DNA of 54,851 nucleotides from Candidatus Firestonebacteria bacterium RIFOXYD2_FULL_39_29 (GCA_001778375.1 MFGV01000019.1:1-54851), one strand, 5' to 3'; counted from the first letter of the stretch, positions 1 through 54,851 are shown. The notes: generated by a model from the letters alone, not told the origin. Numbers and translations are program-made.

Positions 1-103
1 ATTATTAACACGGGTCACAAAAGAATAAAATCCTTGATTTTTCAGTGCAAAAGTTATGGCTTAATTTGCTTGTTGCGGAATCGCTGTTTAGTTGGCGCGT
101 TGC

Positions 104-132
104 TTGACAGACAATTAAATATTTGCTATATT
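104..132 (+). promoter_or_regulatory. sigma-70 promoter for the BRO-N gene
   Basis: TTGACA at 104-109 and TATATT at 127-132 are separated by exactly 17 bases. The predicted start is near 139, giving a leader of about 129 nt to the ATG at 268. Confidence 0.7.
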
Positions 133-267
133 ACTGTAGAGGGTGAAAGAAATAAAAGAAATCCTATAAATTTTACTTCTTCCAAGGCAGGCGTGAAAAG
201 TTAAAGTAATTAATGCGGCAAAGAAGGGAATAATTGAAAATATTGAGGCAAATTTCTTGGAGGTGTT
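133..267 (+). other. leader with a possible small-ORF relic
   Basis: This leader has no full gene. One plus frame from about 195 reads as a protein-like stretch (INAAKKGIIENIEANF) that ends at a TGA overlapping the ATG at 268. Its upstream part lies in another frame. It may be a frameshifted small gene or a chance reading. GGAGGTG at 258-264 is the Shine-Dalgarno of the next gene. Confidence 0.3.
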
Positions 268-1107
268 ATGAATAGTGATAAAAATCTTATTCAATTTGAA
301 GGAACGAAAATTAGAAGACATTGGGATAAACAGAAAGAAAAGTGGTATTTTTCTGTTGTGGATGTGGTTGGTGTGCTGTCTGAAAGTAATAATCCGGCCG
401 TTTATTGGCGTGTATTAAAAAAAAGGTTATTGGATGAGGGTTCAAATGAAACCGTTACAAAATGTAACGGTTTGAAAATGGTTGCTGCGGATGGAAAAAT
501 GAGAGAAACCGACATAGCCGATACTGAAACAATGTTTAGAATTATACAATCAATACCCTCCCCAAAAGCCGAACCTTTTAAGCAATGGCTTGCAAAGGTG
601 GGCTATGAACGGCTTCAGGATATGGGTGATCCCGCCCGCTCTGTTGACCGCGGACGTTTATACTGGCAACAGCAGGGAAGAAGTGATAAATGGATTCAGC
701 AGCGGATGATGGGACAGGAGACGCGCAATAAGTTAACAGATTATTGGAAAGATCATAAGATTATCAGAGAAGAGGAATATGCGTTTCTCACCAACATTAT
801 CCATAAGGAATGGGCCGGTGTAACGGTGAAAAAACATAAAGAAATAAAAAAGCTTAAAACACAGAATCTCAGGGATCATATGAGTGAGGCAGAACTGATT
901 TTTACGGCGCTGGCCGAACTTTCCACCAGACAAATCGCAGAGACTGTTCAGGCTGACGGCCTGGTTCAAAATACCGATGCAGCCAAAAAAGGCGGAAAGA
1001 TTGCAAAGCACGCCAGGCTTCAATTGGAAGAAAAAACCGGAAAAAGTATAATTACGGAGGAGAACTTTTTACCTCCTGCCGGACTAAAGAAGAAGATAAA
1101 GAAATGA
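268..1107 (+). CDS. BRO-N domain protein, DinD-like
   Basis: This 279-residue protein has an N-terminal BRO-family domain at about residues 8-105, the fold of phage antirepressors (FSVVDVVGVLSESNNPAVYW is typical). The C-terminal half resembles the DNA-damage-inducible DinD type, with a KGGKIAKHARLQLEEKTGKS segment. DinD proteins are known to act on RecA-DNA filaments; for this one the substrate is inferred only from family. The start is fixed by GGAGGTG four bases before ATG. A sigma-70 promoter lies at 104-132. No integrase or phage structural gene is nearby, so it stands as a solitary accessory gene of the kind that moves between genomes. Nothing is missing by length. Confidence 0.8.
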   Translation: MNSDKNLIQFEGTKIRRHWDKQKEKWYFSVVDVVGVLSESNNPAVYWRVLKKRLLDEGSNETVTKCNGLKMVAADGKMRETDIADTETMFRIIQSIPSPKAEPFKQWLAKVGYERLQDMGDPARSVDRGRLYWQQQGRSDKWIQQRMMGQETRNKLTDYWKDHKIIREEEYAFLTNIIHKEWAGVTVKKHKEIKKLKTQNLRDHMSEAELIFTALAELSTRQIAETVQADGLVQNTDAAKKGGKIAKHARLQLEEKTGKSIITEENFLPPAGLKKKIKK

Positions 1108-1315
1108 AGCCTGTCTGAGAGGTGTTTTCGCAGCCGTTGTCTGCGAAATTTAAACCCTTAGGGTACAACATTGCCTCTTGTTCATGCTATTCATTAAGTA
1201 AGGACGCCTTTTCAAAAAAGTGTAGTTAATCATATGTCCGTCCTCCGGCTTCAGTCTTCTGCCTTCAGAAAGACTATTTTGCTAACCCTAAAACATTGAG
1301 TGGTACAGGGGCTTG
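1108..1315. repeat. intergenic gap with hairpin and CTTCAG-word repeat
   Basis: TTCGCAG and CTGCGAA (about 1128-1148) form a 7-bp hairpin after the BRO-N gene. Around 1247-1273 the words CTTCAG, CTTCTG, CTTCAG recur about every 9 bases. This is one of many word-like intergenic repeats in the window. I see no gene here. Confidence 0.45.
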
Positions 1316-1903
1316 TTACTTGGAGTCGAAATACGCTGATGCGTTGTCGCAGAGATATACCAGAATATCTGCGAATATTGTGTAGACGGCTTCAAGCTGG
1401 CCGGCATTTTTAATAAGATAGGGTACTTCTATATAGAGTTCGTCCACAGGTTCTTTTATGGTTTCCTTAAACCAGCTTTCGTCATCTTTAACCTGAATAA
1501 GTATATCTTCCTGCTCCATAAGGAGCTCTCTAAGAGCGTTGCTTAAAAACAAACCTTCAATTATATTTTTATTATTTCCCTGAATAATATACTTGTCGTC
1601 TATTTCTTTATGCCCGACAATAATATCCTGCATACCGAAGAATTTCATTATATTGACTGATTTGCTTTTCGGAAAGATTTTAACGCTGATGCGCTCGTTA
1701 TTAAAAAAGGGGGCGCGAAACCTTGTATGAAGAGCTCCGGAAGAGGTGTACGAATCAATGGTGATAATCCAATCCTGTATTTCAAGCTGGAGTACCTTTT
1801 CTTTTAGATAATCAGGATCTAACAGGTTATCGCCGATACCCTTTGATATCCGTTCCCAGGCAGCATCCCTTATTAGAGAGAATCGTGTTTTTTTCATTGC
1901 CAT
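1316..1903 (-). CDS. hypothetical protein
   Basis: A protein of about 195 residues that I do not recognise. I chose the ATG at 1903 (MAMKKTRF...) because GGGGAAAACTT precedes it on the minus strand. An in-frame ATG at 1951 would add 16 Arg-rich residues without a clear ribosome binding site. There is no signal peptide or membrane helix. The sequence is mixed alpha/beta with a beta-rich centre, so a soluble cytoplasmic protein is likely. It lies downstream of the DUF2156 gene on the same strand, separated by 297 bases that contain a 16-bp inverted repeat, so cotranscription is uncertain. Function unknown. Confidence 0.65.
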   Translation of the reverse strand: MAMKKTRFSLIRDAAWERISKGIGDNLLDPDYLKEKVLQLEIQDWIITIDSYTSSGALHTRFRAPFFNNERISVKIFPKSKSVNIMKFFGMQDIIVGHKEIDDKYIIQGNNKNIIEGLFLSNALRELLMEQEDILIQVKDDESWFKETIKEPVDELYIEVPYLIKNAGQLEAVYTIFADILVYLCDNASAYFDSK

Positions 1904-1949
1904 AAGTTTTCCCCGTCTATACCAAACTCTAATTCTGAATGATTCTATC

Positions 1950-2200
1950 ACAGGAAAGAAGCTTTGTCAATCGCGAGGAGCAGCAAGTAAAGCAAAGGAA
2001 GAAAGAGCAGCAAATAAAGCAAGTAATGTGAAAAAAGTAAAATGCTTTCCATGTTCTACAACTATTTTAACCCGTTATCCGCCTGGGTGGATTTCGCAAA
2101 GGGCTATGGTTTGATCCACCTAGGCGGATTGAGAAAAAGATTTATGGTTAGATATTTATACTTTTACTCAATATTATGGCTTTGCTCAACTCGCTACCCG
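1950..2200. repeat. intergenic gap: direct word repeat and 16-bp inverted repeat
   Basis: Around 1977-2025 the word GAGCAGCAA(G/A)TAAAGCAA occurs twice. At 2077-2092 and 2114-2129 lie 16-bp inverted arms (ATCCGCC...GGTGGAT) that match at 15 of 16 positions around a 21-base loop. There is no T-run, so this is not a classical terminator. The GGCGGA core recurs in inverted repeats at 30.6, 48.6, 50.6 and 53.3 kb. Open frames here are not gene-like. Confidence 0.7.
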
Positions 2201-3109
2201 TCACGTTTTAGTTACTTCAATATAATATTTCTCCGCAAACCCTACCGGATTATAGGAAAGCTTTGCTTTCCGGAGTCCCGGTTCGCCGACATCCTGTTCT
2301 CTGTTGACAAATTCGTACTTACTGAGAAGTTTTTCTGCGGCGAACTGATTAATGGCTTGATAAATACCTCTATATTCCGTGTTTGCTTTTTCTGCGTGTC
2401 CGACGGCTGTGGTGGAATTAAGTTCTTCCAATATGGTAAAAGCCTGGACTTTTCCGTCAATCAGTATTACTCCGCCAAAGAGTTTCCAGTGGGAAAAATT
2501 ATTAAGGAGCTCCATAACCATTAAATCTTCTGCATTTGAGTCAGCATTTCCCGTACAGGCTTTGAGATTACACCACTTTTGATGAAGCTGTAAGCACTCC
2601 GGAATAAGAATACTGTCCAGAGGCTTAAACTCGAAAGAATATCTTTTAATAAAACCGTTAACCAGGTTTTTCTTGGCGTGAAACTTTTCTCCCGAGAGAT
2701 TAATAAGTTCTTTTACATTATAGATATAATCAAAGTCATCTCTGTCGGGAAGGGGGTTAAACCCGAGGCCTTTCAGTTCCATTGCAATAGCTTTTGGAAT
2801 AGCTCCGAGGCGGCCGGTTTTAAGATTCTCTTTTATATATTTTACACAAAGTGAAATAGTTTCCGGCAGTTTTTCTTTGCCGAGAGGCGAGACAATTAAA
2901 TTATATCCGTTGTAGCAGCCCTTTAGAATAAGGTTATTGTTCAAACTGGAGATGGAAAGTTTTAGTGATTTTCTATAGCCGTAGATAAATCCAAGGGAAT
3001 GCTCGGATATCTCCGGTTGTTCTTTTAAAAGAACTTCTCGTATGTCTTTATAGAAATCACAATTAATCTCGGAAAATTCCGGGAATAACGGTATTCTTTT
3101 AATGGTCAT
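2201..3109 (-). CDS. DUF2156 (phosphatidylglycerol lysyltransferase C-terminal-like) protein
   Basis: This 302-residue protein matches the DUF2156/LPG_synthase_C family, a double GNAT-like fold. Typical family stretches are visible: YIYNVKELINLSGEKFHAKK near residues 129-148, and VNREQDVGEPGLRKAKLSYN near 267-286. In MprF this domain transfers an aminoacyl group from tRNA to phosphatidylglycerol, but this stand-alone version has no MprF membrane domain and its substrate is unknown. AAAGGACAG upstream of the ATG serves as SD. It is the last gene of a minus-strand unit after the diguanylate cyclase and the esterase, with a 27-base gap to the esterase stop. Confidence 0.85.
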   Translation of the reverse strand: MTIKRIPLFPEFSEINCDFYKDIREVLLKEQPEISEHSLGFIYGYRKSLKLSISSLNNNLILKGCYNGYNLIVSPLGKEKLPETISLCVKYIKENLKTGRLGAIPKAIAMELKGLGFNPLPDRDDFDYIYNVKELINLSGEKFHAKKNLVNGFIKRYSFEFKPLDSILIPECLQLHQKWCNLKACTGNADSNAEDLMVMELLNNFSHWKLFGGVILIDGKVQAFTILEELNSTTAVGHAEKANTEYRGIYQAINQFAAEKLLSKYEFVNREQDVGEPGLRKAKLSYNPVGFAEKYYIEVTKT

Positions 3110-3136
3110 TTTTCTGTCCTTTTAATCAATAGAATA

Positions 3137-4702
3137 CTATTTACTGAATAATTCGAAAAATTCTGCCTGTTTTTGTTTTAAGCCTTCGCCCTGCGGAAAT
3201 CCTTCCTTAAGGGAGAGATAGTTGTTTGAAGAAATATCAAAAGGTTTCCATTCCGGCAGACCTTCGCCGTTGGGATTCCCGGTTTTCGCAAAATTAATCC
3301 AATAGCCCATTACACCTTTTGCAAACACACTGTCTTTGTCCGTAAGACCTGCTCCGGTGATAGTTGTTGAATTAAAAAGATAGGGGAGTTCTGAACCATG
3401 AAAGCTTCCGAGTCCGTCTGTTTCAAAACGGTAGCTTAGCTTTGAGAAGACATAAAGCCAGGTGTTATTTTGTTGTTTTCTTGAGAACTTTGCCAGAGAT
3501 ACGGCTCCGTCAACAAAAAGTGAGTCACCAAGGAGTTCTGAAAGTATTTTGTGAATAGCTTTGTCATTTTCTGCAGGATAGATATTTAAGATCTTTTCTG
3601 CTTTACTTCCAAAGGTTTTCCGGACATATTTTTCATAATCCTTTAATTTTCTGATTCCGGTAAAACCGGAGAAGAGCGACCCTTCATTTTCTGTTATGCC
3701 GGTCATCAAAGGGATATTCATGGCTCTTCCTCCGGAAAATGCGCTATAAGGCGCTTCGATGACGGCATACCCGTCAATTGCTATATGATTTACGGAACTG
3801 CTCTCAGCGCCGGTAGTTCCGGCCGGAAAATCATATAGTGTCTCCTTCCAGGCGTTCAAGAGATTCCCGTATCCGCGTTTTCTCGCTTCACTTATACTTT
3901 TTACCTTCAGATGCTTTAGAAAGGCGTTTCCTATATCTTCCATGGAGGGAAATGCTGCATCTCCCGTACTTTTCAAAGGACGGAGGCGTTTTGGCGCCCA
4001 GCCGCTTTGAATAATAGCTTTGTTAAAAATTTCTTTTGAGAGGGGGGAGGTCATAAGCAAAGAGACGCTTACACCTCCGGCTGATTGTCCGAATAGCGTT
4101 ATATTATTAACATCCCCGCCGAATGCGGAAATATTTTGCTTTACCCATTTCAGTGCGGCAATCTGGTCCAGCAACCCGTAATTACCCGAGGTTTTTATCT
4201 CGCTTTCGTTTGAGAGTTCAGGGTGCGCCAAAAAGCCGAGAGGCCCGAGGCGGTAATTTATACTTACAAGAATTACCCCGTGTTTGGCAAAGGTACTGCT
4301 GTTAAACACGGGTTGAGCTGAGGACCCGAGATAAAATCCGCCCCCGTGAATAAAAACCATTACGGGAAGTTTATCGTCTTTTGATTTAGCTCCGCTCCAG
4401 ATATTAAGCGTAAGGCAATCCTCATCTTGCTTGGAGCCGGTGTTGATGGTAAAAGAACTTTCCGGCTGCGGGCAGGAGTAGCCGAATTTATCACAAGACA
4501 TGGGTTTGTCCCATTTTTCCATGGGAACCGGAGCTTTCCACCGCAGATTTTCTACCGGAGGTTTTGCGTAGGGAATACCTAAAAACGCAGTGACCCCATT
4601 TTTAGAAAAACCTTTTACCTCTCCGAGCCTGGTTTGTGCCAGATCGTTTTCGAAAGCAAAGGTATTTAATGAAAACAGAAGGAAAAATAATAATATTTTC
4701 AT
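3137..4702 (-). CDS. secreted type-B carboxylesterase
   Basis: This 521-residue alpha/beta hydrolase belongs to the carboxylesterase type B (para-nitrobenzyl esterase) family. A Sec signal peptide covers about residues 1-17. The oxyanion HGGG is at 119-122, EDCLTLN at 94-100, the nucleophile elbow GQSAGG places Ser207, Glu340 sits in NEGSLF, and the catalytic His435 in FHGSELPYLF, so the triad is complete. It should hydrolyse carboxyl esters outside the cytoplasm; the natural substrate is not evident. Its ATG overlaps the diguanylate cyclase stop by four bases (ATGA), so translation is coupled. The length is normal for the family. Confidence 0.92.
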   Translation of the reverse strand: MKILLFFLLFSLNTFAFENDLAQTRLGEVKGFSKNGVTAFLGIPYAKPPVENLRWKAPVPMEKWDKPMSCDKFGYSCPQPESSFTINTGSKQDEDCLTLNIWSGAKSKDDKLPVMVFIHGGGFYLGSSAQPVFNSSTFAKHGVILVSINYRLGPLGFLAHPELSNESEIKTSGNYGLLDQIAALKWVKQNISAFGGDVNNITLFGQSAGGVSVSLLMTSPLSKEIFNKAIIQSGWAPKRLRPLKSTGDAAFPSMEDIGNAFLKHLKVKSISEARKRGYGNLLNAWKETLYDFPAGTTGAESSSVNHIAIDGYAVIEAPYSAFSGGRAMNIPLMTGITENEGSLFSGFTGIRKLKDYEKYVRKTFGSKAEKILNIYPAENDKAIHKILSELLGDSLFVDGAVSLAKFSRKQQNNTWLYVFSKLSYRFETDGLGSFHGSELPYLFNSTTITGAGLTDKDSVFAKGVMGYWINFAKTGNPNGEGLPEWKPFDISSNNYLSLKEGFPQGEGLKQKQAEFFELFSK

Positions 4703-5595
4703 AGATCCGAAGTTATGCGGTCTTTACCGTCAACTTTGCTTTTATACATAAGTTTGTCCGCCCGCGCTATTAAAGATTTTGAATTGTCGCCCTTTTCAGC
4801 CATTGTAGCTCCGGTAGATATTGTGACCCTGAGAGGCCTGTTGTCAACGAGGAGCATAGAGCGGTTTACCAGCATATGAATTTTTTCCGCAATACTGGTA
4901 AGTTCCGCTTTATCTACTTTTTCCAGTATAACGAGGAACTCTTCCCCGCCCCAGCGGCTTACGGTGTCAAAGTCCCGGATATTTTTCGAAATAGTTTTAG
5001 CCACCATCCGGAGAACCTTATCCCCGGTTTCATGTCCGAATGTATCGTTAACATTTTTAAAATTGTCTATATCAATAAAGAGAACGCCAAAAGGACTGCC
5101 GTATCTTTTCAGTTCAGCAAACCGGGCTTTTAAGTCGGTATCTGCATGTCTTCTGTTTCCGATTTCGGTGAGCGCGTCAAAAAAAGCCATTCTTTTTAAT
5201 TCTTGCAGGAGCATTGCATCATTCGAACGTTCACGGAAAATTTCCACTGCCCCTATCGGTTTCCCTAAAGAGTCCTTAATGGGAACTACTTTTACTATTA
5301 CGAGAACCCGGTAGCCTTCTTTGTGATGCAGGTAAACTTCCGCATTTTGAGGGCAATTATTTTGCATAGCTGAGGAAAGCAGGCAGCCCCCAAGACAGAG
5401 TAAATTTCCTGATTTATCGGTGTGTATGAGAATGTTGTCTGAACAATGTTTTCCGACGACTTCGTCAGAGGTGAACCCTGTTATTTTTTCGGCGCCCTTA
5501 TTCCAGAAAGTAATCAGGCGATCAGGGTCAACGAAGTAAACCCCGTCTTCCATATATTGAAGCAGTTCTTTAAATGAGGCATCATTAATAGGCAT
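4699..5595 (-). CDS. PAS-GGDEF diguanylate cyclase
   Basis: This 298-residue protein makes cyclic-di-GMP. A PAS domain covers about residues 8-122 and a GGDEF domain about 132-298. The active-site signature is GGEEF at 216-220, Asp175 in FIDIDNFK is a metal ligand, and RDFD at 207-210, five residues before GGEEF, is a complete inhibitory I-site. The PAS domain has four cysteines (C51, C67, C71, C81) in the segment that usually holds a redox or metal-sensing loop, so control by redox state is plausible but inferred. It has no membrane segment. It is the first gene of a three-gene unit. It lacks a Shine-Dalgarno and its ATG coincides with the predicted transcription start. Confidence 0.93.
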   Translation of the reverse strand: MPINDASFKELLQYMEDGVYFVDPDRLITFWNKGAEKITGFTSDEVVGKHCSDNILIHTDKSGNLLCLGGCLLSSAMQNNCPQNAEVYLHHKEGYRVLVIVKVVPIKDSLGKPIGAVEIFRERSNDAMLLQELKRMAFFDALTEIGNRRHADTDLKARFAELKRYGSPFGVLFIDIDNFKNVNDTFGHETGDKVLRMVAKTISKNIRDFDTVSRWGGEEFLVILEKVDKAELTSIAEKIHMLVNRSMLLVDNRPLRVTISTGATMAEKGDNSKSLIARADKLMYKSKVDGKDRITSDL

Positions 5596-5629
5596 ACACT
5601 AAATATACCATTTTTGTATTAAAAATCAA
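5595..5629 (-). promoter_or_regulatory. leaderless-type promoter of the diguanylate cyclase
   Basis: On the minus strand, TTGATT (5629-5624), a 16-base spacer and TATATT (5607-5602) place +1 at 5595, the A of the ATG. No SD-like sequence lies between. Confidence 0.7.
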
Positions 5630-5640
5630 TGAGAATCAGT

Positions 5641-5664
5641 AAAAAAGCAGTTGACTGCTTTTTT
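5641..5664. terminator. perfect 10-bp hairpin with A/T runs between divergent genes
   Basis: AAAAAAGCAG and CTGCTTTTTT pair perfectly around TTGA. Each strand reads as an intrinsic terminator. It lies between two divergent promoters, where no upstream gene needs termination, so it may insulate the two units. Confidence 0.75.
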
Positions 5665-5760
5665 AGATGCGCGGATGTTCAGATGCGCAGACGCTCGGAA
5701 AATATATTCAATTCCTGTTTTTGCCGCGCTTCCGTGCCTCCGCGCCTCTGAGCATCTTTT
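5665..5760. repeat. imperfect inverted repeat of GATGCGCAGACG-like words
   Basis: The left arm at 5665-5698 (words GATGCGCGG, CAGATGCGC) and the right arm at 5728-5760 (CCGCGC, CCGTGCCTC, CGCGCCTCTGAG) are imperfect reverse complements, separated by about 30 AT-rich bases. Confidence 0.6.
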
Positions 5761-5766
5761 AACTTC

Positions 5767-5795
5767 TTGATTTGGACTGTAAACGCCAGTATAAT
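5767..5795 (+). promoter_or_regulatory. leaderless-type promoter of the FAH gene
   Basis: TTGATT (5767-5772), a 17-base spacer and TATAAT (5790-5795) put +1 at 5802, exactly the ATG chosen for the FAH gene. The upstream in-frame ATG at 5796 lies in the untranscribed region. Confidence 0.75.
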
Positions 5796-5801
5796 ATGGC
5801 T

Positions 5802-6719
5802 ATGAAAATATTTGCGTACCGGCATGAAAAAAAAGCTCCACTTGGATTTGTCTATAAAGGAAAGAATTATTGCCTGTCAGGATTACTTCGCTTGTACTAC
5901 TTCCAAAAAGGAAAGTTTCTTCCCCGGGGTTATGATCTAAAGTGGCTCCTGGAAAATGAGTTATTTACTCCCAAGGTAATGAAAGAGATACTGCAATATG
6001 CGGAGAAAGCAAAGATTTTAAACAGATTTTTAATGACGGGGAAGGTTAAACTCTTGCCTCCGATACTTCCGGGCAAGATTATTGCGCTCGGGCGTAATTT
6101 TGCAAAACATGCAAAGGAACAGAATGCGCCTGTCCCGGTTGAGCCGATAATTTTTGAGAAAGCAGCTTCTTCAATAATCGGACACGATTCACCGGTCGTC
6201 TATCCTTCTTTTATGGTGAAAGAATTTAAAAATGAGGCGAGGGTTGATCACGAGGTTGAACTTGCTGTAATAATCGGAAAGAAAGCTTCAAAAGTAAAAG
6301 CTAAAGACGCAATGAAATATGTATTTGGCTATACTATTATTAATGATGTTTCTGCAAGAAATATCCAGGAGATAGATTTTAAAAAAACGCAGCCCTGGTT
6401 CAGGTCAAAGTGCATCGATACTTTCTGCCCGATAGGTCCTCTTGTTGTTACTAAAGATGAAATAAAAAACCCGCACAATCTGAATGTAGAACTTCGCGTA
6501 AACGGAAAGATAAGACAAAGCGATTCGACTAAAAACTTTATTTTTAAAATCCCTGAGATGATTGAATATATTACAAAGTATTTAACTCTTTTGCCTGGTG
6601 ATGTGATTTCCACCGGCACTCCTGATGGTATCTCTCCCGTATTTCCCGGAGACGTTATGGAAGCCGAGATAGAAAAGATAGGAGTACTTCGTAATAAGGT
6701 AGTTAAAGAAAAGTACTAA
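5802..6719 (+). CDS. fumarylacetoacetate hydrolase family protein
   Basis: This protein of about 305 residues belongs to the FAH family, whose members hydrolyse or decarboxylate 2-oxo or dioxo acids. The N-terminal ~75 residues are a small variable domain. The catalytic FAH fold follows, with GRNFAKHAKE, the metal-ligand motif EVELAVIIG, NDVSARNIQ, and the closing STGTPDGI loop, all intact. The usual products are intermediates of aromatic or sugar-acid breakdown, and the substrate cannot be read from the sequence. The start at 5802 is set by the promoter rather than by a ribosome site, since none is present. It appears monocistronic, with a strong hairpin terminator about 35 bases downstream. 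Confidence 0.88.
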   Translation: MKIFAYRHEKKAPLGFVYKGKNYCLSGLLRLYYFQKGKFLPRGYDLKWLLENELFTPKVMKEILQYAEKAKILNRFLMTGKVKLLPPILPGKIIALGRNFAKHAKEQNAPVPVEPIIFEKAASSIIGHDSPVVYPSFMVKEFKNEARVDHEVELAVIIGKKASKVKAKDAMKYVFGYTIINDVSARNIQEIDFKKTQPWFRSKCIDTFCPIGPLVVTKDEIKNPHNLNVELRVNGKIRQSDSTKNFIFKIPEMIEYITKYLTLLPGDVISTGTPDGISPVFPGDVMEAEIEKIGVLRNKVVKEKY

Positions 6720-6768
6720 TGACAAATGACGAATGACAATTTAAGGTGAGCGGGGAAAAGCCCCGCCA
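6719..6768. repeat. TGACAAATGACGAATGACAA repeat joined to a GC hairpin (copy 1)
   Basis: Three tandem TGAC-words (6720-6743) are followed by GCGGGG-AAAA-GCCCCGC (6750-6766). The same design (TGAC words, AATTTAA, GC hairpin) recurs at 38094-38151. Confidence 0.65.
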
Positions 6769-6805
6769 TATTTGAAAAAAAGAAATATATTCGCGGGGCT
6801 TTTTG
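6756..6805 (+). terminator. intrinsic terminator after the FAH gene
   Basis: AAAAGCCCCGC (6756-6766) pairs with GCGGGGCTTTT (6793-6803) around an inner ATATTT/AAATAT stem and ends in a T-run. The 5' arm is shared with the upstream GC hairpin, so the two structures are mutually exclusive. Confidence 0.8.
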
Positions 6806-6811
6806 CGCGTT

Positions 6812-6858
6812 CATTAAATAGTCATTAGTCACTAGTAATTAGTCATTGAATTGTCATT
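6812..6858. repeat. degenerate TAGTCATT heptamer tract
   Basis: The words TAGTCAT, TAGTCAC, TAGTAAT, TAGTCAT, GAATTGTCATT occur in close succession. The last is the reverse complement of the TGACAATT words at 6735-6743, so the pair flanks the terminator as an inverted repeat. Confidence 0.6.
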
Positions 6859-6880
6859 TTATTTTAAAAGGAAGGCATTC

Positions 6881-7261
6881 ATGGACGAGAGTCTTATCAC
6901 AGAATTTATGCAACAGAAAGTATTCGCCGTCGTCGGAGCTTCTTCAAATCCGGAAAAGTACGGCTATACTATTACTAAAAACCTGATAGATAGAGGTTAT
7001 AAAGTCTATCCGGTAAACCCCAGACTGGAAGAACTTCATGGGGTGAAATGTTATAAATCTCTTGCCTCTCTTCCTGAAAAACCGGATGTTGTTGATCTGG
7101 TTGTACCTCCAAAAATTACCGAAGAAGTGGTGAAGGAATGTCTGAAACTCGGACTTACCCGCGTGTGGATGCAGCCCGGAGCAGAAAGCAGTGCCGCTGT
7201 AGAATTTTGCGAAAAAAACGGCATAAAAGTAATACACGACACCTGCGTAATGATGCATTAA
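6881..7261 (+). CDS. CoA-binding domain protein (YccU type)
   Basis: A 126-residue Rossmann-fold protein of the CoA_binding_2 family. The nucleotide loop VVGASSNPEKYGY is near residues 11-23, followed by VYPVNP, LPEKPDVVDLVVPP and the C-terminal MQPGAES and HDTCVMMH, all characteristic. It is presumed to bind CoA or a related nucleotide; a cellular role is not established for the stand-alone form. ATG at 6881 is chosen because AAAAGGAAGG sits just upstream. The upstream in-frame codon at 6851 has no such site. It is a single-gene unit downstream of a heptamer-repeat tract. Confidence 0.87.
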   Translation: MDESLITEFMQQKVFAVVGASSNPEKYGYTITKNLIDRGYKVYPVNPRLEELHGVKCYKSLASLPEKPDVVDLVVPPKITEEVVKECLKLGLTRVWMQPGAESSAAVEFCEKNGIKVIHDTCVMMH

Positions 7262-7403
7262 AAAAAGCATCTAAAATCTTTCATTTTAAAGACTCTTGGC
7301 TTTCCATTACGTTAGCAACGTTACCCGTGTAACGTGAGTAACTTCTTCCCATTTACTTTTATAGACGTTATGGACATTTACAGACTTTTACGGACGATCT
7401 TTA
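7262..7403. repeat. intergenic word repeats (ACGTTA and TTTACGGAC types)
   Basis: At 7308-7343 the words CGTTA, CGTTAC, GTAACG alternate in both orientations. At 7366-7396 GACGTTATG, GACATTTAC, GACTTTTAC, GGACG repeat about every 10 bases. No gene is seen; the two flanking genes converge here. Confidence 0.5.
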
Positions 7404-8474
7404 TTACGCCTTCTCCCAGCTTCCATACTCAATTATCCCTTTATACAATATCTGGAAGGTGACCTTAAGGGCGCAGTATATCGGTACGGCTAGAAGCATT
7501 CCCCACAGGCCCATAAGTGCTCCGCCGATTGTTACTGACAATATTACTATTATAGGATGGAGGTCAACGGACTGACCGACGGCGATAGGCGAGACGGCAA
7601 CATTATCTATTAATTGGACTCCCATCATTACGGCAACGACGGAACCGGCCATTGCTCCGGATTTGTGTTCAACAAGCGCGATGAATATAGCGGGTATCAT
7701 TCCCATTATAGGACCGAGATAGGGAATAATATTTGTTATTCCGCAAATTATTCCTATTATGATGGCATATTTTAGTCCGATAAGAGAGAGCCCTATCACC
7801 GATAGTACGGCTACAATTGTACAATCAATAAGCTGGCCTCTGACGTAATTGCCGACTGATTTGTTGATTTCGAAAAGAAGGCATAAGACGGTTTCAAAAT
7901 ATTTATTCGGAACAATACGGATAATGTTTTTTCTGAATTCCCTTCCGTCTTTTAATATAAAAAAAGTCAGAAAAAGGACTATTAAAGTGCTGGTTACCAG
8001 TCCCAGTAATGTGCGCAGGATATAAGGCATCTTTTCACCGATAATAGTCGGAAGATCTCCGATCTTTTGCGTGATCATATTCTGAAGTATGCCTTTTTTC
8101 ATGTTGGGGATTTTTGCTTCAATCATTGCCGCATTATCTATCAGACTTAGTTTTATCCTTTCTATATATGCAGGGACTTGTGTTTTTAAGAGCGTTATTT
8201 CAGCCTTGATGCTCTCAAAACCCAAGCTGACAACTAATCCGGAGACAACTACAAATCCGATAAAGATCATTGCCACTGCCCAGGGTCTTTTTATACCCCA
8301 GCTTTCAATTTTGTCTGCAAGCGGATTTAATGCGTATACAAGAATAAAAGCCACCAAAAAAGGTGTGAGCAGATCTTGAGCCATGTAAAATATTACAAGG
8401 GCAACCAGGATTACAAAATAAATCCCGAGAAGTTTTGCCCAGTTTAAGACTTTAAGATTCTGTCTCGCTTCCAT
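7404..8474 (-). CDS. AI-2E family (PerM/YdbI-type) permease
   Basis: This 356-residue membrane protein fits the AI-2E transporter family, with about eight membrane segments. There is an N-terminal pair (residues ~14-50), a central soluble stretch (~90-145), and a C-terminal block with the family-typical ITNIIPYLGPIMGMIPAIFI and GGALMGLWGMLLAVP segments. Members export small molecules or act as Na+/H+ antiporters; the substrate here is unknown. AAGGAG seven bases before the ATG sets the start, which lies 23 bases inside the upstream cNMP-binding gene. It is the last gene of the transcription unit that includes the ATP synthase genes. Confidence 0.88.
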   Translation of the reverse strand: MEARQNLKVLNWAKLLGIYFVILVALVIFYMAQDLLTPFLVAFILVYALNPLADKIESWGIKRPWAVAMIFIGFVVVSGLVVSLGFESIKAEITLLKTQVPAYIERIKLSLIDNAAMIEAKIPNMKKGILQNMITQKIGDLPTIIGEKMPYILRTLLGLVTSTLIVLFLTFFILKDGREFRKNIIRIVPNKYFETVLCLLFEINKSVGNYVRGQLIDCTIVAVLSVIGLSLIGLKYAIIIGIICGITNIIPYLGPIMGMIPAIFIALVEHKSGAMAGSVVAVMMGVQLIDNVAVSPIAVGQSVDLHPIIVILSVTIGGALMGLWGMLLAVPIYCALKVTFQILYKGIIEYGSWEKA

Positions 8475-8979
8475 TTCCCGCTCCTTTTATAGTTGCTTCC
8501 GTTGCCGCTCTTAAACGTTTTGCTATTATCTGGGAGAGCTGGAGAAGCACTTTTAAGCCCAGTCTGGGATCTCTTTTTAAAAGCTCTAAAAAATCAGGTC
8601 TGTAAAATCCGAGTATTCTGGTTTTTCCGACCGCTACAGCGGTTGCTGACCTGTTAGATTCGTCTAAAAGGGATATTTCGCCGAAAAAGTCTCCCTGCTT
8701 CATCGAAGGAAGTTCTATTTCTCCTGTTTCAGTTTTTTTAAAAAGTTTGATGCTCCCTGCCCGTATAATATACATTCCGGCTCCGGGTTCGTTCTCATGG
8801 AAAACCTGTTCGCCGTCCATATATTCCCGTTCGTGGGTAATAATCTCTATTTTATTCAGCTCCACTAAATTAAGGTCGGAAAAAATAGGTACTTTTTCCA
8901 AAATGGCTGCTATTTCACTTTTATCAACCCCGAATATCTTTCTTAACCGTTCAAAAATATTTTTTCCAATATTAGGCAT
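8452..8979 (-). CDS. cyclic-nucleotide-binding domain protein without HTH
   Basis: A 175-residue protein with one CRP/FNR-type effector domain at about residues 24-145. The phosphate-binding cassette FFGEISLLDESNRSATAV is complete, including the Glu and Arg used for cNMP contact. There is no C-terminal helix-turn-helix; the tail is a short helical stretch (QLSQIIAKRLRAATEATI). It is therefore a ligand-binding regulatory subunit rather than a transcription factor. The atpA stop codon TAA is followed immediately by its ATG, and its 3' end overlaps the permease gene by 23 bases. Its function probably concerns one of these neighbours, which is inference from context. Confidence 0.85.
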   Translation of the reverse strand: MPNIGKNIFERLRKIFGVDKSEIAAILEKVPIFSDLNLVELNKIEIITHEREYMDGEQVFHENEPGAGMYIIRAGSIKLFKKTETGEIELPSMKQGDFFGEISLLDESNRSATAVAVGKTRILGFYRPDFLELLKRDPRLGLKVLLQLSQIIAKRLRAATEATIKGAGNGSETES

Positions 8980-10515
8980 TTAATCCTCCGGAGAGTTATT
9001 TAAAAACTCTTGTTTGTAATTTGCTATAGCTTTTCCAAGCGCCTCGATAATGTCCGGCTCAAGGTCCAAAAAGTCTTTAATTCTTGTAATTATTTTATTG
9101 TGGTTCTCCTCCATAAATTTAAACAGCCCGGCTTCAAAATCCTTTACTTTTTCCACGGGCACATCATCAATATGGCCTTTTGTCACGGCAAAAAGTATAA
9201 TGACTTGTTTTTCAACGGAAACCGGTTTATACTGCTCCTGCTTAAGTATTTCCACCAGACGTTGTCCGCGGTCAAGCTGGGATTGAGTTACTTTGTCCAG
9301 TTCTGCGCCAAACTGCGCGAAATTAACAAGTTCCCAGTACTGACTAAGTGTATTCCGGAGTCCCCCTGCTGCTTTTCTCATAGCTTTGTTTTGCGCGGCA
9401 CCGCCGACCCTGGAAACTGAAAGTCCGGCATTTATGGCAGGGCGGATACCGGAGTAGAATAAATTACCTTCGAGATATATCTGCCCGTCGGTTATAGAAA
9501 TAACATTTGTCGGAATATACGCTGAAATATCCCCTGCTTGTGTTTCTATTATAGGAAGTGCTGTTAAAGTCCCGCCGCCTTTTTCATCATTCATCTTGGC
9601 CGCCCTTTCCAGCAGGCGGGAGTGAAGATAGAAAATATCTCCCGGGTATGCTTCTCTGCCTGGAGGTCTTCTAAGAAGTAAAGAGATCTCTCTGTAAGCA
9701 ACTGCATGTTTTGAAAGATCATCATAGATTATCAGCGCATGCCTTCCTGAATCCCTGAACTCTTCACCAATCGAGCATCCTGCGTAAGGCGCTATATATT
9801 GAAGGGAGGCGGGATCGGAAGCAGTAGCGGAAACAATTATCGTATGGTCAAGTGCCCCGTTTTTCTGAAGAACATCAACTACCTGCGCCACTGTGGATTT
9901 TTTCTGACCTATAGCAACATATATACAAATGACATCTGTATTTTTTTGATTAATTATCGCATCAATGGCGATGGCGGTTTTACCGGTTTGCCTGTCCCCG
10001 ATAATTAGTTCGCGCTGGCCTCTGCCTATCGGGATCATGGAATCGATCGCCTTAATTCCGGTTTGCAGAGGATTTTTTACGGGCGCTCTTTCCACGACCG
10101 AAGGTGCTCTCATTTCGATGGGTCTTGTTTTTTTATTAGGAATAGTACCTTTGCCGTCCAGAGGATTTCCGAGTGCGTCAATAACCCTGCCGCAAAGTTC
10201 TTTCCCAACCGGTACTTCAACTACTCTGCCGGTGCACTTTACAATATCCCCTTCTTTTATTGCTTCATCGTTTCCGAGAATAACGATACCTATATTATCT
10301 CTTTCCAGATTGAGCGCTATACCAAAAACCCCTTCTTTGAACTCTACCAGCTCAAAATACCTTACCTCATCGAGACCGTAAACCCGGCAAATGCCGTCGC
10401 CAACCTGGAGAACAATACCCGTGTTTTTCCGGTCCAGCTTGCTTTCAAATTCAGTTATGAGGCCTTTCAAAATAGAAGTTATCTCTTCAGGACTTGTCTT
10501 TACTTCTTTAGCCAT
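8980..10515 (-). CDS. atpA: F-type ATP synthase subunit alpha
   Basis: This 511-residue protein is the non-catalytic alpha subunit of the F1 head. The Walker A loop GDRQTGKT is at 173-180, and the SVSRVGG segment carries the arginine finger that completes the beta-subunit active site. The length matches the family (500-515). AAAGGGG precedes the ATG. It follows atpH after a 122-base gap that holds a perfect 15-bp inverted repeat, and leads directly into the cNMP-binding gene. The usual next genes (atpG, atpD, atpC) are absent, so gamma, beta and epsilon must be encoded elsewhere. Confidence 0.97.
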
Positions 10516-10527
10516 AATGACCCCTTT

Positions 10528-10631
10528 ATCCCGTTAGAAAATCACAAGACGTCGCATTCTAAATGACGCATGCTTTTACGGGTATATACTTGCATTAATA
10601 CTTTTCCATTTATCACATTTTCTAACGGGAT
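10528..10631. repeat. 104-bp MITE-like element with 15-bp perfect inverted termini
   Basis: ATCCCGTTAGAAAAT (10528-10542) and its exact reverse complement (10617-10631) bound a 104-bp segment between atpH and atpA. TTTATCCC occurs at both edges (10525-10532 and 10631-10638), which could include a short target duplication. An inner imperfect inverted pair (GACGTCGCATT / AATGACGC) lies at 10549-10570. Confidence 0.65.
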
Positions 10632-10637
10632 TTATCC

Positions 10638-11168
10638 CTACTTTAAAAGCAGGGTTCCAATTTCAGCAAGTTTATTTTTTAAGCTTCCGTCGTACATTTC
10701 CGTGCCTATACTTATGATCATTCCGCCGAGTAAAGAAGCTTCTACCGAATATTCTACAAGGAATCTGCTTTTATATCTTTTTTCCAGTGCGCTTGTTATT
10801 TTCGCCTTTTGTTCTTCCGAAAGAGAGAAGGCGCTCTTGATTTTAGCTGCCTTAAAACCGTGATTTTCATCGTAGATACTCTTAAACTCAATACCTATCT
10901 CCGGTAAAAAAGTAAAACGTTTTTTTTCTATAAGCAAAGAAAGAAAGTTAACCAGTTCTTTTGAAAGTTTTTCTGCAAATACTTTTTCTATTCCGGCCAC
11001 TTTGTTTTCAAGAGTAACTTTGGGATTGCTGAAAGCTTCATATGCTTTTCTGTCCATAGAAGATGTAATATCAAAAAGAGCGGCCCTTGTTTCTTCAACC
11101 TTATTTTGCTCTTTGGAAATTTCATACAGAGCCTTTGCGTATTTTTTTGCTATAGTTTTAACAAGCAT
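10638..11168 (-). CDS. atpH: F-type ATP synthase subunit delta
   Basis: A 176-residue protein of the OSCP/delta family, which joins the peripheral stalk to the top of F1. It has the N-terminal helical domain (IAKKYAKALYEISKEQNKVEE) and the C-terminal VEYSVEASLLGGMIISIGTEMYDGSLKNKL motif region that ends in a short helix. Length is normal. Its ATG overlaps the atpF stop by one base (TGATG), so translation is coupled. The stop is TAG at 10638-10640, showing that TAG is read as stop in this genome. Confidence 0.93.
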   Translation of the reverse strand: MLVKTIAKKYAKALYEISKEQNKVEETRAALFDITSSMDRKAYEAFSNPKVTLENKVAGIEKVFAEKLSKELVNFLSLLIEKKRFTFLPEIGIEFKSIYDENHGFKAAKIKSAFSLSEEQKAKITSALEKRYKSRFLVEYSVEASLLGGMIISIGTEMYDGSLKNKLAEIGTLLLK

Positions 11169-11659
11169 CAGGTATTTTCTACTTCTTTTATAATATCCTC
11201 AACTATCTTATCCTGTGTTTCTTTATTGATACTTTGTTTTATTACTTTCTCAGCGATAGTTATCCCGAGTGTTGCTACTTCAATGCGCATTTCTTTAAGC
11301 ATTTTTTCTTTTTCAATATCCAATTTTTCCTTGGTCTTTTCAAGGAGCTCTTTTGCTTCTTCGCGTGCTTTTAGAACAATGTCATTTCTGATTTCATTGC
11401 CTTCTTTTGTTGCCTCGCGGATTTTTTCCTGAAACTTTTTTTCTATAGTCTCCAGTTGTTTCTCGTACTCTGCCTTAAGTTTTTCAACGTCAATTTTTTG
11501 TTTTTCCGCCGAATCTATAGTGTTTTTTATCAAATCTGTCCGGTCCTGCATCTTTTTTGAAAAACCTTTAAGGAATACGAACCAAATAAGCACCATTCCC
11601 GCAAGGAAAGTGGCGATATTTATTAATATTAAAGGTAAATCAACGCTTAAATCAACCAT
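11168..11659 (-). CDS. atpF: F-type ATP synthase subunit b
   Basis: A 163-residue stalk subunit with one N-terminal membrane helix (about residues 8-30, LPLILINIATFLAGMVLIW) followed by a long Lys/Glu-rich coiled coil (about 35-150). It anchors the delta/alpha head to subunit a. GAGGTG lies upstream of the ATG with a spacing of about 7 bases. Only one b gene is seen, so the peripheral stalk is probably a homodimer. It is preceded by a 113-base gap with a hairpin and overlaps atpH by one base. Confidence 0.93.
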   Translation of the reverse strand: MVDLSVDLPLILINIATFLAGMVLIWFVFLKGFSKKMQDRTDLIKNTIDSAEKQKIDVEKLKAEYEKQLETIEKKFQEKIREATKEGNEIRNDIVLKAREEAKELLEKTKEKLDIEKEKMLKEMRIEVATLGITIAEKVIKQSINKETQDKIVEDIIKEVENT

Positions 11660-11772
11660 AAAACAACACCTCGTTTAAGAAAAATAAGTTTATCTCGCTA
11701 TGTCAACGATAGTTGACATTTATATTTCTTTCCTATCGAGAAAAGCTTTGCTTACAGCAGAAACCAGTGAAG
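11660..11772 (-). promoter_or_regulatory. hairpin between atpE and atpF
   Basis: ATGTCAAC and GTTGACAT (11700-11719) pair perfectly around GATA. Flanking TCTCG/CGAGA arms extend the fold to about 11694-11742. Its position suggests mRNA processing or protection that sets c-subunit stoichiometry, which is inference. Confidence 0.5.
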
Positions 11773-12144
11773 TTATTTCTTTTTTGCTTCTGCTTTGGGA
11801 GCTGCTACTTTAACCATGGAAAGCTCTTTTTCGAGCTTGTTTTTTTCCAGTTCGAGTTTTAAAACCTCTACTTCGGCTTTTGCTTTCTCCACGCTCATTG
11901 CGGGAGCCGTGAAGGGGTTCGCAAAGAGTATGATAATCGCAATTGCCAGCACGTAGATCGCGATAGATTCAATAAAAGCAAGCGCCAGTATCATTGCGCC
12001 CTGGATTTTTCCTGCCGCTTCCGGCTGTCTGGAAATACCTTCCACTGCTTTTCCTGCCGTAATTCCCTGTCCGAGTCCCGTCATAAGAGACCCTATTGCC
12101 ATTGCAAACCCTGCCGCAAAAATAGAAACTTCCAATATCCCCAT
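11773..12144 (-). CDS. atpE: F-type ATP synthase subunit c, sodium type, with C-terminal extension
   Basis: This 123-residue protein forms the rotor ring. Two membrane helices (about 4-30 and 48-76) flank the RQPE loop at 39-42. The ion site has Gln26, Glu59, Ser60 and Tyr64, the same spacing as the Na+ ligands Q32, E65, S66, Y70 of Ilyobacter tartaricus, so Na+ coupling is likely. After the usual end of the protein (about residue 83) a 40-residue charged, heptad-like tail follows ([20 protein letters not shown] then a Lys/Ala end), which most c subunits lack. The ATG at 12144 is chosen because GGAGGATCAAG precedes it; an upstream ATG at 12165 has no SD. It lies between atpB and atpF, each across a gap with a hairpin. 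Confidence 0.94.
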
Positions 12145-12189
12145 CTTGATCCTCCATTTGGGCAAAAAAGCCCGAAAATTTAATTGCAG

Positions 12190-12245
12190 TTAATAGTTTA
12201 CCGTTTACAGTTAAAAACAAATGCTCTTACTGTACACTGTAAACT
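12190..12245. repeat. GTTTAC-word inverted repeat between atpB and atpE
   Basis: GTTTACAGT (12203-12211) and ACTGTAAAC (12236-12244) are perfect inverted arms; GTTTACC at 12196 repeats the word directly. The hairpin sits in the short gap of the operon. Confidence 0.6.
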
Positions 12246-12249
12246 TCTT

Positions 12250-13041
12250 TTAATGTTCATGTTCTTCTATTGCTGACCCTATATATATCATCGAGAGCAC
12301 CGTGAATACCAGTGCCTGAACAAAACTTACGAAAGCTCCGAGTAAAATAATACCCGGTCTTAAAATAACCGGCAATGCAATCAAGCCATCCTTTATGATA
12401 CCGGAAACTGGTATGCCGAATATTTTTGCCGGCGGAATATACAGAACAATAAAAACAGTAAATAGAAACGCAAGAACGCTAAGCAGTATCTCTTTTGCAA
12501 GTATATTAAAAAAAAGTCTAAGAGTAAGTGAAATCGGCCTTATCAGTTCCCCTACCGTGTGTATGAGTATAAATAACGGAACAAGGAACAAATAATATAA
12601 CAACAGAGGTCCTCCTTTTGGTTCTATAAAGTGACGGAAATAATTTTTAACCCCTTTTTTCATAATTCCAAAAAAATGTGTAGCTAAAAATATTATTAAA
12701 GCCAGGGAAAGATTTATGCTTAAGTTGCTTGTAGGGGATTTAAGCCCCGGGACAAGGCCTATCAAATTTGAGATAAAGATAAAAGAAAAGAGCATGGCAA
12801 AGAGAGGGAAGAACGGCTTTCCGGCTTCACCCATAAAATCCGCAATTTTAGTGTTTATCCATTCTATGGAAAATTCCAAAAAATTTTGAAAGCCTTTTGG
12901 CGCCAGCTTCATAGCGATAGAACCCATGAATGCTATGAAAACAATAACAGCCATAACGAGCCATGACATTGTCAGGGCCTCCGGAATACCGGGGATGTGA
13001 ATAAATATAAGTTCTTTTATACCTTCTTCTTCTGCAGCCAT
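12250..13041 (-). CDS. atpB: F-type ATP synthase subunit a
   Basis: A 263-residue membrane protein forming the stator half of the ion channel. Five or six membrane helices are visible. SNLIGLVPGLKSPTSNLSIN and SLTLRLFFNILAKEI are family hallmarks, and Arg175 in the latter is the conserved arginine that faces the c-ring carboxylate. The length is in the normal range. The stop codon of the upstream atpI-like gene is followed directly by this ATG, so the genes are coupled. Confidence 0.95.
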   Translation of the reverse strand: MAAEEEGIKELIFIHIPGIPEALTMSWLVMAVIVFIAFMGSIAMKLAPKGFQNFLEFSIEWINTKIADFMGEAGKPFFPLFAMLFSFIFISNLIGLVPGLKSPTSNLSINLSLALIIFLATHFFGIMKKGVKNYFRHFIEPKGGPLLLYYLFLVPLFILIHTVGELIRPISLTLRLFFNILAKEILLSVLAFLFTVFIVLYIPPAKIFGIPVSGIIKDGLIALPVILRPGIILLGAFVSFVQALVFTVLSMIYIGSAIEEHEH

Positions 13042-13359
13042 TTAACCTTTATCTTTTATTTCTTTTAATTTGTTTCTTGTCTTTGTATATTTAATAGTCA
13101 TAACAATTGTATGTATTACTAGTCCTGCCAGAGTACCGAGAGCCATTACTTTGCTGACATAGGTTATTAAAATATAGATTACCAGCAGGATAACTGCCAG
13201 CCGTATTACCGAAAAAATTGAAACAAAAGCCACCGCTTTTTTCTTGTCGGTTTTAAGAAGTCTAATAGCAAAATATTGCCTTAAGAAAGCGTTGCCAAAA
13301 CCAAGTAAAAGCCCGAGAAACCCGCCCCAGGCCGCATATAAAATACCTGCCAGAGTCAT
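13042..13359 (-). CDS. AtpI-like small membrane protein
   Basis: A 105-residue protein with about four hydrophobic segments (residues ~5-28, 43-65, 66-90) in the position of ATP synthase protein I, which helps assemble the c ring. Sequence similarity to known AtpI is weak by eye, so the call rests on size, topology and its place between atpZ and atpB. The last 17 residues are Lys-rich and cytoplasmic. Its start overlaps the atpZ stop by four bases. Confidence 0.75.
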   Translation of the reverse strand: MTLAGILYAAWGGFLGLLLGFGNAFLRQYFAIRLLKTDKKKAVAFVSIFSVIRLAVILLVIYILITYVSKVMALGTLAGLVIHTIVMTIKYTKTRNKLKEIKDKG

Positions 13360-13559
13360 TTTATCTTCCTTGCCTCAATAAAGATATAGAAGAAGCCTGC
13401 CACAGTGCCTGAAACAAATAATATCAAAGTGAAGACCGGTGAAGTGTTAAGGTATTTATCAAGAAAGTATCCGGCTGCTAACCCTCCAAAAGTAGATATA
13501 GCAAGGGTAAATCCGAGTCCGGATGCAAAACCTAGCTTTCCCCAGTCAAAATCACTCAT
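13356..13559 (-). CDS. AtpZ-like F0F1 ATPase accessory protein
   Basis: A 67-residue protein with two membrane helices (about 11-33 and 41-61) and the family motif GGLAAGYFLDKYLNTSPVFT, typical of the AtpZ/'putative F0F1-ATPase subunit' group. AtpZ together with AtpI has been reported to act in Mg2+/Ca2+ transport and c-ring assembly in Bacillus. It is the first gene of the atp operon. No Shine-Dalgarno precedes it; a sigma-70 promoter on the minus strand places +1 two bases before its ATG. Confidence 0.82.
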   Translation of the reverse strand: MSDFDWGKLGFASGLGFTLAISTFGGLAAGYFLDKYLNTSPVFTLILFVSGTVAGFFYIFIEARKIK

Positions 13560-13596
13560 TAAATCTTATCATATCAGAAAAATGTAAAGTATTCAA
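13557..13596 (-). promoter_or_regulatory. promoter of the atp operon, nearly leaderless
   Basis: On the minus strand TTGAAT (13596-13591), 17 bases, TATGAT (13573-13568). The predicted +1 at 13561 leaves a 2-nt leader before the atpZ ATG at 13559. Confidence 0.7.
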
Positions 13597-13640
13597 TAAT
13601 GGAGAGCTTTCTTTTCTTATATAATAAATGTCGGGTAAAG

Positions 13641-13668
13641 TGTAAACTTTTTACTCTTTTAGTACGTC
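13641..13668 (+). promoter_or_regulatory. candidate ECF-type promoter
   Basis: TGTAAAC (13641-13647) and CGTC (13665-13668) with a 17-base spacer resemble promoters of the TGtAAC-N16/17-CGTC type used by ECF sigma factors (Bacillus SigX/SigM class). It precedes the Lys-rich repeat gene, just upstream of an ECF sigma gene, so autoregulation by that factor is plausible. Confidence 0.45.
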
Positions 13669-13697
13669 ATACATACGAGTAAATTATGGAGGTGTAA

Positions 13698-14309
13698 ATG
13701 AGATATCCTATGAATAAGGCAGTAAAAACAAGCATAATTCTTCTTTTTCTTGCTATTTTCACCGGTTTTGCTTTTGGGGCGGAAGGTGAAGAAAAAAATA
13801 AAGAAAATGCCAAGGAAAACGACAGAAATACCGGGACCGATAATGGTAAGGGGAATCAGAAAAAAAATAATGGTCTCCAGAATGGAGAGAATATTAGTGA
13901 TCAATTAGAGGACAGTGAAAATGAAGGAAAACACAAGGGTTGGGATAAGGGAAAGCTCAAAGAATTAAGAGAAAAGAATCCTGAAAAATTCAAAGAACTA
14001 ATGACGGAATTTAGGCAAAGGCTTCAAAATCTCAAGAAAAACAATCCTGAGAGATTTGAGAAATTAATGGAGAAACGGCGTGCACGCTTGCAGGAAATGA
14101 AAAAGAATAATCCCGGGAAGTTTAAGGAGATGAGGGAGCGGATGCTTGAACGGCTTAAAAGCATGAGGGAAAAGAACCCCGGAGAATTTAAAAAATTTCA
14201 AAAAAGGATACGGGAACGTCTTAAAAATATAAAAATAAATAACCCTGAAAAATATCAGGAACTAAAAGATAACTTGAAAAGTAAGCTTAAAAAAAATGAG
14301 GGAAAATAA
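13698..14309 (+). CDS. secreted Lys/Glu-rich helical repeat protein, frameshifted near its 3' end
   Basis: A 203-residue protein with a Sec signal peptide (about 1-28, ending GFAFG|AEG), a Lys/Glu/Asn-rich linker (28-85) and five copies of a ~22-residue helical repeat, each with a (K/N)NP(E/G)(K/R)(F/Y) core. I do not recognise the family; the shape recalls periplasmic CpxP-like sensors but the LTxxQ motif is absent. GGAGGTG precedes the ATG. The frame ends at 14307-14309 just after a run of eight A (14289-14296). Removing one A would let it continue through a sixth repeat (MRENNPEIFRELMEERE) to a TGA at 14475. It lies upstream of an ECF sigma/anti-sigma pair and may be its target or sensor. 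Confidence 0.7.
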   Translation: MRYPMNKAVKTSIILLFLAIFTGFAFGAEGEEKNKENAKENDRNTGTDNGKGNQKKNNGLQNGENISDQLEDSENEGKHKGWDKGKLKELREKNPEKFKELMTEFRQRLQNLKKNNPERFEKLMEKRRARLQEMKKNNPGKFKEMRERMLERLKSMREKNPGEFKKFQKRIRERLKNIKINNPEKYQELKDNLKSKLKKNEGK

Positions 14310-14475
14310 TCCGGAAATATTCAGAGAGTTAATGGAGGAAAGGGAAAAAATTAAAAACCATAAACGTCAAAATCAAAATGAAAAGAATATTGATGAAAAA
14401 GATAAAAATAAAGAAGGGAAAAGAAACCGCGATAACTACGGATTCGAAAAACCTGGAAATAATAAAAATAATTGA
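14310..14475 (+). pseudogene. out-of-frame C-terminal part of the repeat protein
   Basis: In the frame starting at the ATG at 14296 the sequence encodes about 59 residues: a sixth copy of the NNP repeat, then a Lys/Asn-rich tail ending GNNKNN. The match to the repeat shows it once belonged, or still belongs through slippage, to the preceding gene. Confidence 0.7.
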
Positions 14476-14487
14476 TGCTGTCGACAC

Positions 14488-14516
14488 TTGACGTCTTTGA
14501 AGGCGTGGGTTATAAT
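14488..14516 (+). promoter_or_regulatory. leaderless-type promoter of the ECF sigma gene
   Basis: TTGACG (14488-14493), 17 bases, TATAAT (14511-14516) place +1 at 14523, which is the ATG of the sigma gene. No SD is present. Confidence 0.78.
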
Positions 14517-14522
14517 CAAAGC

Positions 14523-15113
14523 ATGGTTAACCCGAACGAAAAAGACAATTTCTTAGTGGCCGGATTAAAAACCGGTAATGAGCAAGCCTTTAGAATGCTG
14601 GTGGAAAAGTATCAATCCAGAGCCTTCTCAGTGGCATTTGGGTATATGAAGGATGCGGAAGAAGCAAAGGATGCAGTACAGGAATCTTTTATCAGGGTTT
14701 ATGAGAAAGTCAAAAGTTTTAAGGAGGAATCAAAATTCTATACCTAGTATTACAGGCTGCTTATCAATATTTGCCTTGATGCTAAAAGAAAGAAAAAGAT
14801 AACGAAAGTTTTCTCGATCTTTAAAATAGGAAAACATGAAGAAGGAAATAAAGAATATGAAGTAATGCTGAAAGAGGATGAGAAAAATGGACCTGAGGAA
14901 AAATATATTGCGGAAGAGATTTCCGGAAAAATAGAGTCTTGTATGGAGAAACTTTCACCTAAAGAAAAACAGGTTTTCGAATTGAAAAATTATCAGGGTT
15001 TTAAGATAAGGGAAGTTGCCGGCATTATGAAAATAAAAGAAGGAACTGTCAAGGTGCTTCTTTTTAGGGCCGTGCAAAAATTAAAAAGTATGCTTGGAGA
15101 TGAAAAACCATGA
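14523..15113 (+). pseudogene. ECF sigma factor interrupted by an in-frame TAG
   Basis: The frame from ATG 14523 encodes an ECF sigma factor: sigma-2 (AFRMLVEKYQSRAFSVAFGY, then DAEEAKDAVQESFIRVYEKV) and sigma-4 (CMEKLSPKEKQVFELKNYQG...VAGIMKIKEGTVKVLLFRA). Between them, KFYT is followed by TAG at 14745-14747 and then YYRLLINICLDAKRK in the same frame. Canonical ECF factors read F-x-T-W-L-Y-R here, so TAG stands exactly where the conserved Trp (TGG) should be. A single G-to-A change explains it. Both halves are otherwise intact and in frame, about 196 codons in all. The stop overlaps the anti-sigma ATG by four bases. Either a fresh nonsense mutation, readthrough, or a consensus error. Confidence 0.85.
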
Positions 15114-15580
15114 AAAAATGCAAAACAATAAAAAATAAAATAATGGAATACTATTATGGTGAACTTCCGGAAAAAGAGAAAGATGAAATAGTTATTCATC
15201 TTGAAAATTGTCAGACCTGCGCAACAGAGCTTAAAGCAATTACCGCTGTTCTTGAGAAAGTTTCGAGGATTAAGCGTCCGGTATTAGCCGGTTCTTTATA
15301 CCCCTCTATTAAAGAGAAGCTGGAACAAAAACGTACCGGCTCCGGTAAATTCTGGAATCTGCCTTTTGCAGCCGGTGTCGGCCTTCTTATACTTCTTTCT
15401 GTTTTTTCAAACAGTCAAAATATTTCCTCCATGAAGAAAGCAGATTTGAATGATCCGTCTATAGTCTCCAATGTTATTGATATGGAGGATAAAGACCTGG
15501 ACAGCTTAGGCAGCCTTGATGTTGAAATACTCGCGGATGAATTATTTATGGAAGAAAATCTAATGAATTTTGAAAGTTAG
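15110..15580 (+). CDS. zinc-finger anti-sigma factor
   Basis: A 156-residue single-pass membrane protein. The N-terminal zf-HC2 anti-sigma domain has Cys4, His30, Cys34 and Cys37 (HxxxCxxC), which bind zinc and clamp the ECF sigma factor. One membrane helix lies at about 84-100 (FWNLPFAAGVGLLILLSVF). The outside part (about 105-156) is acidic with many Asp/Glu/Leu and is probably the sensory tail. It starts inside the sigma gene stop (ATGA), so sigma and anti-sigma are coupled. A helper for the Lys-rich basic repeat protein upstream is conceivable because this acidic tail could pair with it; that is inference. Confidence 0.86.
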   Translation: MKKCKTIKNKIMEYYYGELPEKEKDEIVIHLENCQTCATELKAITAVLEKVSRIKRPVLAGSLYPSIKEKLEQKRTGSGKFWNLPFAAGVGLLILLSVFSNSQNISSMKKADLNDPSIVSNVIDMEDKDLDSLGSLDVEILADELFMEENLMNFES

Positions 15581-15970
15581 GATAAAATCTCTTTGCATTA
15601 ATGTTATTGTGCAGGCGGTTTTGAAAACCACTGGCGTAAGCCCGTGGATGAAAAAACCGCGTATAATAAATAGGTTCCGCTCACAAGAGGATTCCAAAGG
15701 AGGATACTCCTTTGGCTTGGGCATAGCCCAAGTAAAAAAAGACGCCACGTCCGTAAGGGCGTGAAGTTTCACTTCATAAGCGTTTAGCGGTGTTTCTTTT
15801 TCAAGTGTGTATGAAATAGATGTGTTGACTGAGAAAGATTTAGCAGAAATTGAACTTTTTCGCGAATAGGATTGAAAAAAATTAGAATAATTTTTTTTAT
15901 TGCGTCGTAAATGCCTTGTAAAATAAGGAGTATTCTGGCCCTAGAAAATAATCAAAAAATATTGAGCAAA
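15581..15970 (+). other. gap with a string of hairpins and a possible histidine-kinase remnant
   Basis: Four compact inverted repeats follow one another: 15617-15629 (6-bp arms), 15694-15715 (9-bp arms around GATA), 15716-15732 (7-bp arms around ATA) and 15762-15776 (6-bp arms). One plus frame (15570-15764) reads RIINRFRSQEDSKGGYSFGL then GIAQ, similar to the F/G2 box of histidine kinases (RIFxRFYRxxxSxxGGxGLGL). It may be a decayed kinase fragment or a coincidence. No intact gene is seen up to the rRNA promoters. Confidence 0.4.
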
Positions 15971-15973
15971 TAC

Positions 15974-16002
15974 TTGACAAAATGAAAATTATTGTGTATA
16001 AT
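15974..16002 (+). promoter_or_regulatory. rRNA promoter P1
   Basis: Perfect TTGACA (15974-15979) and TATAAT (15997-16002) with a 17-base spacer, ending in GTG before the -10. Confidence 0.9.
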
Positions 16003-16053
16003 CACTATTCATTAAAAAATAGTAATGGTTTTGAAAATAATTGCGAAAGGTAC

Positions 16054-16082
16054 TTGACAAAAAGAAATATTTTGTGTATAAT
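16054..16082 (+). promoter_or_regulatory. rRNA promoter P2
   Basis: Perfect TTGACA (16054-16059) and TATAAT (16077-16082) with a 17-base spacer, closely similar to P1 and 80 bp downstream. An 8-bp inverted repeat (AGATTTAC / GTAAATCT, 16084-16110) straddles the predicted start near 16089. Confidence 0.92.
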
Positions 16083-16134
16083 TAGATTTACCACTAAGAG
16101 CAGTAAATCTTTGCAAGAAGAGGTGGCTAACATA

Positions 16135-16260
16135 ATAACGATGCGCGGTCCTCATTCAAGAAAATCGAGAGGCAGTCCATGACGAATTAAAAAATTCGTC
16201 GTTCTGTTTTTTTGAATGAGCGCCGTTATCACGGTGCTCTTTTTTTTGTGATCTTTGAGA
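16135..16260 (+). promoter_or_regulatory. rRNA leader: competing hairpins, terminator-like structure and boxA
   Basis: GACGAATT/AATTCGTC (16181-16200) is a perfect 8-bp hairpin. GAGCGCCGT/ACGGTGCTC (16218-16239) is followed by eight T, forming an intrinsic terminator. The upstream segment ATAACG..GCG..CTCATTCAA (16135-16159) can pair with TTGAATGAGCGCCGTTAT (16212-16229), which would occupy the terminator's left arm. TGATCTTTGAGA (16249-16260) matches boxA and recurs almost exactly before the 23S gene. Confidence 0.6.
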
Positions 16261-16353
16261 GATATTTGGTTACGTTTAAGTAAACTTTGAGGTGCTGTAA
16301 ATATTTGTAATTTGATTTAAATAAAGAGCTATAACTCAAAAAAATTCTAACAA

Positions 16354-17893
<1,540 letters not shown>

Positions 17894-17984
17894 TTTGATC
17901 AACACAAAGCGAACAAACGTAACCATCTATCTCTATAATAATATTTGAAGCATTACGCGATTGCGTTAGCGAGGGCTCGGTTTG

Positions 17985-18061
<77 letters not shown>

Positions 18062-18071
18062 TTAAATCAGA

Positions 18072-18147
18072 GAATGGAAAATAGAAAATCGAGAATAGAT
18101 TAAGGAATAGATCTGATCGGCTTTCAAATCTCGATTCTCGATTTTCA
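18072..18147. repeat. inverted repeat of TCTCGATT words between the tRNAs
   Basis: AAAATCGAGAAT (18085-18096) and ATTCTCGATTTT (18134-18145) are perfect 12-bp arms. Additional words AGAATGGAAAAT and CAAATCTCG extend the likeness. Confidence 0.75.
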
Positions 18148-18153
18148 AAAAAT

Positions 18154-18230
18154 GGGGGTGTAGCTCAGCTGGGAGAGCACCTGCTTTGCAAGCAGGGGGT
18201 TCAGGGGTTCGATCCCCCTCACCTCCACCA
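18154..18230 (+). tRNA. tRNA-Ala (TGC)
   Basis: A complete cloverleaf with acceptor GGGGGTG/CACCTCC, anticodon TGC at 18187-18189, T-loop GTTCGATC and encoded CCA. Confidence 0.97.
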
Positions 18231-18254
18231 ATTTTAATCTTAGATTAAAATTGG
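18228..18254. repeat. 27-bp perfect palindrome overlapping the CCA end of tRNA-Ala
   Basis: CCAATTTTAATCT (18228-18240) and AGATTAAAATTGG (18242-18254) are exact inverted 13-bp arms around one T. The first three bases are the CCA of the tRNA. As RNA it would form a strong hairpin directly at the tRNA 3' end. Confidence 0.7.
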
Positions 18255-18269
18255 TAGAGAATTGATATT

Positions 18270-18325
18270 CGAGATTTGAAAATAGATAAAAATCGATTCG
18301 GTCTACTCTCGATTTTCGAATCTCG
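18270..18325. repeat. second TCTCGATT-type inverted repeat before 23S
   Basis: CGAGATTTGAAAATAGA (18270-18286) and TCGATTTTCGAATCTCG (18309-18325) are inverted and match at 15 of 17 positions. The words are the same as in the repeat between the tRNAs. Confidence 0.7.
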
Positions 18326-18371
18326 GGAATAGGGCTTTGCAATCGATAACGTAATGGCGCAATGTTTCAAG

Positions 18372-18383
18372 TGTTCTTTGAGA
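18372..18383 (+). promoter_or_regulatory. boxA-like antitermination site before 23S
   Basis: TGTTCTTTGAGA differs at one base from TGATCTTTGAGA in the 16S leader and resembles the bacterial boxA core (TGcTCTTTaA). Confidence 0.65.
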
Positions 18384-18475
18384 TTTTGTACGACAGAAAA
18401 AAAGTAAAGTTGATATACCCAGAACAGTTAATATTTTTTGTATTGAAACAAACGTAGAAAAGATTTAAGTAATAT

Positions 18476-21477
<3,002 letters not shown>

Positions 21478-21618
21478 ATATTAATTAACTCTTTTCGAGT
21501 TAATGTATGTCAGTCGCGCACCAATCAACAACGAATGTTTTACAGCTTTAAAATTTTCAACTGACTTTACTTTGATTCGAATCGTACAAGATCTCATGCT
21601 CTTATACATATAAATTAT

Positions 21619-21734
21619 GTTAGCGATTTTACCAGAGGGGAAACACCCGTTCCCATTTCGAACACGGCAGTTAAGACCTCTAGGGCCAATGGTATTGCAC
21701 GGGCAACCGTGTGGGAGAGTAGGACGTCGCTAAC
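21619..21734 (+). rRNA. rrf: 5S ribosomal RNA
   Basis: Closing stem GTTAGCGA/TCGCTAAC, with CCCATTTCGAACACGG and GGGAGAGTAGGACGTCGC typical of bacterial 5S. About 116 nt, about 140 bases after 23S. Confidence 0.95.
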
Positions 21735-21744
21735 TTGCTATCAT

Positions 21745-21786
21745 AAAAGCCCTGTCAGGCAATTGCTTGGCAGGGCTTTCTATTTT
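21745..21786 (+). terminator. rRNA operon terminator
   Basis: AAAGCCCTG (21746-21754) pairs with CAGGGCTTT (21771-21779), with an imperfect inner stem around AATT, and is followed by CTATTTTT. Confidence 0.85.
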
Positions 21787-21788
21787 TC

Positions 21789-21830
21789 GGGACTGACTCC
21801 GATTTGGTACTTTAAATCGGTGGCTGTCCC
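21789..21830. repeat. REPIN-like GGGACnGnC...GtCCC element 1
   Basis: GGGACTGACTCCGATTT (21789-21805) and AAATCGGTGGCTGTCCC (21814-21830) are inverted and match at 14 of 17 positions. The arms relate to the GGGGACAGACACCG elements at 23974 and 26612. A second, weaker terminator-like run (CCCGCTTAGCAGGGCTC then T7) follows at 21863-21887. Confidence 0.65.
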
Positions 21831-21944
21831 AAATCTTGTTTTATCGGTGCCCGATTAAGGTCCCGCTTAGCAGGGCTCTTTTTTTGTAGAAAATACATTT
21901 CAAACATGGTATTATCTTAACAATCAAAATCTCAAGGGGGAAAT

Positions 21945-22403
21945 ATGAGAAAAATGATAGTGCTTTTGCTATTGGTAGTTGTTTGTTTGTACGGCGAGGA
22001 AAAAGGAGTTACTTCAAATCTGCCTGCCGCTTTGTCTCTTACGGAGCCGCTTAAAATAGCGCCTATCGTTCCGTACAAAGATCCTTTCTTTGGTGTGTTT
22101 CTTGACACTGCCTTATTGCTTCCGGTCGGACACCTTTATAACGAACAGTCGTCGAAATTTCTAATTTATACAGGAATAGAAGGAGCCTTGGCTTTAGCGG
22201 CTTATAATCTCTATGGGAACGAAGGACAAAAACAACACCGTGACGCCTCTTACGCCGTTATACTTCTTGCCATCGGTGTTAAAATCTACGATCTTTGCGA
22301 CGTGTATACTTCCGCGCAGGAAATAAATAAGAAAAGCGGGTATCAGTTGCATGTGGAGATAGATGACAGAAAAGCAACGCTTTCAGTAGTGAGTTACTTC
22401 TAA
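21945..22403 (+). CDS. hypothetical exported protein
   Basis: A 152-residue protein with a signal peptide (about 1-17, MRKMIVLLLLVVVCLYG). The mature part has a Pro-rich segment (PLKIAPIVPYKDPFFGVFLD) and two weak hydrophobic stretches (about 72-92 and 102-117), so it may be membrane-associated in the periplasm. I do not recognise a family. Its layout (PYKDPF, then ALLLPVGHLYN, then YDLCDVYTSA) recalls small DUF5683-like membrane proteins, which I rate as weak. AAGGGGGAAAT precedes the ATG. TG-g-TATTAT near 21908 may be an extended -10. Confidence 0.65.
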   Translation: MRKMIVLLLLVVVCLYGEEKGVTSNLPAALSLTEPLKIAPIVPYKDPFFGVFLDTALLLPVGHLYNEQSSKFLIYTGIEGALALAAYNLYGNEGQKQHRDASYAVILLAIGVKIYDLCDVYTSAQEINKKSGYQLHVEIDDRKATLSVVSYF

Positions 22404-22431
22404 CCTAGTTGAATAATGTTTGGAGGAAAAG

Positions 22432-23475
22432 ATGGTAAATAATAAAAACAACACATTTGAATCCGGTTATCCTGATTTACTAAAAGAGATAAAGGAACGG
22501 ATAACATCTGCAAGGATTAAAGCCTCCCGGTCGGTTAATACAGAACTTATAAAATTGTATTGGGACATAGGTAAAATGATAGTTTTGCGTCAGGAAAAAT
22601 ATAAATGGGGCGATAATATTGTAGAAAAATTGGCAAAAGATTTACAGGAAGAAATTACAAAGAGTGTCGGTTTTTCAAGTCGCAACCTATGGGAAATGCG
22701 AAGATTCTATTACACTTATAAAGATTTCCCAATTCTGCAACAGCTTGTTGCAGAATTACCCTGGGGTCAGAACGTTGTTATTTTGCAAATGGTTAAAAAC
22801 AAGGAGGAAAGAGAATATTATCTTAAGGCCACAGCGGAAATGGGCTGGAGCAGGAGTGTGTTAATTCATCAGATTAAGGCCGATGCGTATGAATATCATA
22901 AAAAACTGCCAAAGCAACACAATTTTGAAAAAGCATTACCTGTTCATCTGGCCGAACAGGCGGATGAATCGTTGAAAAGCCTGTATAATCTTGATTTTCT
23001 TAATATAACAAAACCTGTATTGGAGCGAGAATTAGAAAGACGTCTTGTAGAAAAGGTAAAGCGGTTTATGCTTGAAATGGGGAAAGGATTTTCCTTTATA
23101 GGTAATCAATACCGTTTAACATTGAGTGACAATGAATACTTTGTTGACCTTTTGTTTTTTAACAGGATTCTCAAATGTCTTGTGGCCGTTGAATTAAAAA
23201 CCGTGAAATTTGAGGTTGAACATTCGGCGAAAATGGATTTATATCTTGATCTACTAAATAAGCAAGCGAAATACAAAGGTGAGAATTCGTCAATAGGTAT
23301 AATATTTTGTGTAGAAAAAAATTCCGTTGTTGTTGAATACGCCTTGAGCCGTACAGTTAATCCAGTAGGTGTTGCAGGGTATAAGTTAACCTCAAAACCT
23401 TCAGTCGAGCTTAAAAAATTGTTACCTTCTGAAAAAGAAGTTAAAAAAGAATTAATAGCGGAGTATGGTAAATAA
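22432..23475 (+). CDS. DUF1016/YhcG-type PD-(D/E)XK nuclease-domain protein
   Basis: A 347-residue protein of the DUF1016 family. The N-terminal helical domain (about 10-165) has typical text: SVNTELIKLYWDIGKMI and GFSSRNLWEMRRFY. The C-terminal domain (about 205-320) is PD-(D/E)XK-like, with FVDLLFFNRILKCLVAVELK supplying the D..ExK motif. Members have been linked to recombination and to restriction-modification or mobile loci, and a nuclease role is probable. ATG 22432 is chosen because TTTGGAGGAAAAG precedes it; the TTG at 22420 lies inside that site. It belongs to a small accessory cluster with an ORF6N gene. Confidence 0.88.
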   Translation: MVNNKNNTFESGYPDLLKEIKERITSARIKASRSVNTELIKLYWDIGKMIVLRQEKYKWGDNIVEKLAKDLQEEITKSVGFSSRNLWEMRRFYYTYKDFPILQQLVAELPWGQNVVILQMVKNKEEREYYLKATAEMGWSRSVLIHQIKADAYEYHKKLPKQHNFEKALPVHLAEQADESLKSLYNLDFLNITKPVLERELERRLVEKVKRFMLEMGKGFSFIGNQYRLTLSDNEYFVDLLFFNRILKCLVAVELKTVKFEVEHSAKMDLYLDLLNKQAKYKGENSSIGIIFCVEKNSVVVEYALSRTVNPVGVAGYKLTSKPSVELKKLLPSEKEVKKELIAEYGK

Positions 23476-23569
23476 ACTAAAAAGCATCAAGGAACTCTAC
23501 AAAACAGCTTTTACGTTAGCACCGTTCAAATGTGGAACGTGCAACAATCTTTTATTCAAGGGGGAAAGT

Positions 23570-23965
23570 ATGGAAAAGGTAAATATCGTGAGCAGGGAAG
23601 AGAGGGAGAAGAAGGACAAGAGCGGGAAGTATTTTGTGTACAAATCCGCGGACGGCAGGGAGATGCTCAGCAAGCAGAAGTATGAAGAAGGCGAGCAGGA
23701 GTTTGAGGTAACGCCGTCAAAAGACGGAAGAATTCTCTGGCTAAAAAAAGCCGGTGAACCAAGCGCTAAAAGCAGTTCAGTAAAAGCGCCGAAGGCCGAT
23801 AAGGGCCCGCTTGCCGGAAAATCAAACGAGTTAAATTTGCTTGGGAGCTCAATAGAACTTGCCAAACTCTGGGTAAAAGAAGGTCTCGTTGCCAAACCCA
23901 AAGCTCTCGACGAAATGGAAGAATATATAATAGAAGCCCGCACCCGTCTTCAAAAAATGTTGTAA
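23570..23965 (+). CDS. hypothetical protein
   Basis: A 131-residue protein. I take ATG 23570, preceded by AAGGGGGAAAG, over the in-frame GTG at 23465, which would overlap the nuclease gene and add a Cys-containing 35-residue extension. Residues 1-60 form a basic beta-rich region (REEREKKDKSGKYFVYKSAD, then EFEVTPSKDGRILWL), followed by a flexible Lys/Ser/Pro linker (about 61-85) and a helical C-terminus (LGSSIELAKLWVKEGLV). The layout resembles small nucleic-acid-binding OB-fold proteins with a linker, but I cannot name a family. A REPIN-like element follows its stop by nine bases. Confidence 0.6.
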   Translation: MEKVNIVSREEREKKDKSGKYFVYKSADGREMLSKQKYEEGEQEFEVTPSKDGRILWLKKAGEPSAKSSSVKAPKADKGPLAGKSNELNLLGSSIELAKLWVKEGLVAKPKALDEMEEYIIEARTRLQKML

Positions 23966-23973
23966 AGAAAAGA

Positions 23974-24009
23974 GGGGACAGACAACGGGTATTATCGGTG
24001 TCTGTCCCC
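23974..24009. repeat. REPIN-like element 2
   Basis: GGGGACAGACAACG (23974-23987) and CGGTGTCTGTCCCC (23996-24009) are inverted, 13 of 14 matching, around an 8-base loop. This is the clearest copy. Confidence 0.75.
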
Positions 24010-24062
24010 GGTTATAACTTGCAATGAAAGATAAAATAAAAAATATCTAAAAGGGGAGACTT

Positions 24063-24641
24063 ATGGAAGATCATTCCGTTATAAAAGAAATCATTACAAA
24101 TAAAATATATCACATAAGAGAACAAAAAGTAATGCTAGATAGAGACCTGGCGGAACTATATAATGTGGAAACAAGGATCTTGAATCGAAATGTCAGAAGA
24201 AATATAAACAGATTTCCTGAGGATTTCATGTTTGCACTTAGAAGAGAAGAAATTATGAACTTGTCCCAATTTGGGATAAGTTCAATTAAACATGCTCCAA
24301 ATGTATTTGTTTTTACAAGAAGGGGTGTCTCAATGCTCTCGTCAGTCCTTAATAGTGAGCGCGCTATTAGAGTAAACATAGAAATAATGAGAATATTTGA
24401 CAGTCTGGAATTGTTTTTAACAACACATAAAGAATTGGCAAGCAAATTAAAAGAACTCGAAATAAAATTCAATAAATATAGCAATCTTGAAACCAAAATA
24501 AATACACACAACGATATTATTAAGGATATCTTGGAGCAAATACGTCGAATGATAAGCTCGCCGGTTAAGCAAGTTAAGAAATATGGATTTCACAAGCAAG
24601 AAGGGAAGAGAGATAATGATAAAATAAATAGAAAAAAATGA
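24063..24641 (+). CDS. ORF6N domain protein
   Basis: A 192-residue protein with the ORF6N DNA-binding domain at about residues 8-95. IYHIREQKVMLDRDLAELYN, NRNVRRNINRFPEDFMFAL and FVFTRRGVSMLSSVLNSERA are hallmarks of this phage-antirepressor-related family. A coiled coil (about 115-155) and a basic tail follow. The role is inferred as DNA-binding regulation; such genes spread with phage and plasmids. AAAGGGGAGACTT precedes the ATG. The next gene lies 267 bases downstream. Confidence 0.9.
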   Translation: MEDHSVIKEIITNKIYHIREQKVMLDRDLAELYNVETRILNRNVRRNINRFPEDFMFALRREEIMNLSQFGISSIKHAPNVFVFTRRGVSMLSSVLNSERAIRVNIEIMRIFDSLELFLTTHKELASKLKELEIKFNKYSNLETKINTHNDIIKDILEQIRRMISSPVKQVKKYGFHKQEGKRDNDKINRKK

Positions 24642-24908
24642 ATTTCAATAGTGCACATGAGAAACTGCAGTGATTCAGCAGTTAAACAATTAGCGGATAA
24701 TTTAAATTTGGTATTTTGCATTCTAAAAAACTATTTCTCTCGCCAATGGTGAGAGAAATAGGCTGGATTCCACCAGTACACTACAAGCAAACCACAGTTG
24801 AATATGCTTACCAGGTAATATGCTTTTCTAATAAATTACTTCCTGTTTATTAAACCCCTTTTTGTAGTAAAATAATTCAATATGTAACCTATTGGGAGAA
24901 AAAGGCAA
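24642..24908. repeat. gap with a 14-bp hairpin
   Basis: CTATTTCTCTC (24731-24741) and GAGAGAAATAG (24751-24761) pair perfectly, with GCC/GGT continuing the stem to an AAT loop. No T-run follows. I see no gene in this gap; the SD of the next gene is at its end. Confidence 0.6.
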
Positions 24909-26030
24909 ATGAAATGTCCGTCTTGTAAAAACGAGCTGCGTCAGATAAAATCTGAGAGGCTGGTTCTCGACATTTGTGATTCTTGCAAGGGGACCTGGTT
25001 TGATGCTGAGGAGCTGGGAGAGTTTATCACGTGGTTTCTGGCTGAGAATAAGAATTTTGTCGGTGCAAAGCTTGAGTATGAAAAGAAAGTCATAACTGTA
25101 AGTGAATTACAGGAACCCGCCAGAGTTTGTCCGTGCTGTAACAAAATAATGGAAAAATATAATTACGCATATGATTCAAATGTTATATTGGATAGGTGTT
25201 CCTCTTGCGGCGGGGTATGGACTGATAATGGAGAGGTTTTTAAGATAGCGACGTATGTGAAAGGTAATCCCGACATGCGTGAGTTGGCAAAAAGCTTTTC
25301 TGAAGAAATGAATAGCTCTCAAGACCTGCAAGATTTAGTAAACATTTCTGAGTTCTTTTCAAAAGATGCCGGGCCGGCTATCATGTTACCTAAAATAATA
25401 TTTCCTCTTGGAGATAGCGTAGTCAGAACAGGCAAAGCCTGGATGACGAAAAGTATTATAGGTGCTAATATTTTTATATTTATACTTATGGTGATGCTTG
25501 TTGAAAATCCTCAGGAGGTTAACAGATTTGGTTTAACTCCGGCATTAATCTTATCGGGGAAGAACTACTTTTCATTTTTATCTTCCATGTTTATGCACGG
25601 AGGAATTATTCATCTTATAGGAAATATGTGGTTTTTTTGGATTTTTGCCGACAATATTGAAGATGTTTTGGGTACTTGGAAATTCCTTTTGTACTATCTT
25701 CTGTTTGGATATTTTGCGAGCCTGCTCCATATCCTTGTGAATCCTGCTTTAACTGTTCCCGCAATAGGCGCCAGCGGTGCCATTGCAGGTATTATGGGTG
25801 CTTATTTTGTAATGTTCCCCAGGGCAAAGATAAAAACTTTTTTTATCTACAAAGTTATTCCTATTCCCGCGTATATTTATCTCGGTGTTTGGATAGCGTT
25901 TCAAATGTTATACGGAATGGTAGATTATTCCGGAGGTAGTACTAATAATATAGGCTGGTTTGCTCATATAGGCGGGTTTATTTCAGGCGTTGTTCTTATG
26001 TTACTTTACAAAAGAAAAAATGCAAATTAA
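24909..26030 (+). CDS. rhomboid protease fused to two zinc ribbons
   Basis: This 373-residue protein starts with two zf-TFIIB-like zinc ribbons (C3, C6, C23, C26 and C74, C77, C97, C100), then a linker (~110-180) and a rhomboid intramembrane protease with six or seven helices (180-370). HGGIIHLIGNM (230-240), catalytic Ser289 in GASG and His353 in FAHIGG make a complete dyad. It should cleave membrane-anchored proteins within the bilayer, with the zinc ribbons in the cytoplasm. GGGAGA precedes the ATG. The neighbour on the opposite strand is a TspO homologue. Confidence 0.93.
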   Translation: MKCPSCKNELRQIKSERLVLDICDSCKGTWFDAEELGEFITWFLAENKNFVGAKLEYEKKVITVSELQEPARVCPCCNKIMEKYNYAYDSNVILDRCSSCGGVWTDNGEVFKIATYVKGNPDMRELAKSFSEEMNSSQDLQDLVNISEFFSKDAGPAIMLPKIIFPLGDSVVRTGKAWMTKSIIGANIFIFILMVMLVENPQEVNRFGLTPALILSGKNYFSFLSSMFMHGGIIHLIGNMWFFWIFADNIEDVLGTWKFLLYYLLFGYFASLLHILVNPALTVPAIGASGAIAGIMGAYFVMFPRAKIKTFFIYKVIPIPAYIYLGVWIAFQMLYGMVDYSGGSTNNIGWFAHIGGFISGVVLMLLYKRKNAN

Positions 26031-26045
26031 ATCTGCCCTTCGTAC

Positions 26046-26525
26046 CTACTTGTTCAATATAAAAATATAATAATTTAAAATACTTGCGAAGCTGACCCAT
26101 AAGATATATGGGATTAAAATGAGGCCTGCCGGTTTGGAGATCCTATAAAACATTATTATATTTGCCAATATCAATAGCCAAAGTATTACTATTGTTATTA
26201 AACCTCCGAAATATGATCTTCCGCCAAAGAAAATAACAGACCATAGAAAGTTCACGATTAATTGAATAATAAAAACGACTGCAGCATTTTTAACCTTACT
26301 ATTTTTCAGTCCTTTTTCCCAGATTAGGAAAAATGCAATTCCCATAAGAAGGTATAGAGTTGTCCAGGCCGGCCCAAATATCCAGTTGGGAGGATTAAAA
26401 GAAGGTTTATTTATCTCCATATACCAGGACTTGACGGCAGGCATCGTAAAAATCGCGCCTAAAATCCCTATTAATTCACAGATAATTATGCTTGCTGTTA
26501 GTTTTAAAGCATTTCCAGTTTTCAT
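26046..26525 (-). CDS. tspO: TspO/MBR family membrane protein
   Basis: A 159-residue protein with five membrane helices. The TspO signature is clear: PSFNPPNWIFGPAWTTLYLL after the first helix, then NFLWSVIFFGGRSYFGGL and a C-terminal YILWVSFASILNYYIFILN. TspO binds porphyrins and is linked to stress and tetrapyrrole control; no tetrapyrrole gene is nearby. GGGAGGCTTGTT before ATG 26525 sets the start; the ATG at 26570 would add 15 residues without SD. It converges with the rhomboid gene, with 15 bases between stops. Confidence 0.93.
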   Translation of the reverse strand: MKTGNALKLTASIIICELIGILGAIFTMPAVKSWYMEINKPSFNPPNWIFGPAWTTLYLLMGIAFFLIWEKGLKNSKVKNAAVVFIIQLIVNFLWSVIFFGGRSYFGGLITIVILWLLILANIIMFYRISKPAGLILIPYILWVSFASILNYYIFILNK

Positions 26526-26611
26526 AACAAGCCTCCCATAAAAGTGGTCTTTCTGATGGTATCCTACCAAAAGCTATGGTTAACTTCAACGTATTTCCAT
26601 GCGTATAAATT

Positions 26612-26647
26612 GGGGACAGACACCGAGAAAACACGTTGTCAGTCCCC
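26612..26647. repeat. REPIN-like element 3
   Basis: GGGGACAGACACCG (26612-26625) and the inverted ACGTTGTCAGTCCCC (26633-26647) frame AGAAAACAC. It is the third copy of this family. Confidence 0.7.
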
Positions 26648-26654
26648 TAAAATA

Positions 26655-26690
26655 AAAAGCCCCCGGAGAAAAACCGGGGGCTTTTAAATA
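26655..26690. terminator. strong 12-bp terminator
   Basis: AAAAGCCCCCGG (26655-26666) pairs perfectly with CCGGGGGCTTTT (26674-26685). It ends the minus-strand outer-membrane gene and can act in both directions. Confidence 0.88.
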
Positions 26691-26692
26691 TT

Positions 26693-27229
26693 TTAGAAAA
26701 CTAAGTTAATTCTGCCTCCGAAGCCTATTTGATGCTGGTTGTTTGTTAAAAGGGAGGAATATAAAAGGTCGAGAGATGCAAATTTTAAGACCGGGATGTT
26801 AAACCCGCCGCGGTAAAAGAGCATATAGGAGTCGGTGTATATCTGTAGATCACCTTCTGCGATAAGATTTGCAAAGGGGAAAAGCTTATATTTGAAGTCT
26901 ACACCAAGATCTCCGTAAGCAGCGTCGCCATTGATGGACCTTGCCCAACCTGCTCCAACGAACGGTTCTGTGGTTAGCCCATCCATTAATTTGACACTGG
27001 TGATTGCCTGGCCTGTCAGCATAAAATTATTCAAACTCCCGCGTAACTCCAGCAGGCCGTTCATAATAGAATAGTTCAGCCTCACTTTCAGGTTAGGCGC
27101 AATATCGGTTGCCGCTCTTAAGGACCTGTTAGATACATTTGTGTAGTTTACTTCTGCGTCCAGATAGATTTGGCCTGCGTAAGCGGTACCCAGCATTGCA
27201 AAAAACATTATTATAATTAACTTTTTCAT
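26693..27229 (-). CDS. small outer-membrane beta-barrel protein
   Basis: A 178-residue protein with a signal peptide (about 1-18, cut after AYA) and alternating hydrophobic/polar strands that end in a C-terminal Phe (GFGGRINLVF), the signature of outer-membrane insertion. Eight strands fit the length, like OmpX/OmpW-sized barrels, but no family motif is clear. AAAGGAG precedes the ATG. It sits downstream of the exported DUF4382-like gene, 70 bases apart, and is followed by a strong terminator. It supports a diderm envelope. Confidence 0.72.
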   Translation of the reverse strand: MKKLIIIMFFAMLGTAYAGQIYLDAEVNYTNVSNRSLRAATDIAPNLKVRLNYSIMNGLLELRGSLNNFMLTGQAITSVKLMDGLTTEPFVGAGWARSINGDAAYGDLGVDFKYKLFPFANLIAEGDLQIYTDSYMLFYRGGFNIPVLKFASLDLLYSSLLTNNQHQIGFGGRINLVF

Positions 27230-27299
27230 TTAATCTCCTTTACATTCGTATTCCTTCTCCCTTTTAATAGGGAGAAGGTCAGGATGAGGGTTATATTTT

Positions 27300-28334
27300 T
27301 TACTCTATTCTCGTAGCGCTGAAAGTTCTTGTCGTGCCCGCGGCGTTTTTCCAGGTACCGTTTTGTGAAGCTCCTACGGCAGTTAACTGGAAACTTTCTA
27401 TCAATTTATAATCAGAATTTTGAGTTTGTCCCATATAAGCCATGGCGATAGAGTCATACATCTTGATCCATATTGAACCATCCTGATTTTTTTTCAGGTA
27501 TTCAAGTTCTACTGCGCCTGTCCCGCCCATAAGCCCGCCGGTAAGGGTAAAATTATCGCCGCTGTTAATGTAACGTGGTCTTGCATTTCCGGAAATAGGA
27601 TTCCCGCTTGCGTCAAAAAGTAATGTTAAACGGCCTTCTCCGTTGGTATAACCGTCAGTTGAGGAGTATCTGTAAACCTGTTTTGTCGGCATTACATTGA
27701 AAGCTATACCTACAGGTAAGTAGCTGGGCATACACATGCCGACAGCTGAGACTCCGCTGGGAGCACTACCTGAACCATCCCAGTAAGTAAGGAACTCTTC
27801 GGCGTCTATAAGGATGTTGACGCTGGTGAGGGCAACGCCGCTGCCAACCGTGAGACGCGGGCTGAAATCTCTGGCGAAAGACTGTACGTCCATTGTCTGA
27901 CCTGCGATATTCAGAGTTTCAAGTTCGGCAGGAGCGGTAGAGAAACCGGTGTGGGCTGCTTTGGTATAGTAGGTACTGCCGCCGATAGTCACGCTTCCTT
28001 TTACTTTATAATCTTTGCTGAAATGAATTGAAAATTGCCGGTAAGTTCCGCTTGGTACGGATACATCAAATGCGCGTACATCAGAAAGAGAGGTTAAGGT
28101 CATTAAGTCTATCTCTTCTTCGCCTGACCAGACATTTACCTGCGAGTTATCTTCTTTGACAAAATTAATGGAAATTACTTTTAAAATAAAGGATTCTGGT
28201 TTATTCGCACTATGCGCCTTATATACAGAAGCATAGAGATTGGGAGTAAGATACCTGAATCCTGCTACCAGCGCCAGAAGAGCGACCTGAATTAAAACTA
28301 AGCGTTTAAAGAATTTTATAAGTTTGTCTGTCAT
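27300..28334 (-). CDS. membrane-anchored beta-rich exported protein (DUF4382-like)
   Basis: A 344-residue protein with an N-terminal membrane helix (about 11-30) and an extracytoplasmic remainder. Residues ~48-200 (LKVISINFVKEDNSQVNVW, then DVSVPSGTYRQFSIHFS) resemble DUF4382 lipoprotein domains, with strands and a GTYRQF motif. The C-terminal part (~220-344) is Gly/Ser-rich beta structure. Function unknown. Its SD (GGGAGG) lies inside the end of the upstream small lipoprotein gene, two bases apart, so the two are coupled. Confidence 0.6.
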   Translation of the reverse strand: MTDKLIKFFKRLVLIQVALLALVAGFRYLTPNLYASVYKAHSANKPESFILKVISINFVKEDNSQVNVWSGEEEIDLMTLTSLSDVRAFDVSVPSGTYRQFSIHFSKDYKVKGSVTIGGSTYYTKAAHTGFSTAPAELETLNIAGQTMDVQSFARDFSPRLTVGSGVALTSVNILIDAEEFLTYWDGSGSAPSGVSAVGMCMPSYLPVGIAFNVMPTKQVYRYSSTDGYTNGEGRLTLLFDASGNPISGNARPRYINSGDNFTLTGGLMGGTGAVELEYLKKNQDGSIWIKMYDSIAMAYMGQTQNSDYKLIESFQLTAVGASQNGTWKNAAGTTRTFSATRIE

Positions 28335-28336
28335 AT

Positions 28337-28477
28337 TTACATCCTCCCTACACCGACACTAGTGCTGCTCCCGAAAACACCCAAAATAGGGTTTCTGCCG
28401 CACCCCGTGACTAGAATGAGGTGGAGCAATATCAGAGACAAAACCACATACAACGCCAGAGTACTCTTCTTTTTCAT
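28337..28477 (-). CDS. small lipoprotein
   Basis: A 46-residue gene, too short for usual gene calling. It has AAGGAGG six bases before its ATG, a signal sequence (MKKKSTLALYVVLSLILLHL) and a lipobox LVTGC, after which about 21 residues remain, ending SVGVGRM. It is probably a lipid-anchored peptide partner of the following DUF4382-like protein, whose ATG starts two bases after its stop. No family is recognised. Confidence 0.7.
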   Translation of the reverse strand: MKKKSTLALYVVLSLILLHLILVTGCGRNPILGVFGSSTSVGVGRM

Positions 28478-28555
28478 TGTGAACCTCCTTAGGATTTATA
28501 TTAACAAATCAATTATAACACGAGTTTAGGATTATGTCTATATGCAGAAAAGACT

Positions 28556-28668
28556 AAAAAAGGGTTTTAGGTTCTAGGTCCTGGGTTTAGATTATTGTGG
28601 TATTATCTGAATTATTAACTCCTAAATGTAAGCCTAGTCCCAAGCCCCTAGGACCTAGTCCCGACAAA
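28556..28668. repeat. inverted repeat of CTAGGTCCT/CTAGTCCC words
   Basis: GGTTTTAGGTTCTAGGTCCTGGGTTTAG (28563-28590) and the inverted CCTAGTCCCAAGCCCCTAGGACCTAGTCCC (28633-28662) frame an AT-rich centre. The words are quasi-repeated every 7-8 bases. Confidence 0.55.
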
Positions 28669-28670
28669 GC

Positions 28671-28699
28671 TTTATCTATCTTTGTAATTGTTGTATAAT
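28671..28699 (+). promoter_or_regulatory. leaderless-type promoter of recQ
   Basis: TATAAT (28694-28699) puts +1 at 28706, the recQ ATG. The -35 (TTTATC at 28671-28676, 17 bases upstream) is weak. No SD. Confidence 0.6.
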
Positions 28700-28705
28700 A
28701 ACTCT

Positions 28706-30514
28706 ATGAAAAATAGGATACTTCAGGTTTTGACTAAACATTGGGGTTACGACTCTTTTCGGGAGTTTCAGGAAGAGGCAATTATGTCCATTATGGAGTC
28801 AAACGATACACTAACAATACTTCCTACAGGCGGCGGCAAATCCGTCTGTTTCCAGGTTCCTGCTATGCTCTTACCCGGGACTGCGGTAGTGATATCTCCC
28901 CTTATCTCGCTTATGAAGGATCAAGTTGATTTTTTAAAGGATATCGGGATAGAGGCGGAGTACTTTAATTCGGCGCTTACTGCGGTCCAGGCAAGGGAAG
29001 TTGCGGATAAGATACGTTCGGGGAAGGTGAAGCTTCTATATATATCACCGGAACGGCTTATGACGGATTGGATGCTTGAGATACTTCGAACTCTTCAGGT
29101 TCCCTACTTTGTTATCGATGAGGCACATTGCATAAGTCAGTGGGGGCATGATTTCAGGGCGGAGTACCGGCAGTTGAGCGCTATCAAACGGCTTTTTCCC
29201 GGAGTTAAGGTGCATGCTTTTACCGCTACGGCAACAGAAGAAGTAAAAAAAGATATTCTGGCCCAGTTAAAACTGGAGAGCCCTCATATATATGTGGGGA
29301 AAGTAGACAGGCCTAATCTTACATTCAGAATGTCGGAGAGAGAAGAGGGTGGAATTAAACAAATAATAGAAACGTTAAAACTGCATGAGAAAGAAGCGGG
29401 AATAATCTATTGTTTAAAACGGGCGGATGTTGACAAAATATCTGAGGTTTTGAATAAAAAAGGTTATATAAATCTTCCTTACCATGCCGGGCTTCCGGAT
29501 GTTGAAAGAAAAAAGAATCAAGAAGCTTTTTTAACGGAAAAAGTAAGTATTATTGTGGCGACGATTGCTTTTGGTATGGGGATTGACAGGTCTAATATTC
29601 GTTTTGTAATTCACGCGGCGATGCCTAAGTCGGTTGAGCATTATCAGCAGGAAACCGGACGTGCGGGAAGAGACGGTCTGCCTTCCTATTGCTATATGTT
29701 TTATTCCGGTGCCGATTACAGAACGTGGGAATATATATTCCAAAAATCTTTTTCAGGACAGAGTGCACATAAAAAACTTGGAGAGATGTATAATTTTAGC
29801 AACGTGCCGGTTTGTAGGCATCGCTACTTGTCGGAATATTTTGGGCAGAATTATCCGAAGACAAACTGCAATTCCTGTGATTTTTGTCTGGACGAAGTCG
29901 GAACACTTCCTGAATCAGACAAATTTGCGAAAAGCATTATAGAAGGTGTTTTTGGAGTGGAAGAACGTTTTGGCGCGGAGCATGTTTCGAATGTTTTGGT
30001 CGGAAATACTACTGAAGGTATTGAAAGATGGGGGCATCACACTCTTCCGTTTTATGGAACATTAAAAGGAGAAACAAAACGCGCAGTCAGGTCTATGATA
30101 GACCAGTTAATTGCTCAGAGATATTTAAGAAGATCCGGAGAGTATCTGACCCTTTCCGTAACGGAAGAGGGCCTGAAAATCCTTTCGGGTCAGGAGAGTC
30201 CTAAATTAACCAGGATACTGGAAAAAGAGAAAAAAGCTGTAATTAAAAAGAAACAAAAACTTGCTCTGGAATCTGATTATGCAAATATGGAAATCGGTCT
30301 TTTTGAAAGTCTAAAACGCCTAAGGAGAGCTCTTGCTGATAAGAAGAACATGCCGTCGTATATTGTCTGTTCGGACAGGACCTTGAAAGAAATGGCAGAA
30401 AAGAAACCGAAAACTGAAGGGGAGCTAAGAACCATTTTCGGCATTGGGGAAGCAAAATTAAGAGACTACGGCGAGATATTTTTAAATGCGGTAAGAGAAT
30501 ATGAAAAACGTTGA
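28706..30514 (+). CDS. recQ: ATP-dependent DNA helicase RecQ
   Basis: This 602-residue helicase unwinds recombination and repair intermediates. Motif I TGGGKS is at 41-46, DEAH at 138-141 with [11 protein letters not shown] following, and motif [12 protein letters not shown] is intact. A zinc-binding module ([20 protein letters not shown], then NSCDFC) comes after the RecA domains, then the winged helix, and an HRDC domain at about 530-600. It has no SD, and its ATG coincides with the predicted transcription start. A word-type inverted repeat lies just upstream. It is a single-gene unit. Confidence 0.96.
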
Positions 30515-30798
30515 AACGTTACACGTTATCACGTTACTAACGTTAAAGCAAAACCTCACGACTTTATAAGGCTGCGCTAACTGGTAGTTGCCTGATTTCC
30601 CTCCTTAAAGATTGGCGGACAGGCAGCCTCAGGCGGAAAATTGAGCAACTACATTTTTCTTGAAAAATTTCTGTAACAGTGATAAAGTAAAGAAGTAAGT
30701 ATTCCGGATACGAATTTCATTTTTAGAAGGGCGCATCTGTCGGGGACTTTTTGTTTCTAAAAACCCTGAAAGGCCCGGACTAAAAGAAAGAAGGGTTA
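30515..30798. repeat. gap with ACGTTA words and GGCGGA arms before the hydrogenase-like operon
   Basis: At 30508-30545 the words ACGTTACACGTTA and TCACGTTACTAACGTTA repeat in both senses. GGCGGACAGG and CAGGCGGA lie near 30614-30640. TTTTAGAA (30721-30728) and TTCTAAAA (30755-30762) form a further inverted pair. I see no convincing promoter or gene in this gap; GAAGGG before the TTG at 30799 is the ribosome site. Confidence 0.45.
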
Positions 30799-32643
30799 TT
30801 GGATTTTCTGACGGTGGATTGGAAGCTTTCTTTTGACTCACTTTCAATCTTCTTCGGAGTCGTAATACTGCTTGTTGCTCTACCATCTGCGTTGTATTCG
30901 ACCGGTTACATGAAAGGTTTGTATTCACGCGGGAGGGCTTCTTTTGCTCAAATCCTTTTATTTTTCTTTGTAATCTCAATGCTCCTTGTAGTATTTTCCG
31001 CAAATGCCCTTTTTTTCCTCCTTGCGTGGGAAGCGATGTCTCTTCTTTCCTATTTTCTGGTTACACTTGACTCTCATGAAGAAAAAGCGGTTAACGCCGG
31101 ACTTATTTATGTGCTAATGACCCACATCGGAACTGCTTTTATTACGACGGCGTTTTTGATCCTTTATTTTTATTCAGGTTCGTTTGATTTTATATTAATG
31201 AAAGAAACCTGTTTAAACCTGCCCTTAAATATTAAAACAGTTATATTCCTTTGTTTTTTAATAGGTTTTGGCACTAAGGCAGGGCTTGTTCCTTTCCATA
31301 TATGGCTGCCTTACGCCCATCCGGAAGCACCCAGCCATATTTCTTCAATAATGTCCGGAGCGATGATAAAACTGGGCGTGTATGGTTTTATCAGATTTGT
31401 TATTTATATTCTGGGAGCAAGTGAGCTCTGGTGGGGAAATCTTGTTCTTGTTATCGCAGGTGTATCCGCTGTTTACGGTATTTTATACGCGCTTATGGAA
31501 AAAGACCTGAAGAAGATGCTTGCCTACAGCAGTATAGAAAATATGGGAATAATAATGCTCGGGGTCGGCGGTTATATGGTCTTTCTGAATATGCAGTTTC
31601 CGCTTCTGGCTGTTCTCTCTCTTTCCGCCGCGCTCTATCATATAATTAATCACGCGATATTTAAAACCTTGCTCTTTCTTTGTTCCGGTGTCGTGCTCAA
31701 GGCCTGCGGTACGAAAAACATGGAAAAGCTGGGCGGGCTAATTAAACTAATGCCGGTCACCGCGTTTTGCTTTTTAATAGGAGCGCTTGCAATATCAGCA
31801 ATCCCTCCTTTTAACGGTTTTGTAAGCGAGTGGTTGATGCTTCAGTCTCTTTTTTCCGGTGCTGTTTCGGTGCCTGCAGAACTCTTTGGCAAGATGAAAG
31901 TATTTCTGGCTCTGCTGGCCGGAGCTCTTGCTCTTACCGGAGGGCTTGCCGCGGCCTGTTTTGTTAAAGCTTTTGGTATTTCTTTCCTGGCGCTTCCCAG
32001 ATCAAAAAAAGCGGAGGCGGGGAAGGATTTTGACTGGACGATGAAAACACCGCTTATATTTTTATCCTCTTTGACTCTTCTTTTTGGTATTTTTGCCGCT
32101 CCGGTTTTTAAGTTACTGGCAAAAATAACCGCTGATATTTCAGGATTCAAGAGTGCAGGATCAGAGCTGACATCCGGACTGCTCTCGCTTTCACCTCAGG
32201 GAACATTTCATTTTAACGGACTGCTCCTGGTTTTACTTGTTCTTGCAGTCAGCATAATTGTTTATATAATTGTCAGAATAATATCAAGAGAAAGGAGTGT
32301 AACCTATGGACGTACATGGGACTGCGGTTATTACGGGCTGACAGCGAGAAATCAATATACCGCTACAGGCTTTTCCAAACCTTTAAGGATGGCGTTTAAT
32401 TTTATTTTAAGGCCTTATAAGAAGACGGAGAAAGTAAGAGATTCTTACTATCATGTTAAATCGTTTAAATATGAGATATTTACAAAACAATTATTTACGG
32501 AGTATTTTTACTCGCCGATAATAAAAAGATTGTTCAGTTTTTCGGAGTCAATAAGAAAAATACAATATGGAAGTATTCATCTGTATATAGGGTATATTTT
32601 TCTTGCCGTAATATTTCTGATAATATTTTTAAAGAGGTTTTAA
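30799..32643 (+). CDS. HyfB/NuoL-type antiporter-like subunit
   Basis: A 614-residue membrane protein of the proton/sodium-pumping ND2/4/5 family, closest in layout to hydrogenase-4 subunit B. About 15-16 membrane helices. The channel helices carry PFHIWLPYAHPEAPSHISSI and LKKMLAYSSIENMG, the two family signatures with the key Lys and His. A C-terminal stretch (about 500-614) has RTWDCGYYG, typical of HyfB. A TTG start is chosen because it follows GAAGGG and a stop lies 18 bases upstream in frame. Its stop overlaps the next ATG (TAATG). First gene of a six-gene operon. Confidence 0.9.
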   Translation: MDFLTVDWKLSFDSLSIFFGVVILLVALPSALYSTGYMKGLYSRGRASFAQILLFFFVISMLLVVFSANALFFLLAWEAMSLLSYFLVTLDSHEEKAVNAGLIYVLMTHIGTAFITTAFLILYFYSGSFDFILMKETCLNLPLNIKTVIFLCFLIGFGTKAGLVPFHIWLPYAHPEAPSHISSIMSGAMIKLGVYGFIRFVIYILGASELWWGNLVLVIAGVSAVYGILYALMEKDLKKMLAYSSIENMGIIMLGVGGYMVFLNMQFPLLAVLSLSAALYHIINHAIFKTLLFLCSGVVLKACGTKNMEKLGGLIKLMPVTAFCFLIGALAISAIPPFNGFVSEWLMLQSLFSGAVSVPAELFGKMKVFLALLAGALALTGGLAAACFVKAFGISFLALPRSKKAEAGKDFDWTMKTPLIFLSSLTLLFGIFAAPVFKLLAKITADISGFKSAGSELTSGLLSLSPQGTFHFNGLLLVLLVLAVSIIVYIIVRIISRERSVTYGRTWDCGYYGLTARNQYTATGFSKPLRMAFNFILRPYKKTEKVRDSYYHVKSFKYEIFTKQLFTEYFYSPIIKRLFSFSESIRKIQYGSIHLYIGYIFLAVIFLIIFLKRF

Positions 32644-33521
32644 TGAAAATGCTTTTACAGGTTATACTCATAATTATCCTGGCGCCCTTAATGAGCGGTC
32701 TCATAAAAAAGATCAAGAATAATGCCAGGATGAGAAAAGGGGCTCCCATACTGCAGCCTTATTATAATCTGGCTAAACTAATTAAAAAAGATGAGACTAT
32801 CTCAAAAGATACTTCGTATATCTTTAAAGTAACGCCTTACATTGTTTTAACGGCTTCAATAGCCGCAGCATTTTTAACGCCTTTCTTTTTTCCGGGAGTA
32901 CGGCTGTTTGGCATCGGGGATGTTTTTGTTATTGTCTTTATCTTCGGTCTCGGGAGATTTTTCATTGCTCTTGCCGGACTTGATGCCGGCAGCGCCTTCG
33001 GGGGGATGGGTTCTTCCCGGGAGATGTTCATCTCAGCTCTTGCGGAACCGGCGCTTCTTACCGCGCTCTTTGCGGCGTCTTTAAACGCCGGGGGAAGCGG
33101 AATCGGCTCTCTTATGGCATCAGGAGCTGTCTTTAAAGTATCCATGCTTTGCGCGGGCCTGGCTTTTTATTTTGTACTGCTTGCAGAGACTTCACGGGTA
33201 CCGGTGGATAATCAGGAGACGCACCTTGAACTTACAATGATACATGAAGCGATGATCCTGGAGTACTCAGGAAAATCCCTGGCGATGATAGAACTTGGCG
33301 GGTATATTAAACAAATTATACTAATTTCTTTACTTGCTAATATCTTTATTCCCGGAAGCGGCTGGGATCTGTATATAGTCAAATTGTTTGTTGTCCTTGT
33401 AGTTACTGCTCTTCTGGAGGTGTTCATGGCTAAAATGCGTCTGTTCCGCGCTGTGGATTTCCTGATATTTTCCTTTATTCTTTCTTTTGCGGCGGTAATT
33501 GCCGTTGTTATGGGAGTGTGA
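32643..33521 (+). CDS. HyfC/NuoH-type membrane anchor subunit
   Basis: A 292-residue protein with eight membrane helices, homologous to NuoH/HycD/HyfC, the subunit that joins the peripheral arm to the pumping arm. Hallmarks are GAPILQPYYNLAKLIKKDET near residues 32-51, and SRVPVDNQETHLELTMIHEA, the acidic loop of the coupling chain. Length is normal for the hydrogenase type. It overlaps the upstream stop by one base; the next gene is six bases away. Confidence 0.92.
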   Translation: MKMLLQVILIIILAPLMSGLIKKIKNNARMRKGAPILQPYYNLAKLIKKDETISKDTSYIFKVTPYIVLTASIAAAFLTPFFFPGVRLFGIGDVFVIVFIFGLGRFFIALAGLDAGSAFGGMGSSREMFISALAEPALLTALFAASLNAGGSGIGSLMASGAVFKVSMLCAGLAFYFVLLAETSRVPVDNQETHLELTMIHEAMILEYSGKSLAMIELGGYIKQIILISLLANIFIPGSGWDLYIVKLFVVLVVTALLEVFMAKMRLFRAVDFLIFSFILSFAAVIAVVMGV

Positions 33522-33527
33522 TCAAAT

Positions 33528-34160
33528 ATGGAAATGATGCTATACGGAATCCTTGTTATATCTCTGATGATGACTGTTGTAAAAAGATTTTCCGCGCTTG
33601 TCACTGCTTTTGCTCTGCAATCGTTTCTTCTTTTTCTTCTTATACTTATTGAGGCATTAAAAAGCGGAAGTATACAGCTCTATATTGTTGCCGGGCTTAT
33701 TCTTGTAATGAAAGTTATAGCTATTCCGGCTTTTCTCGGAAGGATAGTAAAAAAAATTAAAACATCGGAAGAACTCGGCCTTTTCGTAAATACGGCGCTT
33801 TCAATATTAATAGCCGTGGCTCTTGTCGGTATCGCATATTATTTCATAGGTAATTTCCTGCCTGCTATGGAGAAGGAAGCAAAAACCGCTCTGGTTATAG
33901 CTCTCTCCGTTACCTTGATTGGGGTTTTTATCATGATCTTCAGAATGAAAGCTCTGGCCCAGGTGGTCGGGCTTCTTATAATGGAAAACGGGATATTTCT
34001 TGCCGGTGCTTCTATAACTGACGGAGTCCCGTTCTTTGTAGAGATAGCGGTCTCTTTTGATGTTTTTGTTGCCGTAATAATTCTCGGAGTATTTGTTTAC
34101 AGGATAAACAGTTTATTTACCCATATAGACGCTGACAAATTAAATGAGCTGAAGGGTTGA
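33528..34160 (+). CDS. HyfE-type membrane subunit
   Basis: A 210-residue protein with six or seven membrane helices, in the position and size of hydrogenase-4 component E, whose C-terminal part is NuoK-like (LLIMENGIFLAGASITDGVP carries the helix Glu). It would supply the third ion path of the complex. It starts six bases after the previous gene, and the next start follows one base after its stop. Confidence 0.87.
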   Translation: MEMMLYGILVISLMMTVVKRFSALVTAFALQSFLLFLLILIEALKSGSIQLYIVAGLILVMKVIAIPAFLGRIVKKIKTSEELGLFVNTALSILIAVALVGIAYYFIGNFLPAMEKEAKTALVIALSVTLIGVFIMIFRMKALAQVVGLLIMENGIFLAGASITDGVPFFVEIAVSFDVFVAVIILGVFVYRINSLFTHIDADKLNELKG

Positions 34161-34161
34161 G

Positions 34162-35601
34162 ATGGAAATAATAATATTATTCATAACTCTCTTGATTGCC
34201 GCAGCGGTTTCGTTCTTTGTAAAGAAACCTAAAGCTGCGGGATTGATCACACTATGGGGACAGGTTCTTGCCTCGTTCTTTGCTTTGCTTCTTTGTTTTA
34301 AAATTACAACAAACGGTCCTCTTACCGTTTTAAATTTCTTTTATGCGGATGCTTTAAGCGCTTTCTTTCTTTTGTTGATCTCTGTTTCCGCCGTTGCTTC
34401 AGCCTTCTATTCAAAGTGGTACTTTAAAGATGAGGAAAATACAGGGTTTTACAACGCCCTTTTCAATATTTTTGTTTTTTCAATGTACCTTGTGGTGACC
34501 GTTAATAATCTTGGAATGCTCTGGGTCTCGGTTGAAGTAACGACCCTGGCTTCCGCATTCTTAGTCGGTTATAGAAATAATAAAACTTCGGTTGAGGCGG
34601 CGTGGAAATATATAATTATCTGTTCCGTAGGCATTACCCTGGCTCTCTTTGGAATAATACTGTTTTCGTATACTGCCACGGCAGACGCCGGAATAAAAAG
34701 TCTTAACTGGACTGAATTGAATTCTGCCAGGAGTTTGTTTAACCCTATGGTGGTAAAAGCCGCTTTCATTTTTATAGTGGTGGGTTTCGGTACTAAAGCG
34801 GGACTTGCTCCCATGCATAACTGGCTGCCGGACGCGCACAGCCAGGCGCCTTCTCCGATAAGCGCTTTATTATCGGGAGTGCTTCTTAAAGCTTCTATCT
34901 ATGCGATCATAAGATTCTTAATTATTGCGGCAGGCAGCGTGGGCTTTTCCTTTTGCGGCAACATACTGGGGCTTTTTGGTTTGATCTCTTTAGGTATCGC
35001 GGCATTTTTTATTCTTGTCCAGAAGGACATAAAAAGACTTCTGGCATACTCAAGTGTCGAGCATGTGGGGTTGATCTCTGTCGGTTTCTATTTTGGTGGA
35101 AAGATCGGTATTTTTGGCGCTCTCTTTCACGCGTTAAATCATTCACTGGCCAAGGGGCTTATGTTCTTTTCCTCTGGAAATATTATTAAAAAGTACGGTA
35201 CAAATAATATTAACCAGATCAAGGGTGCGCTCGAAACTGTTCCTCTGGCGGCTACCGCTGCTTTTATCGGTATGTTTGCTCTTGCCGGAATGCCTCCGTT
35301 TTCTATTTTTATGAGTGAATTTACGATCTTAATGGCGGGATTTAAAGGCGGCTATTATTACAGCGCCTCGGCGGTGCTTTTATTTCTTGCAATTACTTTC
35401 GGGGCTCTTGTCTACCAGTTTGGCGGAATGCTTTTCGGAAAAAAACCGGGGAATATTGAGAAAACAAGGGAACCCCTGGATATATCAGTGTTATTCGGAG
35501 TAATAATAGCAATAATGCTTGTTTTTGGAGTGCATTTACCGGAATTTGTCAGCACGGTTATTTCTAATGCTTCGGATGTTATACTTGGAGCCGGATTATG
35601 A
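34162..35601 (+). CDS. HyfF/NuoN-type antiporter-like subunit
   Basis: A 479-residue protein with about 14 membrane helices, the second antiporter-like subunit of the complex. Signatures are HNWLPDAHSQAPSPISALLS and KRLLAYSSVEHVGL, matching hydrogenase-4 subunit F. With the HyfB-like subunit, the complex would have two full ion channels. It overlaps the start of the large-subunit gene by four bases (ATGA). Confidence 0.92.
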   Translation: MEIIILFITLLIAAAVSFFVKKPKAAGLITLWGQVLASFFALLLCFKITTNGPLTVLNFFYADALSAFFLLLISVSAVASAFYSKWYFKDEENTGFYNALFNIFVFSMYLVVTVNNLGMLWVSVEVTTLASAFLVGYRNNKTSVEAAWKYIIICSVGITLALFGIILFSYTATADAGIKSLNWTELNSARSLFNPMVVKAAFIFIVVGFGTKAGLAPMHNWLPDAHSQAPSPISALLSGVLLKASIYAIIRFLIIAAGSVGFSFCGNILGLFGLISLGIAAFFILVQKDIKRLLAYSSVEHVGLISVGFYFGGKIGIFGALFHALNHSLAKGLMFFSSGNIIKKYGTNNINQIKGALETVPLAATAAFIGMFALAGMPPFSIFMSEFTILMAGFKGGYYYSASAVLLFLAITFGALVYQFGGMLFGKKPGNIEKTREPLDISVLFGVIIAIMLVFGVHLPEFVSTVISNASDVILGAGL

Positions 35602-37178
35602 ACTATAACGAATTTAAAAAAAGCTTCATAGAAAAAAGCGGTTTTGCGGCAGAGCTTATCCGTGAAGCCGGCGAAGAAATATATATCAAAACAAATCATG
35701 AAAATTATCTGGATACCTGCCTTCTTCTTCACCGGGGGCTTTTATCGCCTGTAATGATCTATTTTGCCGAGGATAACACAAAAGACCTCGGGGTTTATAC
35801 TCTTTACTGCGGCTTCCTTGGCAAACAGGTCAAGAAATGGATCTTTGCCGTATTGGATGTGGAAAAAGAAGTGAAGGAGTTCCCTTCTCTCTCAAAAAAT
35901 ATTGTTTCCGCGCAGCTGTTCGAAAGAGAGATCAGAGAGATGTTCGGTTTAATTCCCAAAGGGAGCCCGGATGAAAGGCGTTTTCGCCTGCATGAAGAGG
36001 TTTGGCCGGAAGGTTATTATCCTTTAAGAAAGGATTTTATAAGACCGGAAAAAACAGGCAGCACGGGAAAAGAATATGTCTTTGATAAAATAGAAGGAGA
36101 AGGTGTTTTTGAAGTGCCCGTCGGGCCAGTGCATGCCGGAATAATCGGCCCCGGGCATTTTAGATTTTCCGTTGCGGGAGAGCCTATAATAAATCTGGAG
36201 CTCCGGCTCGGGTTTACTCACAGGGGAGTGGAAAAACTCTTTGAAGGAAGAACGGTGCAGGATTCTCTTAAGCTTGCCGAATGTGTATCTGGAGATTCTG
36301 CTTTTGCTCACGGATTGGCTTTCACGCTTGCGGTTGAAAAAACCTGCGGTATTCCGGTAAGTGAAAGAACGAAATATTTCAGAAGTATTTGCCTGGAACT
36401 GGAGCGTATTTATAATCATGTTAATGATATCGGAGGAATGGCCGTAGATGTGGCTTTTTCGTACCCTTCGGCGCTTGCTTCCATAATAAAGGAAAATATT
36501 TTAAGATTAAACGAAAAACTTTCAAACCACAGGTATTTAAAAGGAATAAACGCTTTTGGAAACTGCGAGCTTGCTCTTTCACCCGGTAAACAGGCGGAAG
36601 TATTTAAAGTATTGGAGCAGGCGGAAGAAGACATGAAAATACTTAAAGAAATACTTTTTTCCTCCGTTTCCTTTATGGACAGGGTGGACACGACAGGGCT
36701 GCTTCGCCGTAAGACTGCGGAGGATTTTGGAATAACGGGATTGGCCGCCAGAGCAACGGGAATAAAAACGGATCTAAGGACTGTGTTTCCCGGGGCCTAC
36801 ATGAAAACTTCTTTTATGCTTGCCAGGCAGGAAAAAGGTGATGTGCTGGCGAGATTGAATGTGCGTTTTGATGAAGTCAGCGTTTCTCTCCGTCTGATAA
36901 AAGAGTTCATGAATTTATTAGCAGAGCAAAAGTCGGAAGAAAAAAAAGATGCTGCGGTGAAAGAAGGAGCGGGAGTCGGATGTTGTGAAGGATTCCGCGG
37001 GCCGGTTATTTACTGGGTAAAGCTGGACAACGACGGCAAAGTTGAGCGTTGCAAAATAGTTGATGCTTCTTTTAATAACTGGCAGGGACTTTCTTACTGT
37101 GTGCTAGGAAACATTGTGCCGGACTTTCCGCTGTGCAATAAAAGTTTTGACCTTTCGTATTCGGGAGGGGATCTGTGA
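35598..37178 (+). CDS. fused NuoC-NuoD/HyfG-type large subunit lacking Ni-Fe cysteines
   Basis: A 526-residue protein. Residues ~1-150 form a NuoC-like domain (AQLFEREIREMFGLIPKG, YYPLRKDF), and ~165-526 a NiFe-hydrogenase large-subunit/NuoD-like domain. In active group 4 hydrogenases loop L1 reads CGxC and loop L2 DPCxxC. Here L1 reads S231-G-D-S234 (CVSGDSAFAH) and L2 reads D518-L-S520-Y-S-G523 close to the C-terminus, so all four Ni-Fe cysteines are Ser or Gly. It cannot be a normal hydrogenase. It fits the Ehr (energy-converting hydrogenase-related) group or a complex-I-like quinone or other redox module. Both ends overlap neighbours by four bases. Confidence 0.9.
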   Translation: MNYNEFKKSFIEKSGFAAELIREAGEEIYIKTNHENYLDTCLLLHRGLLSPVMIYFAEDNTKDLGVYTLYCGFLGKQVKKWIFAVLDVEKEVKEFPSLSKNIVSAQLFEREIREMFGLIPKGSPDERRFRLHEEVWPEGYYPLRKDFIRPEKTGSTGKEYVFDKIEGEGVFEVPVGPVHAGIIGPGHFRFSVAGEPIINLELRLGFTHRGVEKLFEGRTVQDSLKLAECVSGDSAFAHGLAFTLAVEKTCGIPVSERTKYFRSICLELERIYNHVNDIGGMAVDVAFSYPSALASIIKENILRLNEKLSNHRYLKGINAFGNCELALSPGKQAEVFKVLEQAEEDMKILKEILFSSVSFMDRVDTTGLLRRKTAEDFGITGLAARATGIKTDLRTVFPGAYMKTSFMLARQEKGDVLARLNVRFDEVSVSLRLIKEFMNLLAEQKSEEKKDAAVKEGAGVGCCEGFRGPVIYWVKLDNDGKVERCKIVDASFNNWQGLSYCVLGNIVPDFPLCNKSFDLSYSGGDL

Positions 37179-37681
37179 ACAATATATATAATATCGCAAA
37201 ATCCAGGATACAAAAAGGTGTTGTAACGGAAGAACTGACTTTGATCGGTGAAGCTCTAAAATCAGAGATACAAAAGAAATTTAACAGGTCGCTTCATATA
37301 AGAGAAGTTGATACCGGCTCCTGCGGCGCCTGCGAATCAGAGATAATATCGACAACAAACCCTTTGTATGATATCCAAAGGTTCGGAGTGGATTTTGTTG
37401 CCTCCCCAAGGCATGCAGACGCTTTACTTGTTACAGGTCCGGTCACACTAAATATGGCAGTAGCGCTTAAAAGAACTTATGACGCGATGCCGACTCCAAA
37501 ATTTGTAATTACCGCCGGTGATTGTGCCTTTGACGGCGGTCCTTTTAAAGGTTCTTACTATATAGAAGGCGGGGTAAGCAAAATAATCCCCGTAGATTTT
37601 CACGTCCCGGGATGTCCGCCAAAACCAATTGACTTGATCAAGCACATCCTTCTTGCCGTCAAAAATATTAAAGTTAATTAA
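37175..37681 (+). CDS. HyfI/NuoB-type iron-sulfur small subunit
   Basis: A 168-residue protein holding the proximal [4Fe-4S] cluster. The four ligands are Cys50, Cys53 (GSCGACE), Cys117 (GDCAFDGG) and Cys147 (PGCPPKP), so the cluster is intact. The CxxC spacing is the hydrogenase type, not the CC pair of NuoB. It starts with GTG, overlapping the large-subunit stop (GTGA). It is the last gene of the operon, and no ferredoxin-like (HyfH/NuoI) subunit follows, so the electron donor is not encoded here. Confidence 0.93.
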   Translation: MNNIYNIAKSRIQKGVVTEELTLIGEALKSEIQKKFNRSLHIREVDTGSCGACESEIISTTNPLYDIQRFGVDFVASPRHADALLVTGPVTLNMAVALKRTYDAMPTPKFVITAGDCAFDGGPFKGSYYIEGGVSKIIPVDFHVPGCPPKPIDLIKHILLAVKNIKVN

Positions 37682-37713
37682 AGAATATCGTTTTGGCGAG
37701 ATCTCGATTTTAT

Positions 37714-37785
37714 GCGGATCCTCCATCACCTATTGATCTGATGAAACATATTCTATTGGCTGTCAAAAATATAAAAGTGCAATAA
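37714..37785 (+). pseudogene. remnant of a second HyfI-like gene 3' end
   Basis: The frame ending in TAA at 37783-37785 reads PPSPIDLMKHILLAVKNIKV then Q, nearly identical in protein to the last 20 residues of the HyfI-like gene that ends 33 bases upstream, but with many synonymous base differences. It has no start codon or cluster cysteines. Confidence 0.85.
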
Positions 37786-38091
37786 ATATTGTCATCCTGG
37801 ACTTGATTCAGTACCCAGTGTCTTTGCTTTTAAAGACGCTGGATACCTGCTACCTCCAAAAAGAGTAGTGGGCAGGCAAAACCGACATGACAAAAGTAAA
37901 ATTTTAGCAACCCATGTTAAATCGCAATACGAGCATTTTCCTTATTCTAGCAACATAAATGCCTTCCTGATAAAAATCATACAAGTATATTTAATATACT
38001 ATATCATTACCTTACGGGCTGCCTATTCTGCCTGCTCCGTTTCACCCCTTGAGTACCGAATTGGAGTGGGGGGCAGCCCTACTAATAAAAA
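37786..38091. repeat. TTGTCAT-ended palindromic element and further hairpins
   Basis: TTGTCATCCTGG (37789-37800) and CCGACATGACAA (37882-37893) are imperfect inverted ends of a 105-bp element with a central 11-bp hairpin (CCAGTGTCTTT / AAAGACGCTGG, 37815-37842). Further on, GGGCTGCC (38016-38023) and GGCAGCCC (38072-38079) form a second inverted pair, and AGTATAT-TTA-ATATACT a third. No gene is seen in this stretch. Confidence 0.6.
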
Positions 38092-38093
38092 CT

Positions 38094-38151
38094 AATGACA
38101 AAGTACGAATGACAAATGACAATTTAATGTAGGCGGGAAAAAGCACCCGCC
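38094..38151. repeat. TGACAAATGAC repeat joined to a GC hairpin (copy 2)
   Basis: TGAC words (38096-38123), AATTTAA and a GGCGGG/CCCGCC hairpin (38132-38151) repeat the layout of 6719-6768. Confidence 0.65.
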
Positions 38152-38168
38152 AATGTTTAATATAAAAT

Positions 38169-38205
38169 AAAAGGGACGGAGATAAAATTTCTGTCCCTTT
38201 TGTTT
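38169..38205. terminator. intrinsic terminator upstream of the MFS gene
   Basis: AAAAGGGAC (38169-38177) pairs with GTCCCTTTT (38193-38201), followed by GTTTT. It would stop readthrough from the hydrogenase-like operon. Confidence 0.75.
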
Positions 38206-38217
38206 TATATGGGAAAG

Positions 38218-38246
38218 TTTACTTTTACATGCTTTTACTATACAAT
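38218..38246 (+). promoter_or_regulatory. leaderless-type promoter of the MFS gene
   Basis: TTTACT (38218-38223), 17 bases, TACAAT (38241-38246). The predicted +1 (38253) falls within one base of the ATG at 38252. Confidence 0.6.
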
Positions 38247-38251
38247 AAGCT

Positions 38252-39544
38252 ATGTTTATTGAAGAGGTAAATAGCACTATTGATTTTCTGATTGACGGCT
38301 CTAAGAGTGTAATAAGATATCCTGCTTTAAAACTCAAAGAGCTTTTTGCTTCGGTTAAGGGAAATGCGAGAGTAATGATCATTACTTATCCCGGATTTTC
38401 AATTCCTTCCGCCTGGCTGGGCGCTTATCAATCGCTTTTTATTTTATCTCTGGGTGTCAGCAATTTACAGTATGGCAATATCATAGGTATCGCCATTATC
38501 GTTCAGATCTTTGCCCAGCTTTTGGGCGGGGTTTTAGCGGACAGGTACGGGCATAAAAGAATTCTGGATATTTTTACGCTCTTTTGGCCTCTGAGCGTAC
38601 TTGTTTTTGCTTTTGCTCAAAACATCTGGTGGGTGATACCTGCTATCATAATGCAAAATCTGTTAATGATCACAACGCCTTCCTGGTATTGCTTATTCGT
38701 GGAAGGCATTCCGAAAAATAAAAGATCAAATATCTACGCTGTCGTGCACATGCTGTTAAACGGCGGAGCGCTTTTTTTACCCGTTGCAGGACTACTGATA
38801 AAATTTTACGGACTTGATAAAGCAAGCAGGGTTATTTACCTTATTTCCGCAGTTCTGACTTCCGGTGCAATATATTACAGATGGAAGCACATGACTGAAA
38901 CCAAACTTGGGGAGAAGGCAAGAAAAGAAAAAAAGCCTATTAAGATTTTTGTTGAAGCCGGAAGATTCCGGGAAGCTTTTAAATATCTTGCAGGGAAAAA
39001 AGATCTGTTTTGGTATGGAGTCGTGAATGTTACTTTTTTATGCGCACTTACCATGTGGACCTCTTTTAATTCTATCTTTCTTGCCGATACAAAGGCGGCT
39101 GCTTTTAAAGAATGGAGCATAATGGTCTTTCCTATGATTTCTGCAATATCCTTTGCTGTTGCTATCATAGTGTTTGTCCCCCTGATCCGCAAACATAATT
39201 ATTTAAAATATATAGGTATAGGAATTATTCTAAATGCTATTGCCTCTGCTTTTTATATATTCGCTCCGGCAAAGAGTATGACTTTCATAATACTTTCTTA
39301 CATGACTTATGGCGCAGGTTTAGCGCTTTTTCGCCCATTGTATGATGCGAGGCTTATTAATGCTTTCAAAGAGAAAGACCGTGCCCGCCTTCTTTCAGCT
39401 TACAATACAATTGTTATGCTTCCCTCAATTGCCATAGGTCCGATTACGGGTTTTCTTTATACGGGAAACCCCCGTTATGTTTTTATCGCAGCAACGTGCA
39501 TGTTTGCAATTTCTTTCCTTGTTTTGTGGAAGAAAGTCAGATAA
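38252..39544 (+). CDS. MFS transporter
   Basis: A 430-residue permease with 12 predicted helices split by a central cytoplasmic loop (about 205-245, Lys/Arg-rich). Motif A is clear in GGVLADRYGHKRILDI near residue 90. N-terminal residues 1-45 are an amphipathic extension before the first helix. The substrate is not evident; the layout is like uncharacterised drug or sugar MFS members. It has no SD and its ATG is at the predicted transcription start. It appears monocistronic and is followed by a 113-base gap. Confidence 0.86.
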   Translation: MFIEEVNSTIDFLIDGSKSVIRYPALKLKELFASVKGNARVMIITYPGFSIPSAWLGAYQSLFILSLGVSNLQYGNIIGIAIIVQIFAQLLGGVLADRYGHKRILDIFTLFWPLSVLVFAFAQNIWWVIPAIIMQNLLMITTPSWYCLFVEGIPKNKRSNIYAVVHMLLNGGALFLPVAGLLIKFYGLDKASRVIYLISAVLTSGAIYYRWKHMTETKLGEKARKEKKPIKIFVEAGRFREAFKYLAGKKDLFWYGVVNVTFLCALTMWTSFNSIFLADTKAAAFKEWSIMVFPMISAISFAVAIIVFVPLIRKHNYLKYIGIGIILNAIASAFYIFAPAKSMTFIILSYMTYGAGLALFRPLYDARLINAFKEKDRARLLSAYNTIVMLPSIAIGPITGFLYTGNPRYVFIAATCMFAISFLVLWKKVR

Positions 39545-39657
39545 TTTTAACCTATTTGATGTCATCGAAAATACTTCAATAAAAAACATATACGTGGTAA
39601 AATACATTTTAAATAGAAAAATGTACTCAGTCTGATATCAAGGGTGAGAGGAAAACA

Positions 39658-41319
39658 TTGTCTTTTATAGATAAAAATAGTAAGGAAAAAACACCGCGTT
39701 TTATTGCTTTTGTTCTGGCGCTTTCTATTTTAATTGCCGGGATTGTTTTTGTCTTTTACGTAAATAATCTTACAGCTGTACTTGATCATGATTCTATTTC
39801 ATATTCTCAATGCATAGAAAAGAACTCCTGGGGCGAAATATACCACGCGCACCATCTTCTATATAATTATTTCAAATGGGTCGTGTATGATCTTCTGAAA
39901 ACTAATGGTTATGAAGGACGGGCGCTGATCGTTAATCAGACATTTAATGCGTTTTTTGGCGCTGTAGGAGTCGGCATTCTTTTCTTTACTATATGGTACA
40001 TTACCGGAAGCTTGTTTCTTTCTTTTGTTTCGGGCATATTTATGATGATCTCCAATGGTTATTGGTATTGCAGTACTTTTGGCGGGGTTAGAGTTATGGG
40101 TACCGCTTTTCTCCTTTTTACCTTTTTGCTGGCAATTATATTTATTTATCAAAAGAGCCTCAAACATTGGCAAAATATTCTATTAGTACTTGGTATAGCT
40201 GCAGCGAACAGTATTGCGGTATTTTGTCATCAAACAAATATTATGTTTGCAGCGGTCATTTTAGTCTTGATGGTTTTTAAGAAAGAAACTTTTTTAAAAA
40301 AAACATCTTACCTTTTGCTTTACATCCTTTTCTTTCTTACAATCGTAATAGGTTTGTACTGGTATGTCGGCTGGAAAGTATTTTACTGTACGACTTGGGA
40401 CAGGTATCTGGCCTGGCTTGCCGGTTATGTAAACCTGGGTATCTGGGGAGAATTTACCGATCAAAGTTTATCTCTTTCTAAAGAAGGTGTAAGAGCTCTG
40501 TATATCGGTTTTGTTGAAGGCAGGGTGGAATTTTACGGTTATAAAATAAACAACTATGAAGCGCTGAATATTTTTGTCAATTCGATAAAAGTTATTCTTC
40601 TGTTTTTTGCGGTCTTTTCTTTCCTGATCTTTAAAAAATGGAAAGAAATATTGGCAGCTGCCGCAGTATGGCTGCTTCTGTATCTTCCGTTTTTTATATG
40701 GTGGGAACCGGGAAATCTGGAATTTTGGCTTCCGCTACTTCCTCTCTCGATAATACTATTTTCTTTGCCGCTTGGGATCATCTGGAACATAGCCGGGAAT
40801 AAAATATTTAAATACATATTGCGTTCCTGTCTTGCCGTTTTATCAGCTGCGGTTGTTCTTGTTTTTGCAAATTATAATTATTACAATTTAATATTACCTA
40901 AGACCGATCCCGGTAAAAATTTCGATAAAATGGCAATGGAACAATTAAGTGCCGTGCGGGAAGGGCCTGAAGACTTGGTCATTATTATGGGATGGGACGC
41001 ACTCCGGGTTAATTTGAATTATTACTTTTCGCAGGATTTTATTTCCATCTATTGGCTTTCTACAAAATATAAAACGAATTCAGACGGGTTTTATGCCTGT
41101 ATATCTAAGAGAATTAGTGATAAGATAAAAGAAAAGCACAAGGTTTTCCTGCATAAAGATGTCCTTCGGGCAAAGGATTTTAAAGATATTAACGCCGGAT
41201 ACAAAGCGCTGGAAAAAGATTCATTTATCAGTTTTTTTAAGGATAAGTTTGAACTGACACCTGTTAAGGAAGGAAAAGATAATTATTTCTATGAAGCAAA
41301 ACTTAAGACTGCACGCTAG
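39658..41319 (+). CDS. GT-C-like polytopic membrane protein
   Basis: A 553-residue protein with about 11-12 membrane helices and a soluble C-terminal part (about 415-553). The first loop after helix 1 holds LDHDSISY, in the position of the acidic catalytic motif of GT-C glycosyltransferases such as the PMT/ArnT group; no exact family is recognised. It would transfer a sugar from a lipid carrier outside the membrane, which is inferred from topology. The TTG start follows GAGAGGAAAACA. An extended -10 (TGgTAAAAT) near 39593 may be its promoter. Its 3' end overlaps the glycosidase gene by 29 bases, so the two are coupled. Confidence 0.65.
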   Translation: MSFIDKNSKEKTPRFIAFVLALSILIAGIVFVFYVNNLTAVLDHDSISYSQCIEKNSWGEIYHAHHLLYNYFKWVVYDLLKTNGYEGRALIVNQTFNAFFGAVGVGILFFTIWYITGSLFLSFVSGIFMMISNGYWYCSTFGGVRVMGTAFLLFTFLLAIIFIYQKSLKHWQNILLVLGIAAANSIAVFCHQTNIMFAAVILVLMVFKKETFLKKTSYLLLYILFFLTIVIGLYWYVGWKVFYCTTWDRYLAWLAGYVNLGIWGEFTDQSLSLSKEGVRALYIGFVEGRVEFYGYKINNYEALNIFVNSIKVILLFFAVFSFLIFKKWKEILAAAAVWLLLYLPFFIWWEPGNLEFWLPLLPLSIILFSLPLGIIWNIAGNKIFKYILRSCLAVLSAAVVLVFANYNYYNLILPKTDPGKNFDKMAMEQLSAVREGPEDLVIIMGWDALRVNLNYYFSQDFISIYWLSTKYKTNSDGFYACISKRISDKIKEKHKVFLHKDVLRAKDFKDINAGYKALEKDSFISFFKDKFELTPVKEGKDNYFYEAKLKTAR

Positions 41320-44300
41320 TTTCATTGTTTTCCTGCTCTTACCTGCGTTCTTTTATGCGTTTGAAGAGCTTAAAACCTATCCGTGGTTAAATACTACTTA
41401 CGGCTTTACGGAAACTTACGATACAAATACTTCTCCTATTACCGGAAAAAAAGCCGGTTGTTATCCCATAGGAAATGGACTGGTTTTTGGAGGTCTTGGA
41501 GCTTTCGATCCCGTCTCCTCCGTGAATTTTATTTGCGGGCCATATTATGATGAACCGTTTTTAGGTCGGGAAGAGCTGCAATGCCTGATTGATGGAGAAA
41601 AGGTAAAGCTTCATAAGCAAACCATACGCTGGGTAAAAGGTGCAGATATTATTATAAGCAGTTTAATTAATGATAAAGTGGAAATTACGAATATAGATTT
41701 TGCTCCGCCGGGAATAAAAGCGCTTGTAAGAATATTCTCGGTTAAGAATATTTCCGGAGCACCGTTAAAAGATCTCAAATTAGTGTTCAAGTACCTGATA
41801 CTGGAAAAGAACGTAAAAACAACTCTGGATGGTGGTAAATGTTTTAATGCCAAGTTTAACGGTGATATCAAAAAATTTTACCGTTCCGGTTTTGTTTATC
41901 ATTCTGAAAAAGCGTCGCTGGAAAAAGGTAATGATTATTCTGTTGCTTTTGCTTTAAATTCAAATGAAGAGTTCAGTGATATCAGATATATTGCCGCAGA
42001 TCTGGAAGAGAGCGGTCTTTCCAAGACAGCGGAGCTTATCAAAAAAGACGGTTCAAAACTTCTGGAGCCGACAAAACAATATTGGGATGAATGGCTTGCG
42101 TCCTCTACTGCTTTTACCACGGATAATATCCTGGTCAATTATCTTATTGAGACCCAGAAGATGATCATTAAATGCCAGCAGTCACATAGCGGCGGATTCT
42201 CTCCCGTGTATGGGTATGCTGATACCTGGGCAAGAGACAACAACGGTCCCGTTCTATTAATGCTTAGAAGCGGGAGATTTAAAGAGGTCAAACAAATACT
42301 AGATTTTTTCTATAAAGTCGCTCGGCATGCCGGTTTTGTCGCGGGTTGTGCCGGGGTAACTTGCGCTTTAGATGAAACTAAGAACAATGAGAGTGATTTT
42401 GACTGGAAATTGGTAGGTGTCCCGGCTGCGGAAATTCCAAGCTGGATCATTAAACAGTATTACTGGTATTATCTTTATACGGGGGACATTGAACTTATTA
42501 AAGAGAGATTTCCTTTTCTAATGAGGTGCCTTGACGGTCAGAGTTTAACTAAAACCGGAAGGCTTCCTTTTCAAACTGATGAGACCTATATGTGGACACT
42601 TCAAAACAGGACGTTTAAACTGCTTGGCTATCCTAATTACTATATAGGGCTCCGGGCTGATTCTGCCGATTCGGGATTTGAATGGGTAGCGGCTGCGGAA
42701 AATATGGCTGAAATGGCGGCTGCTTTTAAAGATGTTAAGACAGCTTTAGAGTTGAAAAAAAAGGCGTATGAAGTTCGAGCGGCTACAAATAAATATTACT
42801 GGATGGAAGAAGAAGGTTACTATTCGCCCGCGCTCTCGCTTTTTTCAGACAGATATGCGATGCCCCACTCGAATATAGGTCTTAATCCTTTATGGGTCGG
42901 CTATGCGGATGAGAAAGATGAGAAAGCTGTTAAATCGGCAAAAACAACAATTTCTTATCTGCTTAAAGACAATTTTTTAATGAAGACGACTCCCGGGGTA
43001 GAACTTTTTTCAGGGCTCGTACCCGGCATGCTTTTATATAATTTGGCAATATTAAATGATCCGTTAAAAGAAAAGGCTTATGAGGCCTTGCTAAAATGCG
43101 CGTCACCTTCGGGAGATTATTCCGAGCTTTATTACGGGGACGGGAGTGTTTGGATCGTTCCCTCCTGGGGAGACGGTTCTTATGGAAGGGTCAGACCGTG
43201 GGAGGGTGGAGTAAATATAGATGCTCTGCTTTTTTATCTTACAGGATTTAAACCCGGGTCGGACGGTGTTTTTAAACTTTCTCCGGAATTGCCTTCAAAT
43301 ATGTCTAAACTGGAGATCAACGGATTACTGCTTAATAATTCTAAAATAGATTTTTCAGTTAAGGAAGAAAGGGGAAAAGACATAAAAAGAATTTACGAAG
43401 TAAAAAACCTGAATTTGAAATCTGTAAAAGTGTCCATTGATACAAATCTTGTCGCAAGCACCGTCAAATCGTTTTTGGTCAATCAAGAAGACGCTCTAAA
43501 AGAAAGCGGCAAAATAGAAAGAGAACTTCCGGGACTTGGAATATTGAAAATTGAAGTATTATATGAAAAAGCCGAAATGAAAACCGCAATAACACCTAAA
43601 ACATTTAAAAAAAGATGGAATTACTATCCTAAAAGCGACATTGTGTATCTTACCGCAGATGATAAAAATACTTATTATTCCCTTGCAAAAAATAATAAGG
43701 TATTGGCTATAGACATACAGCTTCCTCTTTCTGCCGGGGATATTTATTCTGCGATATATGACGAGAAAAATAATACGTTAAAAACAAAAATGGTAATCTT
43801 TGGTCCCAAAGTATTTTCCATAAGCAACCTCCACTGGAAGAATTATGAGTTCTGGAACAGTTGGGAGATGCAAAATATGTTTAAAAAATATACAGAGGCG
43901 GGCGGAGTTGTTATTTTTATGTCGGAACCATCGCAAAAAGAAGGTTACGAGGTTAGTCCGAAATGGCTGGAAAAACTCTTAGACGGCGGCAAATGGGTCG
44001 CTAATTGGAAAAGCGGAAGAGCGATGGCTTCCGATGATTTTACGGAAACGACTTTAAAAAGCTACAAAATGGATTCTTTTAACTTTTATAACAAAGCTCA
44101 GCAAAAAGAAAAAAAAGCGGTAGTTTACTCAAAGCTGGGTAAGGATGGGGAAGGTGTTGCGGAAAAATCTGTAACCGATAAAAAATACTCCGGTTATTGT
44201 GAGTTTGAACTGTCCGTTGCAAGAGGTCTCCAGCATAGTATTTTAATAAAAGCACCTTCAACAGTCAGCAGTTACGATCTAAATCTGGAAGTCAGGGCAA

Positions 44301-44764
44301 AATCCGGGTTTGTAAGACTGTCGCAAGGTAAAAAAAATGTTAAAGATAAACACCTGGAAATCAATTATATTCTTTCTTCCCAATATGTCGATAAGGATAA
44401 GATAACCCTCAGGATCGGAGCCTTGAAAACAAAAAATAAAATAACTTTCAGTTTAGTGGAGATCTCAAAGCTTATTATTACAGGGCAAAATCCGCTGGCG
44501 GAGGTTATGGGCTTTAAAGCAGGGGAAATACTGGAAAATTCAATAGGTTCTTTGACTTATGAAAAAATGACGGCCCCCATAAGGCTTGTTGAAAATGAAA
44601 AATATGCCGCAATTGTTATGAAAAAGGCAGGGAATGGGATAGTAATACGCTCTCAGTTGAAATTCTCGAATCTTAAACCTGTAATATTCAATCTGATAAA
44701 CGATGAGAGTCGAGGAAAAATATTGAAATATCTGGCTAAAAGTAGTAAAAATGAGAATAAATAA
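41291..44764 (+). CDS. large secreted six-hairpin glycosidase-like protein
   Basis: A 1,157-residue exported protein. Signal peptide about 1-23; N-terminal beta-sandwich about 30-260 (NGLVFGGLGAFDPV); an (alpha/alpha)6 barrel about 275-690 with YADTWARDNNGPVLLMLRSG, TDETYMWTLQN and GFEWVAAAENM, where acidic residues likely form the active site; a beta C-cap about 690-770; then a long C-terminal region (about 780-1157) with alpha/beta and beta-sandwich parts, perhaps a carbohydrate-binding module. The fold recalls GH15/63/65/78-type enzymes; I cannot name the family. Rhamnose genes downstream make a deoxysugar-containing substrate plausible. No SD; it starts inside the upstream gene. Confidence 0.75.
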   Translation: MKQNLRLHASFIVFLLLPAFFYAFEELKTYPWLNTTYGFTETYDTNTSPITGKKAGCYPIGNGLVFGGLGAFDPVSSVNFICGPYYDEPFLGREELQCLIDGEKVKLHKQTIRWVKGADIIISSLINDKVEITNIDFAPPGIKALVRIFSVKNISGAPLKDLKLVFKYLILEKNVKTTLDGGKCFNAKFNGDIKKFYRSGFVYHSEKASLEKGNDYSVAFALNSNEEFSDIRYIAADLEESGLSKTAELIKKDGSKLLEPTKQYWDEWLASSTAFTTDNILVNYLIETQKMIIKCQQSHSGGFSPVYGYADTWARDNNGPVLLMLRSGRFKEVKQILDFFYKVARHAGFVAGCAGVTCALDETKNNESDFDWKLVGVPAAEIPSWIIKQYYWYYLYTGDIELIKERFPFLMRCLDGQSLTKTGRLPFQTDETYMWTLQNRTFKLLGYPNYYIGLRADSADSGFEWVAAAENMAEMAAAFKDVKTALELKKKAYEVRAATNKYYWMEEEGYYSPALSLFSDRYAMPHSNIGLNPLWVGYADEKDEKAVKSAKTTISYLLKDNFLMKTTPGVELFSGLVPGMLLYNLAILNDPLKEKAYEALLKCASPSGDYSELYYGDGSVWIVPSWGDGSYGRVRPWEGGVNIDALLFYLTGFKPGSDGVFKLSPELPSNMSKLEINGLLLNNSKIDFSVKEERGKDIKRIYEVKNLNLKSVKVSIDTNLVASTVKSFLVNQEDALKESGKIERELPGLGILKIEVLYEKAEMKTAITPKTFKKRWNYYPKSDIVYLTADDKNTYYSLAKNNKVLAIDIQLPLSAGDIYSAIYDEKNNTLKTKMVIFGPKVFSISNLHWKNYEFWNSWEMQNMFKKYTEAGGVVIFMSEPSQKEGYEVSPKWLEKLLDGGKWVANWKSGRAMASDDFTETTLKSYKMDSFNFYNKAQQKEKKAVVYSKLGKDGEGVAEKSVTDKKYSGYCEFELSVARGLQHSILIKAPSTVSSYDLNLEVRAKSGFVRLSQGKKNVKDKHLEINYILSSQYVDKDKITLRIGALKTKNKITFSLVEISKLIITGQNPLAEVMGFKAGEILENSIGSLTYEKMTAPIRLVENEKYAAIVMKKAGNGIVIRSQLKFSNLKPVIFNLINDESRGKILKYLAKSSKNENK

Positions 44765-44772
44765 AAAAGCAC

Positions 44773-44801
44773 GTAACGGGTGGCGGGTTACGGGTGACGA
44801 G
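44773..44801. repeat. GTTACGGGTGACGGGT word tract
   Basis: The words GTAACGGGTG, GCGGGTTACGGGTG and ACGAG repeat. The same words occur at 45586-45648 and, inverted, at 50663-50693. Confidence 0.55.
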
Positions 44802-44847
44802 AAAAAGAAGATATGAGGTCTGGGTATTAGGTGAGTAAAACAAAATT

Positions 44848-45006
44848 ACTAAGAATTAAGCACTAAGTTTTAAACAATAACTAAGGTTAAAGCACTAAAA
44901 AGGAAGATATATAATATAGGTTCGATGATTTTGTTTAGAATTTATAATTTTGTTTTTAGTGCTTGGTTTTCAGTTTGTTTAGTGCTTAGAATTTAAGTCT
45001 TAGTGA
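44848..45006. repeat. ACTAAG palindromic element, copy A (about 160 bp)
   Basis: The left end has ACTAAGAATTAAGCACTAA and the right end, inverted, TTAGTGCTTAGAATTTAAGT. The centre (GGAAGATAT..AATATAGGTTCGATGATTTTG) is almost identical to copy B at 47171-47334. It stands before the PH-domain gene and contains a TATAAT at 44910-44915. Confidence 0.88.
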
Positions 45007-45029
45007 TTGATTTTTATAGGAGTTATAAT

Positions 45030-45581
45030 ATGGATAAAAGTATGCTCTCCCGAATAAAACATTTGTTTGCAAAAGAGGAGCTTCCTCCGGATATATTATT
45101 TAAAGAAAAGCCGTCGTTGATTCTTCTTGTTCTTATTTATGTTCTGGCAATATGTGCGGTAATAGTTGTTGCAAAGTTCTACTCCGGAATTGTTCCGTTG
45201 CTTATCTCACAGATAACCTCGTTTTTTAAAGGCGTTAAGAGTGAATGGGTAGAGTTGATATTCCTTTTGATCACAAAATACATTTATCTTTTGATTGTAC
45301 TGCTTCTTGCGCTTTATCACGTAAAAAGGGAGATAACATCCTATACGCTTACAAAAAATGATTTGGTAATTAGAAAAGGTTTGCTTGTCAGAAAAGAGAT
45401 CTATGTACCCGTATCGAAGATATTAAATATTTCAATAAGAAGAAATTTTATCGGTCTAATAGCCGGATATGGAACAATAGAAGTGGAGCTTGGAGGGTAT
45501 GCCGCACCTATTACCCTTGAAAATATTTCAAATTCAAGAGAAAAAGTAAAGCTGCTCCTGCAATTGATAAATAAAATTTGA
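45030..45581 (+). CDS. bacterial PH-domain membrane protein
   Basis: A 183-residue protein with two membrane helices (about 28-50 and 68-92) and a C-terminal bPH2 domain (about 95-183), recognisable by YTLTKNDLVIRKGLLVRKEI and YVPVSKILNISI. Such proteins are common and of unknown function, perhaps scaffolds at the membrane. ATG 45030 is chosen because AGGAG lies seven bases before; a GTG at 45003 would extend it into the repeat element. It lies between copy A of the 160-bp repeat and the rhamnose kinase gene. Confidence 0.85.
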   Translation: MDKSMLSRIKHLFAKEELPPDILFKEKPSLILLVLIYVLAICAVIVVAKFYSGIVPLLISQITSFFKGVKSEWVELIFLLITKYIYLLIVLLLALYHVKREITSYTLTKNDLVIRKGLLVRKEIYVPVSKILNISIRRNFIGLIAGYGTIEVELGGYAAPITLENISNSREKVKLLLQLINKI

Positions 45582-45585
45582 TAAA

Positions 45586-45648
45586 GTTACGGGTAGAGAG
45601 TTGAGTGAAAAAGCTTTTGCTCGTAACTCGTCACCCGCGACTCGTAAC
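45586..45648. repeat. GTTACG...CGTAAC inverted word repeat
   Basis: GTTACGGGT opens and CTCGTAAC closes a 63-bp stretch, with GTAACTCGTCACCCGC words between. Related tracts lie at 44773 and 50663. Confidence 0.6.
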
Positions 45649-45679
45649 ATCTTTAAGTTCGTATCAACGGAGATAAATA

Positions 45680-47155
45680 ATGACGGTAGAAAGATATTTA
45701 GCTTTTGATTTTGGCGCCGGCAGCGGAAGAGCGGTAGTTGGAGAAATAAGCGGGAAAAATGAGCTCAAGTTGAGCGAGCTTCACAGGTTTCCCAATCAAA
45801 CTGTAAAATTAAAAGATACGCTTTATTGGAACACATTATCGCAGTATACAGAAATTAAAAATGGTTTCAGGATATTTGCTGCAAAATATTCCAAAGCCCC
45901 GAGGGGAGTAGGGATAGACACCTGGGGTGTTGATTTTGGACTCCTGGATGGCAAGGGAAGACTTATAGAAAATTCTGTAGCCTACAGGGATAAGCGGACG
46001 GATCATATACCGGAAAAATTGTTTAAACTGCTTTCCAGAAGAGAGCTTTACCGGCTTACCGGAATACAGATAATGCAGATCAATACTGTTTTTCAACTTT
46101 ACTCCCTTTCTCTTTCTAAAGACAGGACTTTAAAAGCTGCAAAAAGCCTGCTTTTTACTCCGGATCTGCTGAATTATTTTTTAACAGGAGAGAAAGCGTC
46201 GGAGTTTACCATCTCTACTACATCTCAATTATATAACCCAGAAAGCGGCAGATTTGAAAAGAAAATATTAGATAATATTGGTGTTGACCCGAAGCTTATG
46301 CAAAAATTTATTTTACCCGGGGAAAAACTCGGGAAAATAATTCCGGAGATTTCTTCCGAGACAGGCCTTTCTTCAGGTGTGCCGGTAATAGCGGTTGCTT
46401 CTCATGATACGGCTTCAGCTATAGCTGCAATTCCTGCGGAGACGGATAACTTTATTTACATCAGCAGCGGGAGCTGGTCTCTTATCGGTTTTGAAACGGA
46501 AAAGCCCTGCATTAATGAGAACTCCGCAAAGTTTAATATTACCAACGAGGGCGGTGTCGGAGGGACCTTCCGGGTCCTCAAAAATATTAACGGGCTCTGG
46601 CTAGTACAGGAGGTCAAGCGGATGCTTCTAAGAAAGAAAGAGTATTCTTTCCCGGAGCTTACAAAGCTTGCGGAAAAAGCGAAACCTTTAACCGCTGTAA
46701 TAGATCCGAATGACCCGTGTTTTCTCGCACCGAAGGATATGATAAAAGAAATTCAAAACTACTGCAGAAAAACCGGGCAGTCGGTGCCGCAGGATGAAGG
46801 CTCGATCGTCAGAACTGTTCTCGAAAGCCTTGCGCTTTCTTACAGGCAGGCAATAGAGCAAATTACAGTTTTAAGAGGAAAAAAACCGGAGTGTATCCAT
46901 ATTATAGGCGGTGGATCCAATAACAGGCTACTTAACAGGTTTACCGCTGAAGCAGCCGGAGTTCCGGTTTTTGCGGGACCTTCCGAGGCAACCTCAGCCG
47001 GAAATATCCTGGTACAGGCAATGGGGATGGGAAGATTAAGTTCGTTAAAAGATATAAGAGAGGTAAGTAAGAAGTCATTCAGACCGGAAGTGTACATGCC
47101 GAAAAGTAACGGTGGATTTGAGAAGGCGTATGAGAAGTATCTTAAATTAAAGTAG
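45680..47155 (+). CDS. rhaB: rhamnulokinase
   Basis: A 491-residue FGGY-family kinase that phosphorylates L-rhamnulose. The rhamnulokinase look is clear: AFDFGAGSGRAVVG (8-21), GIDTWGVDFGLLD, YRDKRTDHIP, HDTASAIAAIP, and the ATP-site GGGSNNRLLNRFTAEAAG near 418-435. Length is normal. GGAG precedes the ATG. The gene for the next step of the pathway, rhamnulose-1-phosphate aldolase, is not in the window, but the isomerase lies 205 bases downstream past copy B of the repeat. Confidence 0.93.
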   Translation: MTVERYLAFDFGAGSGRAVVGEISGKNELKLSELHRFPNQTVKLKDTLYWNTLSQYTEIKNGFRIFAAKYSKAPRGVGIDTWGVDFGLLDGKGRLIENSVAYRDKRTDHIPEKLFKLLSRRELYRLTGIQIMQINTVFQLYSLSLSKDRTLKAAKSLLFTPDLLNYFLTGEKASEFTISTTSQLYNPESGRFEKKILDNIGVDPKLMQKFILPGEKLGKIIPEISSETGLSSGVPVIAVASHDTASAIAAIPAETDNFIYISSGSWSLIGFETEKPCINENSAKFNITNEGGVGGTFRVLKNINGLWLVQEVKRMLLRKKEYSFPELTKLAEKAKPLTAVIDPNDPCFLAPKDMIKEIQNYCRKTGQSVPQDEGSIVRTVLESLALSYRQAIEQITVLRGKKPECIHIIGGGSNNRLLNRFTAEAAGVPVFAGPSEATSAGNILVQAMGMGRLSSLKDIREVSKKSFRPEVYMPKSNGGFEKAYEKYLKLK

Positions 47156-47170
47156 CCGCCAAATAAAATC

Positions 47171-47334
47171 ACTAAGAATTAAGCACTAATAACTAAACAA
47201 TAACTAAGGTCACTAAGCACTAAAAAGGAAGATATTTAATATAGGTTCGATGATTTTGTTTAGAATTTATAGTTTTGTTCTTAGTGCTTGGTTTAAAGTT
47301 TGTTTAGTGCTTAGAATTTAAGTCTTAGTAATTA
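47171..47334. repeat. ACTAAG palindromic element, copy B (about 164 bp)
   Basis: About 85-90% identical by eye to copy A along its length, with the same inverted ends. It separates rhaB from rhaA and its right edge lies 27 bases before the rhaA ATG. Confidence 0.88.
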
Positions 47335-47360
47335 AAAATATTTTGTACGGAGGAGTTTAA

Positions 47361-48620
47361 ATGAATTTGACTATAAAAAAAGAGTATGCACTTGCAAAAG
47401 AACGTTATGCGAAACTCGGTGTAAACACGGCTGGGGCATTAAAAAAACTAAGTTCAGTCAGCTTATCTCTTCATTGCTGGCAGGGGGATGATGTTTCCGG
47501 ATTTGAAAAGGAGGGCTCGCTCCTTTCCGGCGGCATTCAGGTAACGGGTAACCGGTTTGGCAAGGCAAGAAGCGCGGATGAACTTAGAAATGATCTGGAA
47601 AAGGCGCTCTCACTGCTCCCCGGAAAACATAGAGTAAACCTGCACGCTATATATGGTAACTTTACAATGAAAAAAAATGACAGGGATCAAATAAGTAAGG
47701 AAAATTTTACGGATTGGGTTTCCTGGGCAAAGAAACAGAAGTTAAAACTTGATTTTAACGCAACACTCTTCTCGCATCCGAAATCGGAGTCCGGTTTTAC
47801 GTTAAGCAGTAAGGATGCTTCTATCCGTGCTTTCTGGGTGGAGCATGTTAAAAAATGCCGTGAGATCTCTGCCTGGTTCGGGCAGACACTCGGGAGCGCC
47901 GCAGTCCACAATCTCTGGATAGCTGACGGGATGAAAGACCAGTGCGCGGACAAGCGTGGTTACAGAGAAGCGCTTAAGAAATCTCTGGATGAAATATATT
48001 CGGAGAAACTCTCTTCAAGATATATAAAAGATGCGGTAGAATCAAAACTTTTCGGGATAGGGAGCGAGTCTTTTGTTGTCGGTTCCCAGGAGTTTTACAC
48101 TTCGTATGCCTTAAAGAACAATCTTATGCTCTGTCTTGATATGGGACATTTTCATCCGACCGAAAGTATAGCGGATAAAATCTCGGCAATACTGATTTTC
48201 CAGAAAGAAGTACTAATCCATGTGAGCCGCGGCGTTCGCTGGGACTCCGATCATGTTGTCCTTTTTGATGACGCTACAAAAGAAGTAGCCTCGGAAGTAA
48301 AAAGAAACAATGCTCTATCTACAGCCCACTTTGCCTTGGATTATTTTGACGCTTCTATTAACAGGATAGGCGCGTGGGTAATCGGCGCAAGAGCCGCTCA
48401 AAAATCCCTTCTATGCGCGTTACTTGAACCGACCAGCACTCTTGTTAAAGCCGAAGAGTCCGGGGACTATTTCAAACGCCTCGCGCTCTCCGAAGAATTA
48501 AAAGCCATGCCCTTTGGCGCAGTCTGGAATTATTTCTGCGAGCAGGAAGGCGTACCCTCAGGAAGTGAGTGGATAAAGGAAGTAGAAACTTACGAAAAGG
48601 AAGTCCTTACCAAGAGATAA
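47361..48620 (+). CDS. rhaA: L-rhamnose isomerase
   Basis: A 419-residue metal-dependent sugar isomerase (TIM barrel) that converts L-rhamnose to L-rhamnulose. SLHCWQGDDVSGFE (36-49) is the family signature; VNLHAIYGN, LDFNATLFSHP, MLCLDMGHFHPTES and HVSRGVRWDSDHVV carry the metal and substrate ligands. Length is normal. GGAGGAG precedes the ATG. With rhaB it gives two of the three core steps of rhamnose use. Confidence 0.96.
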   Translation: MNLTIKKEYALAKERYAKLGVNTAGALKKLSSVSLSLHCWQGDDVSGFEKEGSLLSGGIQVTGNRFGKARSADELRNDLEKALSLLPGKHRVNLHAIYGNFTMKKNDRDQISKENFTDWVSWAKKQKLKLDFNATLFSHPKSESGFTLSSKDASIRAFWVEHVKKCREISAWFGQTLGSAAVHNLWIADGMKDQCADKRGYREALKKSLDEIYSEKLSSRYIKDAVESKLFGIGSESFVVGSQEFYTSYALKNNLMLCLDMGHFHPTESIADKISAILIFQKEVLIHVSRGVRWDSDHVVLFDDATKEVASEVKRNNALSTAHFALDYFDASINRIGAWVIGARAAQKSLLCALLEPTSTLVKAEESGDYFKRLALSEELKAMPFGAVWNYFCEQEGVPSGSEWIKEVETYEKEVLTKR

Positions 48621-48637
48621 AATAGTTTGTATCCTTG

Positions 48638-48659
48638 TCCGCCAATGCTTTGTGGCGGA
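48638..48659. repeat. TCCGCCA...TGGCGGA hairpin
   Basis: Seven-base perfect arms around an eight-base loop (ATGCTTTG), 18 bases after the rhaA stop. The same hairpin, loop nearly identical, is at 50585-50606. At 48731-48759 the words TTAGACAG, TTAGACAT, TTAGAC follow. Confidence 0.75.
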
Positions 48660-48779
48660 AGTGGAAGCGAACTCGAAATTCCTATAAACTTGATATTATG
48701 AATTTTAATTATTTCATTTTTCTGCTTCGGTTTTTGGGTTAGACAGTTAGACATTAGACTTTTATGGAGTTATTATTTC

Positions 48780-48788
48780 TGTTATAAT
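48780..48788 (+). promoter_or_regulatory. extended -10 promoter of ygiQ, leaderless type
   Basis: TGtTATAAT, with the hexamer at 48783-48788, predicts +1 at 48795, one base inside the ATG at 48794. The -35 (TTTTAT) is weak. No SD. Confidence 0.6.
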
Positions 48789-48793
48789 GAATA

Positions 48794-50524
48794 ATGTTTA
48801 TACCTACAACAGCAGATGAAGTAAAAAGAATCGGTTGGAAAACTCTGGATATTATTCTGATAACCGGAGATGCTTATATTGACAGCTCTTTTATTGGCGT
48901 TGCTGTTATCGGCAAAGTTCTTATGAATGCGGGTTTTAGAGTGGGGATCATTGCCCAGCCGGATTTGACCTCAATTCTTGATATAACACGACTTGGTGAA
49001 CCGGAATTATTCTGGGGGGTTACCGCAGGGGCGGTGGATTCCATGGTAGCTAACTATACCGCTTTGCTTCGAAAAAGACTGGAAGATGATTTTACCCCCG
49101 GTGTTGAAAATAATAAAAGGCCTGAGAGGGCGGTTATTGCGTACACCAACCTTATTAAGCGGAACTTCAAAAAAACAAAACCCATAATTCTTGGCGGGCT
49201 TGAAGCATCTCTCCGGCGCATCGCGCACTATGATTATTTTACCGACTCAATCAGGCGCTCTGTCCTTTTTGACGCTAAGGCAGATATTCTTGTTTACGGT
49301 ATGGGAGAAAAAGCGGTATTAGAAATAGCGGCGGCTTTAAAGGAAGGAAAGGATTGTAAGAACATAAAAGGCATCTGTTATGCGTCAAGTGAAGCGAAAC
49401 CGGACTATATAGAAGTTGCCTCATACGATGAAGTAAAGACGGATAAAAAGAAATTTGCAGAGATGTTCAAAATATTTTATGATAACACCGACCCGGTTAC
49501 CGCCAAGGGTTTACTTCAAAAACACGATACAAGATACCTTGTGCAAAATCCTCCCCAACCCAACCTGACGACACCGGAACTTGACGCTATCTACGACCTT
49601 GATTATGAAAGAGAAGTTCATCCGTATTATAAACAAAAAGGCGAGGTCAGGGCGATGGAGACGATTAAATATTCCATAACATCGCATCGCGGCTGTTACG
49701 GGGAGTGTAATTTTTGCTCGCTTGCCGTTCATCAGGGTACGACTGTTGTTTCAAGAAGCAGTGAGTCCATAATAAGAGAAGCAGAAAATATCTCCGGACG
49801 GGCAAATTTTAAGGGTTTTATCACGGACGTAGGCGGCCCTACTGCAAATATGTACGGTATAGAGTGTAAAAAGAAATTAAAAGAGGGAAGATGCAAAGAC
49901 AGAAGGTGTATTTATCCTGAGATCTGCCCTAAATTAAATATAAGCCACCTTCCCCAGATGGAGCTCCTTCGAAAAATTGCCGCGATACCGGGGGTAAAAA
50001 AAGTCTTTATTGCCTCAGGTCTTCGCTATGACATGATAATAAACGATAGAGAGTTTGGCCTTGAGTATCTGGAAGAACTAGTTAAAGATCACGTTTCAGG
50101 ACAGCTAAAGATAGCTCCCGAGCATATAACGGAAAAAGTAACAGCTTTAATGGGAAAAACAAAATTAGCCCATCTGCGGAAATTCAGAGAACAATTTGAC
50201 GGATTTAATCTTAAGCATAAGAAGAACCAGTTCTTGACGTATTATATGATAGCCGCGCATCCCGGCTGTGAGCTTACCGATATGAAAGAACTCCGGGCCT
50301 TCGTAAGAAAAGAATTAAAAATGACCCCCGAGCAGATACAGGTCTTTACCCCGGCGCCTTCAACGTATTCAACCTTGATGTACCACACCGGCTACGACCC
50401 TTTCACCGGCAAAGCAATTTTCGTAGAAAAAGGCCTGAAAGGAAAAAGAGAACAGAGAGACGTGATTTTTGAGCCGGTGGAAGAAAAAGGATACAAAGGT
50501 CACAGAATACAGACGGGAGACTGA
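48794..50524 (+). CDS. YgiQ family radical SAM protein
   Basis: A 576-residue radical SAM enzyme of the UPF0313/YgiQ family. The N-terminal B12-binding-like domain covers about 1-200 (LILITGDAYIDSSF-type start), and the radical SAM cluster motif is Cys301, Cys305, Cys308 (RGCYGECNFC). Later family stretches include DVGGPTANMYG, IAPEHITEKV and AHPGCELTDM. Members likely modify RNA or protein; no function is proven. It is a single-gene unit without SD, its ATG lying at the predicted transcription start. Confidence 0.93.
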   Translation: MFIPTTADEVKRIGWKTLDIILITGDAYIDSSFIGVAVIGKVLMNAGFRVGIIAQPDLTSILDITRLGEPELFWGVTAGAVDSMVANYTALLRKRLEDDFTPGVENNKRPERAVIAYTNLIKRNFKKTKPIILGGLEASLRRIAHYDYFTDSIRRSVLFDAKADILVYGMGEKAVLEIAAALKEGKDCKNIKGICYASSEAKPDYIEVASYDEVKTDKKKFAEMFKIFYDNTDPVTAKGLLQKHDTRYLVQNPPQPNLTTPELDAIYDLDYEREVHPYYKQKGEVRAMETIKYSITSHRGCYGECNFCSLAVHQGTTVVSRSSESIIREAENISGRANFKGFITDVGGPTANMYGIECKKKLKEGRCKDRRCIYPEICPKLNISHLPQMELLRKIAAIPGVKKVFIASGLRYDMIINDREFGLEYLEELVKDHVSGQLKIAPEHITEKVTALMGKTKLAHLRKFREQFDGFNLKHKKNQFLTYYMIAAHPGCELTDMKELRAFVRKELKMTPEQIQVFTPAPSTYSTLMYHTGYDPFTGKAIFVEKGLKGKREQRDVIFEPVEEKGYKGHRIQTGD

Positions 50525-50751
50525 GTAGAGGTTTGGATGTTTAGATGGTTGGAGGGTTAGCAAGTACGTTGAGCTGAAGCGAAATCCGCCAACGCTTTTT
50601 GGCGGAAAGTACGAAGTTTAAAATTAATGAGTTTTTATTATATTAATACCACATTAATGTAGCACCCGTAACTCTTCACCCGCTACTCGCAACATCTTTT
50701 AGTATGCAGCCGTATAATTAAGTCAAAAATAATAAAACTGGAGAAAAGCAC
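50525..50751. repeat. gap with GGTTTAGATG words, GGCGGA hairpin and CACCCG words
   Basis: GGTTTGGATG/TTTAGATGG/TTGGAGGGTTAG words lie at 50529-50560. TCCGCCA/TGGCGGA (50585-50606) repeats the hairpin at 48638. CACCCGTAACTCTTCACCCG (50663-50682) is the inverted form of the 44773 words. TATAAT at 50713-50718 may be the promoter of the next gene. No other gene is seen. Confidence 0.6.
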
Positions 50752-51312
50752 ATGCCCCATGAACATAAGCATGATATCTTCTGCGCCGGCCGCGCCGGGA
50801 AGTTAATAGGCTTTTTAAGACGGCTTACCCAGAATCCTTACAGGATACTGAAACCGTACTTAAAGGAAGGGATGACTCTGCTGGACTTTGGGTCCGGTCC
50901 GGGATTTTTTACCGTACCTGCGGCAAAGCTTGTAGGAACTTCAGGAAAAATATATGCCGTGGATGTTCAGCAGCAGATGCTGGATATGCTTGTCAAGTAC
51001 GCGGATAAAAAAGGTGTATTAGGGAATATAATAACTATAAATAATCCTGAACATGAAATAGGTATTGAATTAGAAGCAGATATCATCCTTGCAATATATG
51101 TAGCGCATGAAGTTCCTGACAGGGACAAGTTGTTCCTGAGTCTAAAGAAAAGACTAAAACCGGAAGGATTCCTCCTTCTTGCCGAACCCAAACACAGGGT
51201 GACTGAAACCGAGTTCAAAGAAACCCTGGAGATAGCAAAGAAGAACGGCCTGGAAGAAGCGGGTAAGTTTAAGATGGTGGAAAGCAGAACGGCAGTGCTG
51301 AAAAAAAGTTAA
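50752..51312 (+). CDS. class I SAM-dependent methyltransferase
   Basis: A 186-residue methyltransferase with a Rossmann core. Motif I is LLDFGSGPGFFTVPA near 43-57, the acidic motif II IYAVDVQQQML near 67-77, and a motif IV-like DIILAIYVAHEVPD near 108-121. The N-terminus is His-rich (MPHEHKHDIF) and may bind metal. The substrate is unknown; the UbiE/ArsM-type small-molecule group fits best. GGAGAAAAGCAC precedes the ATG. It is followed by an AT-rich gap and a divergently regulated cluster. Confidence 0.85.
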   Translation: MPHEHKHDIFCAGRAGKLIGFLRRLTQNPYRILKPYLKEGMTLLDFGSGPGFFTVPAAKLVGTSGKIYAVDVQQQMLDMLVKYADKKGVLGNIITINNPEHEIGIELEADIILAIYVAHEVPDRDKLFLSLKKRLKPEGFLLLAEPKHRVTETEFKETLEIAKKNGLEEAGKFKMVESRTAVLKKS

Positions 51313-51378
51313 TAAAGTTTTTAAGGTTTGTAAAGTTTATAAAGTAAAAGCAAAATAACAGCTAAAGACAGAAAGGTG

Positions 51379-51418
51379 TTGACGTACTGTATGTTCTTAT
51401 GTATAATATTATATACAT
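51379..51418 (+). promoter_or_regulatory. promoter and candidate operator of the first HTH-NTase gene
   Basis: TTGACG (51379-51384), 17 bases, TATAAT (51402-51407). A near-palindrome ATGTATAATA/TTATATACAT (51399-51418) covers the -10 and start region, suggesting autoregulation. AGGAG follows at 51419-51423. Confidence 0.7.
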
Positions 51419-51427
51419 AGGAGAAAT

Positions 51428-52024
51428 GTGCATATAAATAATGTGTTAGAATATATATTTGCGAAGAAGACAGGGGTGAAGCTGTTACGCTGGCTGGTGC
51501 TTGATGATACCGAAAGAAGCGGCAGAGAACTGGCGAAGTTTGCGGGTATTTCGGCTATGCAAGCCCATATTAATCTCCAGGAACTAAGGGAAGAAGGACT
51601 TGTTTCCGTGCGCAGTATAGGGAATGCCATGGTGTACAAAATCAAAGAAGACCATTTTCTGATGAAAAATATATTAAAAGAGTTGTTCAAGGCAGAAAAA
51701 GAGCTTTTTGATAAGTTGAAAGCGGAGTATATTGATAAAGCTGTAAAAAAAGCGGAATGTGTTATTCTCTTTGGCAGTGTATTTGAAAAGACAGAAAAAG
51801 GCAACAGCGATTTAGATCTGTTTGTCTTATGCAGAAGTGAAGCGGATAAAAAGGTTATCGAAAAAGAGTTTTCGGATGTCGGTATTAATTTTCTTGTTGA
51901 AACCGGGAATTCACTTTCACCGTTGATACTGACAGAGTATGAATATAAGAAAGCAGTGAAAGAAAAAAAAGGGATAATTGCTAATATAAAAGGAGGGAAA
52001 GTTTTAAAAGGCAAGCTTCCATAA
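51428..52024 (+). CDS. winged-helix/MNT nucleotidyltransferase fusion, first copy
   Basis: A 198-residue protein. Residues 1-75 form a winged helix-turn-helix (ELAKFAGISAMQAHINLQEL), and 108-185 a minimal nucleotidyltransferase with the GS-X10-DxD motif at Gly116, Ser117, Asp128 and Asp130. MNT antitoxins AMPylate HEPN toxins, and the fused HTH should bind its promoter. A GTG start is used, after AGGAG with a four-base gap. No HEPN gene follows directly; the nearest one lies after the second copy, 1.2 kb away. A 200-base gap separates the two. Confidence 0.8.
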   Translation: MHINNVLEYIFAKKTGVKLLRWLVLDDTERSGRELAKFAGISAMQAHINLQELREEGLVSVRSIGNAMVYKIKEDHFLMKNILKELFKAEKELFDKLKAEYIDKAVKKAECVILFGSVFEKTEKGNSDLDLFVLCRSEADKKVIEKEFSDVGINFLVETGNSLSPLILTEYEYKKAVKEKKGIIANIKGGKVLKGKLP

Positions 52025-52231
52025 AAGTATTAATTTCACGGGGGTGAAATGACAGGCAAAATTCCAAGAAAAACGAGAGAAAAAAGTACGTATTCTTTGT
52101 ATTTTAAAAAGGCAAATCAGTATTATAGGGTAATTATTGCCAACATATAAAAAGCTAATCACAACGGTTTTCTCTTGACATGAATATGCCTGAAGCATAC
52201 AATTATATGCATAGGGCATACAGAGGTGAAT
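52025..52231 (+). promoter_or_regulatory. promoter with two TATGC-N5-GCATA operators
   Basis: TTGACA (52175-52180), 17 bases, TACAAT (52198-52203). TATGC-N5-GCATA occurs twice, at 52185-52199 and 52206-52220, centres 21 bp apart, i.e. two helical turns. One overlaps the spacer and -10, the other the start site. A repressor from the following gene is the natural candidate. The rest of the gap (52025-52170) holds no gene. Confidence 0.75.
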
Positions 52232-52834
52232 ATGTTAGATCTAAAGGGAAATAAGGGGAAAATATTGGGGATATTGTATTCTTCGCCGGACCGGGATTAC
52301 TATATGCAGGAGCTGGGGCGGCTTATTGGAAAAAAACCCGGAGTGTTTCAAAAGGCTCTTGAAGCGCTTTCAAAAGAAGGTGTTTTAAAAAGTGAATACA
52401 GGGCAAACGCAAGATATTTCCGGGCAAATGAAGAATATCCGCTTTATGCGGAGCTGAAATCCATAGTTAAAAAGACATCCGGAATGATCCCTGAAATTAA
52501 AAGTGTTATCATAACAATGCAAGGGATTAAATTCGCTTTTTTATACGGCTCTTATGCTAAAGGAAAAGAAAACTCTGCTTCTGATATAGATATTTTCCTG
52601 GTTGGAGTTGTTGATGACAGCAAATTATTAAAGGTAATAGAGAATCTTGAGAATAAAATTAAAAGAGAAATAAATTATAGGATAATTCCTCAAAAAGAGC
52701 TGCTTTCTTTATTGAGAGAAAAAGATCCCTTTATCTTGAGCATCTTTTCTGATAAAATAATAATGCTCAAGGGGGACGAATATGAATTTAGAGGAATATT
52801 TAATACAAAATCTCGTAAAAAAAGTAGTTCCTGA
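52232..52834 (+). CDS. winged-helix/MNT nucleotidyltransferase fusion, second copy
   Basis: A 200-residue protein with an N-terminal winged helix (about 5-75, YYMQELGRLIGKKPGVFQKA) and an MNT domain (about 90-180) with GS-X10-DxD at Gly106, Ser107, Asp118 and Asp120. It should be the antitoxin and autorepressor of a MNT-HEPN pair, since the HEPN gene starts 53 bases before its stop. ATG 52232 is chosen over the GTG at 52226 because AGAGG lies five bases upstream. The C-terminal ~15 residues (KSRKKSSS) are basic and overlap the toxin start. Confidence 0.83.
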   Translation: MLDLKGNKGKILGILYSSPDRDYYMQELGRLIGKKPGVFQKALEALSKEGVLKSEYRANARYFRANEEYPLYAELKSIVKKTSGMIPEIKSVIITMQGIKFAFLYGSYAKGKENSASDIDIFLVGVVDDSKLLKVIENLENKIKREINYRIIPQKELLSLLREKDPFILSIFSDKIIMLKGDEYEFRGIFNTKSRKKSSS

Positions 52835-53234
52835 TTTTCTTCAAATAAACATGCAATTGAAAAGATCAAGAAAAGATATTGTTGCGGCTGAGAAGCTGGC
52901 GAAATCTGACAAAACCTGGGCTTATACGATCTGCTACCATTCAATGCTAAGGAATGCAAGGGCTTTAATGTATGCGAATGGATATCTTCCGACGAACAGG
53001 AATACGCATAAAACTATCGTACAATATGTGAGCTCTCAAATTGGAAAGGAGTATTCGGATATTATCAGTAAACTGGGCCGTATGAGGCGCGAGAGACATG
53101 ATTTCATATACGAATCTAAAAACGGCATTTCAACTTTTCAAGTTACAACAGCAATAAACTATGCAAAAACCTTGGCGAAAGTTATAGAAAAGTCCATAAA
53201 TAAGATAAATCCTCAAAGCAGTATAATGGAGTAA
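52782..53234 (+). CDS. HEPN domain protein, probable toxin
   Basis: A 150-residue all-helical HEPN protein (residues ~15-140). The putative RNase motif is Arg100-x5-His106 in RMRRERHDFIY. In known HepT/MntA modules the NTase partner AMPylates a tyrosine next to this motif, and Tyr110 sits nearby. The RX4-6H spacing fits the general HEPN definition but is one longer than the RX4HXY of classical HepT. AAGGGGGACGAAT before the ATG supplies a good SD inside the upstream gene, so expression is coupled. Confidence 0.83.
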   Translation: MNLEEYLIQNLVKKVVPDFLQINMQLKRSRKDIVAAEKLAKSDKTWAYTICYHSMLRNARALMYANGYLPTNRNTHKTIVQYVSSQIGKEYSDIISKLGRMRRERHDFIYESKNGISTFQVTTAINYAKTLAKVIEKSINKINPQSSIME

Positions 53235-53335
53235 ATTTTGCTCCGACTTGTTAACGCTTTATACGTGCCATCTCTTTTAAAATCTCGTCAAAAGATCCGC
53301 CTTTTATGACTGGCGGATGTGTCATCAGTGCCTTC
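53235..53335. repeat. GGCGGAT hairpin between convergent genes
   Basis: ATCCGCC (53295-53301) and GGCGGAT (53312-53318) pair around a ten-base loop, between the converging HEPN and synthase genes. It is a further GGCGGA-type arm pair. Confidence 0.65.
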
Positions 53336-54709
53336 TTAAAGGCCCTTCAAGACAAGTTCCAGCAATTGTTCTTCCGATACTCCCAAATTTTTATATTTTT
53401 TGTAATAGTCATCAACTATATCCTGATAATCCCTTGCGGTCGATTCGCGGATGGCTTTTACTTTTTTCAGGGCTTTCATTATGAGTTCGTCGGTGATCTC
53501 GATTCCCTTTGACTTTAGGAGTTTTTCGTTCTGTTTAAGAACGTCTTCTACGGCTCCGGCGCCGCTGTGCTTGCCGAATACAAAACGTCTTTTGCCTCCG
53601 ACTTCTTCTTCTCTGATTACCTGATATATAGAAGGATGGATCAGTATACCGGCTGTGTGAATCCCGGATTCGTGGGCGAAAACGCCTTCGCCAATAATAG
53701 GTTCATGGGGTTGTATGCAGATACCGGAGGCTTTTTCCACTTCCTGCCTTAATTCGTGAAGCATATCATATCTGAAGCCGGGGATCTCTACGCCGTAAAG
53801 GTCTTTCAGTATCATAACTGTCTGGTGAAGAGACGTATTGCCGGCCCGTTCTCCCAGTCCGTTTGCTGTGACTCCCATATAAGAAGCGCCGTGACTCATC
53901 GCCCGCACCGTATTTAAGGCGCTCATACCGAAGTCATTATGAAAATGCGCGGTCATAGGGACACCATTAAGGGCTTTAACCATTTTTGGAATATAATAAT
54001 CAACTGACTCGGGAGTGAAAACACCGCAAGTATCGGAAAAGCACATTCTGGTGCCGCCAGCTTTAACGCAGGCTTTTGCCCATTTTACACCGTATTCTAT
54101 ATTTCCTCTTGAAGAATCTTCAGAGGCGAACTCGATCCTATTAATACCTTTTGATTTGCCGTATTTGATGGCATCACAGATAAGAGCAGTATTCGCTTCT
54201 CTGTAAAATTCCAGAGGAGTTTTCATCCAATCTTTTTCGGATTTGCCTTCTCTTCTTAAGAGAGTTCTCCCCAGTTTATACTTTATATGAAGGTCGGAGA
54301 TGGTGGAGAGGACGAGAATGGAAACATCATCCGGTTTTGCTCCGATCTCTGCAAGGGTATTAATGACAATATCAATATCTTTAGTATTACTCCGGCACAT
54401 AGCGAGGATCTCAACATCTTTTCTTATCTCGCCTTTCTTTTGCGCCGCAACACAAAGCTTAAGAGCCTTCTGGTCCGTCTCACCGTTAACGGGGAAGGCG
54501 ACGTCCATGGTGTGAATGCCCATTTTTGAAAGAAGTTTCGCAAGGCGCAGTTTTTGCTCCGGAGAAAAGATAACCCCCGGCATCTGTTCACCGTCCCGGA
54601 GGGTATCGTCGTAGATCCTTATCTTATCAGGCTTCGGGAACTTGAGATGCTTGGTGAACTTTTTAGGATCGTTGATGAGCTTACTTAAGGGCTCTCGAAA
54701 CTTAATCAT
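53336..54709 (-). CDS. 2-isopropylmalate/homocitrate synthase family enzyme
   Basis: A 457-residue TIM-barrel enzyme that condenses an acyl-CoA with a 2-oxo acid. DDTLRDGEQMPG (34-45) holds the metal and substrate ligands, TAHFHNDFG carries the HxH metal motif, and NGLGERAGNTSLH is typical. The barrel and helical subdomains are complete. The C-terminal ~60 residues are a short helical region, so the LeuA-type leucine-regulatory domain is absent. It may be homocitrate synthase, a citramalate-like enzyme or a short IPMS; sequence alone does not decide. CAGGAG precedes the ATG. No leucine-pathway gene is adjacent in the window. Confidence 0.85.
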   Translation of the reverse strand: MIKFREPLSKLINDPKKFTKHLKFPKPDKIRIYDDTLRDGEQMPGVIFSPEQKLRLAKLLSKMGIHTMDVAFPVNGETDQKALKLCVAAQKKGEIRKDVEILAMCRSNTKDIDIVINTLAEIGAKPDDVSILVLSTISDLHIKYKLGRTLLRREGKSEKDWMKTPLEFYREANTALICDAIKYGKSKGINRIEFASEDSSRGNIEYGVKWAKACVKAGGTRMCFSDTCGVFTPESVDYYIPKMVKALNGVPMTAHFHNDFGMSALNTVRAMSHGASYMGVTANGLGERAGNTSLHQTVMILKDLYGVEIPGFRYDMLHELRQEVEKASGICIQPHEPIIGEGVFAHESGIHTAGILIHPSIYQVIREEEVGGKRRFVFGKHSGAGAVEDVLKQNEKLLKSKGIEITDELIMKALKKVKAIRESTARDYQDIVDDYYKKYKNLGVSEEQLLELVLKGL

Positions 54710-54736
54710 GGCGTCTCCTGTAGAGTAAAAATGAAT

Positions 54737-54775
54737 AACTAAGATTTAAATTCTAAGCACTAAACAATTACTAAT
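54737..54775. repeat. ACTAAG element, partial third copy
   Basis: ACTAAGATTTAAATTCTAAG followed by CACTAAACAATTACTAA matches the inverted right arm of copies A and B (29 of 32 bases). Only one arm is present. Confidence 0.75.
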
Positions 54776-54805
54776 CCAGACTGTGTCGCAATTAAATTAC
54801 TAACA

Positions 54806-54837
54806 TGATATAATATGGCATATTCACTCCAAAGGAG
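54806..54837 (+). promoter_or_regulatory. extended -10 promoter and SD of the last gene
   Basis: TGaTATAAT (hexamer 54809-54814) has the extended -10 TGn. AAAGGAG at 54831-54837 lies six bases before the ATG, so this gene has a normal short leader. Confidence 0.7.
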
Positions 54838-54843
54838 CAAGCC

Positions 54844-54851
54844 ATGTATCG
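54844..54851 (+). CDS. start of a gene cut by the window end
   Basis: ATGTATCG follows a strong SD (AAAGGAG). Only two codons are visible, so no product can be named. The promoter at 54806-54814 supports a real start. Confidence 0.55.

Follow-up and report, generated by a model that had tools for sequence, protein, structure and literature searches.

The window analysed here is a stretch of 54,851 nucleotides from Candidatus Firestonebacteria bacterium RIFOXYD2_FULL_39_29 (GCA_001778375.1, MFGV01000019.1:1-54851). It contains six genes on the same strand (30799-37681) in the order B-C-E-F-G-I, with all frames intact and neighbours that overlap or sit at most 7 bases apart (Table 1). Pfam and NCBIfam names describe their products as HyfB-, HyfC/NuoH-, HyfE-, HyfF-, NuoC-NuoD- and NuoB-like. 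The original prediction had the four membrane-subunit genes as intact and coupled, and this agrees with what we find between 30799 and 35601, where their ends overlap or nearly touch. Charged residues are present in the NuoH-like subunit. The N-terminus of EhrA is about 70 residues shorter than that of HyfB, as it is in several relatives of the same subclade, and the cysteine-bearing Chloroflexi relative L055 has the long version. A small upstream ORF as the source of the missing N-terminus was rejected, since none is conserved.

Table 1. Features of the window, with positions counted from its first nucleotide.
Feature	Position	Strand	Remarks
EhrA/HyfB-like antiporter subunit, 614 aa	30799..32643	+	channel Glu/Lys/His residues present
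EhrB/HyfC-like membrane anchor, NuoH family, 292 aa	32643..33521	+	
EhrC/HyfE-like membrane subunit, 210 aa	33528..34160	+	
EhrD/HyfF-like antiporter subunit, 479 aa	34162..35601	+	channel Glu/Lys/His residues present
Large subunit, NuoC-NuoD fusion, 526 aa	35598..37178	+	HycE fold; without Ni-Fe cysteines
G184 at the proton-relay Glu position of the beta1-beta2 loop	36147..36149	+	from alignment
L1 motif S231-G-D-S234 replacing C-G-x-C	36288..36299	+	from alignment
L2 and C-terminus, DFPLCNKSFDLSYSGGDL, residues 509-526	37122..37175	+	ends at Asp-Leu
Small subunit, NuoB/HyfI-like, 168 aa	37175..37681	+	one [4Fe-4S] site; no ferredoxin domain
F-type ATP synthase operon	8980..13359		
ATP synthase c-subunit	11773..12165	-	GQG and ES..Y residues
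Complete rRNA operon, 16S-tRNAIle-tRNAAla-23S-5S	16354..21735	+	
BRO-N, DUF1016/YhcG nuclease and ORF6N-domain genes	268..1107, 22420..24641	+	either side of the rRNA operon

Elsewhere in the window, the c-subunit of the ATP synthase is unusual in that a charged stretch of about 40 residues extends its C-terminus, and its GQG and ES..Y residues resemble those of Na+-binding c-rings. The BRO-N, DUF1016 and ORF6N-domain genes are of kinds that frequently occur in mobile DNA or DNA of phage origin.

The large subunit lacks the four cysteine ligands (CGxC and PCxxC) by which a group 4 [NiFe] hydrogenase is recognised. Its L1 loop, AECVSGDSAFAH, aligns without gaps to DRVCGICGFAH of HycE, so that CGIC falls on S231-G-D-S234. 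Its L2 loop, SFDLSYSGGDL, aligns to SLDPCYSCTDR, and here PCYSC falls on L519-S520-Y-S-G523. All four ligand positions are altered (S231, S234, and S520 and G523 at the L2 cysteines), as had been claimed for this group-4-hydrogenase-like subunit, and the open reading frames lie where they had been placed. Among 76 Ehr-type proteins, about 46 of them independent, the L1 Gly is conserved in 100% and the L1 Asp in 95%, and Asn-Lys-Ser-Phe, Tyr521 and the final Asp-Leu are about 98% conserved. All but one of the 76 stop exactly at Asp-Leu, and the last is truncated where its contig ends. The features that Ehr conserves are L1 G-D, a C-terminal NKSFxLSYxGxDL and, in the small subunit, GDC. The original prediction read serines in both loops as the sign of a remodelled site; the remodelling stands, but the serine description is too narrow, as the second position of L1 can be S, T, A or N, and in L2 the second position is occupied by Gly.

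Other functional residues also differ. The proton-relay Glu of the beta1-beta2 loop (E193 in HycE, PMC9474812; E21 in MbhL, PMC7684303) is Gly184 in the window and Gly in its subclade. It is retained in the Ehr of Proteobacteria, of other families of the window's phylum and of part of the Actinobacteria, and because most other Ehr proteins keep it, its change to Gly is a later and separate step. In the alignment the quinone residues of complex I (Nqo4 H38 and Y87) are not conserved either, and quinone reduction by the known chemistry is therefore not indicated.

The replacements are genuine. They recur in L003, a related species whose metagenome was assembled independently (88% identical), and in more than 40 further genomes, which excludes the base-calling error that had been named as a possible refutation. 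All 57 loci of the protein search carry the same motifs, except the cysteine-bearing L045 and L055, the odd L057 and the NuoD-like L059. The comparison with L003, which covers five operon genes because the EhrA gene lies off the L003 contig, gives dN/dS values of 0.050-0.080, and the 44 loop codons differ by 12 synonymous and no amino-acid changes. These five genes are under strong purifying selection, and the check on selection suggested with the original prediction comes out in its favour. Loss of every Ni-Fe ligand is also what a decaying hydrogenase would show, but the strong purifying selection in the five comparable genes, the identical replacements across phyla and the intact frames refute decay, to which we give practically no weight. 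Judged from these comparisons, the active site is remodelled and not decaying.

A tree of 96 large subunits, built with the loop columns removed, brings the Ehr-type proteins together in one clade (support 92/83), in which 76 large subunits from several phyla with the replacement motifs stand apart from NuoD and HycE. The sister group of this clade has three members: L045 from Negativicutes and L055 from Chloroflexi retain both CxxC pairs, and L057 has CGVS in L1 and a missing C-terminus. Ehr and its sister group together split from HycE, HyfG and NuoD at 100/99. Membership of the NuoD clade with conserved quinone residues had been named as the other possible refutation; the tree puts Ehr apart from NuoD, and the loss of cysteines is therefore independent of that in complex I. 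NKSF in L2 is common to Ehr, L045 and L055, and for this reason is older than the cysteine loss.

Within the Ehr clade, the window belongs to 44 rows (100/99) with Omnitrophota, Elusimicrobia, Margulisbacteria and WOR-1. The six-gene order is kept in Omnitrophota, Elusimicrobia, WOR-1 and Firestonebacteria and on plasmids of Proteobacteria. In actinobacterial Ehr operons the small-subunit gene stands first. An ArsR-type regulator lies near several of these operons and near that of L055 (L044, L048, L051, L054-L056), and this arrangement in the Actinobacteria may resemble the Rv0081-Rv0087 locus of Mycobacterium tuberculosis. In its own phylum the window subtype occurs only in its own genus and one sister genus, and other families have an Ehr type that is 35-41% identical with the motif SYCGxDL. 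This patchiness suggests that the subtype was acquired by horizontal transfer.

Ehr is on record in Saganbacteria, Margulisbacteria, CPR and Geobacter. Its large subunit is described as being without Ni and Fe ligands (PMC6349859; PMC7304191), and HydDB leaves it out as non-H2-metabolising (PMC5037454). Like Ehr, the window has a ligand-free group-4-like large subunit, NuoB-/NuoD-like soluble subunits and, in the same operon, NuoH/NuoL/NuoM-like membrane subunits, two of them antiporter-like; it differs in that its genome has no detectable formate dehydrogenase and in its Gly at the proton-relay position. The Ehr-like identity given in the original prediction is mostly right, on the evidence of a shared clade and shared loop motifs with proteins of WOR-1/Saganbacteria, phyla reported to carry Ehr (PMC6349859). 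The complex is of a known type (Ehr/Hyq) that is functionally unsolved, and the window adds a member and not a new type. What is new are the joint absence of metal site and electron wire, the invariant small-subunit Asp and C-terminal Asp-Leu, the exchange of Glu for Gly, and the evidence against formate dehydrogenase as a general partner.

The small subunit keeps the four cluster cysteines attributed to it, a CxxC pair (C50, C53) followed by C117 and C147, and their spacing is that of hydrogenases, not the Cys-Cys of complex I. In Ehr small subunits an invariant Asp (D116 in the window) adjoins the third cluster cysteine to give GDC; its position is taken by Ala in the cysteine-bearing relatives and by Ser in complex I. 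The small subunits of L045 and L055 (253 and 340 aa) carry a fused N-terminal ferredoxin-like, HyfH-like domain, which is less regular in L055. Such a domain is absent from every Ehr small subunit examined, and the longer ones (L043, L058, L011, L026) owe their length to the choice of start codon and have no cluster motif there. No HyfA/HyfH-type ferredoxin gene lies within the window operon. The claim that a HyfH/NuoI subunit is missing holds for the operon but not for the genome, in which NuoI is found on contig C11. The two-cluster ferredoxin genes in the scanned flanks were, besides the fused domain of L045, three unrelated ones kilobases away (L008, L017, L027), as detected by a strict pattern that the irregular L055 domain escaped; that domain was found by reading the sequence. 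Because both readable cysteine-bearing sisters have the fused domain and the examined Ehr proteins have none, metal site and wire are missing together. This is a correlation from two informative sisters, the small subunit of L057 lying off its contig, and not a dated event.

Among solved structures, E. coli formate hydrogenlyase offers the best relatives of the two soluble subunits, namely HycE (7z0s_E) and HycG (7z0s_G). The large subunit as modelled by AlphaFold2 (mean pLDDT 85) reaches a TM-score of 0.88 against HycE. Formate hydrogenlyase-1 and hydrogenase-4 (HycE, HyfG) thus share the fold and the subunit relationships with the window, but the window lacks their Ni-Fe cysteines, their C-terminal extension (32 residues past the motif in HycE/HyfG), HycB/HycF (HyfA/HyfH) and HyfD. 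The sulfane sulfur reductase MBS of Pyrococcus is, like Ehr, a complex I relative in which hydrogenase activity went with the Ni-Fe ligands; however, MBS retains two of the four cysteines and the ferredoxin subunit MbsN (PMC7684303), and Ehr retains neither. Respiratory complex I (NuoB, NuoD) shares with Ehr the superfamily, the fold and the loss of all four Ni-Fe cysteines, whereas the window has neither the quinone His/Tyr nor the tandem Cys-Cys of the small subunit, and falls in a separate clade.

The host genome is 96% complete. It encodes an ordinary complex I over two contigs, with NuoI adjoining NuoB-C-D-H on C11, one RnfC-like protein and, as candidates for quinone biosynthesis, four UbiA-family genes, one of which is MenA-like but below the cut-offs. 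Its two FeFe hydrogenases are assigned to group A6, and their clusters lie side by side on contig C61 with NuoE/NuoF-like genes (L075, L076, L083, L084). Neither HypD nor PF00384 (molybdopterin oxidoreductase) was detected in the host genome, with 4 and 11 control genomes positive. This bears on the FDH-Ehr model of Matheus Carnevali et al. (2019), in which Ehr receives its electrons from a Mo/W formate dehydrogenase that has NuoE/NuoF-like subunits. The model draws on Saganbacteria and Margulisbacteria, where fdhA occurs together with nuoE/F-like genes (PMC6349859), and formate-grown Geobacter has more of all Ehr subunits (PMC7894505). We surveyed 23 genomes with the window subtype, namely the host, two of the same family and 20 reached through the loci. 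PF00384 was detectable in three of them, which are exactly WOR-1/Margulisbacteria, the lineages behind the model, but not in the other 20, including the host and the complete Velamenicoccus chromosome. Some of the 23 are incomplete drafts, so that single absences are weak, but the overall pattern is not. Formate dehydrogenase therefore cannot be the general partner of the window subtype, and we consider it very improbable as the explanation here.

HypD was absent from 16 of the 23 genomes. It is an imperfect marker, because the Velamenicoccus genome (that of L030) has a CxxC-bearing group 4 hydrogenase gene with a C-terminal extension, L132, yet no HypD match. Because this gene is a separate one, we also rejected the notion that an Ehr had been mistaken for the '4g hydrogenase' reported for Velamenicoccus (PMC10066038).

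Among systems with experimental data, Hyq of Azorhizobium caulinodans (hyqRBCEFGI) comes closest, and it is a better reference than the link to Geobacter. It has six structural genes in the same order as the window, a fused NuoC-NuoD, the loss of both CxxC motifs, and the CxxC/C/C cluster cysteines of the small subunit. The window differs from it in having no regulator gene and no hyqR adjoining the operon (recQ lies upstream), and in its anaerobe-type genome with FeFe hydrogenases. Deletion of the operon alters diazotrophic growth and H2 exchange, although these data are indirect (PMC2650096, PMC3357923). An atypical H2-active enzyme has been proposed for Hyq, which would convert H2 to protons and back, with quinone, somewhere other than at a cysteine-bound Ni-Fe centre. 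Such an activity could fit the deletion of hyqRBCEFGI, in which H2 evolution rose about 15-fold at 20 uM O2 and fell about 2.7-fold microaerobically (PMC3357923), and it could extend to the window through the gene order, the lost CxxC motifs and the proteobacterial relatives with B-C-E-F-G-I order within the same Ehr clade. However, these are effects of deleting a whole operon, and the Hyq authors themselves doubt a Ni-Fe site. In our own alignment the conserved Cys-258, -491 and -497 of HyqG correspond to A282, C513 and L519, so that one of three is kept, and a cysteine-based alternative site therefore cannot be general for Ehr. The proton-relay Glu is also missing from the window, as is HypD from its genome. 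We regard an H2-active enzyme as improbable in the window.

A search for a conserved partner gene beside the operon was negative, as none recurs among 55 loci. The recurrent neighbours are an ArsR-type regulator, an ABC-F ATPase and a short membrane protein, and they look incidental or regulatory. The absence of a recurrent partner speaks against the redox explanation that we prefer below. It might instead favour a complex that is not redox-driven, in which the soluble arm senses or gates while the membrane arm acts as a secondary cation/proton antiporter; the two Mrp-like antiporter subunits and the loss of both metal site and wire would fit this too. But the cluster cysteines and the surroundings of the former active site are nearly invariant, and a pure antiporter would not need them, which makes this reading unlikely, if somewhat less so than an H2-active enzyme. 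From the conserved cluster cysteines and from homology we infer a redox role. The explanation we prefer, at roughly even chances, is an Ehr/Hyq-type redox-driven ion pump with the membrane arm of hydrogenase-4/complex I, a single proximal [4Fe-4S] cluster, no Ni-Fe centre and a soluble donor. Gene content, purifying selection, the channel residues of both antiporter subunits and the conserved polar residues at the old active site support it. A soluble carrier, most simply a ferredoxin, would dock where HyfH/NuoI sits in relatives, and would trade electrons, via the proximal cluster, with a small molecule held as substrate by the remodelled L1/L2 pocket. This transfer would drive the two antiporter-like subunits to translocate H+ or Na+. 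Of these, Na+ may be the ion, because the c-subunit of the window's ATP synthase resembles those of Na+-binding c-rings.

The range of Ehr extends from Actinobacteria and rhizobia as far as uncultured phyla of groundwater. Automatic annotation labels such proteins as nickel-dependent hydrogenase or NADH-quinone oxidoreductase subunits despite the absent Ni-Fe ligands. We tentatively propose, with the balance leaning against it, that the complex I superfamily includes Ehr as a widespread catalytic type, whose own cysteine-free site by the proximal cluster might bind either a hard metal ion or an organic compound as substrate. This site would be made of Gly-Asp from L1, Ser-Tyr-x-Gly from L2, the carboxylate of the fixed C-terminal Asp-Leu and Gly-Asp-Cys from the small subunit, and would have arisen with the joint loss of Ni-Fe and the ferredoxin wire. 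The short list of invariant residues marks where the new site should lie.
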